DNA from: Romanomermis culicivorax
Lineage: Eukaryota; Nematoda; Enoplea; Mermithida; Mermithidae
Length of the DNA: 64,000 nucleotides
Assembly: GCA_963922205.1 (NCBI GenBank)
Contig: CAWUHX010000096.1
Span: forward strand, 1-64,000
Reading direction: 5' to 3'
In this document: piece after piece, positions 1-64,000 of the stretch
Position numbering within the stretch: position 1 is the first letter of the stretch
Layout of the letters: each line of letters opens with the position of its first letter
Notes under the pieces: model-generated
Databases searched by the model: none
The model's input: only the letters and a program-made list of their open reading frames with translations
Told to the model about the DNA's origin: nothing
Program-made: the position numbers and the translations under genes

Positions 1-16
1 CACACTCTATCAGATT
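1..16. other. Non-genomic leader, possible sample barcode
   Basis: These 16 bases precede the amplification primer and do not match the satellite that begins right after it. The length equals that of common long-read sample barcodes. I infer a barcode but cannot match it to a list from memory, so the identity stays open. It should not be read as genome sequence. Confidence 0.45.
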
Positions 17-41
17 AAGCAGTGGTATCAACGCAGAGTAC
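17..41 (+). other. Untrimmed SMART/template-switch type amplification primer
   Basis: The sequence starts AAGCAGTGGTATCAACGCAG and continues to GAGTAC. This is the widely used SMART PCR primer, also used as the adapter in PCR-amplified ultra-low-input long-read genomic libraries. Satellite sequence begins immediately afterwards at about base 42. The window's left edge is therefore a read or library end that was not trimmed, not a biological junction. It also suggests a small-bodied specimen with little DNA, which is an inference from the usual use of such libraries. Confidence 0.93.
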
Positions 42-3000
42 TCCACAAATTGATCAACAACCCAAAACGACATGACTCCTCCAGCAAATCATTAACAAAC
101 TACAACAGATCATAAAAGACCTTCAAATATCTCTTTCAGATAATTTCCTCTCCAACAATAGCCCAATAGTAATATATCCAGTTTTTAACACCTCCATGAC
201 CATTCAGACTACTTTATCATTCCATATCTCAAGAACTAATCAGACAATCGGCCTAAAACTCACCCTGATCAATAACCAACTACTAAACAATCTGAAAACG
301 CCTTTCCCATAACATCAAAAAATTTCTCTCTCATAATTCAGACTTAACAAAATGCCAATTACGCATCAAAATAACGATAACAGATTTGCATCACTACATG
401 ACTTAATCAACACCCAAAAACGACATGACTCCACCAGCAAATAATTGACAACTACAACTGATCAAAAAGACATTCAAATCTCTCTTTCAGATAATTTTCT
501 CTTCAACAGTAGCCCAAAAGTAATATATCAGGTTTTTAACACCTTTTTGAACATTCGGACTACTTTATCATTCCATATGTCAAGAACCATTCTGACAATC
601 GGCTTAAAACTCACCCTCATCAATAACCAACTACCAAAAAATCTGAAAACGCCTTTCCCATAACGTCAAAAATTTTTCTCTCATAATTCAGACTTTACAA
701 AATGCCAATTACACATCAAAATAGCGATAACAGATTTGCACCACTCCACAACTTAATCAACACTCCAAAACAACATGACTCCACCAGAAAATCATTGAAA
801 ACTACAGCAGATCAGAAAAGACCTCCAAATCTCTCTTTCAGATAATTTTCTCTTCAACAGTAGCCCAAAAGTAATATATCAAGTTTTTAATGTTTTTTGA
901 CCATTTGTACTACTTTATCATTCCATATCTCAAGAACTAATCTGACAATCGGCCCAAAACTTACCCTGATCAAAAAACAACAACCAAACAATCTGAAACG
1001 CCTTTCCCATAACGTCAAAAATTTTTTTCTCATAATATAGACTTCACAAAGTGCCAATTATGCATCAAAATAACCCTAACAGATTTGCACCCATTTAGGA
1101 CTCAACCAACACTGCAAAACGACATCACTCCATCAACAGATCATTAAAAACCTCAACAGATCAAAAAAGACCTTCAAATCTTTCTTTCAGATAATTTTCT
1201 CTTCAACAATAGTCCAATAGTAATATATCCAGTTTTTGAGGCCTTCTTGATCATTCAGACTACTTTATCATTCCATATCTCAAGAACTATTCTGACAATC
1301 GGCCTAAAACTCACCCTTATCAATAACCAACTACTAAACAATCGTAAAATGCTTTTCTCATAGCGTCCAAAATTTTTTTCCCCATAATTCAGACTCAACA
1401 AAATGCCAATTATGCATCAAGATAATGATAACACATTTGGACCATTTCCACAAATTGATCAACACCCCAAAACGACATGACTCCTCCAGCAAATCATTAA
1501 CAAACTACAACAGATCATAAAAGACCTTCAAATATCTCTTTCAGATAATTTCCTCTCCAACAATAGCCCAATAGTAATATATCCAGTTTTTAACACCTCC
1601 ATGACCATTCAGACTACTTTATCATTCCATATCTCAAGAACTAATCAGACAATCGGCCTAAAACTCACCCTGATCAATAACCAACTACTAAACAATCTGA
1701 AAACGCCTTTCCCATAACATCAAAAAATTTCTCTCTCATAATTCAGACTTAACAAAATGCCAATTACGCATCAAAATAACGATAACAGATTTGCATCACT
1801 CCACGACTTAATCAACACCCAAAAACGACATGACTCCACCAGCAAATCATTGACAACTACAACTGATCAAAAAAGACATTCAAATCTCTCTTTCAGATAA
1901 TTTTCTCTTCAACAGTAGCCAAAAGTAATATATCAGGTTTTTAACACCTTTTTGAACATTCGGACTACTTTATCATTCCATATCTCAAGAACCATTCTGA
2001 CAATCGGCTTAAAACTCACATTCATCAATAACCAACTACCAAAAAATCTGAAAACGCCTTTCCCATAACGTCAAAAATTTTTTCTCTCATAAGTCAGACT
2101 TAACAAAATGCCAATTACACATCAAAATAGCGATAACAGATTTGCACCACTCCACAACTTAATCAACACCCCAAAACAACATGACTCCACCAGAAAATCA
2201 TTCAAAACTACAACAGATCAGAAAAGACCTCCAAATCTCTCTTTCAGATAATTTTCTTTTCAACAGTAGCCCAAAAGTAATATATCAAGTTTTTAATGTT
2301 TTTTGACCATTTGTACTACTTTATCATTCCATATCTCAAGAACTAATCTGACAATCGGCCTAAAACTCACCCTGATCAAAAACCAACAACCAAACAATCT
2401 GAAAACGCCTTTCCCATAACGTCAAAAATTTTTTAGCTCATAACTCAGACTTAACAAAATGCTAATTATTCATTAAAATGATGATAACAGATTTGCATCA
2501 CTCCACCACTTAATCAACACCCCAAAACGACATGACTCCACCAGCAAATCATAAACAAACTACAATTGATCAGAAAAGACCTCCAAATCTCTCTTTCGGA
2601 TAATTTTCTCTTCAACAATAGCCCAATAGTAATATATCCGGTTTTTAAGGCCTTCATGACCATTCAGACTACTTTATCATTCCATATCTTCAGAACCATT
2701 CTGACAATCGGCCTAAAACTCACCCTCATCAATAACCAACTACCAAAGAATCTGAAAACGCCTTTCCCATAATGTCAAAAAATTTTTCCCTCATAACTCA
2801 GACTTAACAAAATGCTAATTTTGAATCAAAATAATGATAACAGATTTGCACCACTCCACAACTTAATCAACACCCAAAAACGACATGACTCCACCAGCAA
2901 ATCATTAACAAACTATAACAGATCAAAAAAGACATCCAAATCTCTCTTTCAGATAATTTTCTCTTCAACAATAGCCCAAAAGTAATATATCAGGTTTCTC

Positions 3001-6000
3001 ATGTTTTTTGACCATTTGTACTACTTTATTATTCCATAGCTCAAGAACCATTCTGACAATCGGCCTAAAACTCACCCTCATCAATAACCAACTACCGAAC
3101 AATCTGAAAACGCCTTTCCCATAACATCAAAAATTTTTTCCCTCATAACTCAGACTTAACAAAATGCTAATTATGCATCAAAATAATGATAACAGATTTG
3201 CACCACTCCACAACTTAATCAACACCCCAAAACGACATGAGTCCACCATCAAATCATTGACAAACTACAACAGATCAGAAAAGACCTCCAAATCTCTCTT
3301 TCAGATAATTTTCTCTTCAACAATAGCCCAATAGTAATATATCCGGTTTTTAACGCCTTCATGACCATTCAGACTACTTTATCATTCAATATCTCAAGCA
3401 CCATGCTGACAATCGGCCTAAAACTCACTCTCATCAATAACCAACTACCAAACAATCCGAAAACGCCTTTCCCATAACGTCAAAAATTTTTTTCTCATAA
3501 TTCAGACTTCACAAAGTTCCAATTATGCATCAAAATAACCCTAACAGATTTGCACCCATTTAGGACTCAACCAACACTGCAAAACGACATCACTCCATCA
3601 ACAGATCATTAAAAACCTCAACAGATCAAAAAAGACCTTCAAATCTTTCTTTCAGGTAATTTTCTCTTCAACAATAGTCCAATAGTAATATATCCAGTTT
3701 TTAAGGATCATTCAGACTACTTTATCATTCCATATCTCAAGAACTATTCTGACAATCGGCCTAAAACTCACCCTTATCAATAACCAACTACTAAACAATC
3801 GTAAAATGCTTTTCTCATAGCGTCCAAAATTTTTTTCCCCATAATTCAGACTCAACAAAATGCCAATTATGCATCAAGATAATGATAACACATTTGGACC
3901 ATTTCCACAAATTGATCAACACCCCAAAACGACATGACTCCTCCAGCAAATCATTAACAAACTACAACAGATCATAAAAGACCTTCAAATATCTCTTTCA
4001 GATAATTTCCTCTCCAACAATAGCCCAATAGTAATATATCCAGTTTTTAACACCTCCATGACCATTCAGACTACTTTATCATTCCATATCTCAAGAACTA
4101 ATCAGACAATCGGTCTAAAACTCACCCTCATCAATAACCAACTACCAAAAAATCTGAAAATGCCTTTCCCATAACGTCAAAAATTTTTTCTCTCATAATT
4201 CAGACTTAACAAAATGCCAATTACACATCAAAATAGTGATAACAGATTTGCACCACTCCACAACTTAATCAACACCCCAAAACAACATGACTCCACCAGA
4301 AAATCATTGAAAACTACAACAGATCAGAAAAAACCTCCAAATCTCTCTTTCAGATAATTTTCTCTTCAACAGTAGCCCAAAAGTAATATATCAAGTTTTT
4401 AATGTTTTTTGACCATTTGTACTACTTTATCATTCCATATCTCAAGAACTAATCTGACAATCGGCCTAAAACTCACCCTGATCAAAAACCAACAACCAAA
4501 CAATCTGAAAACGTCTTTCCCATAACCTCAAAAATTTTTTAGCTCATAACTCAGACTTAAAAAAATGCTAATTATTCATTAAAATAATGATAACAGATTT
4601 GCATCACTCCACCACTTAATCAACACCCCAAAACGACATGACTCCACCAGCAAATCCTAAACAAACTACAATTGATCAGAAAAGACCTCCAAATCTCTCT
4701 TTCGGATAATTTTCTCTTCAACAATAGCCCTATAGTAATGTATCCCGTTTTTAACGCCTTTATGACCATTCAGACTACTTTATCATTCCATATCTCAAGA
4801 ACCATTCTGACAATCGGCCTAAAACTCATCCTCATCAATAACCAACTATCAAACAATCTCAAAACACCTTTCCCATAAGGTCAAAAATTTTTTCCCCATA
4901 ATTCAGACTCAACAAAATGCCAATTATGCATCAAAATAACAATAACACATTTGGACCATTTCCACAACCTAATCAGCACCCCAAAACGGCATGACTCCAC
5001 CAGCAAATCATTAACAAACTATAACAGATCAAAAAATACCTCCAAATGTCTCTTTCAGATAATTTTCTCTCCAACATTAGCCCAATAGTAATATATCCAG
5101 TTTTTAACGCCTTTATGACCATTCAGACTACTTTATCATTCCATATCTCAAGAACCATTCTGACAATCAGCCTAAAACTCACCCTCATCAATAACGAACT
5201 ACCAAACAATCTCAAAACACCTTTCCCATAACGTCAAAAATTTTTTCCCCATAATTCAGACTCAACAAAATGCCAATTATGCATCAAAATAACGATAACA
5301 CATTTGGACCATTTCCACAAATTGATCAACACCCCAAAACGACATGACTCCTCCAGCAAATCATTAACAAACTACAACAGATCATAAAAGACCTTCAAAT
5401 ATCTCTTTCAGATAATTTCCTCTCCAACAATAGCCCAATAGTAATATATCAGGTTTTTAACACCTTTTTGAACATTCGGACTACTTTATCATTCCATATC
5501 TCAAGAACCATTCTGACAATCGGCTTAAAACTCACCCTCATCAATAACCAACTACCAAAAAATCTGAAAATGCCTTTCCCATAACATCAAAAATTTTTTC
5601 TCTCATAATTCAGACTTAACAAAATGCCAATTACACATCAAAATAGCGATAACAGATTTGCACCACTCCACAACTTAATCAACACCCCAAAACAACATGA
5701 CTCCACCAGAAAATCATTGAAAACTACAACAGATCAGAAAAGACCTCCAAATCTCTCTTTCAGATAATTTTCTCTTCAACAGTAGCCCAAAAGTAATATA
5801 TCAAGTTTTTAATGTTTTTTGACCATTTGTACTACTTTATCATTCCATATCTCAAGAACTAATCTGACAATCGGCCTAAAACTCATCCTGATCAAAAACC
5901 AACAACCAAACAATCTGAAAACGCCTTTCCCATAACGTCAAAAATTTTTTAGCTCATAACTCAGACTTAACAAAATGCTAATTATTCATTAAAATAATGA

Positions 6001-8179
6001 TAACAGATTTGCATCACTCCACCACTTAATCAACACCCCAAAACGACATGACTCCACCAGCAAATCATAAACAAACTACAATTGATCAGAAAAGACCTCC
6101 AAATCTCTCTTTCGGATAATTTTCTCTTCAACAATAGCCCAATAGTAATATATCCCGTTTTTAACGTCTTAATGACCATTCAGACTACTTTATCATTCCA
6201 TATCTCAAGAACCATTCTGACAATCGGCCTAAAACTCATCCTCATCAATAACCAACTACCAAACAATCTCAAAACACCTTTCCTATAAGGTCAAAAATTT
6301 TTTCCCCATAATTCAGACTCAACAAAATGCCAATTATGCATCAAAATAACAATAACACATTTGGACCATTTCCACAACCTAATCAGCACCCCAAAACGGC
6401 ATGACACCACCAGCAAATCATTAACAAACTATAACAGATCAAAAAATACCTCCAAATGTCTCTTTCAGATAATTTCCTCTTCAACAATAACCCAAAAGTA
6501 ATATATCAGGTTTCTCATGTTTTTTGACCATTTGTACTACTTTATCATTCCATATCTCAAGAACTAATCTGACAATCGGCCTAAAACTCACCCTGATTAA
6601 AAACCAACTACCAAACAATCTCAAAACTCCTTTCCCATAACGTCAAAAAATTTTTCCCATTAACTCAGACTTAACAAAATGCCAATAACGCATTAAAATA
6701 ATGATAACAGATTTGCATCACTCCACCACTTAATCAACACCCCAAAACGACATGACTTCACCAGCAAATCATAAACAAACTACAATGGATCAGAAAAGAC
6801 CTCCAAATCTCTCTTTCGGATAATTTTCTCTTCAACAATAGCCCAATAGTAATATATCCGGTTATTAACGCCTTTATGACCATTCAGACTACTTTATCAT
6901 TCCATATCTCAAGAACCATGCTGACAATCGGCCTAAAACCCACCCTCATCAATAACCAACTACCAAACAATCCGAAAACGCCTTTCCCATAACGTCAAAA
7001 ATTTTTTTTTCTCATAATTCAGACTTCACAAAGTGCCAATTATGCATCAAAATAACCCTAACAGATTTGCACCCATTTAGGACTCAACCAACACTGCAAA
7101 ACGACATCACTCCATCAACAGATCATTAAAAACCTCAACAGATCAAAAAAGACCTTCAAATCTTTCTTTCAGATAATTTCCTCTTCAACAATAGTCCAAT
7201 AGTAATATATCCAGTTTTCAAGGCCTTCTTGATCATTCAGACTACTTTATCATTCCACATCTCAAGAACTATTCTGACAATCGGCCTAAAACTCACCCTT
7301 ATCAATAACCAACTACTAAACAATCGTAAAATGCTTTTCTCATAGCGTCCAAAATTTTTTTCCCCATAATTCAGACTCAACAAAATGCCAATTATGCATC
7401 AAGATAATGATAACACATTTGGACCATTTCCACAAATTGATCAACACACCAAAACGACATGACTCCTCCAGCAAATCATTAACAAACTACAACAGATCAT
7501 AAAAGACCTTCAAATATCTCTTTCAGATAATTTCCTCTCCAACAATAGCCCAATAGTAATATATCCAGTTTTTAACACCTTCATAACCATTCAGACTAAA
7601 TTATCATTCCATATCTCAAGAACTAATCAGACAATCGGCCTAAAACTCACACTGATCAATAACCAACTACTAAACAATCTGAAAACGCCTTTCCCATAAC
7701 ATCAAAAAATTTCTCTCTCATAATTCAGACTTAACAAAATGCCAATTACCCATCAAAATAACGATAACAGATTTGCATCACTCCACGACTTAATCAACAC
7801 CCAAAAACGACATGACTCCGCCAGCAAATCATTGACAACTACAACTGATCAAAAAAGACATTCAAATCTCTCTTTCAGATAATTTTCTCTTCAACAGTAG
7901 CCCAAAAGTAATGTATCAGGTTTTTAACACCTTTTTGAACATTCGGACTACTTTATCATTCCATATCTCAAGAACCATCCTGACAATCAGCTTAAAACTC
8001 ACCCTCATCAATAACCAACTACCAAAAAATCTGAAAACGCCTTTCCCATAACGTCAAAAAATTTTTCCCTCATAACTCAGACTTAACAAAATGCCAATTA
8101 CGCATCAAAATAACGATAACAGATTTGCATCACTCCACCACTTAATCAACAGCCCAAAACGATATGACTCCACCAGATA

Positions 8180-10750
8180 ATCATTGAAAACTACAACAGA
8201 TCAGAAAAAACCTCCAAATCTCTCTTTCAGATAATTTTCTCTTCAACAGTAGCCCAAAAGTAATATATCAAGTTTTTAATGTTTTTTGACCATTTGTACT
8301 ACTTTATCATTCCATATCTCAAGAACTAATCTGACAATCGGCCTAAAACTCACCCTGATCAAAAACCAACAACCAAACAATCTGAAAACGTCTTTCCCAT
8401 AACCTCAAAAATTTTTTAGCTCATAACTCAGACTTAAAAAAATGCTAATTATTCATTAAAATAATGATAACAGATTTGCATCACTCCACCACTTAATCAA
8501 CACCCCAAAACGACATGACTCCACCAGCAAATCCTAAACAAACTACAATTGATCAGAAAAGACCTCCAAATCTCTCTTTCGGATAATTTTCTCTTCAACA
8601 ATAGCCCTATAGTAATGTATCCCGTTTTTAACGCCTTTATGACCATTCAGACTACTTTATCATTCCATATCTCAAGAACCATTCTGACAATCGGCCTAAA
8701 ACTCATCCTCATCAATAACCAACTATCAAACAATCTCAAAACACCTTTCCCATAAGGTCAAAAATTTTTTCCCCATAATTCAGACTCAACAAAATGCCAA
8801 TTATGCATCAAAGTAACAATAACACATTTGGACCATTTCCACAACCTAATCAGCACCCCAAAACGGCATGACTCCACCAGCAAATCATTAACAAACTATA
8901 ACAGATCAAAAAATACCTCCAAATGTCTCTTTCAGATAATTTTCTCTCCAACATTAGCCCAATAGTAATATATCCAGTTTTTAACGCCTTTATGACCATT
9001 CAGACTACTTTATCATTCCATATCTCAAGAACCATTCTGACAATCAGCCTAAAACTCACCCTCATCAATAACGAACTACCAAACAATCTCAAAACACCTT
9101 TCCCATAACGTCAAAAATTTTTTCCCCATAATTCAGACTCAACAAAATGCCAATTATGCATCAAAATAACGATAACACATTTGGACCATTTCCACAAATT
9201 GATCAACACCCCAAAACGACATGACTCCTCCAGCAAATCATTAACAAACTACAACAGATCATAAAAGACCTTCAAATATCTCTTTCAGATAATTTCCTCT
9301 CCAACAATAGCCCAATAGTAATATATCCAGTTTTTAACACCTCCATGACCATTCAGACTACTTTATCATTCCATATCTCAAGAACTAATCAGACAATCGG
9401 TCTAAAACTCACCCTCATCAATAACCAACTACCAAAAAATCTGAAAATGCCTTTCCCATAACGTCAAAAATTTTTTCTCTCATAATTCAGACTTAACAAA
9501 ATGCCAATTACACATCAAAATAGTGATAACAGATTTGCACCACTCCACAACTTAATCAACACCCCAAAACAACATGACTCCACCAGAAAATCATTGAAAA
9601 CTACAACAGATCAGAAAAAACCTCCAAATCTCTCTTTCAGATAATTTTCTCTTCAACAGTAGCCCAAAAGTAATATATCAAGTTTTTAATGTTTTTTGAC
9701 CATTTGTACTACTTTATCATTCCATATCTCAAGAACTAATCTGACAATCGGCCTAAAACTCACCCTGATCAAAAACCAACAACCAAACAATCTGAAAACG
9801 TCTTTCTCATAACCTCAAAAATTTTTTAGCTCATAACTCAGACTTAAAAAAATGCTAATTATTCATTAAAATAATGATAACAGATTTGCATCACTCCACC
9901 ACTTAATCAACACCCCAAAACGACATGACTCCACCAGCAAATCCTAAACAAACTACAATTGATCAGAAAAGACCTCCAAATCTCTCTTTCGGATAATTTT
10001 CTCTTCAACAATAGCCCTATAGTAATGTATCCCGTTTTTAACGCCTTTATGACCATTCAGACTACTTTATCATTCCATATCTCAAGAACCATTCTGACAA
10101 TCGGCCTAAAACTCATCCTCATCAATAACCAACTATCAAACAATCTCAAAACACCTTTCCCATAAGGTCAAAAATTTTTTCCCCATAATTCAGACTCAAC
10201 AAAATGCCAATTATGCATCAAAATAACAATAACACATTTGGACCATTTCCACAACCTAATCAGCACCCCAAAACGGCATGACTCCACCAGCAAATCATTA
10301 ACAAACTATAACAGATCAAAAAATACCTCCAAATGTCTCTTTCAGATAATTTTCTCTCCAACATTAGCCCAATAGTAATATATCCAGTTTTTAACGCCTT
10401 TATGACCATTCAGACTACTTTATCATTCCATATCTCAAGAACCATTCTGACAATCAGCCTAAAACTCACCCTCATCAATAACGAACTACCAAACAATCTC
10501 AAAACACCTTTCCCATAACGTCAAAAATTGTTTCCCCATAATTCAGACTCAACAAAATGCCAATTATGCATCAAAATAACGATAACACATTTGGACCATT
10601 TCCACAAATTGATCAACACCCCAAAACGACATGACTCCTCCAGCAAATCATTAACAAACTACAACAGATCATAAAAGACCTTCAAATATCTCTTTCAGAT
10701 AATTTCCTCTCCAACAATAGCCCAATAGTAATATATCCAGTTTTTAACAC
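8180..10750 (+). repeat. Overlapping block duplication inside the satellite, 1,410-bp offset
   Basis: The segment from about 8180 to 9340 reappears at about 9590-10750, shifted by 1,410 bp (four monomers) and nearly identical. Private variants such as the AACCTCAAAA start at 8401 recur at 9811. The same block also occurs near 4524, an offset of 3,877 bp (eleven monomers). Beyond 10750 the copy switches to the sequence seen at 7578-8170, an offset of 3,173 bp (nine monomers), marked by the shared CTTCATAACC variant. This mosaic indicates repeated unequal exchange. Confidence 0.8.
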
Positions 10751-11569
10751 CTTCATAACCATTCAGACTAAATTATCATTCCATATCTCAAGAACTAATC
10801 AGACAATCGGCCTAAAACTCACACTGATCAATAACCAACTACTAAACAATCTGAAAACGCCTTTCCCATAACATCAAAAAATTTCTCTCTCATAATTCAG
10901 ACTTAACAAAATGCCAATTACCCATCAAAATAACGATAACAGATTTGCATCACTCCACGACTTAATCAACACCCAAAAACGACATGACTCCGCCAGCAAA
11001 TCATTGACAACTACAACTGATCAAAAAAGACATTCAAATCTCTCTTTCAGATAATTTTCTCTTCAACAGTAGCCCAAAAGTAATGTATCAGGTTTTTAAC
11101 ACCTTTTTGAACATTCGGACTACTTTATCATTCCATATCTCAAGAACCATCCTGACAATCAGCTTAAAACTCACCCTCATCAATAACCAACTACCAAAAA
11201 ATCTGAAAACGCCTTTCCCATAACGTCAAAAAATTTTTCCCTCATAACTCAGACTTAACAAAATGCCAATTACGCATCAAAATAACGATAACAGATTTGC
11301 ATCACTCCACCACTTAATCAACACCCCAAAACGATATGACTCCACCAGATAATCATTAACAAACTACAACATATCAAAATAGACCTCCAAATGTCTCTTT
11401 CAGATAATTTCCTCTTCAACAATAGCCCAAAAGTAATATATCAGGTTTCTTATGTTTTTTGACCATTTGTACTACTTTATCATTCCATATCTCAAGAACC
11501 ATTCTGACAATCAGCCTAAAACTCACCCTCATCAATAACCAACTACCAAACAATCTCAAAACACCTTTC

Positions 11570-14500
11570 CCATAACGTCAAAAATTTTTTCCCCATAATT
11601 CAGACTCAACAAAATGCCAATTATGCATCAAAATAACGATAACACATTTGGACCATTTCCACAACTTAATCAACACCCCAAAACGGCATGACTCCACCAG
11701 CAAATCATTAACAATCTATAACAGATCAAAAAAGACCTCCAAATGTGTCTTTCAGATAATTTCCTCTTCAACAATAGCCCAAAAGTAATATATCAGGTTT
11801 CTCATGTTTTTTGACCATTTGTACTACTTTATCATTCCATATCTCAAGAACTAATCTGAAAATCGGCCTAAAACTCACCCTGATTTAAAACCAACTACCA
11901 AACAATCTCAAAACGCCTTTCCCATAACGTCAAAAAATTTTTCCCATTAACTCAGACTTAACAAAATGCCAATTACGCATCAAAATAATGATAACAGATT
12001 TGCATCACTCCACCACTTAATCAACACCCCAAAACGACATGACTCCACCAGCAAATCATTAACAAACTATAACAGATCAAAAAAGACATCCAAATCTCTC
12101 TTTCAGATAATTTTCTCTTCAACAATAGCACAAAAGTAATATATCAGGTTTCTTATGTTTTTTGACCATTTGTACTACTTTATCATTCCATATCTCAAGA
12201 ACCAATCTAACAATCGGCCTAAAACTCACTCTCATCAATAACCAACTACCAAACAATCTGAAAACGCCTTTCGCATAACGTCAGAAATTTTTTCCCTCAT
12301 AACTCAGACTTAACAAAATGCTAATTATGCATTAAAATAATGATAACAGATTTGCATCACTCCACCACTTAATCAACACCCCAAAACGACTTGACTCCAC
12401 CAGCAAATCATAAACAAACTATAACAGATCAAAAAAGGCCTCCAAATGTCTCTTTCAGATAATTTCCTCTTCAACAATAGCCCAAAAGTAATATATCAGG
12501 TTTCTTATGTTTTTTGACCATTTGTACTACTTTATCATTCCATATCTCAAGAACCAATCTGACAATCGGCCTAAAACTCACTCTCATCAATAACCAACTA
12601 CCAAACAATCTGAAAACGCCTTTCCCATAACGTCAAAAATTTTTTCCCTCATAACTCAGACTTAACAAAATGCTAATTATGCATTAAAATAATGATAACA
12701 GATTTGCATCACTCCATCACGTAATCAACACCCCAAAACGACATGACTCCACCAGCAAATCATAAACAAACTACAATTGATCAGAAAAGACCTCCAAATC
12801 TCTCTTTCGGATAATTTTCTCTTCAACAATAGTCCAATAGTAATATATCCCGTTTTTAACGCCTTTATGACCATTCAGACTACTTTATCATTCCATATCT
12901 CAAGAACCATTCTGACAATCGGCCTAAAACTCACTCTCATCAATAACCAACTACCAAACAATCTCAAAACACCTTTCCCATAACGTCAAAATTTTTTGCC
13001 CTCATAACTCAGACTTAACAAAATGCTAATTATGCATCAAAATAAAGATAATAGATTTGCACTTCTCCACAACTTAATCAACACCCCAAAACAACATGAC
13101 TCCACCAGCAAATCATTGAAAACTACAACAGATCAGAAAAGACCTCCAAATCTCTCTTTCAGATAATTTTCTCTTCAACAGTAGCCCAAAAGTAATATAT
13201 CAAGTTTTTAAAGTTTTTTGACCATTTGTACTACTTTATCATTCCATATCTCAAGAACTAATCTGACAATCGGCCTAAAACTCACCCTGATCAAAAACCA
13301 ACTACCAAACAATCTGAAAACGCTATTCCCATAACGTCAAAAATTTTTTCTCTCATAATTCAGAGTTAAAAAAATGCCAATTACACATCAAAATAAGGAT
13401 AACAGATTTGCACCACTCCACAACTTAATCAACACTCAAAAACGACATGACTCCACCAGCCAATCATTAACAAACTATAACAGATCAAAAAAGACATCCA
13501 AATCTCTCTTTCAGATAATTTTCTCTTCAACAATAGCACAAAAGTAATATATCAGGTTTCTTATGTTTTTTGACCATTTGTACTACTTTATCATTCCATA
13601 TCTCAAGAACCAATCTGACAATCGGCCTAAAACTCACTCTCATCAATAACCAACTACCAAACAATATGAAAACGCCTTTCCTATAACGTCAAAAATTTTT
13701 TCCCTCATAACTCAGACTTAACAAAATGCTAATTATGCATTAAAATAATGATAACAGATTTGCATCACTCCACCACTTAATCAACACCCCAAAACGACAT
13801 GACTCCACCAGCAAATCATAAACAAACTACAACTGATCAGAAAAGACCTCCAAATCTCTCTTTCGGATAATTTTCTCTTCAACAATAGCCCAATAGTAAT
13901 ATATCCTGTTTTTAATGCCTTTATGACCATTCAGACTACTTTATCATTCCATATCTCAAGAACCATTCTGACAATCGGCCTAAAACTCACCCTCATCAAT
14001 AACCAACTACCAAACAATCCGAAAACGCCTTTCCCATAACGTCAAAAATTTTTTCTCTCATAATTCAGAGTTAACAAAATGCCAATTACGCATCAAAATA
14101 AGGATAACAGATTTGCATCACTCCACTACTTAATCAACATCCAAAAACGACATGACTCCACCAGCAAATCATCAACAAACTATAACAGATCAAAAAAGAC
14201 ATCCAAATCTCTCTTTCAGATAATTTTCTCTTCAACAATAGCGCAAAAGTAATATATCAAGTTTTTAATGTTTTTTGACCATTTGTACTACTTTATCATT
14301 CCATATCTCAAGAACTAATCTGACAATCGGCCTAAAACTTACCCTGATCAATAACCAACTACTAAACAATCTGAAAATGCTTTGCTCATAGCGTCCAAGA
14401 TTTTTTTCAGAATTATTTAGACTCAACAAAATGCTAATTATGCATCAAAATAACGATAACACATTTGAACCATTTCCACAAATTAATCAACACCCCAAAA

Positions 14501-17500
14501 CGACATGACTCCACCAGCAAATCATTAACAAACTATAACAGATCAAAAAAGACCTCCAAATATCTCTTTCAGATAATTTTCTCTCCAACATTAGCCCAAT
14601 AGTAATATATCCAGTTTTTAACGCCTTTATGACCATTCAGACTACTTTATCATTCCTTATCTCAAGAACCATTCTGACAATCAGCCTAAAACTCACCCTC
14701 ATCAATAACCAACTACCAAACAATCTCAAAACACCTTTCCCATAACGTCAAAAATTTTTTCCCCATAATTCAGACTCAACAAAATGCCAATTATGCATCA
14801 AAATAACGATAACACATTTGGACCATTTCCACAACTTAATCAACACCCCAAAACGGCATGACTCCACCAGCAAATCATTAACAATCTATAACAGATCAAA
14901 AAAGACCTCCAAATGTGTCTTTCAGATAATTTCCTCTTCAACAATAGCCCAAAAGTAATATATCAGGTTTCTCATGTTTTTTGACCATTTGTACTACTTT
15001 ATCATTCCATATCTCAAGAACTAATCTGAAAATCGGCCTAAAACTCACCCTGATTTAAAACCAACTACCAAACAATCTCAAAACGCCTTTCCCATAACGT
15101 CAAAAAATTTTTCCCATTAACTCAGACTTAACAAAATGCCAATTACGCATCAAAATAATGATAACAGATTTGCATCACTCCACCACTTAATCAACACCCC
15201 AAAACGACATGACTCCACCAGCAAATCATTAACAAACTATAACAGATCAAAAAAGACATCCAAATCTCTCTTTCAGATAATTTTCTCTCCAACAATAGCA
15301 CAAAAGTAATATATCAGGTTTCTCATGTTTTTTGACCATTTGTACTACTTTATCATTCCATATCTCAAGAACCAATCTGACAATCGGCCTAAAACTCACT
15401 CTCATCAATAACCAACTACCAAACAATCTGAAAACGCCTCAAAATGCTAATTATGCATTAAAATAATGATAACAGATTTGCATCACTCCACCACTTAATC
15501 AACACCCCAAAACGACTTGACTCCATCAGCAAATCATAAACAAACTATAACAGATCAAAAAAGGCCTCCAAATGTCTCTTTCAGATAATTTCCTCTTCAA
15601 CAATAGCCCAAAAGTAATATATCAGGTTTCTTATGTTTTTTGACCATTTGTACTACTTTATCATTCCATATCTCAAGAACCAATCTGACAATCGGCCTAA
15701 AACTCACTCTCATCAATAACCAACTACCAAACAATCTGAAAACGCCTTTCCCATAACGTCAAAAATTTTTTCCCTCATAACTCAGACTTAACAAAATGCT
15801 AATTATGCATTAAAATAATGATAACAGATTTGCATCACTCCACCACGTAATCAACACCCCAAAACGACATGACTCCACCAGCAAATCATAAACAAACTAC
15901 AATTGATCAGAAAAGACGTCCAAATCTCTCTTTCGGATAATTTTCTCTTCAACAATAGTCCAATAGTAATATATCCTGTTTTTAACGCCTTTATGACCAT
16001 TCAGACTACTTTATCATTCCATATCTCAAGAACCATTCTGACAATCGGCCTAAAACTCACTCTCATCAATAACCAACTACCAAACAATCTCAAAACACCT
16101 TTCCCATAACGTCAAAATTTTTTGCCCTCATAACTCAGACTTAACAAAATGCTAATTATGCATCAAAATAAAGATAATAGATTTGCACTTCTCCACAACT
16201 TAATCAACACCCCAAAACAACATGACTCCACCAGCAAATCATTGAAAACTACAACAGATCAGAAAAGACCTCCAAATCTCTCTTTCAGATAATTTTCTCT
16301 TCAACAGTAGCCCAAAAGTAATATATCAAGTTTTTAAAGTTTTTTGACCATTTGTACTACTTTATCATTCCATATCTCAAGAACTAATCTGACAATCGGC
16401 CTAAAACTCACCCTGATCAAAAACCAACTACCAAACAATCTGAAAACGCTATTCCCATAACGTCAAAAATTTTTTCTCTCATAATTCAGAGTTAAAAAAA
16501 TGCCAATTACACATCAAAATAAGGATAACAGATTTGCACCACTCCACAACTTAATCAACATTCAAAAACGACATGACTCCACCAGCCAATCATTAACAAA
16601 CTATAACAGATCAAAAAAGACATCCAAATCTCTCTTTCAGATAATTTTCTCTTCAACAATAGCACAAAAGTAATATATCAGGTTTCTTATGTTTTTTGAC
16701 CATTTGTACTACTTTATCATTCCATATCTCAAGAACCAATCTGACAATCGGCCTAAAACTCACTCTCATCAATAACCAACTACCAAACAATATGAAAACG
16801 CCTTTCCTATAACGTCAAAAATTTTTTCCCTCATAACTCAGACTTAACAAAATGCTAATTATGCATTAAAATAATGATAACAGATTTGCATCACTCCACC
16901 ACTTAATCAACACCCCAAAACGACATGACTCCACCAGCAAATCATAAACAAACTAAAATTGATCAGAAAAGACATCCAAATCTCTCTTTCAGATAATTTT
17001 CTCTTCAACAATAGCACAAAAGTAATATATCAGGTTTCTTATGTTTTTTGACCATTTGTACTACTTTATCATTCCATATCTCAAGAACCAATCTGACAAT
17101 CGGCCTAAAACTCACTCTCATCAATAACCAACTACCAAACAATCTGAAAACGCCTTTCCCATAACGTCAGAAATTTTTTCCCTCATAACTCAGACTTAAC
17201 AAAATGCTAATTATGCATTAAAATAATGATAACAGATTTGCATCACTCCACCACTTAATCAACACCCCAAAACGACTTGACTCCATCAGCAAATCATAAA
17301 CAAACTATAACAGATCAAAAAAGGCCTCCAAATGTCTCTTTCAGATAATTTCCTCTTCAACAATAGCCCAAAAGTAATATATCAGGTTTCTTATGTTTTT
17401 TGACCATTTGTACTACTTTATCATTCCATATCTCAAGAACCAATCTGACAATCGGCCTAAAACTCACTCTCATCAATAACCAACTACCAAACAATCTGAA

Positions 17501-20500
17501 AACGCCTTTCCCATAACGTCAAAAATTTTTTCCCTCATAACTCAGACTTAACAAAATGCTAATTATGCATTAAAATAATGATAACAGATTTGCATCACTC
17601 CACCACGTAATCAACACCCCAAAACGACATGACTCCACCAGCAAATCATAAACAAACTACAATTGATCAGAAAAGACCTCCAAATCTCTCTTTCGGATAA
17701 TTTTCTCTTCAACAATAGTCCAATAGTAATATATCCCGTTTTTAACGCCTTTATGACCATTCAGACTACTTTATCATTCCATATCTCAAGAACCATTCTG
17801 ACAATCGGCCTAAAACTCACTCTCATCAATAACCAACTACCAAACAATCTCAAAACACCTTTCCCATAACGTCAAAATTTTTTGCCCTCATAACTCAGAC
17901 TTAACAAAATGCTAATTATGCATCAAAATAAAGATAATAGATTTGCACTTCTCCACAACTTAATCAACACCCCAAAACAACATGACTCCACCAGCAAATC
18001 ATTGAAAACTACAACAGATCAGAAAAGACCTCCAAATCTCTCTTTCAGATAATTTTCTCTTCAACAGTAGCCCAAAAGTAATATATCAAGTTTTTAAAGT
18101 TTTTTGACCATTTGTACTACTTTATCATTCCATATCTCAAGAACTAATCTGACAATCGGCCTAAAACTCACCCTGATCAAAAACCAACTACCAAACAATC
18201 TGAAAACGCTATTCCCATAACGTCAAAAATTTTTTCTCTCATAATTCAGAGTTAAAAAAATGCCAATTACACATCAAAATAAGGATAACAGATTTGCACC
18301 ACTCCACAACTTAATCAACACTCAAAAACGACATGACTCCACCAGCCAATCATTAACAAACTATAACAGATCAAAAAAGACATCCAAATCTCTCTTTCAG
18401 ATAATTTTCTCTTCAACAATAGCACAAAAGTAATATATCAGGTTTCTTATGTTTTTTGACCATTTGTACTACTTTATCATTCCATATCTCAAGAACCAAT
18501 CTGACAATCGGCCTAAAACTCACTCTCATCAATAACCAACTACCAAACAATATGAAAACGCCTTTCCTATAACGTCAAAAATTTTTTCCCTCATAACTCA
18601 GACTTAACAAAATGCTAATTATGCATTAAAATAATGATAACAGATTTGCATCACTCCACCACTTAATCAACACCCCAAAACGACATGACTCCACCAGCAA
18701 ATCATAAACAAACTACAATTGATCAGAAAAGACCTCCAAATCTCTCTTTCGGATAATTTTCTCTTCAACAATAGCCCAATAGTAATATATCCTGTTTTTA
18801 ATGCCTTTATGACCATTCAGACTACTTTATCATTCCATATCTCAAGAACCATTCTGACAATCGGCCGAAAACTCACCCTCATCAATAACCAACTACCAAA
18901 CAATCCGAAAACGCCTTTCCCATAACGTCAAAAATTTTTTCTCTCATAATTCAGAGTTAACAAAATGCCAATTACGCATCAAAATAAGGATAACAGATTT
19001 GCATCACTCCACTACTTAATCAACATCCAAAAACGACATGACTCCACCAGCAAATCATCAACAAACTATAACAGATCAAAAAAGACATCCAAATCTCTCT
19101 TTCAGATAATTTTCTCTTCAACAATAGCGCAAAAGTAATATATCAAGTTTTTAATGTTTTTTGACCATTTGTACTACTTTATCATTCCATATCTCAAGAA
19201 CTAATCTGACAATCGGCCTAAAACTTACCCTGATCAATAACCAACTACTAAACAATCTGAAAATGCTTTCCTCATAGCGTCCAAGATTTTTTTCAGAATT
19301 ATTTAGACTCAACAAAATGCTAATTATGCATCAAAATAACGATAACACATTTGAACCATTTCCACAAATTAATCAACACCCCAAAACGACATGACTCCAC
19401 CAGCAAATCATTAACAAACTATAACAGATCAAAAAAGACCTCCAAATATCTCTTTCAGATAATTTTCTCTCCAACATTAGCCCAATAGTAATATATCCAG
19501 TTTTTAACGCCTTTATGACCATTCAGACTACTTTATCATTCCATATCTCAAGAACCATTCTGACAATCAGCCTAAAACTCACCCTCATCAATAACGAACT
19601 ACCAAACAATCTCAAAACACCTTTCCCATAACGTCAAAAATTTTTTCCCCATAATTCAGACTCAACAAAATGCCAATTATGCATCAAAATAACGATAACA
19701 CATTTGGACCATTTCCACAACTTAATCAACACCCCAAAACGGCATGACTCCACCAGCAAATCATTAACAATCTATAACAGATCAAAAAAGACCTCCAAAT
19801 GTGTCTTTCAGATAATTTCCTCTTCAACAATAGCCCAAAAGTAATATATCAGGTTTCTCATGTTTTTTGACCATTTGTACTACTTTATCATTCCATATCT
19901 CAAGAACTAATCTGAAAATCGGCCTAAAACTCACCCTGATTTAAAACCAACTACCAAACAATCTCAAAACGCCTTTCCCATAACGTCAAAAAATTTTTCC
20001 CATTAACTCAGACTTAACAAAATGCCAATTACGCATCAAAATAATGATAACAGATTTGCATCACTCCACCACTTAATCAACACCCCAAAACGACATGACT
20101 CCACCAGCAAATCATTAACAAACTATAACAGATCAAAAAAGACATCCAAATCTCTCTTTCAGATAATTTTCTCTTCAACAATAGCACAAAAGTAATATAT
20201 CAGGTTTCTTATGTTTTTTGACCATTTGTACTACTTTATCATTCCATATCTCAAGAACCAATCTGACAATCGGCCTAAAACTCACTCTCATCAATAACCA
20301 ACTACCAAACAATCTGAAAACGCCTTTCCCATAACGTCAGAAATTTTTTCCCTCATAACTCAGACTTAACAAAATGCTAATTATGCATCAAAATAAGGAT
20401 AACAGATTTGCATCACTCCACAACTTAATCAACACCCAAAAACGACATGACTCCACCAGCAAATCATTATTAAACTATAACAGATCAAAAAAGACATCCA

Positions 20501-23500
20501 AATATCTCTTTCAGATAATTTCCTCTCCAACAATAGCCGAATAGTAATATATCCAGTTTTTAACGCCTTTATGACCATTCAGACTACTTTATCATTCCAT
20601 ATCTCAAGAACCATTCTGACAATCGGCCTAAAACTCACCCTGATCAATAACCAACTACAAAACAATCTGAAAACGCCTTTCCCATAACGTCAAAAAAATT
20701 TTCCCATTAACTCAGACTTAACAAAATGCCAATTATGCATCAAAATAACGATAACAGATTCACATCACTCCACCACTTAATCAACACCCCAAAACGACAT
20801 GACTCCACCAGCAAATCATTAACAAACTATAACAGATCAATAAAGACCTCCAAATGTCTCTTTCAGATAATTTCCTCTTCAACAATAGCCCAAAAGTAAT
20901 ATATCAGGTTTCTCATGTTTTTTGACCATTTGTACTACTTTATCATTCCATATCTCAAGAACCAATCTGACAATCGTCCTAAATCTCACCCTCATCAATA
21001 ACCAACTACCAAACAATCTGAAAACGCCTTTCCCATAAGGTCAAAACTTTTTTCCCTCATAACTCAGACTTAACAAAATGCTAATTATGCATCAAAATAA
21101 GGATAACAGATTTGCATCACTCCACAACTTAATCAACACCCAAAAACGACATGACTCCACCAGCAAATCATTAACAAACTATAACAGATCAAAAAAGACA
21201 TCCAAATCTCTCTTTCAGATAATTTTCTCTTCAACAATAGCGCAAAAGTAATATATCTAGTTATTAATGTTTTTTGACCATTTGTACTACTTTATCATTC
21301 CATATCTCAAGAACTAATCTGACAATCGGCCTAAAACTCACCCTGATAAATAACCAACTACTAAACAATCTGAAAATGCTTTTCTCATAGCGTCCAAGAT
21401 TTTTTTCACAATCATTCAGACTCAACAAAAGCTAATTATGCATCAAAATAATGATAACACATTTGAACCATTTCCACAAATTAATCAACACCCCAAAACG
21501 ACATGACTCCACCAGCAAATCATTAACAAACTATAACAGATCAAAAAAGACCTTCAAATATCTCTTTCAGATAATTTCCTCTCCAACAATAGCCCAATAG
21601 TAATATATCCAGTTTTTAAGGCCTTTATGACCATTCAGACTACTTTATCATTCCATATCTCAAGAACCATTCTGACAATCGGCCTAAATCTCACCCTCAT
21701 CAATAACCAACTACCAAACAATCTGAAAACGCCTTTCCCATAACGTCAAAAATTTTTTCCCTCATAACTCAGACTTAACAAAATGCTAATTATGCATCAA
21801 AATAAGGATAACAGATTTGCATCACTCCACAACTTAATCAACACCCCAAAACAACATGACTCCACCAGCAAATCATTAAAAAACTACAACAGATAAAAAA
21901 AGACCTCCAAATATCTCTTTCAGATAATTTCCTCTTCAACAATAGCCCAAAAGTAATATATCAGGTTTCTCATGTTTTTTGACCATTTGTACTACTTTAT
22001 CATTCCATATCTCAAGAACCAATCTGACAATCGGCCTAAATCTCACCCTCATCAATAACCAACTACAAAACAATCTGAAAACGCCTTTCCCATAACGTCA
22101 GAAATTTTTTCCCTCATAACTCAGACTTAACAAAATGCTAATTATGCATTAAAATAATGATAACAGATTTGCATCACTCCACCACTTAATCAACACCCCA
22201 AAACGACTTGACTCCATCAGCAAATCATAAACAAACTATAACAGATCAAAAAAGGCCTCCAAATGTCTCTTTCAGATAATTTCCTCTTCAACAATAGCCC
22301 AAAAGTAATATATCAGGTTTCTTATGTTTTTTGACCATTTGTACTACTTTATCATTCCATATCTCAAGAACCAATCTGACAATCGGCCTAAAACTCACTC
22401 TCATCAATAACCAACTACCAAACAATCTGAAAACGCCTTTCCCATAACGTCAAAAATTTTTTCCCTCATAACTCAGACTTAACAAAATGCTAATTATGCA
22501 TTAAAATAATGATAACAGATTTGCATCACTCCACCACGTAATCAACACCCCAAAACGACATGACTCCACCAGCAAATCATAAACAAACTACAATTGATCA
22601 GAAAAGACCTCCAAATCTCTCTTTCGGATAATTTTCTCTTCAACAATAGTCCAATAGTAATATATCCCGTTTTTAACGCCTTTATGACCATTCAGACTAC
22701 TTTATCATTCCATATCTCAAGAACCATTCTGACAATCGGCCTAAAACTCACTCTCATCAATAACCAACTACCAAACAATCTCAAAACACCTTTCCCATAA
22801 CGTCAAAATTTTTTGCCCTCATAACTCAGACTTAACAAAATGCTAATTATGCATCAAAATAAAGATAATAGATTTGCACTTCTCCACAACTTAATCAACA
22901 CCCCAAAACAACATGACTCCACCAGCAAATCATTGAAAACTACAACAGATCAGAAAAGACCTCCAAATCTCTCTTTCAGATAATTTTCTCTTCAACAGTA
23001 GCCCAAAAGTAATATATCAAGTTTTTAAAGTTTTTTGACCATTTGTACTACTTTATCATTCCATATCTCAAGAACTAATCTGACAATCGGCCTAAAACTC
23101 ACCCTGATCAAAAACCAACTACCAAACAATCTGAAAACGCTATTCCCATAACGTCAAAAATTTTTTCTCTCATAATTCAGAGTTAAAAAAATGCCAATTA
23201 CACATCAAAATAAGGATAACAGATTTGCACCACTCCACAACTTAATCAACACTCAAAAACGACATGACTCCACCAGCCAATCATTAACAAACTATAACAG
23301 ATCAAAAAAGACATCCAAATCTCTCTTTCAGATAATTTTCTCTTCAACAATAGCCCAAAAGTAATATATCAGGTTTCTTATGTTTTTTGACCATTTGTAC
23401 TACTTTATCATTCCATATCTCAAGAACCAATCTGACAATCGGCCTAAAACTCACTCTCATCAATAACCAACTACCAAACAATATGAAAACGCCTTTCCTA

Positions 23501-24600
23501 TAACGTCAAAAATTTTTTCCCTCATAACTCAGACTTAACAAAATGCTAATTATGCATCAAAATAAGGATAACAGATTTGCATCACTCCACAACTTAATCA
23601 ACACCCAAAAACGACATGACTCCACCAGCAAATCATTAACAAACTATAACAGATCAAAAAAGACATCCAAATCTCTCTTTCAGATAATTTTCTCTTCAAC
23701 AATAGCGCAAAAGTAATATATCTAGTTATTAATGTTTTTTGACCATTTGTACTACTTTATCATTCCATATCTCAAGAACTAATCTGACAATCGGCCTAAA
23801 ACTCACCCTGATCAATAACCAACTACTAAACAATCTGAAAATGCTTTCCTCATAGCGTCCAAGATTTTTTTCAGAATTATTTAGACTCAACAAAATGCTA
23901 ATTATGCATCAAAATAACGATAACACATTTGAACCATTTCCACAAATTAATCAACACCCCAAAACGACATGACTCCACCAGCAAATCATTAACAAACTAT
24001 AACAGATCAAAAAAGACCTCCAAATATCTCTTTCAGATAATTTTCTCTCCAACAATAGCCCAATAGTAATATATCCAGTTTTTAACGCCTTTATGACCAT
24101 TCAGACTACTTTATCATTCCATATCTCAAGAACCATTCTGACAATCAGCCTAAAACTCACCCTCATCAATAACCAACTACCAAACAATCTGAAAACGCCT
24201 TTCCCATAACGTCAAAAATTTTTTCCCCATAATTCAGACTCAACAAAATGCCAATTATGCATCAAAACAACGATAACACATTTGGACCATTTCCACAACT
24301 TAATCAACACCCCAAAACGGCATGACTCCACCAGCAAATCATTAACAATCTATAACAGATCAAAAAAGACCTCCAAATGTGTCTTTCAGATAATTTCCTC
24401 TTCAACAATAGCCCAAAAGTAATATATCAGGTTTCTCATGTTTTTTGACCATTTGTACTACTTTATCATTCCATATCTCAAGAACCAATCTGACAATCGG
24501 CCTAAAACTCACCCTGATCAATAACCAACTACCAAACAATCTCAAAACGCCTTTCCCATAACGTCAAAAAATTTTTCCCATTAACTCAGACTTAACAAAA
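11570..24600 (+). repeat. Large-scale higher-order repetition in the satellite
   Basis: Private variants recur at multi-monomer spacing. The variant GCTATTCCCATAACGTC occurs near 13322, 16447, 18206 and 23127. The variant AAATGTGTCTTTCAG occurs near 11740, 14920, 19800 and 24370. Offsets are about 1,760 bp (5 monomers), 3,126-3,170 bp (9 monomers, once shortened by a 44-bp deletion) and 4,931 bp (14 monomers). Copies are nearly identical by eye, so the amplification of these blocks is younger than the divergence between neighbouring monomers. Confidence 0.78.
15439..15440. other. 44-bp deletion junction within a monomer
   Basis: Here GAAAACGCCT joins directly to CAAAATGCTAATT. In the homologous block copies about 44 bases lie between these, including the A/T tract and the CTCAGACTTAA motif. 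This explains why the spacing from the block at 12777 to the one at 15903 is 3,126 bp and not about 3,170 bp. No obvious microhomology is seen at the junction. Confidence 0.8.
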
Positions 24601-25987
24601 TGCCAATTATGCATCAAAATAATGATAACAGATTTGCATCACTCCACCACTTAATCAACACCCCAAAACGACATGACTCCACCAGCAAATCATTAACAAA
24701 CTATAACAGATCAAAAAAGACCTCCAAATGTCTCTTTCAGATAATTTTCTCTTCAACAATAGCCCAAAAGTAATATATCAGGTTTCTTATGTTTTTTGAC
24801 CATTTGTACTACTTTATCATTCCATATCTCAAGAACCAATCTGACAATCGGCCTAAAACTCACTCTCATCAATAACCAACTACCAAACAATCTGAAAACG
24901 CCTTTCCCATAACGTCAAAAATTTTTTCCTCCATAACTCAGACTTAACAAAATGCTAATTATGCATCAAAATAAGGATAACAGATTTGCATCACTCCACA
25001 ACTTAATCAACACTCAAAAACGACATGACTCCACCAGCAAATCATTAACAAACTATAACAGATCAAAAAAGACATCCAAATCTCTCTTTCAGATAATTTT
25101 CTCTTCAACAATAGCGCAAAAGTAATATATCAAGTTTTTAATGTTTTTTGACCATTTGTACTACTTTATCATTCCATATCTCAAGAACCAATCTGACAAT
25201 CGGCCTAAAACTCACTCTCATCAATAACCAACTACCAAACAATCTGAAAATGCTTTTCTCATAGCGTCCAAAATTTTTTCCCTCATAACTCAGACTTAAC
25301 AAAATGCTAATTATGCATCAAAATAACGATAACACATTTGGACCATTTCCACAAAATAATCAACACCCCAAAACGACATGACTCCACCAGCAAATCATTA
25401 ACAAACTACAACGGATCAAAAAAGACCTCCAAATCTCTCTTTCAGATAATTTCCTCTTCAACAATAGCCCAATAGTAATATATCCAGTTTTTAACACCTT
25501 TATGACCATTCAGACTACTTTATCATTCCATATCTCAAGAACCATTGTGACAATCGGCCTAAAACTCACCCTGATCAATAACCAACTACCAAACAATCTG
25601 AAAACGCCTTTCCCATAACGTCAAAAACTTTTTCTCTCATAATTCAGAGTTAACAAAATGCTAATTATGCATCAAAATAAGGATAACAGATTTGCATCAC
25701 TCCACAACTTAATCAACACCCAAAAACGACATGACTCCACCAGCAAATCATTAACAAACTATAACAGATCAAAAAAGACATCCAAATCTCTCTTTCAGAT
25801 AATTTTCTCTTCAACAATAGCGCAAAAGTAATATATCAAGTTTTTAATGTTTTTTGACTATTTGTACTACTTTATCATTCCATATCTCAAGAACTAATCT
25901 GACAATCGGCCTAAAACTCACCCTGATCAATAACCAACTACTAAACAATCTGAAAATGCTTTTCTCATAGCGTCCAAAATTTTTTTC

Positions 25988-28900
25988 ACCATTATCCAGA
26001 CTCAACAAAATGCCAATTATGCATCAAAATAATGATAACACATTTGAACCATTTCCACAAATTAATCAACACCCCAAAACGACATGACTCCACCAGCAAA
26101 TCATTAAAAAACTATAACAGATCAAAAAAGACCTCCAAATATCGCTTTCAGATAATATCCTCTCCAACAATAGCCCAATAGTAATATATCCAGTTTTTCA
26201 CGCCTTTATGACCATTCAGACTACTTTATCGTTCCATATCTCAAGAACCATTCTGACAATCGGCCTAAATCTCACCCTCATCAATAACCAACTACCAAAC
26301 AATCTGAAAACGCCTTTCCCACAACGTCAAAAATTTTTTCCCTCATAACAAAGACTTAACAAAATGCTAATTATGCATCAAAATAAGGATAACAGATTTG
26401 CATCACTCCACAACTTAATCAACACCCCAAAACGACATGACTCCACCAGCAAATCATTAACAAACTATAACAGATCAATAAAGACCTCCAAATATCTCTT
26501 TCAGATAATTTCCTCTTCAACAATAGCCCAAAAGTAATATATCCAGTTTTTAACGCCCTTATGACCATTCAGACTACTTTATCATTCCATATCTCAAGAA
26601 CCAATCTGACAATCGGCCTAAATCTCACTCTCATCAATAACCAACTACCAAACAATCTGAAAACGCCTTTCCCATAATGTCAAAAAAATTGTCCCATTAA
26701 CTCAGACTTAACAAAATGCTAATTATGCATCAAAATAAGGATAACAGATTTGCATCACTCCACAACTTAATCAACACCCAAAAACGACATGACTCCACCA
26801 GCAAATCATTAACAAACTATAACAGATCAAAAAAGACCTCCAAATATCTCTTTCAGATAATTTCCTCTCCAACAATAGCCGAATAGTAATATATCAGGTT
26901 TCTCATGTTTTTTGACCATTTGTACTACTTTATCATTCCATATCTCAAGAACCAATCTGACAATCGGCCTAAAACTCACCCTGATCAATAACCAACTACA
27001 AAACAATCTGAAAACGCCTTTCCCATAACGTCAAAAAAATTTTCCCATTAACTCAGACTTAACAAAATGCCAATTATGCATCAAAATAAGGATAACAGAT
27101 TCACATCACTCCACCACTTAATCAACACCCCAAAACGACATGACTCCACCAGCAAATCATTAACAAACTATAACAGATCAATAAAGACCTCCAAATGTCT
27201 CTTTCAGATAATTTCCTCTTCAACAATAGCCCAAAAGTAATATATCAGGTTTCTCATGTTTTTTGACCATTTGTACTACTTTATCATTCCATATCTCAAG
27301 AACCAATCTGACAATCGTCCTAAATCTCACCCTCATCAATAACCAACTACCAAACAATCTGAAAACGCCTTTCCCATAAGGTCAAAAATTTTTTCCTCCA
27401 TAACTCAGACTTAACAAAATGCTAATTATGCATCAAAATAAGGATAACAGATTTGCATCACTCCACAACTTAATCAACACCCAAAAACGACATGACTCCA
27501 CCAGCAAATCATTAACAAACTATAACAGATCAAAAAAGACATCCAAATCTCTCTTTCAGATAATTTTCTCTTCAACAATAGCGCAAAAGTAATATATCTA
27601 GTTATTAATGTTTTTTGACCATTTGTACTACTTTATCATTCCATATCTCAAGAACTAATCTGACAATCGGCCTAAAACTCACCCTGATCAATAACCAACT
27701 ACTAAACAATCTGAAAATGCTTTTCTCATAGCGTCCAAAATTTTTTTCACCATTATCCAGACTCAACAAAATGCCAATTATGCATCAAAATAATGATAAC
27801 ACATTTGAACCATTTCCACAAATTAATCAACACCCCAAAACGACATGACTCCACCAGCAAATTATTAAAAAACTATAACAGATCAAAAAAGACCTCCAAA
27901 TATCGCTTTCAGATAATATCCTCTCCAACAATAGCCCAATAGTAATATATCCAGTTTTTCAAGCCTTTATGACCATTCAGACTACTTTATCGTTCCATAT
28001 CTCAAGAACCATTCTGACAATCGGCCTAAATCTCACCCTCATCAATAACCAACTACCAAACAATCTGAAAACGCCTTTCCCATAACGTCAAAAATTTTTT
28101 CCCTCATAACTCAGACTTAACAAAATGCTAATTATGCATCAAAATAAGGATAACAGATTTGCATCACTCCACAACTTAATCAACACCCCAAAACGACATG
28201 ACTCCACCAGCAAATCATTAAAAAACTACAACAGATCAAAAAAGACCTCCAAATATCTCTTTCAGATAATTTCCTCTCCAACAATAGCCCAATAGTAATA
28301 TATCCAGTTTTCAACGCCTTTATGACCATTTAGACTACTTTATCATTCCATATCTCAAGAACCAATCTGACAATCGGCCTAAAACTCACCCTGATCAATA
28401 ACCAACTACCAAACAATCTTAAAACGCCTTTCCTATAACGTCAAAAAAATTTTCCCATTAACTCAGACTTAACAAAATGCCAATTATGCATCAAAATAAG
28501 GATAACAGATTCGCATCACTCCACCACTTAATCAACACCCCAAAACGACATGACTCCGCCAGCAAATCATTAACAAACTATAACAGGTCAAAAAAGACCT
28601 CCAAATGTCTCTTTCAGATAATTTCCTCTTCAACAATAGCCCAAAAGTAATATATCAGGTTTCCCATGTTTTTTGACCATTTGTACTACTTTATCATTCC
28701 ATATCTCAAGAACCAATCTGACAATCGGCCTAAATCTCACCTTCATCAATAACCAACTACCAAACAATCTGAAAACGCCTTTTCCATAACGTCAAAAATT
28801 TTTTCCTCCATAACTCAGACTTAACAAAATGCTAATTATGCATCAAAATAAGGATAACAGATTTGCATCACTCCACAACTTAATCAACACCCAAAAACGA

Positions 28901-31272
28901 CATGACTCCACCAGCAAATCATTAACAAACTATAACAGATCAAAAAAGAAATCCAAATCTCTCTTTCAGATAATTTTCTCTTCAACAATAGCGCAAAAGT
29001 AATATATCAAGTTTTTAATGTTTTTTGACCATTTGTACTACTTTATCATTCCATATCTCAAGAACCAATCTGACAATCGGCCTAAAACTCACCCTGATCA
29101 ATAACCAACTACCAAACAATCTGAAAACGCCTTTCCCATAACGTCAAAAACTTTTTCTCTCATAATTCAGAGTTAACAAAATGCTAATTATGCATCAAAA
29201 TAAGGATAACAGATTTGCATCACTCCACAACTTAATCAACACCCAAAAACGACATGACTCCACCAGCAAATCATTAACAAACTATAACAGATCAAAAAAG
29301 ACATCCAAATCTCTCTTTCAGATAATTTTCTCTTCAACAATAGCGCAAAAGTAATATATCAAGTTTTTAATGTTTTTTGACTATTTGTACTACTTTATCA
29401 TTCCATATCTCAAGAACTAATCTGACAATCGGCCTAAAACTCACCCTGATCAATAACCAACTACTAAACAATCTGAAAATGCTTTTCTCATAGCGTCCAA
29501 AATTTTTTTCACCATTATCCAGACTCAACAAAATGCCAATTATGCATCAAAATAATGATAACACATTTGAACCATTTCCACAAATTAATCAACACCCCAA
29601 AACGACATGACTCCACCAGCAAATCATTAAAAAACTATAACAGATCAAAAAAGACCTCCAAATATCGCTTTCAGATAATATCCTCTCCAACAATAGCCCA
29701 ATAGTAATATATCCAGTTTTTCACACCTTTATGACCATTCAGACTACTTTATCGTTCCATATCTCAAGAACCATTCTGACAATCGGCCTAAATCTCACCC
29801 TCGTCAATAACCAACTACCAAACAATCTGAAAACGCCTTTCCCACAACGTCAAAAATTTTTTCCCTCATAACTCAGACTTAACAAAATGCTAATTATGCA
29901 TCAAAATAAGGATAACAGATTTGCATCACTCCACAACTTAATCAACACCCCAAAACGACATGACTCCACCAGCAAATCATTAAAAAACTACAACAGATCA
30001 AAAAAGACCTCCAAATATCTCTTTCAGATAATTTCCTCTCCAACAATAGCCCAATAGTAATATATCCAGTTTTCAACGCCTTTATGACCATTCAGACTAC
30101 TTTATCATTCCATATCTCAAGAACCATTCTGACAATCGGCGTAAAACTCACCCTGATCAATAACCAACTACCAAACAATCTTAAAACGCCTTTCCTATAA
30201 CGTCAAAAAAATTTTCCCATTAACTCAGACTTAACAAAATGCCAATTATGCATCAAAATAAGGATAACAGATTCGCATCACTCCACCACTTAATCAACAC
30301 CCCAAAACGACATGACTCCGCCAGCAAATCATTAACAAACCATAACAGGTCAAAAAAGACCTCCAAATGTCTCTTTCAGATAATTTCCTCTTCAACAATA
30401 GCCCAAAAGTAATATATCAGGTTTCTCATGTTTTTTGACCATTTGTACTACTTTATCATTCCATATCTCAAGAACCATTCTGACAATCGGCCTAAATCTC
30501 ACCCTCATCAATAACCAACTACCAAACAATCTGAAAACGCCTTTTCCATAACGTCAAAAATTTTTTCCTCCATAACTCAGACTTAACAAAATGCTAATTA
30601 TGCATCAAAATAAGGATAACAGATTTGCATCACTCCACAACTTAATCAACACCCAAAAACGACATGACTCCACCAGCAAATCATTAACAAACTATGACAG
30701 ATCAAAAAAGAAATCCAAATCTCTCTTTCAGATAATTTTCTCTTCAACAATAGCGCAAAAGTAATATATCAAGTTTTTAATGTTTTTTGACCATTTGTAC
30801 TACTTTATCATTCCATATCTCAAGAACTAATCTGACAATCGGCCTAAAACTCACCCTGATCAATAACCAACTACTAAACAATCTGAAAATGCTTTTCTCA
30901 TAGCGTCCAAAATTTTTTTCACCATTATCCAGACTGAACAAAATGCCAATTATGCATCAAAATAATGATAACACATTTGGACCATTTCCACAAATTAATC
31001 AACGTCCCAAAACGACATGACTCCACCAGCAAATCATTAACAAACTACAACGGATCAAAAAAGACCTCCAAATCTCTCTTTCAGATAATTTCCTCTCCAA
31101 CAATAGTCCAATAGTAATATATCCAGTTTTTAACACCTTTATGACCATTCAGACTACTTTATCATTCCATATCTCAAGAACTAATCTGACAATCATCCTA
31201 AAACTCATGCTGATCAATAACCAACTACTAAACAATCTGAAAATGCTTTTCTCATAGCGTCCAAAATTTTTT
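25988..31272 (+). repeat. Five-monomer higher-order repeat, ~1,761 bp
   Basis: The variant ACCATTATCCAGACT occurs at 25988, 27749 and 29511, steps of 1,761 and 1,762 bp. A second independent private variant, ATCGCTTTCAGATAATATCC, occurs at 26141, 27902 and 29664 with the same steps. Two markers with one period show a true 5-monomer unit in at least two full tandem copies. Further occurrences of the first marker at 30921 and 31981 fit 4- and 3-monomer spacing, so the unit loses regularity towards the retrotransposon. Confidence 0.85.
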
Positions 31273-32401
31273 TCACCATTATTCAGACTCAACAAAATGC
31301 CAATTATGCATCAAAATAACGATAACACATTTGGACCATTTCCACAAAATAATCAACACCCCAAAACGACATGACTCCACCAGCAAATCATTAACAAACT
31401 ACAACGGATCAAAAAAGACCTCCAAATCTCTCTTTCAGATAATTTCCTTCTCAACAATAGCCCAATAGTAATATATCCAGTTTTTAACACCTTTATGATC
31501 ATTCAGACTACTTTATAATTCCATATCTCAAGAACCATTCTGACAATCGGCCTAAAACTCACCCTGATCAATAACCAACTACCAAACAATCTGAAAACGC
31601 CTTTCCCATAACGTCAAAAACTTTTTCTCTCATAATTCAGAGTTAACAAAATGCCAATTACGCATCAAAATTAGGATAACAGATTTGCATCACTCCACAA
31701 CTTAATCAACACCCAAAAACAACATGACTCCACCAGCAAATCATTAACAAACTATGACAGATCAAAAAAGACATCCAAATTTCTCTTTCAGATAATTTTC
31801 TCTTCAACAATAGCGCAAAAGTAATATATCAAGTTTTTAATGTTTTTTTAACAATTGTACTACTTTATCATTCCATATCTCAAGAACTAATCTGACAATC
31901 GGCCTAAAACTCACCCTGATCAATAACCAACTACTAAACAATCTGAAAATGCTTTTCTCATAGCGTCCAAAATTTTTTTCACCATTATCCAGACTCAACA
32001 AAATGCCAATTATGCATCAAAATAATGATAACACATGTGGACCATTTCCACAAATTAATCAACGCCTCAAAACGACATGACTCCACCAGCAAATCATTAA
32101 CAAACTACAACGGATCAAAAAAGACCTCCAAATCTCTCTTTCAGATAATTTCCTCTCCAACAATAGCCCAATAGTAATATATCCAGTTTTTAACGCCCTT
32201 ATGACCATTCAGACTACTTTATCATTCCATATCTCAAGAACCATTCTGACAATCGGCCTAAAACTCACCCTCATCAAAAACCAACTACCAAACAATCTGA
32301 AAACGCCTTTCCCATAATGTCAAAAATTTTTTCTCTCATAATTCAGAGTTAACAAAATGCCAATTAGGCATCAAAATAAGAATAACAGATTTGCATCACT
32401 C

Positions 32402-32666
32402 TGTAATGTACCTGCTAAAGAAGTACTGTAAATATGTAGCATACTGTATGTAATAGACATTTATTAGATATTATTTAATTTTCACATTTTATCGTCTCAA
32501 GGGTGTCTGGGATTCACACCCAAACATTCCTACAAAATTACGTGAAGTACTTTATTTTGATCCGTGCACACCCCGGTAGCCCAATTAAGATGCCCTAATT
32601 AATTTGCACAAACGGCAGCTGTTCCCCTAGAACCTACACTAAACTACACATTCCACAGCTACCATA
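32402..32666 (+). repeat. 5' LTR, portion shared with the 3' LTR
   Basis: It begins TGTAATGTACCTGCTAAAG and aligns without gaps to 36996-37260 at a constant offset of 4,594 bp, with about 11 substitutions. The left flank ends GCATCACTC, in the middle of a satellite monomer. The alignment stops because the 3' copy is truncated, not because this LTR ends. A TATA-like box at 33005 suggests that the LTR continues at least that far. I cannot fix its right end: no clear CA terminus followed by a TGG primer site stands out. Confidence 0.85.
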
Positions 32667-33232
32667 ATCCCCCGTAAAAATCGTAAACAACACCTGCACA
32701 CAGTAAAATACATAGAAGCCCCGCCAGACAGTAGTCTCAAGTGTTCAAGTGTAACGGTAGTGGCGGCCCCACAAAACATGTGTATACAGAGAAACCGATA
32801 CAGGAAGCATTCACAGAAGCACAAAGGTGTGGCCAAGCCCACCGTAGGAAGCAAGCAAAGCACAGAAAGCATACAGTACCAGGAAAGCATTAGAGAGGCG
32901 TAACTAAGTAAGCATAAAAAGCGTAGCAGGAAACGACGATTGGTGGAAGAAGATGGACAGAAGCTCGACCTCCCGCAACGCCCAGGGAGTGGCCAAAATC
33001 GCGGTATAAAAGAAGAAGCAAAGCGTGATTTGATGACTCTTATTCTCACTCTTCTTATTCTTGTGGTTACGTTTTTGACTTCCACACTCGCCCCGTCCTT
33101 TTTATATTTGCAAGCGGCCAATTGTTTGAAAGCAACTTAAACCAAGGCCCCGTTTGTATTGTAAAACGTGCCATCCGAATTGTGTATTGTCGACGTTCAA
33201 GCGACCGTCAATCACCCGTTGTTTTATTGTAA
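32667..33232 (+). other. Retrotransposon 5' region without a recognisable gene
   Basis: This stretch probably holds the rest of the 5' LTR and the leader. Open frames here (a 66-codon one at 32940-33140 on the plus strand and a 160-codon one on the minus strand) resemble no retroelement protein and contain no CCHC zinc knuckle. A TAA at 33230-33232 closes the pol-compatible frame on its left. A normal gag of several hundred codons cannot fit between the TATA-like box and the protease, so gag is missing by deletion. Confidence 0.6.
33005..33012 (+). promoter_or_regulatory. TATA-like box in the retrotransposon LTR
   Basis: TATAAAAG stands in a locally GC-richer context (preceded by AAAATCGCGG). 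In LTR elements the Pol II TATA box sits at the U3/R border, so this suggests the 5' LTR is over 600 bp long. This is motif evidence only. Confidence 0.45.
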
Positions 33233-33571
33233 CCGTACGCCCGTGCCCCCGTTCCGTTATTTGTCCCCGCCGTATCGACCGATTGGTTAGAAGTAAAGTA
33301 TGCTCTCTTAGAATTAACTAATCGTCCTGGGGCACAAACGCAGCAGAAATACATCCTTGTCGATATTGATACCCCCCGAACTCCTGCAATCGATTTCATT
33401 AATCAAATTCACCAATCTGCATCAAATAAGCCACCCCAAAATGTACCTGAGAAACATACCCCTCATATTCCAATCACACTTAACGGCAAATTAAGGACAA
33501 AAGGCATGATTGACACTGGTGCAGTTTACTCACTCATTGATTCCTGAATCACTCAACTTTTACAGTTAGAC
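33233..33571 (+). pseudogene. Protease N-terminal part of pol, interrupted by a stop
   Basis: In the same frame as the long pol frame downstream, this segment encodes about 90 residues leading to an aspartic protease active site. The DTG triad is encoded at 33512-33520, preceded by a beta-strand-like segment beginning IPITLNGK and followed by AVYSLID. A TGA at 33545-33547 interrupts the frame eight codons after the DTG. The rest of the protease continues past it in the same frame, so this is a nonsense mutation and not a frameshift. A TAA at 33230-33232 marks the upstream limit. Retropepsins act as dimers to process Gag-Pol. With this stop the copy cannot make one without readthrough. The residues before the protease could be the tail of Gag or a linker. 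No zinc knuckle is seen. Confidence 0.8.
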
Positions 33572-36500
33572 ATGAAACCCCCGCTAGTCCAAGCAAAAGC
33601 AGCGAATAATCTCCCGATTCATTTTGTAGGGACAACCTTTGTCACAGTGACAGCCCAAACAATCCAGGAAACAATCATGGTCCATGTCCAAAAAGATTGC
33701 ACAGCAGACATCCTTCTAGGCAAAAACTTCCTCAGTCGATTTTCGGAATACACTATCAACAATCAAAAATCTCAAGTCAAATTTGGCAATGTCATACTAC
33801 CTTGTGACGGCCTGGAATATAGCCCCCTCTCAACTCGTGGTGGAACTTATTTGGATGAGAAATTAGAATTACCACCCCGTACAGTAACCGAATTTACTGT
33901 CCGCTTGCCCAAATTGTACCTACAAATTAAACAGCTCGAATTCACTCCGAAACCCAAGCAGAATCCTAAAGTCCATTTCGCAGCTTGTATATCTGAAAAC
34001 CAAAACAGCCGCATACGCATATCGGTGCTAAACACACAAGAAACAGCTCAAATTCTTTACCCTGGAACATGCATTGGTACAGTCTCCTGCTACATCCCAA
34101 AACAAAATGCCCCCGCTAACGTAACCCCCTCCACGCAAAACCAACCCAATCGTTTTGATACATTCACATGGTTAAAAGGAAATGTTAATTTAACCTCCAG
34201 TGACCTCACAGAAACCGAGAAAACACAACTCCTACGCGCCCTATCGAAGTATCCTACATTATATGCTAAATCCAAAATGGACGTAGGTAGAACCACCCTT
34301 GTTTCACATACAATCGACACCAATGGCTCCCAACCCATACGTAGACAACTTTATCGGACTTCCCCAAAAGAAAAGCAAATTATACAAGCAGAAGTTGAGC
34401 AACTCGCAGCAGCAGGTGTCATAAGCCAAAGCAATTCCCCATGGTGTACCAATACAGTTTTAGTTCCAAAAAAAGATGGAGGCTATCGTTTATGCATTAA
34501 TTTTAGAGGCCTCAATAAAGTCACAAAAAAAGATACCTACCCCTTGCCCTGCATAGACGAAATTCTTGACACCCTCCGTGGAATGAAATATTTTACGTCC
34601 CTTGATCAATCCAATGCATATTATTCCATTCCCATAGCACAAGCAGACAGAGAAAAAACGGCCTTTAATTGCTCAGCCGGCCAGTATCAATTCAACTACC
34701 TCCCCTTTGGACTCACCAATGCCCCAGCCACATTCCAAAGATTAATGGATGTTATTCTTTCCGGTCTGCAATGGAACACATGCCTTGTGTATATCGACGA
34801 TGTTTTGGTATTCGCAGACTCCCATGCCCAAATGCTGGAACGTTTAGACACTATTCTTGCCCGATTCTCACAAGCAGGCCTTAAGCTAAACATACAAAAA
34901 TGCAAATTCTGCCAGCCCCAAGTCGAATACTTAGGCCGCCTCATTTCTCAGCAAGGCATTTCACCAGATCCCCATAAGGTACAGGCCATTTATGACATAC
35001 CCACACCCAAAAGCTCAAAAGAAGTTAAGTCATTCCTTGGCCTACCCTCATATTATCGCAGATTCATCCCAAATTGCTCTCAAGTTTCTAGCCCACTCAC
35101 ATCACTACTCAAAAAGAATTCCGAATTTTCCTGGGGCCCCGAACAGCAAAACGCATTCACTAAGCTAAAAGAATTACTCATCCATGCCCCAATACTACAG
35201 CATCCCGATTTCACAAAACCGTTTATTCTGCAAACTGACACCTCAAAACTCGGAATTGGCGCCGTTCTCAGTCAACTCGATAGTAAAGGTCAGGATCGCC
35301 CCATTGCTTTTGGGAGCTGCACACTAAAACCCGCAGAATGCAACTACCCGATCACTGAGTTGGAAACCCTTGCAGTAGTCGAATTTGTCAAGTATTTCCG
35401 CCCCTATCTTTTCCAGCAACATGTTATTGTACACACTGACCACACAGCAGTTCAGGCAGTCTTACAAAAGGAAAACCCGTCCCCTCGCATTGCCTGTTGG
35501 GGATTAGCCCTCTCTGGTATCCAGTTAGACATTCGACCCAAGAAAGGCACTGCTAACCGCAACGCAGATGCAGTTTCTCGATTCCCCTCACAGACAGCAA
35601 AACAATCCTTTGACATCGAGCAATTAGAAACCTGCCCCGAAATATCCACTATCAATTCGGTTTTGGAAGCTGAAGCAACTGAACAAGAAGAGCAACAGAA
35701 AAATTTTGCCGAACTCCAACGCACTGACCCAACTGTCAAAAGTATTTTAGCAAAAATTGCCCAAAAACACCCCCTTACTCTGATCAAATTCACAGTGCAT
35801 CAAAACATTCTCTTCCGTAAAGTCGACAAACAGGCAAAACTATACATTCCCAAGTCACAAGTCCAGCATCTCATCGCCTCACATCATGACAGCAAGTTCA
35901 CAGGTCATTTTGCGGCCCGAAAAACTTTACACTTGCTCAGACAAAAATATTTTTGGCCCCAAATGAGCCGTGATATCAAATGTTACTGCAAAACTTGTCA
36001 CCCATGCCAGACACAGAAAGCTCTTAGGCACAAAGTACATGCAAACTTGGTACCAATTCAGCCAACTGGCCCATTTGATAGAGTCGGTGTTGATTGCATG
36101 GGACCATTACCCCTCACTGAAGATGGCAATCGATTCATTGTCGTTTTCATCGATTATTTCACAAAGTATGTAGAGGCATTCCCGACCCCTGACATCACTG
36201 CAGCAACTATTGCCAAGCTATTCGTAACCAAAATTGTTTGCCATCATGGGTCCCCAAAAATCATCCATTGTGATCGTGGCTCCGATTTTGTATCTGATCT
36301 CTTCTCACGGATAACTAGTTTATGCAATACTCAGAAGATTCATACCACCCCATACCATCCCATTGCCAATGGAGAAGTTGAGCGTTGCAACCAGACCCTA
36401 GCCACCCGTATCCGCATGTACATCAATTCGAATCACTCTGATTGGGATACTTATCTGCCCTATGCCGTTTTTTCGATCAACATTCATAAAAATGATAGCA

Positions 36501-36964
36501 CATGGTATCCCCCATTTGAATTACTCCAGGGTCGGCAAGCTAATCTGCCATCAGGCACAGCTTTAAATTTTTTCCCCACATCCTACATGGTTGATTTGGA
36601 TGATTACGCCCTTTGTGTAAAATCGCATTTTACAGAAGCACTCTCAACCGTGCAGAAAAGTTTGCAAAAAGCCCAAGCCCACTATACCCATCAGTATAAC
36701 AAGCATGCTCATAACATACATTACAAGGCAGGTGATCTTATTCTCTACAAAAATCATTCGTGTAAACAAGGGCTGACTCCCAAATTCCTCCCTCGCCAAA
36801 ACGGACCCTATACAGTTACAAATTTCATGTACCCCAACATTACAGTTAAACACCCCCATAAGAATATTACATTTACGGTGCATGTAAATGAGACAACCCC
36901 TTTCTACCCTCGGAAAGCAACTATCGATTCTACCCCCACCCCTCCTCAACCTCGAAAGCCTTGA
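33572..36964 (+). CDS. pol: Ty3/gypsy Pol polyprotein (RT, RNase H, integrase), 1,130 aa open frame
   Basis: This frame runs uninterrupted to TGA at 36962-36964. Residues 1-55 are the end of the protease (ILLGKNFL at 47-54). RT follows, with catalytic Asp345 in SLDQSNAYY, LPFGLTNAP at 377-385 and YIDD at 407-410. RNase H has Asp556, Glu598, Asp623 and Asp666 in the expected order. Integrase begins with an HHCC zinc site (His772, His779, Cys809, Cys812), then a D,D-35-E core (Asp841, Asp901, Glu937), then a GPY motif at 1078-1080. No chromodomain follows: the protein ends about 50 residues later in a Pro-rich tail. All catalytic residues are present. The ATG is only the first Met after the protease stop at 33545, so the true product would be a larger Pol or Gag-Pol. 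It would copy element RNA into DNA and insert it, but gag is absent here, so the copy is not autonomous. Confidence 0.93.
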   Translation: MKPPLVQAKAANNLPIHFVGTTFVTVTAQTIQETIMVHVQKDCTADILLGKNFLSRFSEYTINNQKSQVKFGNVILPCDGLEYSPLSTRGGTYLDEKLELPPRTVTEFTVRLPKLYLQIKQLEFTPKPKQNPKVHFAACISENQNSRIRISVLNTQETAQILYPGTCIGTVSCYIPKQNAPANVTPSTQNQPNRFDTFTWLKGNVNLTSSDLTETEKTQLLRALSKYPTLYAKSKMDVGRTTLVSHTIDTNGSQPIRRQLYRTSPKEKQIIQAEVEQLAAAGVISQSNSPWCTNTVLVPKKDGGYRLCINFRGLNKVTKKDTYPLPCIDEILDTLRGMKYFTSLDQSNAYYSIPIAQADREKTAFNCSAGQYQFNYLPFGLTNAPATFQRLMDVILSGLQWNTCLVYIDDVLVFADSHAQMLERLDTILARFSQAGLKLNIQKCKFCQPQVEYLGRLISQQGISPDPHKVQAIYDIPTPKSSKEVKSFLGLPSYYRRFIPNCSQVSSPLTSLLKKNSEFSWGPEQQNAFTKLKELLIHAPILQHPDFTKPFILQTDTSKLGIGAVLSQLDSKGQDRPIAFGSCTLKPAECNYPITELETLAVVEFVKYFRPYLFQQHVIVHTDHTAVQAVLQKENPSPRIACWGLALSGIQLDIRPKKGTANRNADAVSRFPSQTAKQSFDIEQLETCPEISTINSVLEAEATEQEEQQKNFAELQRTDPTVKSILAKIAQKHPLTLIKFTVHQNILFRKVDKQAKLYIPKSQVQHLIASHHDSKFTGHFAARKTLHLLRQKYFWPQMSRDIKCYCKTCHPCQTQKALRHKVHANLVPIQPTGPFDRVGVDCMGPLPLTEDGNRFIVVFIDYFTKYVEAFPTPDITAATIAKLFVTKIVCHHGSPKIIHCDRGSDFVSDLFSRITSLCNTQKIHTTPYHPIANGEVERCNQTLATRIRMYINSNHSDWDTYLPYAVFSINIHKNDSTWYPPFELLQGRQANLPSGTALNFFPTSYMVDLDDYALCVKSHFTEALSTVQKSLQKAQAHYTHQYNKHAHNIHYKAGDLILYKNHSCKQGLTPKFLPRQNGPYTVTNFMYPNITVKHPHKNITFTVHVNETTPFYPRKATIDSTPTPPQPRKP

Positions 36965-36982
36965 ATGAGGACATTAAACTCC

Positions 36983-36995
36983 GGAAGGAGGGAAA
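36983..36995 (+). promoter_or_regulatory. Polypurine tract of the gypsy-type element
   Basis: GGAAGGAGGGAAA lies directly before the TG start of the 3' LTR, as expected for the plus-strand DNA primer site. It is 18 bp after the pol stop codon, which leaves no room for an env gene. Confidence 0.9.
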
Positions 36996-37262
36996 TGTAA
37001 AGTACCTGCTAAAGCAGTACTGTAAATATGTAGCATACTCTATGTGATAGACATTTATTAGATATTATTTTATTTTCACATTTTATCGTCTCAAGGGTGT
37101 CTGGGATTCACACCCAAACATTCCTACAAAATTATGTGAAGTACTTTATTTCGATCCGTTCACACCCCGGTAGCCCAGTTAAGATGCCATAATTAATTTG
37201 CACAAACGGCAGCTGTTCCCCTAGAACCTACACTAAACTACACATTCCACAGCTACCGTAAT
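36996..37262 (+). repeat. Truncated 3' LTR
   Basis: It starts TGTAAAGTACCTGCTAAAG and matches the 5' LTR to about 37260-37262, where it passes into satellite (ATTCCATATCTC). One or two bases at the junction fit both sides. It lacks a CA end and any target duplication, and it stops before the region equivalent to the TATA-like box of the 5' copy. The 3' part of the LTR was therefore lost together with some satellite. Confidence 0.85.
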
Positions 37263-40200
37263 TCCATATCTCAAGAACTATTCTGACAATCAGCCTAAAA
37301 CTCACCCTCATCACAAAACCAACTACCTAACAATCTGAAAACGCCTTTCCCATAACGTCAAAAATTTTTTCTCTCATAATTCAGAGTTAACAAAATGCCA
37401 ATTACGCATCAAAATAAGGATAACAGATTCACATCACTCCACCACTTAATCAACACCCCAAAACGACATGACTCCACCAGCAAATCATTAACAAACTACA
37501 ACAGATCAAAAAAGACCTCCAAATATCTCTTTCAGATAATTTCCTCTTCAACAATAGCCCAAAAGTAATATATCAGGTTTCTCATGTTTTTTGACCATTC
37601 AGACTACTTTATCATTCCATATCTCAAGAACCAATCTGACAATCGGCCTAAAACTCACCCTCATCAATAACCAACTACCAAACAATCTGAAAACGCCTTT
37701 CCCATTACGTCAAAAATTTTTTCCTCCATAACTCAGACTTAACAAAATGCTAATTATGCATCAAAATAAGGATAACAGATTTGCATCACTCCACAACTTA
37801 ATCAACACCCAAAAACGACATGACTCCACCAGCAAATCATTAACAAACTATAACAGATCAAAAAAGACATCCAAATCTCTCTTTCAGATAATTTTCTCTT
37901 CAACAATAGCGCAAAAGTAATATATCAAGTTTTTAATGTTTTTTGACCATTTGTACTACTTTATCATTCCATATCTCAAGAACTAATCTGACAATCGGCC
38001 TAAAACTCACCCTGATCAATAACCAACTACTAAACAATCTGAAAATGCTTTTCTCATAGCGTCCAAAATTTTTTTCACAATTATTCAGACTCAACAAAAT
38101 GCCAATTATGCATCAAAATAATGATAACACATTTGAACCATTTCCACAAATTAATCAACACCCCAAAACGACATGACTCCACCAGCAAATCATTAAAAAA
38201 CTACAACAGATCAAAAAAGACCTCCAAATATCTCTTTCAGATAATTTCCTCTCCAACAATAGCCCAATAGTAATATATCCAGTTTTTCACGCCTTTATGA
38301 CCATTCAGACTACTTTATCATTCCATATCTCAAGAACCATTCTGACAATCGGCCTAAAACTCACCCTCATCAATAACCATCTACCAAACAATCTGAAAAC
38401 GCCTTTCCCATAACAACAAAAATTTTTTCCCTCATAACTCAGACTTAACAAAGTGCTAATTATGCATCAAAATAATGATAACAGATTTGCACTACTCCAC
38501 AACATAATCAACACCCCAAAACGACATGACTCCACCAGCAAATCATTGAAAAACTACAACAGATCAAAAAAGACCTCCAAATCTCTCTTTCAGATAATTT
38601 TCTCTTCAACAATAGCCCAATAGTAATATATCCAGTTTTTAACACCTTCATGACCATTCAGACTACTTTATCATTCCATATCTCAAGAACCATTCTGACA
38701 ATCGGCCTAAAACTCACCCTCATCAAAAACCAACTACCAAACAATCTGAAAACGCCTTTCCCATAACGTCAAAAATTTTTTCCCTCATAATTCAGACTTA
38801 ACAAAATGCCAATTACGCATCAAAATAAGGATAACAGATTTGCATCACTCCACAACTTAATCAACACCCAAAAACGACATGACTCCACCAGCAAATCATT
38901 AACAAACTATAACAGATCAAGAAAGACATCCAAATCTCTCTTTCAGATAATTTTCTCTTCAACAATAGCCCAAAAGTAATATATCAAGTTTTTAAATGTT
39001 TTTTGACCATTTCGGACTACTTTATCATTCCATATCTCAAGAACCATTCTGACAATCGGCCTAAAACTCACCCTGATCAATAACCAACTACTAAACAATC
39101 TGAAAATGCTTTTCTCATAGCGTCCAAGATTTTTTTCACAATTATTCAGACTCAACAAAATGCCAATTATGCATCAAAATAACCATAACACATTTGAACC
39201 ATTTCCACAAATTAATCAACACCCCAAAACGACATGACTCCACCAGCAAATCATTAAAAAACTACAACAGATCAAAAAAGACCTCCAAATATCTCTTTCA
39301 GATAATTTCCTCTCCAACAATAGCCCAATAGTAATATATCCAGTTTTTAACGCCTTTATGACCATTCAGACTACTTTATCATTCCATATCTCAAGAACCA
39401 TTCTGACAATCGGCCTAAAACTCACCCTCATCAAAAACCAACTACCAAACAATCTGAAAACGCCTTTCCCATAACGTCAAAAATTTTTTCCCTCATAATT
39501 CAGACTTAACAAAATGCCAATTACGCATCAAAATAAGGATAACAGATTTGCATCACTCCACAACTTAATCAACACCCAAAAACGACATGACTCCACCAGC
39601 AAATCATTAACAAACTATAACAGATCAAGAAAGACATCCAAATCTCTCTTTCAGATAATTTTCTCTTCAACAATAGCGCAAAAGTAATATATCAAGTTTT
39701 TAATGTTTTTCCACTATTTGCACTACTTTATCATTCCATATCTCAAGAACTAATCTGACAATCGGCCTAAAACTCACCCTGATCAATAACCAACTACTAA
39801 ACAATCTGAAAATGCTTTTCTCATAGCGTCCAAGATTTTTTTCACAATTATTCAGACTCAACAATATGCCAATTATGCATCAAAATAACCATAACACATT
39901 TGAACCACTTCCACAAATTAATCAACACCCCAAAACGACATGACTCCACCAGCAAATCATTAAAAAACTACAACAGATCAAAAAAGACCTCCAAATATCT
40001 CTTTCAGATAATTTCCTCTTCAACAATAGCCCAATAGTAATATATCCAGTTTTTAACGCCTTTATGACCATTCAGACTACTTTATCATTCCATATCTCAA
40101 GAACCATTCTGACAATCGGCCTAAAACTCACCCTCATCAAAAACCAACTACCAAACAATCTGAAAACGCCTTTCCCATAACGTCAAAAATTTTTTCCCTC

Positions 40201-43200
40201 ATAATTCAGACTTAACAAAATGCCAATTACGCATCAAAATAAGGATAACAGATTTGCATCACTCCACAACTTAATCAACACCCAAAAACGACATGACTCC
40301 ACCAGCAAATCATTAACAAACTATAACAGATCAAGAAAGACATCCAAATCTCTCTTTCAGATGTTTTTCTCTTCAACAATAGCCCAAAAGTAATATATCA
40401 GGTTTTTAACACCTTTTTGAACATTCGGACTACTTTATTTTTCCATATCTCAAGAACCATTCTGACAATCGGCCTAAAACTCACCCTGATCAATAACCAA
40501 CTACCAAACAATCTGAAAACGCCTTTCCCATAAGGTCAAAAAAATTTTCCCATTAACTCAGACTTAACAAAATGCCAATTACGCATCAAAATAACGATAA
40601 CAGATTTGCATCACTCCACCACTTAATCAACACCCCAAAACGACATGACTCCACCAGCAAATCATTAACAAACTATAACAGATCAAAAAAGATCTCCAAA
40701 TGTCTCTTTCAGATAATTTCCTCTTCAACAATAGCTCAAAAGTAATATATCAGGTTTCTTATGTTTTTTGACCATTTGTACTACTTTATCATTCCATTTC
40801 TCAAGAACCAATTTGACAATCGGCCTAAAACTCACCCTAATCAATAACCAACTACCACACAATCTGAAAACGCCTTTCCCATAACGTCAAAAATTTTTTC
40901 TCTCATAATTCAGACTTAACAAAATGCTAATTATGCATCAAAATAATGATAGCAGATTTGCACCACTCCACAACTGAATCAACACCCCAAAACGACATGA
41001 CTCCACCAGAAAATCATTGACAAACTACAACAGATCAGAAGAGACCTCCAAATCTCTCTTTCAGATAATTTTCTCTTCAACAATAGCCCAATATCAATAT
41101 ATCTGGTTTTTAACGCCTTTATGACCATTCAGACTACTTTATCATTCCATATCTCAAGAACCATTCTGACAATCGGCCTAAAACTCACCCTCATCAAAAA
41201 CCAACTACCAAACAATCTGAAAACGCCTTTCCCATAACGTCAAAAATTTTTTCTCTCATAATTCAGACTTAACAAAATGCCAATTACGCATCAAAATAAG
41301 GATAACAGATTTGCATCACTCCACAACTTAATCAACACCCAAAAACGACATGACTCCACCAGCAAATCATTAACAAACTATAACAGATCAAGAAAGACAT
41401 CCAAATCTCTCTTTCAGATAATTTTCTCTTCATCAATAGCCCAAAAGTAATATATCAGGTTTTTAACACCTTTTTGAACATTCAGATTACTTTATCATTC
41501 CATATCTCAAGAACCATTCTGACAATCGGCCTAAAACTCACCCTCATCAAAAACCAACTACCAAACAATCTGAAAACGCCTTTCCCATAACGTCAAAAAT
41601 TTTTTCTCTCATAATTCAGAGTTAACAAAATGCCAATTACGCATCAAAATAAGGATAACAGATTTGCATCACTCCACAACTTAATCAACACCCCAAAACG
41701 ACATGACTCCACCAGCAAATCATTAACAAACTATAACAGATCAAAAAAGACATCCAAATCTCTCTTTCAGATAATTTTCTCTTCAACAATAGCCCAAAAG
41801 TAATATATCAGGTTTTTAACACCTTTTTGAACATTCGGACTACTTTATCATTCCATATCTCAAGAACCATTCTGACAATCGGCCTAAAACTCACCCTGAT
41901 CAATAACCAACTACCAAACAATCTGAAAACGCCTTTCCCATAACGTCAAAAAAATTTTTCCCATTAACTCAGACTTAACAAAATGCCAATTATGCATCAA
42001 AATAATGATAACAGATTTGCATCACTCCACCACTTAATCAACACCCCAAAAACGACATGACTCCACCAGCAAATCATTAACAAACTACAACAGATCAAAA
42101 AAGACCTCCAAATGTCTCTTTCAGATAATTTTCTCTTCAACAATAGCTCAAAAGTAATATATCAGGTTTCTTAATGTTGTTTGACCATTTGTACTACTTT
42201 ATCATTCCATATCTCAAGAACCATTCTGACAATCGGCCTAAAACTCACCCTCATCAAAAACCAACTACCAAACAATCTGAAAACGCCTTTCCCATAACGT
42301 CAAAAATTTTTTCTCTCATAATTCAGACTTAACAAAATGCCAATTATGCATCAAAATAAGGATAACAGATTTGAATCACTCCACAAATTAATCAACACCC
42401 CAAAACGACATGACTCCACCAGCAAATCATTAAAAAACTACAACAGATCAAAAAAGACCTCCAAATCTCTCTTTCAGATAATTTTCTCTTCAACAATAGC
42501 CCAATAGTAATATATCCAGTTTTTAACGCCTTTATGACCATTCAGACTACTTTATCATTCCATATCTCAAGAACCATTCTGACAATCGGCCTAAAACTCA
42601 CCCTCATCAAAAACCAACTACCAAACAATCTGAAAACGCCTTTCCCATAACGTCAAAAATTTTTTCCCTCATAATTCAGACTTAACAAAATGCCAATTAT
42701 GCATCAAAATAAGGATAACAGATTTGCATCACTCCACAACTTAATCAACACCCAAAAACGACATGACTCCACCAGCAAATCATTAACAAACTATAACAGA
42801 TCAAAAAAGACATCCAAATCTCTCTTTCAGATAATTTTCTCTTCAACAATAGCCCAAAAGTAATATATCAGGTTTTTAACACCTTTTTGAACATTCAGAT
42901 TACTTTATCATTCCATATCTCAAGAACCATTCTGACAATCGGCCTAAAACTCACCCTGATCAATAACCAACTACCAAACAATCTGAAAACGCCTTTCCCA
43001 TAACGTCAAAAATTTTTTTCACAATTATTCAGACTTAACAAAATGCCAATTATGCATCAAAATAATGATAACAGATTTGCATCACTCCGCCACAAATTAA
43101 TCAACACCCCAAAACGACATGACTCCACCAGCAAATCATTAAAAAACTACAACAGATCAAAAAAGACCTCCAAATATCTCTTTCAGATAATTTCCTCTCC

Positions 43201-46200
43201 AACAATAGCCCAATAGTAATATATCCAGTTTTTAACGCCTTTATGACCATTCAGACTACTTTATCATTCCATATCTCAAGAACCATTCTGACAATCGGCC
43301 TAAAACTCACCCTCATCAAAAACCAACTACCAAACAATCTGAAAACGCCTTTCCCATAACGTCAAAAATTTTTTCCCTCATAATTCAGACTTAACAAAAT
43401 GCCAATTACGCATCAAAATAAGGATAACAGATTTGCATCACTCCACAACTTAATCAACACCCAAAAACGACATGACTCCACCAGCAAATCATTAACAAAC
43501 TATAACAGATCAAGAAAGACATCCAAATCTCTCTTTCAGATGTTTTTCTCTTCAACAATAGCCCAAAAGTAATATATCAGGTTTTTAACACCTTTTTGAA
43601 CATTCGGACTACTTTATTTTTCCATATCTCAAGAACCATTCTGACAATCGGCCTAAAACTCACCCTGATCAATAACCAACTACCAAACAATCTGAAAACG
43701 CCTTTCCCATAAGGTCAAAAAAATTTTCCCATTAACTCAGACTTAACAAAATGCCAATTACGCATCAAAATAACGATAACAGATTTGCATCACTCCACCA
43801 CTTAATCAACACCCCAAAACGACATGACTCCACCAGCAAATCATTAACAAACTATAACAGATCAAAAAAGATCTCCAAATCTCTCTTTCAGATAATTTCC
43901 TCTTCAACAATAGCTCAAAAGTAATATATCAGGTTTCTTATGTTTTTTGACCATTTGTACTACTTTATCATTCCATATCTCAAGAACCATTCTGACAATC
44001 GGCCTAAAACTCACCCTGATCAATAACCAACTACCACACAATCTGAAAATGCTTTTCTCATAGCGTCCAAGATTTTTTTCACAATTATTCAGACTTAACA
44101 AAATGCCAATTATGCATCAAAATAACGATAACACATTTGAACCATTTCCACAAATTAATCAACACCCCAAAACGACATGACTCCACCAGCAAATCATTAA
44201 AAAACTACAACAGATCAAAAAAGACCTCCAAATATCTCTTTCAGATAATTTCCTCTCCAACAATAGCCCAATAGTAATATATCCAGTTTTTAACGCCTTT
44301 ATGACCATTCAGACTACTTTATCATTCCATATCTCAAGAACCATTCTGACAATCGGCCTAAAACTCACCCTCATCAAAAACCAACTACCAAACAATCTGA
44401 AAACGCCTTTCCCATAACGTCAAAAATTTTTTCCCTCATAATTCAGACTTAACAAAATGCCAATTACGCATCAAAATAAGGATAACAGATTTGCATCACT
44501 CCACAACTTAATCAACACCCAAAAACGACATGACTCCACCAGCAAATCATTAACAAACTATAACAGATCAAAAAAGACATCCAAATCTCTCTTTCAGATA
44601 ATTTTCTCTTCAACAATAGCCCAAAAGTAATATATCAAGTTTTTAATGTTTTTTGACCATTTGCACTACTTTATCATTCCATATCTCAAGAACTAATCTG
44701 ACAATCGGCCTAAAACTCACCCTGATCAATAACCAACTACTAAACAATCTGAAAATGCTTTTCTCATAGCGTCCAAGATTTTTTTCACAATTATTCAGAC
44801 TCAACAAAATGCCAATTATGCATCAAAATAACGATAACACATTTGAACCATTTCCACAAATTAATCAACACCCCAAAACGACATGACTCCACCAGCAAAT
44901 CATTAAAAAACTACAACAGATCAAAAAAGACCTCCAAATATCTCTTTCAGATAATTTCCTCTCCAACAATAGCCCAATAGTAATATATCCAGTTTTTAAC
45001 GCCTTTATGACCATTCAGACTACTTTATCATTCCATATCTCAAGAACCATTCTGACAATCGGCCTAAAACTCACCCTCATCAAAAACCAACTACCAAACA
45101 ATCTGAAAACGCCTTTCCCATAAGGTCAAAAAAATTTTCCCATTAACTCAGACTTAACAAAATGCCAATTACGCATCAAAATAACGATAACAGATTTGCA
45201 TCACTCCACCACTTAATCAACACCCCAAAACGACATGACTCCACCAGCAAATCATTAACAAACTATAACAGATCAAAAAAGATCATCCAAATGTCTCTTT
45301 CAGATAATTTCCTCTTCAACAATAGCCCAAAAGTAATATATCAGGTTTTTATGTTTTTTGACCATTTGTACTACTTTATCATTCCATATCTCAAGAACCA
45401 TTCTGACAATCGGCCTAAAACTCACCCTGATCAATAACCAACTACCAAACAATCTGAAAACGCCTTTCCCATAACGTCAAAAATTTTTTCTCTCATAATT
45501 CAGACTTAACAAAATGCCAATTACGCATCAAAATAACGATAACAGATTTGCATCACTCCACAACTTAATCAACACCCCAAAACGACATGACTCCACCAGC
45601 AAATCATTAAAAAACTACAACAGATCAAAAAAGACCTCCAAATCTCTCTTTCAGATAATTTTCCTCTTCAACAATAGCCCAAAAGTAATATATCCAGTTT
45701 TTAACGCCTTCATGACCATTCAGACTACTTTATCATTCCATATCTCAAGAACCATTCTGACAATCGGCCTAAAACTCACCCTCATCAAAAACCAACTACC
45801 AAACAATCTGAAAACGCCTTTCCCATAACGTCAAAAATTTTTTCCCTCATAATTCAGACTTAACAAAATGCTAATTATGCATCAAAATAAGGATAACAGA
45901 TTTGCATCACTCCACAACTTAATCAACACCCCAAAACGACATGACTCCACCAGCAAATCATTAACAAACTATAACAGATCAAGAAAGACATCCAAATCTC
46001 TCTTTCAGATGTTTTTCTCTTCAACAATAGCCCAAAAGTAATATATCCAGTTTTTAACGCCTTTATGACCATTCAGACTACTTTATCATTCCATATCTCA
46101 AGAACCATTCTGACAATCGGCCTAAAACTCACCCTGATCAATAACCAACTACCAAACAATCTGAAAACGCCTTTCCCATAAGGTCAAAAAAATTTTCCCA

Positions 46201-49200
46201 TTAACTCAGACTTAACAAAATGCCAATTACGCATCAAAATAACGATAACAGATTTGCATCACTCCACCACTTAATCAACACCCCAAAACGACATGACTCC
46301 ACCAGCAAATCATTAACAAACTATAACAGATCAAAAAAGATCTCCAAATGTCTCTTTCAGATAATTTCCTCTTCAACAATAGCTCAAAAGTAATATATCA
46401 GGTTTCTTATGTTTCTTGACCATTTGTACTACTTTATCATTCCATATCTCAAGAACCAATCTGACAATCGGCCTAAAACTCACCCTAATCAATAACCAAC
46501 TACCACACAATCTGAAAACGCCTTTCCCATAACGTCAAAAATTTTTTCCCTCATAACTCAGACTTAACAAAATGCTAATTATGCATCAAAATAATGATAG
46601 CAGATTTGCACCACTCCACAACTCAATCAACACCCCAAAACGACATGACTCCACCAGCAAATCATTGAAAAACTACAACAGATCAAAAAAGACCTCCAAA
46701 TCTCTCTTTCAGATAATTTTCTCTTCAACAATAGCCCAATATGTAATATATCCAGTTTTTAACGCCTTTATGACCATTCAGACTACTTTATCATTCCATA
46801 TCTCAAGAACCATTCTGACAATCGGCCTAAAACTCACCCTCATCAATAACCAACTACCAAACAATCTGAAAACGCCTTTCCCATAACGTCAAAAATTTTT
46901 TCCCTCATAACTCAGACTTAACAAAATGCCAATTACGCATCAAAATAAGGATAACAGATTTGCATCACTCCACAACTTAATCAACACCCAAAAACGACAT
47001 GACTCCACCAGCAAATCATTAACAAACTATAACAGATCAAGAAAGACATCCAAATCTCTCTTTCAGATAATTTTCTCTTCAACAATAGCCCAAAAGTAAT
47101 ATATCAAGTTTTTAATGTTTTTTGACCATTTGTACTATTTTATCATTCCATATCTCAAGAACTAATCTGACAATCGGCCTAAAACTCACCCTGATCAATA
47201 ACCAACTACTAAACAATCTGAAAATGCTTTTCTCATAGCGTCCAAGATTTTTTTCACAATTATTCAGACTCAACAAAATGCCAATTATGCATCAAAATAA
47301 CGATAACACATTTGAACCATTTCCACAAATTAATCAACACCCCAAAACGACATGACTCCACCAGCAAATCATTAAAAAACTACAACAGATCAAAAAAGAC
47401 CTCCAAATATCTCTTTCAGATAATTTCCTCTCCAACAATAGCCCAATAGTAATATATCCAGTTTTTAACGCCTTTATGACCATTCAGACTACTTTATCAT
47501 TCCATATCTCAAGAACCATTCTGACAATCGGCCTAAAACTCACCCTCATCAAAAACCAACTACCAAACAATCTGAAAACGCCTTTCCCATAACGTCAAAA
47601 ATTTTTTCCCTCATAATTCAGACTTAACAAAATGCCAATTACGCATCAAAATAAGGATAACAGATTTGCATCACTCCACAACTTAATCAACACCCAAAAA
47701 CGACATGACTCCACCAGCAAATCATTAACAAACTATAACAGATCAAGAAAGACATCCAAATCTCTCTTTCAGATAATTTTCTCTTCAACAATAGCGCAAA
47801 AGTAATATATCAAGTTTTTAATGTTTTTTGACCATTTGCACTACTTTATCATTCCATATCTCAAGAACTAATCTGACAATCGGCCTAAAACTCACCCTGA
47901 TCAATAACCAACTACTAAACAATCTGAAAATGCTTTTCTCATAGCGTCCAAGATTTTTTTCACAATTATTCAGACTCAACAAAATGCCAATTATGCATCA
48001 AAATATCCGATAACACATTTGAACCATTTCCACAAATTAATCAACACCCCAAAACGACATGACTCCACCAGCAAATCATTAAAAAACTACAACAGATCAA
48101 AAAAGACCTCCAAATATCTCTTTCAGATAATTTCCTCTCCAACAATAGCCCAATAGTAATATATCCAGTTTTTAACGCCTTTATGACCATTCAGACTACT
48201 TTATCATTCCATATCTCAAGAACCATTCTGACAATCGGCCTAAAACTCACCCTCATCAAAAACCAACTACCAAACAATCTGAAAACGCCTTTCCCATAAC
48301 GTCAAAAATTTTTTCCCTCATAATTCAGACTTAACAAAATGCCAATTACGCATCAAAATAAGGATAACAGATTTGCATCACTCCACAACTTAATCAACAC
48401 CCAAAAACGACATGACTCCACCAGCAAATCATTAACAAACTATAACAGATCAAGAAAGACATCCAAATCTCTCTTTCAGATGTTTTTCTCTTCAACAATA
48501 GCCCAAAAGTAATATATCAGGTTTTTAACACCTTTTTGAACATTCGGACTACTTTATTTTTCCATATCTCAAGAACCATTCTGACAATCGGCCTAAAACT
48601 CACCCTGATCAATAACCAACTACCAAAAAATCTGAAAACGCCTTTCCCATAAGGTCAAAAAAATTTTCCCATTAACTCAGACTTAACAAAATGCCAATTA
48701 TGCATCAAAATAACGATAACAGATTTGCATCACTCCACCACTTAATCAACACCCCAAAACGACATGACTCCACCAGCAAATCATTAACAAACTATAACAG
48801 ATCAAAAAAGACCTCCAAATGTCTCTTTCAGATAATTTCCTCTTCAACAATAGCTCAAAAGTAATATATCAGGTTTCTTAACGCCTTTATGACCATTCAG
48901 ACTACTTTATCATTCCATATCTCAAGAACCATTCTGACAATCGGCCTAAAACTCACCCTCATCAATAACCAACTACCAAACAATCTGAAAACGCCTTTCC
49001 CATAACGTCAAAAATTTTTTCCCTCATAACTCAGACTTAACAAAATGCTAATTATGCATCAAAATAATGATAGCAGATTTGCACCACTCCACAACTTAAT
49101 CAACACCCCAAAACGACATGACTCCACCAGCAAATCATTAACAAACTATAACAGATCAAGAAAGACATCCAAATCTCTCTTTCAGATAATTTTCTCTTCA

Positions 49201-52200
49201 ACAATAGCCCAAAAGTAATATATCCGGTTTTTAACGCCTTCATGACCATTCAGACTACTTTATCATTCCATATCTCAAGAACCATTCTGACAATCGGCCT
49301 AAAACTCACCCTGATCAATAACCAACTACCAAACAATCTGAAAACGCCTTTCCCATAAGGTCAAAAAAATTTCCCATTAACTCAGACTTAACAAAATGCC
49401 AATTACTGCATCAAAATAACGATAACAGATTTGCATCACTCCACCACTTAATCAACACCCCAAAACGACATGACTCCACCAGCAAATCATTAACAAACAA
49501 CTACAACAGATCAAAAAAGACCTCCAAATGTCTCTTTCAGATATATTTCTCTTCAACAATAGCCCAAAAGTAATATATCAGGTTTCTTATGTTTTTTGAC
49601 CATTTGTACTACTTTATCATTCCATATCTCAAGAACCATTCTGACAATCGGCCTAAAACTCACCCTCATCAATAACCAACTACCAAACAATCTGAAAACG
49701 CCTTTCCCATAACAACAAAAATTTTTTCCCTCATAACTCAGACTTAACAAAATGCTAATTATGCATCAAAATAAGGATAACCAGATTTGCATCACTCCAC
49801 AACTTAATCAACACCCCAAAACGACATGACTCCACCAGCAAATCATTAACAAACTATAACAGATCAAGAAAGACATCCAAATCTCTCTTTCAGATGTTTT
49901 TCTCTTCAACAATAGCCCAAAAGTAATATATCCGGTTTTTAACACCTTTTTGAACATTCGGACTACTTTATCATTCCATATCTCAAGAACCATTCTGACA
50001 ATCGGCCTAAAACTCACCCTGATCAATAACCAACTACCAAAAAATCTGAAAACGCCTTTCCCATAAAGGTCAAAAAAATTTTCCCTCATAACTCAGACTT
50101 AACAAAATGCTAATTATGCATCAAAATAATGATAACAGATTTGCACCATTCCACAACTTAATCAACACCCCAAAACGACATGACTCCACCAGCAAATCAT
50201 TAAAAAACTACAACAGATCAAAAAAGACCTCCAAATATCTCTTTCAGATAATTTTCTCTTCAACAATAGCCCAATAGTAATATATCCAGTTTTTAACGCC
50301 TTTATGACCATTCAGACTACTTTATCATTCCATATCTCAAGAACCATTCTGACAATCGGCCTAAAACTCACCCTCATCAATAACCAACTACCAAACAATC
50401 TGAAAACGCCTTTCCCATAACGTCAAAAATTTTTTCCCTCATAACTCAGACTTAACAAAATGCCAATTACGCATCAAAATAAGGATAACAGATTTGCATC
50501 ACTCCACAACTTAATCAACACCCAAAAACGACATGACTCCACCAGCAAATCATTAACAAACTATAACAGATCAAAAAAGACATCCAAATCTCTCTTTCAG
50601 ATAATTTTCTCTTCAACAATAGCGCAAAAGTAATATATCAAGTTTTTAATGTTTTTTGACCATTTGCCCTACTTTATCATTCCATATCTCAAGAACTAAT
50701 CTGACAATCGGCCTAAAACTCACCCTGATCAATAACCAACTACTAAACAATCTGAAAATGCTTTTCTCAAAGCGTCCAAGATTTTTTTCACAATTATTCA
50801 GACTCAACAAAATGCCAATTATGCATCAAAATAACGATAACACATTTGAACCATTTCCACAAATTAATCAACACCCCAAAACGACATGACTCCACCAGCA
50901 AATCATTAAAAAACTACAACAGATCAAAAAAGACCTCCAAATATCTCTTTCAGATAATTTCCTCTCCAACAATAGCCCAATAGTAATATATCCAGTTTTT
51001 AACGCCTTTATGACCATTCAGACTACTTTATCATTCCATATCTCAAGAACCATTCTGACAATCGGCCTAAAACTCACCCTCATCAAAAACCAACTACCAA
51101 ACAATCTGAAAACGCCTTTCCCATAACGTCAAAAATTTTTTCCCTCATAATTCAGACTTAACAAAATGCCAATTACGCATCAAAATAAGGATAACAGATT
51201 TGCATCACTCCACAACTTAATCAACACCCAAAAACGACATGACTCCACCAGCAAATCATTAACAAACTATAACAGATCAAGAAAGACATCCAAATCTCTC
51301 TTTCAGATGTTTTTCTCTTCAACAATAGCCCAAAAGTAATATATCAGGTTTTTAACACCTTTTTGAACATTCGGACTACTTTATCATTCCATATCTCAAG
51401 AACCATTCTGACAATCGGCCTAAAACTCACCCTGATCAATAACCAACTACCAAAAAATCTGAAAACGCCTTTCCCATAAGGTCAAAAAAATTTTCCCATT
51501 AACTCAGACTTAACAAAATGCCAATTATGCATCAAAATAACGATAACAGATTTGCATCACTCCACCACTTAATCAACACCCCAAAACGACATGACTCCAC
51601 CAGCAAATCATTAAAAAACTACAACAGATCAAAAAAGACCTCCAAATATCTCTTTCAGATAATTTTCTCTTCAACAATAGCCCAATAGTAATATATCCGG
51701 TTTTTAACGCCTTCATGACCATTCAGACTACTTTATCATTCCATATCTCAAGAACCATTCTGACAATCGGCCTAAAACTCACCCTCATCAATAACCAACT
51801 ACCAAACAATCTGAAAACGCCTTTCCCATAACGTCAAAAATTTTTTCCCTCATAACTCAGACTTAACAAAATGCCAATTACGCATCAAAATAATGATAAC
51901 AGATTTGCATCACTCCACAACTTAATCAACACCCAAAAACGACATGACTCCACCAGCAAATCATTAACAAACTATAACAGATCATTAATGACATCCAAAT
52001 CTCTCTTTCAGATAATTTTCTCTTCAACAATAGCCCAAAAGTAATATATCAAGTTTTTAATGTTTTTTGACCATTTGTACTACTTTATCATTCCATATCT
52101 CAAGAACTAATCTGACAATCGGCCTAAAACTCACCCTGATCAATAACCAACTACTAAACAATCTGAAAATGCTTTTCTCATAGCGTCCAAGATTTTTTTC

Positions 52201-54059
52201 ACAATTATTCAGACTCAACAAAATGCCAATTATGCATCAAAATAACGATAACACATTTGAACCATTTCCACAAATTAATCAACACCCCAAAACGACATGA
52301 CTCCACCAGCAAATCATTAAAAAACTACAACAGATCAAAAAAGACCTCCAAATATCTCTTTCAGATAATTTCCTCTCCAACAATAGCCCAATAGTAATAT
52401 ATCCAGTTTTTAACGCCTTTATGACCATTCAGACTACTTTATCATTCCATATCTCAAGAACCATTCTGACAATCGGCCTAAAACTCACCCTCATCAAAAA
52501 CCAACTACCAAACAATCTGAAAACGCCTTTCCCATAACGTCAAAAATTTTTTCCCTCATAACTCAGACTTAACAAAATGCCAATTACGCATCAAAATAAG
52601 GATAACAGATTTGCATCACTCCACAACTTAATCAACACCCAAAAACGACATGACTCCACCAGCAAATCATTAACAAACTATAACAGATCAAAAAAGACAT
52701 CCAAATCTCTCTTTCAGATAATTTTCTCTTCAACAATAGCCCAAAAGTAATATATCAAGTTTTTAATGTTTTTTGACCATTTGTACTACTTTATCATTCC
52801 ATATCTCAAGAACTAATCTGACAATCGGCCTAAAACTCACCCTGATCAATAACCAACTACTAAACAATCTGAAAATGCTTTTCTCAAAGCGTCCAAGATT
52901 TTTTTCACAATTATTCAGACTCAACAAAATGCCAATTATGCATCAAAATAACGATAACACATTTGAACCATTTCCACAAATTAATCAACACCCCAAAACG
53001 ACATGACTCCACCAGCAAATCATTAAAAAACTACAACAGATCAAAAAAGACCTCCAAATATCTCTTTCAGATAATTTCCTCTCCAACAATAGCCCAATAG
53101 TAATATATCCAGTTTTTAACGCCTTTATGACCATTCAGACTACTTTATCATTCCATATCTCAAGAACCATTCTGACAATCGGCCTAAAACTCACCCTCAT
53201 CAAAAACCAACTACCAAACAATCTGAAAACGCCTTTCCCATAACGTCAAAAATTTTTTCCCTCATAACTCAGACTTAACAAAATGCTAATTATGCATCAA
53301 AATAATGATAACAGATTTGCACCACTCCACAACTTAATCAACACCCCAAAACGACATGACTCCACCAGCAAATCATTGACAAACTACAAAGATCAGAAGA
53401 GACCTCCAAATCTCTCTTTCAGATAATTTTCTCTTAAACAATAGCCCAATAGTAATATATCCGGTTTTTAACACCTTTATGACCATTCAGACTACTTTAT
53501 CATTCCATATCTCAAGAACCATTCTGACAATCGGCCTAAAACTCACCCTCATCAATAACCAACTACCAAACAATCTGAAAACGCCTTTCCCATAACGTCA
53601 AAAATTTTTTCCCTCATAATTCAGACTTAACAAAATGCCAATTATGCATCAAAATAAGGATAACAGATTTGCATCACTCCACAACTTAATCAACACCCAA
53701 AAACGACATGACTCCACCAGCAAATCATTAACAAACTATAACAGATCAAGAAAGACATCCAAATCTCTCTTTCAGATAATTTTCTCTTCAACAATAGCCC
53801 AAAAGTAATATATCAAGTTTTTAATGTTTTTTGACCATTTGTACTACTTTATCATTCCATATCTCAAGAACTAATCTGACAATCGGCCTAAAACTCACCC
53901 TGATCAATAACCAACTACTAAACAATCTGAAAATGCTTTTCTCAAAGCGTCCAAGATTTTTTTCACAATTATTCAGACTCAACAAAATGCCAATTATGCA
54001 TCAAAATAACGATAACACATTTGAACCATTTCCACAAATTAATCAACACCCCAAAACGA

Positions 54060-54412
54060 CATGACTCCACCAGCAAATCATTAAAAAACTACAACAGATC
54101 AAAAAAGACCTCCAAATATCTCTTTCAGATAATTTCCTCTCCAACAATAGCCCAATAGTAATATATCCAGTTTTTAACGCCTTTATGACCATTCAGACTA
54201 CTTTATCATTCCATATCTCAAGAACCATTCTGACAATCGGCCTAAAACTCACCCTCATCAAAAACCAACTACCAAACAATCTGAAAACGCCTTTCCCATA
54301 ACGTCAAAAATTTTTTCCCTCATAACTCAGACTTAACAAAATGCCAATTACGCATCAAAATAAGGATAACAGATTTGCATCACTCCACAACTTAATCAAC
54401 ACCCAAAAACGA
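54060..54412 (+). repeat. Exemplar satellite monomer, form A
   Basis: A 353-bp monomer counted from one CATGACT to the next. Its diagnostic cassette reads CCAGTTTTTAACGCC, then TTTATGACCATTCAGAC. This is the commonest form, occurring throughout all three blocks. In the 37-64 kb region it often follows a monomer whose end reads CATTTGAACCATTTCC. Confidence 0.9.
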
Positions 54413-54765
54413 CATGACTCCACCAGCAAATCATTAACAAACTATAACAGATCAAAAAAGACATCCAAATCTCTCTTTCAGATAATTTTCTCTTCAACAA
54501 TAGCGCAAAAGTAATATATCAAGTTTTTAATGTTTTTTGACCATTTGTACTACTTTATCATTCCATATCTCAAGAACTAATCTGACAATCGGCCTAAAAC
54601 TCACCCTGATCAATAACCAACTACTAAACAATCTGAAAATGCTTTTCTCATAGCGTCCAAGATTTTTTTCACAATTATTCAGACTCAACAAAATGCCAAT
54701 TATGCATCAAAATAACGATAACACATTTGAACCATTTCCACAAATTAATCAACACCCCAAAACGA
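54413..54765 (+). repeat. Exemplar satellite monomer, form C
   Basis: A 353-bp monomer with cassette CAAGTTTTTAATG, TTTTTTGACCATTTGTAC. It usually ends with the variant GCTTTTCTCATAGCGTCC and CACATTTGAACC in place of CGCCTTTCCCATAACGTC and CAGATTTGCATC. In parts of the 50-57 kb region forms C and A alternate as a dimer of about 706 bp. Confidence 0.88.
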
Positions 54766-55118
54766 CATGACTCCACCAGCAAATCATTAAAAAACTACAA
54801 CAGATCAAAAAAGACCTCCAAATATCTCTTTCAGATAATTTCCTCTCCAACAATAGCCCAATAGTAATATATCCAGTTTTTAACGCCTTTATGACCATTC
54901 AGACTACTTTATCATTCCATATCTCAAGAACCATTCTGACAATCGGCCTAAAACTCACCCTCATCAAAAACCAACTACCAAACAATCTGAAAACGCCTTT
55001 CCCATAACGTCAAAAATTTTTTCCCTCATAATTCAGACTTAACAAAATGCCAATTACGCATCAAAATAAGGATAACAGATTTGCATCACTCCACAACTTA
55101 ATCAACACCCAAAAACGA

Positions 55119-55470
55119 CATGACTCCACCAGCAAATCATTAACAAACTATAACAGATCAAGAAAGACATCCAAATCTCTCTTTCAGATGTTTTTCTCTT
55201 CAACAATAGCCCAAAAGTAATATATCAGGTTTTTAACACCTTTTTGAACATTCGGACTACTTTATTTTTCCATATCTCAAGAACCATTCTGACAATCGGC
55301 CTAAAACTCACCCTGATCAATAACCAACTACCAAACAATCTGAAAACGCCTTTCCCATGAGGTCAAAAAAATTTTCCCATTAACTCAGACTTAACAAAAT
55401 GCCAATTATGCATCAAAATAACGATAACAGATTTGCATCACTCGACCACTTAATCAACACCCCAAAGCGA
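55119..55470 (+). repeat. Exemplar satellite monomer, form D
   Basis: A 352-bp monomer with cassette CAGGTTTTTAACACC, TTTTTGAACATTCGGAC, linked in this region to CAGATGTTTTTCTC where other monomers have CAGATAATTTTCTC. Form D copies with this linked change occur near 40362, 43541, 46011, 48480, 49893, 51307, 55188, 56732 and 62127. It is a useful marker for tracing block duplications. Confidence 0.88.
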
Positions 55471-55605
55471 CATGACTCCACCAGCAAATCATTAACAAAC
55501 TATAACAGATCAAAAAAGATCTCCAAATGTCTCTTTCAGATAATTTCCTCTTCAACAATAGCTCAAAAGTAATATATCCACAAATTAATCAACACCCCAA
55601 AACGA
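55471..55605 (+). repeat. Broken satellite monomer, 135 bp
   Basis: A form-B monomer starts normally but jumps at 55577-55580 from the cassette (AGTAATATATCCA) to the end of a monomer (CCACAAATTAATCAAC), losing about 217 bp. The bases TCCA fit both sides and so form a 4-bp microhomology. Regular phase resumes with CATGACT at 55606. It accounts for irregular spacings in this region (2,252 and 1,546 bp). Confidence 0.88.
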
Positions 55606-57330
55606 CATGACTCCACCAGCAAATCATTAAAAAACTACAACAGATCAAAAAAGACCTCCAAATATCTCTTTCAGATAATTTCCTCTCCAACAATAGCCCA
55701 ATAGTAATATATCCAGTTTTTAACGCCTTTATGACCATTCAGACTACTTTATCATTCCATATCTCAAGAACCATTCTGACAATCGGCCTAAAACTCACCC
55801 TCATCAAAAACCAACTACCAAACAATCTGAAAACGCCTTTCCCATAACGTCAAAAATTTTTTCCCTCATAATTCAGACTTAACAAAATGCCAATTATGCA
55901 TCAAAATAAGGATAACAGATTTGCATCACTCCACAACTTAATCAACACCCAAAAACGACATGACTCCACCAGCAAATCATTAACAAACTATAACAGATCA
56001 AAAAAGACATCCAAATCTCTCTTTCAGATAATTTTCTCTTCAACAATAGCGCAAAAGTAATATATCAAGTTTTTAATGTTTTTTGACCATTTGCACTACT
56101 TTATCATTCCATATCTCAAGAACTAATCTGACAATCGGCCTAAAACTCACCCTGATCAATAACCAACTACTAAACAATCTGAAAATGCTTTTCTCAAAGC
56201 GTCCAAGATTTTTTTCACAATTATTCAGACTCAACAAAATGCCAATTATGCATCAAAATAACGATAACACATTTGAACCATTTCCACAAATTAATCAACA
56301 CCCCAAAACGACATGACTCCACCAGCAAATCATTAAAAAACTACAACAGATCAAAAAAGACCTCCAAATATCTCTTTCAGATAATTTCCTCTCCAACAAT
56401 AGCCCAATAGTAATATATCCAGTTTTTAACGCCTTTATGACCATTCAGACTACTTTATCATTCCATATCTCAAGAACCATTCTGACAATCGGCCTAAAAC
56501 TCACCCTCATCAAAAACCAACTACCAAACAATCTGAAAACGCCTTTCCCATAACGTCAAAAATTTTTTCCCTCATAATTCAGACTTAACAAAATGCCAAT
56601 TATGCATCAAAATAACGATAACAGATTTGCATCACTCCACGACTTAATGAACACCCAAAAACGACATGACTCCACCAGCAAATCATCAACAACTACAACC
56701 GATCAAAAAAGACATCCAAATCTCCCTTTCAGATGTTTTTCTCTTCAACTATAGCCCAAAAGTAATATATCAGGTTTTTAACACCTTTTTGAACATTCGG
56801 ACTACTTTATTTTTCCATATCTCAAGAACCATTCTGACAATCGGCCTAAAACTCACCCTGATCAATAACCAACTACCAAACAATCTGAAAACGCCTTTCC
56901 CATGAGGTCAAAAAAATTTTCCCATTAACTCAGACTTAACAAAATGCCAATTATGCATCAAAATAACAATAACAGATTTGCATCACTCGACCACTTAATC
57001 AACACTCCAAAGCGACATGACTCCACCAGCAAATCATTAACAAACTATAACAGATCAAAAAAGATCTCCAAATGTCTCTTTCAGATAATTTCCTCTTCAA
57101 CAATAGCTCAAAAGTAATATATCAGGTTTCTTATGTTTCTTGACCATTGGTACTACTTTATCATTCCATATCTCAAGAACCAATCTGACAATCGGCCTAA
57201 AACTCACCCTCATCAATAACCAACTACCAAACAATCTGAAAACGCCTTTCCCATAACGTCAAAAAGTTTTCCCTCATAACTCAGACTTAACAAAATGCTA
57301 ATTATGCATCAAAATAATGATAACAGATTT

Positions 57331-57334
57331 GCAC
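57331..57334. repeat. Target-site duplication, left copy (GCAC)
   Basis: GCAC is repeated at 57794-57797. Removing the element and one GCAC restores the monomer reading TTTGCACCACTCC, which is seen intact in other copies, for example near 59551 and 60961. A 4-bp duplication suits insertion by an LTR-retrotransposon integrase. Confidence 0.9.
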
Positions 57335-57392
57335 TGTCACGTGTCGCACGTCCGTACATCACCCCTTCGTACCAGTCGCAACACCGGCTCGG

Positions 57393-57404
57393 TAGTTCAA
57401 TCGG
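57393..57404 (+). promoter_or_regulatory. Pol III A box (5' LTR)
   Basis: TAGTTCAATCGG fits the A-box pattern TRGYNNANNNG. It lies in the D-arm position of the tRNA-like sequence, about 31 bp before the B box, a normal spacing. Confidence 0.75.
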
Positions 57405-57435
57405 TAGAACGCTGCACTATAGTCAACGAGATCCG

Positions 57436-57446
57436 GGTTCGAATCC
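57436..57446 (+). promoter_or_regulatory. Pol III B box (5' LTR)
   Basis: GGTTCGAATCC is a perfect match to the B-box consensus GGTTCGANTCC recognised by TFIIIC. It occupies the T arm of the tRNA-like sequence. Confidence 0.82.
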
Positions 57447-57459
57447 CGGTCGAGCATTA

Positions 57460-57464
57460 TTTTT
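57460..57464 (+). terminator. Pol III T5 terminator (5' LTR)
   Basis: TTTTT starts three bases after the tRNA-like sequence. A Pol III transcript would be about 80 nt and would stop inside the LTR. Confidence 0.6.
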
Positions 57465-57520
57465 CAAAACGGTGTTTGGCGATGGTTACGATGACAACGC
57501 GTTTACCCATTTACGTGTCA

Positions 57521-57538
57521 TGGCGAGGCTTGGATTGG
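57521..57538 (+). promoter_or_regulatory. Candidate primer-binding site of the miniature element
   Basis: TGGCGAGGCTTGGATTGG starts directly after the 5' LTR. The TGG start fits annealing to a tRNA CCA tail. When the complement is laid over a tRNA 3' end, the conserved T-loop bases fall about three positions out of register. Either the match is shorter than 18 bases or a tRNA fragment acts as primer. The primer tRNA is not identified. Confidence 0.5.
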
Positions 57539-57539
57539 T

Positions 57540-57553
57540 CCCACATTGGTGGG
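57540..57553 (+). other. Hairpin 1 in the internal region
   Basis: CCCAC-ATTG-GTGGG is a perfect 5-bp stem with a 4-base loop. It may be extended by GG/CC across a one-base bulge (57537-57555). It lies immediately after the candidate primer-binding site, where retroelement RNAs often carry dimerisation or packaging structures. That role is inference. Confidence 0.55.
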
Positions 57554-57575
57554 CCGCAGAACCTGCATCTTCAAC

Positions 57576-57589
57576 GGACGAAGTCGTCC
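57576..57589 (+). other. Hairpin 2 in the internal region
   Basis: GGACGAAGTCGTCC is self-complementary except for its two central bases: GGACGA/TCGTCC with an AG centre, more likely a 5-bp stem with loop AAGT in RNA. The near-palindrome could also pair between two RNA copies. Confidence 0.55.
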
Positions 57590-57596
57590 TTCTTTC

Positions 57597-57607
57597 AAGT
57601 GGGGGAA
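57597..57607 (+). promoter_or_regulatory. Polypurine tract of the miniature element
   Basis: AAGTGGGGGAA abuts the TG of the 3' LTR. It is the expected plus-strand primer position, with one T interrupting the purines. Confidence 0.8.
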
Positions 57608-57665
57608 TGTCACGTGTCGCACGTCCGTACATCACCCCTTCGTACCAGTCGCAACACCGGCTCGG

Positions 57666-57677
57666 TAGTTCAATCGG
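57666..57677 (+). promoter_or_regulatory. Pol III A box (3' LTR)
   Basis: TAGTTCAATCGG, identical to the copy in the 5' LTR. Confidence 0.72.
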
Positions 57678-57708
57678 TAGAACGCTGCACTATAGTCAAC
57701 GAGATCCG

Positions 57709-57719
57709 GGTTCGAATCC
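57709..57719 (+). promoter_or_regulatory. Pol III B box (3' LTR)
   Basis: GGTTCGAATCC, a perfect consensus match, identical to the copy in the 5' LTR. Confidence 0.8.
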
Positions 57720-57732
57720 CGGTCGAGCATTA

Positions 57733-57737
57733 TTTTT
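57733..57737 (+). terminator. Pol III T5 terminator (3' LTR)
   Basis: A TTTTT run three bases after the second tRNA-like sequence. Confidence 0.58.
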
Positions 57738-57793
57738 CAAAATGGTGTTTGGCGATGGTTACGATGACAACGCGTTTACCCATTTACGTGTCA

Positions 57794-57797
57794 GCAC
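57794..57797. repeat. Target-site duplication, right copy (GCAC)
   Basis: It matches 57331-57334 and is followed by CACTCCACAACTC, the expected continuation of the interrupted monomer. Confidence 0.9.
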
Positions 57798-60700
57798 CAC
57801 TCCACAACTCAATCAACACCCCAAAACGACATGACTCCACCAGCAAATCATTGACAAACTACAACAGATCAGAAGAGTCCTCCAAATCTCTCTGTCAGAT
57901 AATTTTCTCTTCAACAATAGCCCAATAGTAATATCTGGTTTTTAACGCCTTCATGACCATTCAGACTACTTTATCATTCCATATCTCAAGAACCATTCTG
58001 ACAATCGGCCTAAAACTCACCCTGATCAATAACCAACTACCAAACAATCTGAAAACGCCTTTCCCATGAGGTCAAAAAAATTTTCCCATTAACTCAGACT
58101 TAACAAAATGCCAATTATGCATCAAAATAACGATAACAGATTTGCATCACTCGACCACTTAATCAACACCCCAAAGCAACATGACTCCACCAGCAAATCA
58201 TTAACAAACTATAACAGATCAAAAAAGATCTCCAAATGTCTCTTTCAGATAATTTCCTCTTCAACAATAGCTCAAAAGTAATATATCAGGTTTCTTATGG
58301 TTTTTGACCATTGGTACTACTTTATCATTCCATATCTCAAGAACCAATCTGACAATCGGCCTAAAACTCACCCTCATCAATAACCAACTACCAAACAATC
58401 TGAAAACGCCTTTCCCATAACGTCAAAAATTTTTTCTCTCATAATTCAGAGTTAACAAAATGCCAATTACGCATCAAAATAAGGATAACAGATTTGCATC
58501 ACTCCACAACTTAATCAACACCCAAAAACGACATGACTCCACCAGCAAATCATTAACAAACTATAACAGATCAAAAAAGACATCCAAATCTCTCTTTCAG
58601 ATAATTTTCTCTTCAACAATAGCACAAAAGTAATATATCAAGTTTTTAATGTTTTTTGACCATTTGTACTACTTTATCATTCCATATCTCAAGAACTAAC
58701 CTGACAATCGGCCTAAAACTCACCCTGATCAATAACCAACTACTAAACAATCTGAAAATGCTTTTCTCATAGCGTCCAAGATTTTTTTCACAATTATTCA
58801 GACTCAACAAAATGCCAATTATGCATCAAAATAACCATAACACATTTGAACCATTTCCACAAATTAATCAACACCCGTAAACGACATGACTCCACCAGCA
58901 AATCATTAAAAAACTACAACAGATCAAAAAAGACCTCCAAATATCTCTTTCAGATAATTTCCTCTCCAACAATAGCCCAATAGTAATATATCCAGTTTTT
59001 AACGCCTTTATGACTATTCAGACTACTTTATCATTCCATATCTCAAGAACCATTCTGACAATCGGCCTAAAACTCACCCTGATCAATAACCAACTACCAA
59101 ACAATCTGAAAACGCCTTTCCCATGAGGTCAAAAAAATTTTCCCATTAACTCAGACTTAACAAAATGCCAATTATGCATCAAAATAACGATAACAGATTT
59201 GCATCACTCGACCACTTAATCAACACCCCAAAGCGACATGACTCCACCAGCAAATCATTAACAAACTATAACAGATCAAAAAAGATCTCCAAATGTCTCT
59301 TTCAGATAATTTCCTCTTCAACAATAGCTCAAAAGTAATATATCAGGTTTCTTATGTTTTTTGACCATTGGTACTACTTTATCATTCCATATCTCAAGAA
59401 CCAATCTGACAATCGGCCTAAAACTCACCCTCATCAATAACCAACTACCAAACAATCTGAAAACGCCTTTCCCATAACGTCAAAAATTTTTTCCCTCATA
59501 ACTCAGACTTAACAAAATGCTAATTATGCATCAAAATAATGATAACAGATTTGCACCACTCCACAACTCAATCAAAACCCCAAAACGACATGACTCCACC
59601 AGCAAATCATTGACAAACTACAACAGATCAGAAGAGACCTCCAAATCTCTCTGTCAGATAATTTTCTCTTCAACAATAGCCCAATAGTAATATATCCGGT
59701 TTTTAACGCCTTTATGACCATTCAGACTACTTTATCATTCCATATCTCAAGAACCATTCTGACAATCGGCCTAAAACTCACCCTCATCAATAACCAACTA
59801 CCAAACAATCTGAAAACGCCTTTCCCATAACGTCAAAAATTTTTTCTCTCATAATTCAGACTTAACAAAATGCCAATTACGCATCAAAATAAGGATAACA
59901 GATTTGCATCACTCCACAACTTAATCAACACCCAAAAACGACATGACTCCACCAGCAAATCATTAACAAACTATAACAGATCAAAAAAGACATCCAAATC
60001 TCTCTTTCAGATAATTTTCTCTTCAACAATAGCCCAAAAGTAATATATCAAGTTTTTAATGTTTTTTGACCATTTGTACTACTTTATCATTCCATATCTC
60101 AAGAACTAACCTGACAATCGGCCTAAAACTCACCCTGATCAATAACCAACTACTAAACAATCTGAAAATGCTTTTCTCATAGCGTCCAAGATTTTTTTCA
60201 CAATTATTCAGACTCAACAAAATGCCAATTATGCATCAAAATAACCATAACACATTTGAACCATTTCCACAAATTAATCAACACCCCAAAACGACATGAC
60301 TCCACCAGCAAATCATTAAAAAACTACAACAGATCAAAAAAGACCTCCAAATATCTCTTTCAGATAATTTCCTCTTCAACAATAGCCCAATAGTAAAATA
60401 TCCAGTTTTTAACGCCTTAATGACTATTCAGACTACTTTATCATTCCATATCTCAAGAACCATTCTGACAATCGGCCTAAAACTCACCCTGATCAATAAC
60501 CAACTACCAAACAATCTGAAAACGCCTTTCCCATGAGGTCAAAAAAATTTTCCCATTAACTCAGACTTAACAAAATGCCAATTATGCATCAAAATAACGA
60601 TAACAGATTGGCATCACTCGACCACTTAATCAACACCCCAAAGCGACATGACTCCACCAGCAAATCATTAACAAACTATAACAGATCAAAAAAGATCTCC

Positions 60701-63700
60701 AAATGTCTCTTTCAGATAATTTCCTCTTCAACAATAGCTCAAAAGTAATATATCAGGTTTCTTATGTTTTTTGACCATTGGTACTACTTTATCATTCCAT
60801 ATCTCAAGAACCAATCTGACAATCGGCCTAAAACTCACCCTCATCAATAACCAACTACCAAACAATCTGAAAACGCCTTTCCCATAACGTCAAAAATTTT
60901 TTCCCTCATAACTCAGACTTAACAAAATGCTAATTATGCATCAAAATAATGATAACAGATTTGCACCACTCCACAACTCAATCAAAACCCCAAAACGACA
61001 TGACTCCACCAGCAAATCATTGACAAACTACAACAGATCAGAAGAGACCTCCAAATCTCTCTGTCAGATAATTTTCTCTTCAACAATAGCCCAAAAGTAA
61101 TATATCCGGTTTTTAACGCCTTTATGACCATTCAGACTACTTTATCATTCCATATCTCAAGAACCATTCTGACAATCGGCCTAAAACTCACCCTCATCAA
61201 TAACCAACTACCAAACAATCTGAAAACGCCTTTCCCATAACGTCAAAAATTTTTTCTCTCATAATTCAGAGTTAACAAAATGCCAATTACGCATCAAAAT
61301 AAGGATAACAGATTTGCATCACTCCACAACTTAATCAACACCCAAAAACGACATGACTCCACCAGCAAATCATTAACAAACTATAACAGATCAAAAAAGA
61401 CATCCAAATCTCTCTTTCAGATAATTTTCTCTTCAACAATAGCACAAAAGTAATATATCAAGTTTTTAATGTTTTTTGACCATTTGTACTACTTTATCAT
61501 TCCATATCTCAAGAACTAATCTGACAATCGGCCTAAAACTCACCCTGATCAATAACCAACTACTAAACAATCTGAAAATGCTTTTCTCATAGCGTCCAAG
61601 ATTTTTTTCACAATTATTCAGACTCAACAAAATGCCAATTATGCATCAAAATAACGATAACACATTTGAACCATTTCCACAAATTAATCAACACCCCAAA
61701 ACGACATGACTCCACCAGCAAATCATTAAAAAACTACAACAGATCAAAAAAGACCTCCAAATATCTCTTTCAGATAATTTCCTCTCCAACAATAGCCCAA
61801 TAGTAAAATATCCAGTTTTTAACGCCTTTATGACCATTCAGACTACTTTATCATTCCATATCTCAAGAACCATTCTGACAATCGGCCTAAAACTCACCCT
61901 CATCAAGAACCAACTACCAAACAATCTGAAAACGCCTTTCCCATAACGTCAAAAATTTTTTCTCTCATAATTCAGACTTAACAAAATGCCAATTACGCAT
62001 CAAAATAACGATAACAGATTTGCATCACTCCATGACTTAATCAACACCCAAAAACGACATGACTCCACCAGCAAATCATCGACAACTACAACCGATCAAA
62101 AAAGACATCCAAAGCTCTCTTTCAGATGTTTTTCTCTTCAACAATAGCCCAAAAGTAATATATCAGGTTTTTAACACCTTTTTGAACATTTGGACTACTT
62201 TATTTTTCCATATCTCAAGAACCATTCTGACAATCGGCCTAAAACTCACCCTGATCAATAACCAACTACCAAACAATCTGAAAACGCCTTTCCCATGAGG
62301 TCAAGAAAATTTTCCCATTAACTCAGACTTAACAAAATGCCAATTATGCATCAAAATAACGATAACAGATTTGCATCACTCGACCACTTAATCAACACCC
62401 CAAAGCGACATGACTCCACCAGCAAATCATTAACAAACTATAACAGATCAAAAAAGATCTCCAAATGTCTCTTTCAGATAATTTCCTCTTCAACAATAGC
62501 TCAAAAGTAATATATCAGGTTTCTTATGTTTTTTGACCATTGGTACTACTTTATCATTCCATATCTCAGAAACCAATCTGACAATCGGCCTAAAACTCAC
62601 CCTCATCAATAACCAACTACCACACAATCTGAAAACGCCTTTCCCATAACGTCAAAAATTTTTTTCCTCATAACTCAGAGTTAACAAAATGCTAATTATG
62701 CATCAAAATAATGATAGCTGATTTGCACCACTCCACAACTCAATCAACACCCCAAAACGACATGACTCCACCAGCAAATCATTGACAAACTACAACAGAT
62801 CAGAAGAGACCTCCAAATCTCTCTGTCAGATAATTTTCTCTTCAACAATAGCCCAATAGTAATATATCCGGTTTTTAACGCCTTTATGACCATTCAGACT
62901 ACTTTATCATTCCATATCTCAAGAACCATTCTGACAATCGGCCTAAAACTCACCCTCATCAATAACCAACTACGAAACAATCTGAAAACGCCTTTCCCAT
63001 AACGTCAAAAATTTTTTCTCTCATAATTCAGAGTTAACAAAATGCCAATTACGCATCAAAATAAGGATAACAGATTTGCATCACTCCACAACTTAATCAA
63101 CACCCAAAAACGACATGACTCCACCAGCAAATCATTAACAAACTATAACAGATCAAAAAAGACATCCAAATCTCTCTTTCAGATAATTTTCTCTTCAACA
63201 ATAGCACAAAAGTAATATATCAAGTTTTTAATGTTTTTTGACCATTTGTACTACTTTATCATTCCATATCTCAAGAACTAACCTGACAATCGGCCTAAAA
63301 CTCACCCTGATATATAACCAACTACTAAACAATCTGAAAATGCTTTTCTCATAGCGTCCAAGATTTTTTTCACAATTATTCAGACTCAACAAAATGCCAA
63401 TTATGCATCAAAATAACCATAACACATTTGAACCATTTCCACAAATTAATCAACACCCCTAAACGACATGACTCCACCAGCAAATCATTGAAAAACTACA
63501 ACAGATCAAAAAAGACCTCCAAATTTATCTTTCAGATAATTTCCTCTCCAACAATAGCCCAATAGTAATATATCCAGTTTTTAAGGCCTTTTTGACCACT
63601 CAGACTACTTTATCATTCCATATCTCAAGAACCATTCTGACAATCGGCCTAAAACTCACCCTCATCAAAAACCAACTACCACACAATCTGAAAACGCCTT

Positions 63701-64000
63701 TCCCATAAGGTCAAAAATTTTTTTCCACATAACTCAGACTTAACAAAATGCCAATTATGCATCAAAATAACGATAACAGATTTGGATCACACGACCACTT
63801 AATCAACACCCCAAAGCAACATGACTCCACCAGCAAATCATTAAAAAACTACAACAGATCAAAAAAGACCTCCAAATATCTCTTTCAGATAATTTCCTCT
63901 CCAACAATAGCCCAATAGTAAAATATCCAGTTTTTAACGCCTTTATGACCATTCAGACTACTTTATCATTCCATATCTCAAGAACCATTCTGACAATCGG
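57798..64000 (+). repeat. Satellite array, block 3 (~17.6 copies)
   Basis: The same satellite continues in the same orientation and phase as before the miniature element and runs off the right edge. A marker CCCATGAGGTC occurs near 58065, 59122, 60532 and 62294, and also at 55355 and 56901 in block 2. The spacings of about 1,057, 1,410 and 1,762 bp equal 3, 4 and 5 monomers. No gene is seen. Confidence 0.96.
59237..59588 (+). repeat. Exemplar satellite monomer, form B
   Basis: A 352-bp monomer with cassette CAGGTTTCTTATG, TTTTTTGACCATTGGTAC. Closely related copies with CATTTGTAC are frequent between 11 and 31 kb. Form B shares its T-rich second half with form C and its CAGG start with form D, which suggests exchange between forms. 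Confidence 0.86.

Follow-up and report, generated by a model that had tools for sequence, protein, structure and literature searches.

A likely Helenus-type TRIM family with tRNA-like sequence in its LTRs in Romanomermis culicivorax

Introduction

What is a tRNA-like sequence doing in both LTRs of an element that is only 459 bp long? The element lies in a stretch of 64,000 nucleotides of Romanomermis culicivorax DNA (the window, positions 1–64000), which is mostly a satellite array of about 352–353 bp per unit with two retroelement insertions within it. The initial annotation read positions 57335–57793 as a miniature LTR retroelement whose LTRs had each captured a tRNA-like Pol III gene, and picked it as the best candidate in the window for something undescribed. 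We examined the anatomy of this copy, its relatives in the source genome, and the elements already published that resemble it. The explanation we consider best, with a probability of roughly 0.85, is a non-autonomous TRIM that is of the Helenus type by its architecture and whose cycle would be driven by Pol III.

Anatomy of the element and its insertion site

The TRIM copy at 57335–57793 is on the forward (+) strand and consists of a 186-bp LTR (57335–57520), an 87-bp internal region (57521–57607) and a second 186-bp LTR (57608–57793). A repeat search placed the LTRs 273 bp apart at 99% identity, and a base comparison found a single mismatch between them, at LTR position 136. The LTRs have TG...CA termini, starting with TGTCACGTG and finishing with ACGTGTCA, and these form a short imperfect inverted repeat. 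A candidate primer-binding site, TGGCGAGGCTTGGATT, adjoins the 5' LTR (57521–57536), and a purine tract, AAGTGGGGGAA, stands directly before the 3' LTR (57597–57607). The internal region has no recognisable coding sequence, and a protein search with the two long frames of the LTR and internal region returned no candidate match. TRIMs are delimited by size (less than about 1 kb), two LTRs and lack of coding sequence, and the window element has all of these properties.

On either side of the element is the word GCAC (57331–57334 on the left and 57794–57797 on the right). For an empty-site test, we fused the 30 bases of left flank adjoining the element to the 26 bases that follow the second GCAC and compared the resulting 56-mer with the window. 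Five other satellite monomers match it at 55 of 56 bases, each with one GCAC, and 117 places in the window are within eight mismatches of it. Because the unoccupied monomers carry a single GCAC, we conclude that the element entered one satellite monomer and duplicated four bases in doing so. The LTRs and their ends, the GCAC duplication, the purine tract and the length of the internal region had all been described in the initial annotation, and the repeat search and base comparison confirmed them.

A family in the source genome

We searched the source genome (359 Mb in 595 contigs) with the whole element and with the start of its LTR. The 459-bp query gave at least 50 rows at 92–100% identity, from the 40 of 436 candidates that were scored. 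The first 26 nt of the LTR had 523 genome matches at up to three mismatches (274 and 249 on the two strands), while the same 26 nt reversed, as a control, had no genome match at that threshold. We then read 38 regions, the window's own included, which are the places listed in the 459-bp search; L005, L007 and L008 were set aside because L009, L010 and L011 already include their places.

The 38 regions hold 41 units: 30 have two LTRs, 10 have three LTRs with two internal regions, and one is a single LTR. Of the 41 units, 31 are bounded by an exact 4-bp duplication, for which 27 different words occur; these 31 include seven of the ten three-LTR arrays. No 5-bp duplications were flagged among the 31 rows listed. 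In the other 10, the LTR boundaries show no exact duplication. In L009 a CCCC duplication is seen after an 8-bp shift, and L017 and L040 have a duplication with one mismatch; no boundary duplication is present in L041, in the lone LTR of L029 or in five units spread over L022, L023 and L038.

The flanks of L022, L023 and L038 are common to all three, in register, at about 97–100% identity, and their five TRIM units are duplication-free. We do not count these as independent insertions because they are copies of one segment carrying two TRIMs. Many other flanks share repeats as well, and in our flank comparison of the 38 regions none of those repeats was seen in register with the TRIM. L041 (G000:C80:452072-455531) is probably a tandem duplication carrying a TRIM: its left and right flanks repeat each other with a period of 2173 bp, at 99.8% identity over 1287 bp, and another LTR end is found 2173 bp further on.

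In the 30 two-LTR units, the two LTRs differ by 0–3 bases in 15 cases and by a maximum of 21 in the oldest. Differences of 0–3 bases are expected because of recent reverse transcription. L021 is an odd case, in which the LTRs belong to different subfamilies, with 11 differences, on opposite sides of a well-supported tree split, and yet are bounded by an exact CACG duplication. This pattern points to recombination, template switching or gene conversion. Positions were listed for 100 of the 523 LTR ends; 51 of these 100 are inside units that we had already read, 14 more have a listed partner 200–350 bp away, and 35 are without one. These 35 are possible solo LTRs, or else their partners may carry more mismatches. 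The primer-site pattern was also found in two stretches of viral contigs (L042 and L043), and the tRNA-like pattern in none of the viral contigs.

This is a real LTR family, and it looks abundant and young. The initial annotation's main proposal, a TRIM family with a captured tRNA-type promoter, is well supported by the 523 LTR ends, the two-LTR elements, the positions of the primer site and purine tract, and the variety of exact duplications. It had named two outcomes that would count against this, a single locus or a unit found mainly as a tandem tRNA repeat without the purine tract and duplications, and the 41 units show neither.

The tRNA-like sequence

ARAGORN called a tRNA-Ile (TAT) at 57386–57457 in the 5' LTR and at 57659–57730 in the 3' LTR, both on the forward strand, and no other tRNA in the 64-kb window. 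Rfam RF00005 scored 38.4 bits in each window LTR, with a gathering threshold of 29 and an E-value of 2.6e-6. Both LTRs carry the A box TAGTTCAATCGG (57393–57404 in the 5' LTR and, 273 bp further 3', 57666–57677), the B box GGTTCGAATCC (57436–57446 and 57709–57719) and a T5 that is a putative Pol III terminator (57460–57464 and 57733–57737). Pairing in the window copy is complete in the D stem (4/4) and the T stem (5/5) and nearly so in the acceptor stem (6/7), where the first pair is G-A; the anticodon stem has one pair of five. The D arm, T arm, boxes and T5 reported in the initial annotation were thus all found. Its "tRNA-like Pol III gene" stands as a tRNA-like sequence with promoter boxes, but with the anticodon arm at 1/5 the implied transcribable tRNA was an overstatement.

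We compared 91 LTRs across the copies. The A-box consensus is present in 86, the B box GGTTCRANNC in 83, and a run of at least four Ts 3' of the tRNA-like part in 86. ARAGORN called a tRNA in 58 of them, 53 as Ile (TAT) and 5 as Tyr (ATA), the called anticodon shifting from TAT to ATA between subfamilies, and made no calls in L029, L033, L036, L039, L040 or L041. In the ten regions that we submitted to Rfam, 18 of 21 LTRs passed as tRNA. A haplotype of a second subfamily has an anticodon stem of 3/5 and an acceptor stem of 5/7; its anticodon arm thus looks more like that of a real tRNA, whereas its acceptor stem does not.

Judged by these features, the tRNA-like part is a promoter-like relic and no working tRNA. 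Kept D and T arms beside a lost anticodon arm are expected of a promoter and not of a tRNA, and we believe that the broken tRNA gene in each LTR probably serves as the element's promoter. The acceptor stem is still kept at 6/7 in the window copy, and a pure promoter would need none.

The initial annotation proposed comparing copies to see whether the A and B boxes are conserved above the LTR background. At non-CpG sites, variation is 0.0085 in the promoter boxes and T run versus 0.0268 in the rest of the LTR, with a permutation p of 0.105. Variation on the U5 side of the LTR (0.0146) is nearly as low as in the tRNA-like part (0.0138). Because of this p value and the equally constant U5, conservation above background is not demonstrated. 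All 91 LTRs were drawn from a single search in which 40 of 436 candidates were scored, and they are mostly young and carry little information on selection.

There is a practical side to these calls. With 523 LTR ends and ARAGORN calling a tRNA in 58 of 91 LTRs, a tRNA gene count for this genome could be inflated by hundreds.

Internal region and priming

The internal region is almost invariant across the 49 internals that we aligned, including the positions of the primer site and purine tract. In its first 15 bases, TGGCGAGGCTTGGAT, two copies at most deviate at any position. One base of the purine tract is T in the window copy alone; it is G in 37 of the 49 internals, C in one and unaligned in ten. 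By position and conservation, the two ends of the internal region are where a primer-binding site and a polypurine tract belong.

Pairing the TGG of the candidate primer site to a CCA end implies a tRNA ending in AATCCAAGCCTCG-CCA, with A at position 61. Cytosolic tRNAs have C at position 61. Because the implied A61 breaks this tRNA invariant, either only about 13 bases would match or the primer would be an unusual one.

We tried two other sources of a primer and rejected both. Self-priming is named for Tf1-type elements (PMC6934838); here, the first 30 internal bases have no exact complement in the LTR longer than 5 nt, a length that 483 of 500 shuffled leaders reached. For priming by the 3' end of the LTR's own tRNA-like sequence, we compared that end by eye with the implied tRNA end and found only AATCC in common.

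Alternative explanations

It is possible that the element is a TRIM with an ordinary Pol II promoter in U3, and that the tRNA-like sequence is a passenger, the relic of a SINE insertion that is copied with the LTR. The boxes are not significantly more conserved than the rest of the LTR, as this would predict, and a TATA box is present in U3 of the ant element PbTRIM, whose LTRs are of comparable length and which also makes 4-bp duplications (PMC3532108). The T5 3' of the tRNA-like part would also hinder Pol III from reaching the 3' LTR. However, a passive relic would decay evenly, and the window copy has perfect D and T arms, where the promoter lies, next to a ruined anticodon stem. The B box GGTTCRANNC has been retained in most of the LTRs (83/91), and we saw no TATA box by eye in the 51 bp upstream of the tRNA-like part. 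We regard a Pol II promoter as unlikely.

LTRs could also be mimicked by clustered tRNA genes or pseudogenes or by a tandem SINE. The 10 of 41 units with three LTRs and two internals would suit such a cluster, as would the 53 Ile and 5 Tyr calls in 58 of 91 LTRs, but the 30 units with exactly two LTRs do not, and seven of the ten arrays are bounded as a whole by an exact 4-bp duplication. TG...CA ends and the positions of a primer site and a purine tract are seen in the repeat unit, LTRs are absent from SINEs, and an anticodon stem of 1/5 is not that of a tRNA gene; we find this mimicry very improbable. A functional tRNA gene in the LTR (called as Ile-UAU or Tyr-AUA) that feeds the host tRNA pool is hardly credible, even though ARAGORN and Rfam pass both window LTRs and many others (58/91 with ARAGORN and, in ten regions, 18/21 with Rfam). 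The same anticodon stem and the G-A first acceptor pair speak against it, as do a called anticodon that is TAT or ATA depending on the subfamily and the six regions in which ARAGORN called nothing. A Helenus-type TRIM that uses its tRNA-like sequence as a promoter is the reading that we follow below.

Relation to known elements

Judged by its architecture, the element is probably a further family of the known Helenus kind. Kojima 2024 (PMC10886601) searched LTRs for tRNA-derived sequence and named the TRIMs that were found Helenus. They are 311–1263 bp long, occur in fungi, in one plant species and in six animal phyla, have a PBS and a PPT, and make 4-bp duplications in animals. This is exactly the architecture that we see, and the origin proposed there, a SINE inserted into an LTR, is the same one that the initial annotation had suggested, so its suggestion of something undescribed does not hold for the kind of element. 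According to the same paper, a functional tRNA is predicted for only a few members, the zebrafish member (LTR-11_DR) occurs in tandem arrays, Pol III transcription is an expectation, and mobilisation by Gypsy is proposed for the animal members (PMC10886601). Among insects, its Table 1 includes families placed there in Chalcidoidea (with Cynipidae as one of them) and has no ants. In the open literature on Helenus or TRIMp3 we found this paper and a 2026 meeting report that cites it.

Our element resembles Helenus, as described there, in its TRIM size, its A- and B-box-bearing tRNA-derived sequence in both LTRs, its lack of coding sequence and its PBS and PPT positions. Its 4-bp duplications are as in the animal members, unlike the fungal or plant ones, and its tRNA-like part is non-functional, as in most members. 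The difference is in box A, which is TAGTT...CGG here versus TRGCY...YGG in most members, one base off. When we checked the published box motif, which is stated for "most" members, YGG and GGTTC were present and TRGCY had one mismatch. This base is the one departure that we found from the Helenus description, and it was by description that we compared the named Helenus families.

Other TRIMs share parts of this design. Cassandra of plants also has the promoter and terminator of a Pol III gene inside its LTR (PMC7215508, PMC10886601) and forms short arrays of about three LTRs in many plants, with multi-unit transcripts from its arrays. It differs in that its LTR carries 5S rRNA and not tRNA sequence, in being found in plants, and in that transcription is reported for it and inferred for our element (PMC7215508). 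Ajax of nemerteans likewise has a captured Pol III-type promoter in a TRIM LTR, but the sequence is part of 5S rRNA and the duplications are 5 bp (PMC10886601). PbTRIM of the harvester ant, to which the initial annotation's mention of ants points, is a non-coding element of 480–781 bp with LTRs of 152–184 bp and 4-bp duplications; unlike our element, it is described with a TATA box in U3, a PBS to tRNA-Leu and the target ATAT, and its description, in the sections we cite, mentions no tRNA-derived sequence in the LTR (PMC3532108).

The biv-TRIM elements of bivalves form tandem arrays of the type LTR_x internal_(x-1), as ours do, and solo LTRs are found as well. A canonical PBS is not unambiguous in them, and a tRNA promoter in the LTR goes unmentioned in the cited account (PMC6934838). 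We do not claim the arrays as new because tandem arrays are described as common in Cassandra, in plant LTR elements and in bivalve TRIMs (PMC7215508, PMC6934838).

The element opens no new class. LTR elements that have captured a Pol III promoter (TRIMp3) are few, and to these it adds an apparently young and abundant family. Its near-identical copies would make it a good system in which to test Pol III transcription and the escape of full-length RNA from the terminator in the 5' LTR.

A proposed life cycle

For the polymerase, the start and stop of the RNA, the primer and the partner element we infer the following cycle, modelled on the LTR-retrotransposon scheme given for Helenus and Cassandra (PMC10886601). 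TFIIIC and Pol III would use the tRNA-like sequence as an internal promoter. The RNA would start near 57386 in the 5' LTR, read through the first T5, cross the internal region and stop at the T5 of the 3' LTR (57733–57737), for a length of roughly 350 nt. The tRNA-like stretch would then be the terminal redundancy R, about 75–80 nt at each end of the RNA. A host tRNA would prime at 57521, strand transfer would go via R, and the purine tract would prime the second strand.

The proteins would be supplied in trans by an autonomous element, most likely a Ty3/Gypsy element, and would also carry out the integration. We name Gypsy as the likely partner because Gypsy elements and the Helenus families of animals have primer sites in common (PMC10886601).

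In most initiations, Pol III would be expected to terminate at the first T5, leaving a short tRNA-like RNA. Because this T5 lies directly 3' of the tRNA-like part in the 5' LTR, the full-length RNA would be a minority read-through product. We do not think that the 5' LTR terminator is prohibitive because transcripts of Cassandra arrays read through the intervening LTRs (PMC7215508). If the cycle is as we propose, the three-LTR arrays, 10 of the 41 sampled units, would line up several promoters and terminators.

We consider a fuller version of this picture possible, though less likely than not. In it, the family would be of the Helenus type in a lineage without a reported one and of independent tRNA or SINE origin, the whole tRNA-like part would act as R, the genomic RNA would have a tRNA-like fold at both ends, and Pol III termination at the first T5 would be leaky.

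Neighbouring Gypsy elements and another tRNA-like sequence

The window has a Ty3/Gypsy-like retrotransposon at about 32402–37265, with 270-bp repeats that are 96% alike and a pol frame of 1130 codons with RT, RNase H and integrase domains. The best matches to its pol segment are at 64–67%, and the best pseudoscorpion matches are at about 42–46%. The TRIM primer site does not occur in this Gypsy element at up to three mismatches. In L040, a three-LTR TRIM array adjoins Gypsy-like frames, one of which is envelope-like by eye and another of which resembles the protease region of the window's Gypsy.

In L032 there is a better-formed tRNA-like sequence (L032:323-394, reverse strand), with an Rfam score of 56 bits and called as tRNA-Phe GAA. 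It is followed by TATTTTTCAAAA, the same 12 bases that stand 3' of the TRIM's tRNA-like part, and a Gypsy LTR of the window's family starts shortly past it. Its sequence and surroundings would fit a SINE, a tRNA gene or a second Helenus family.
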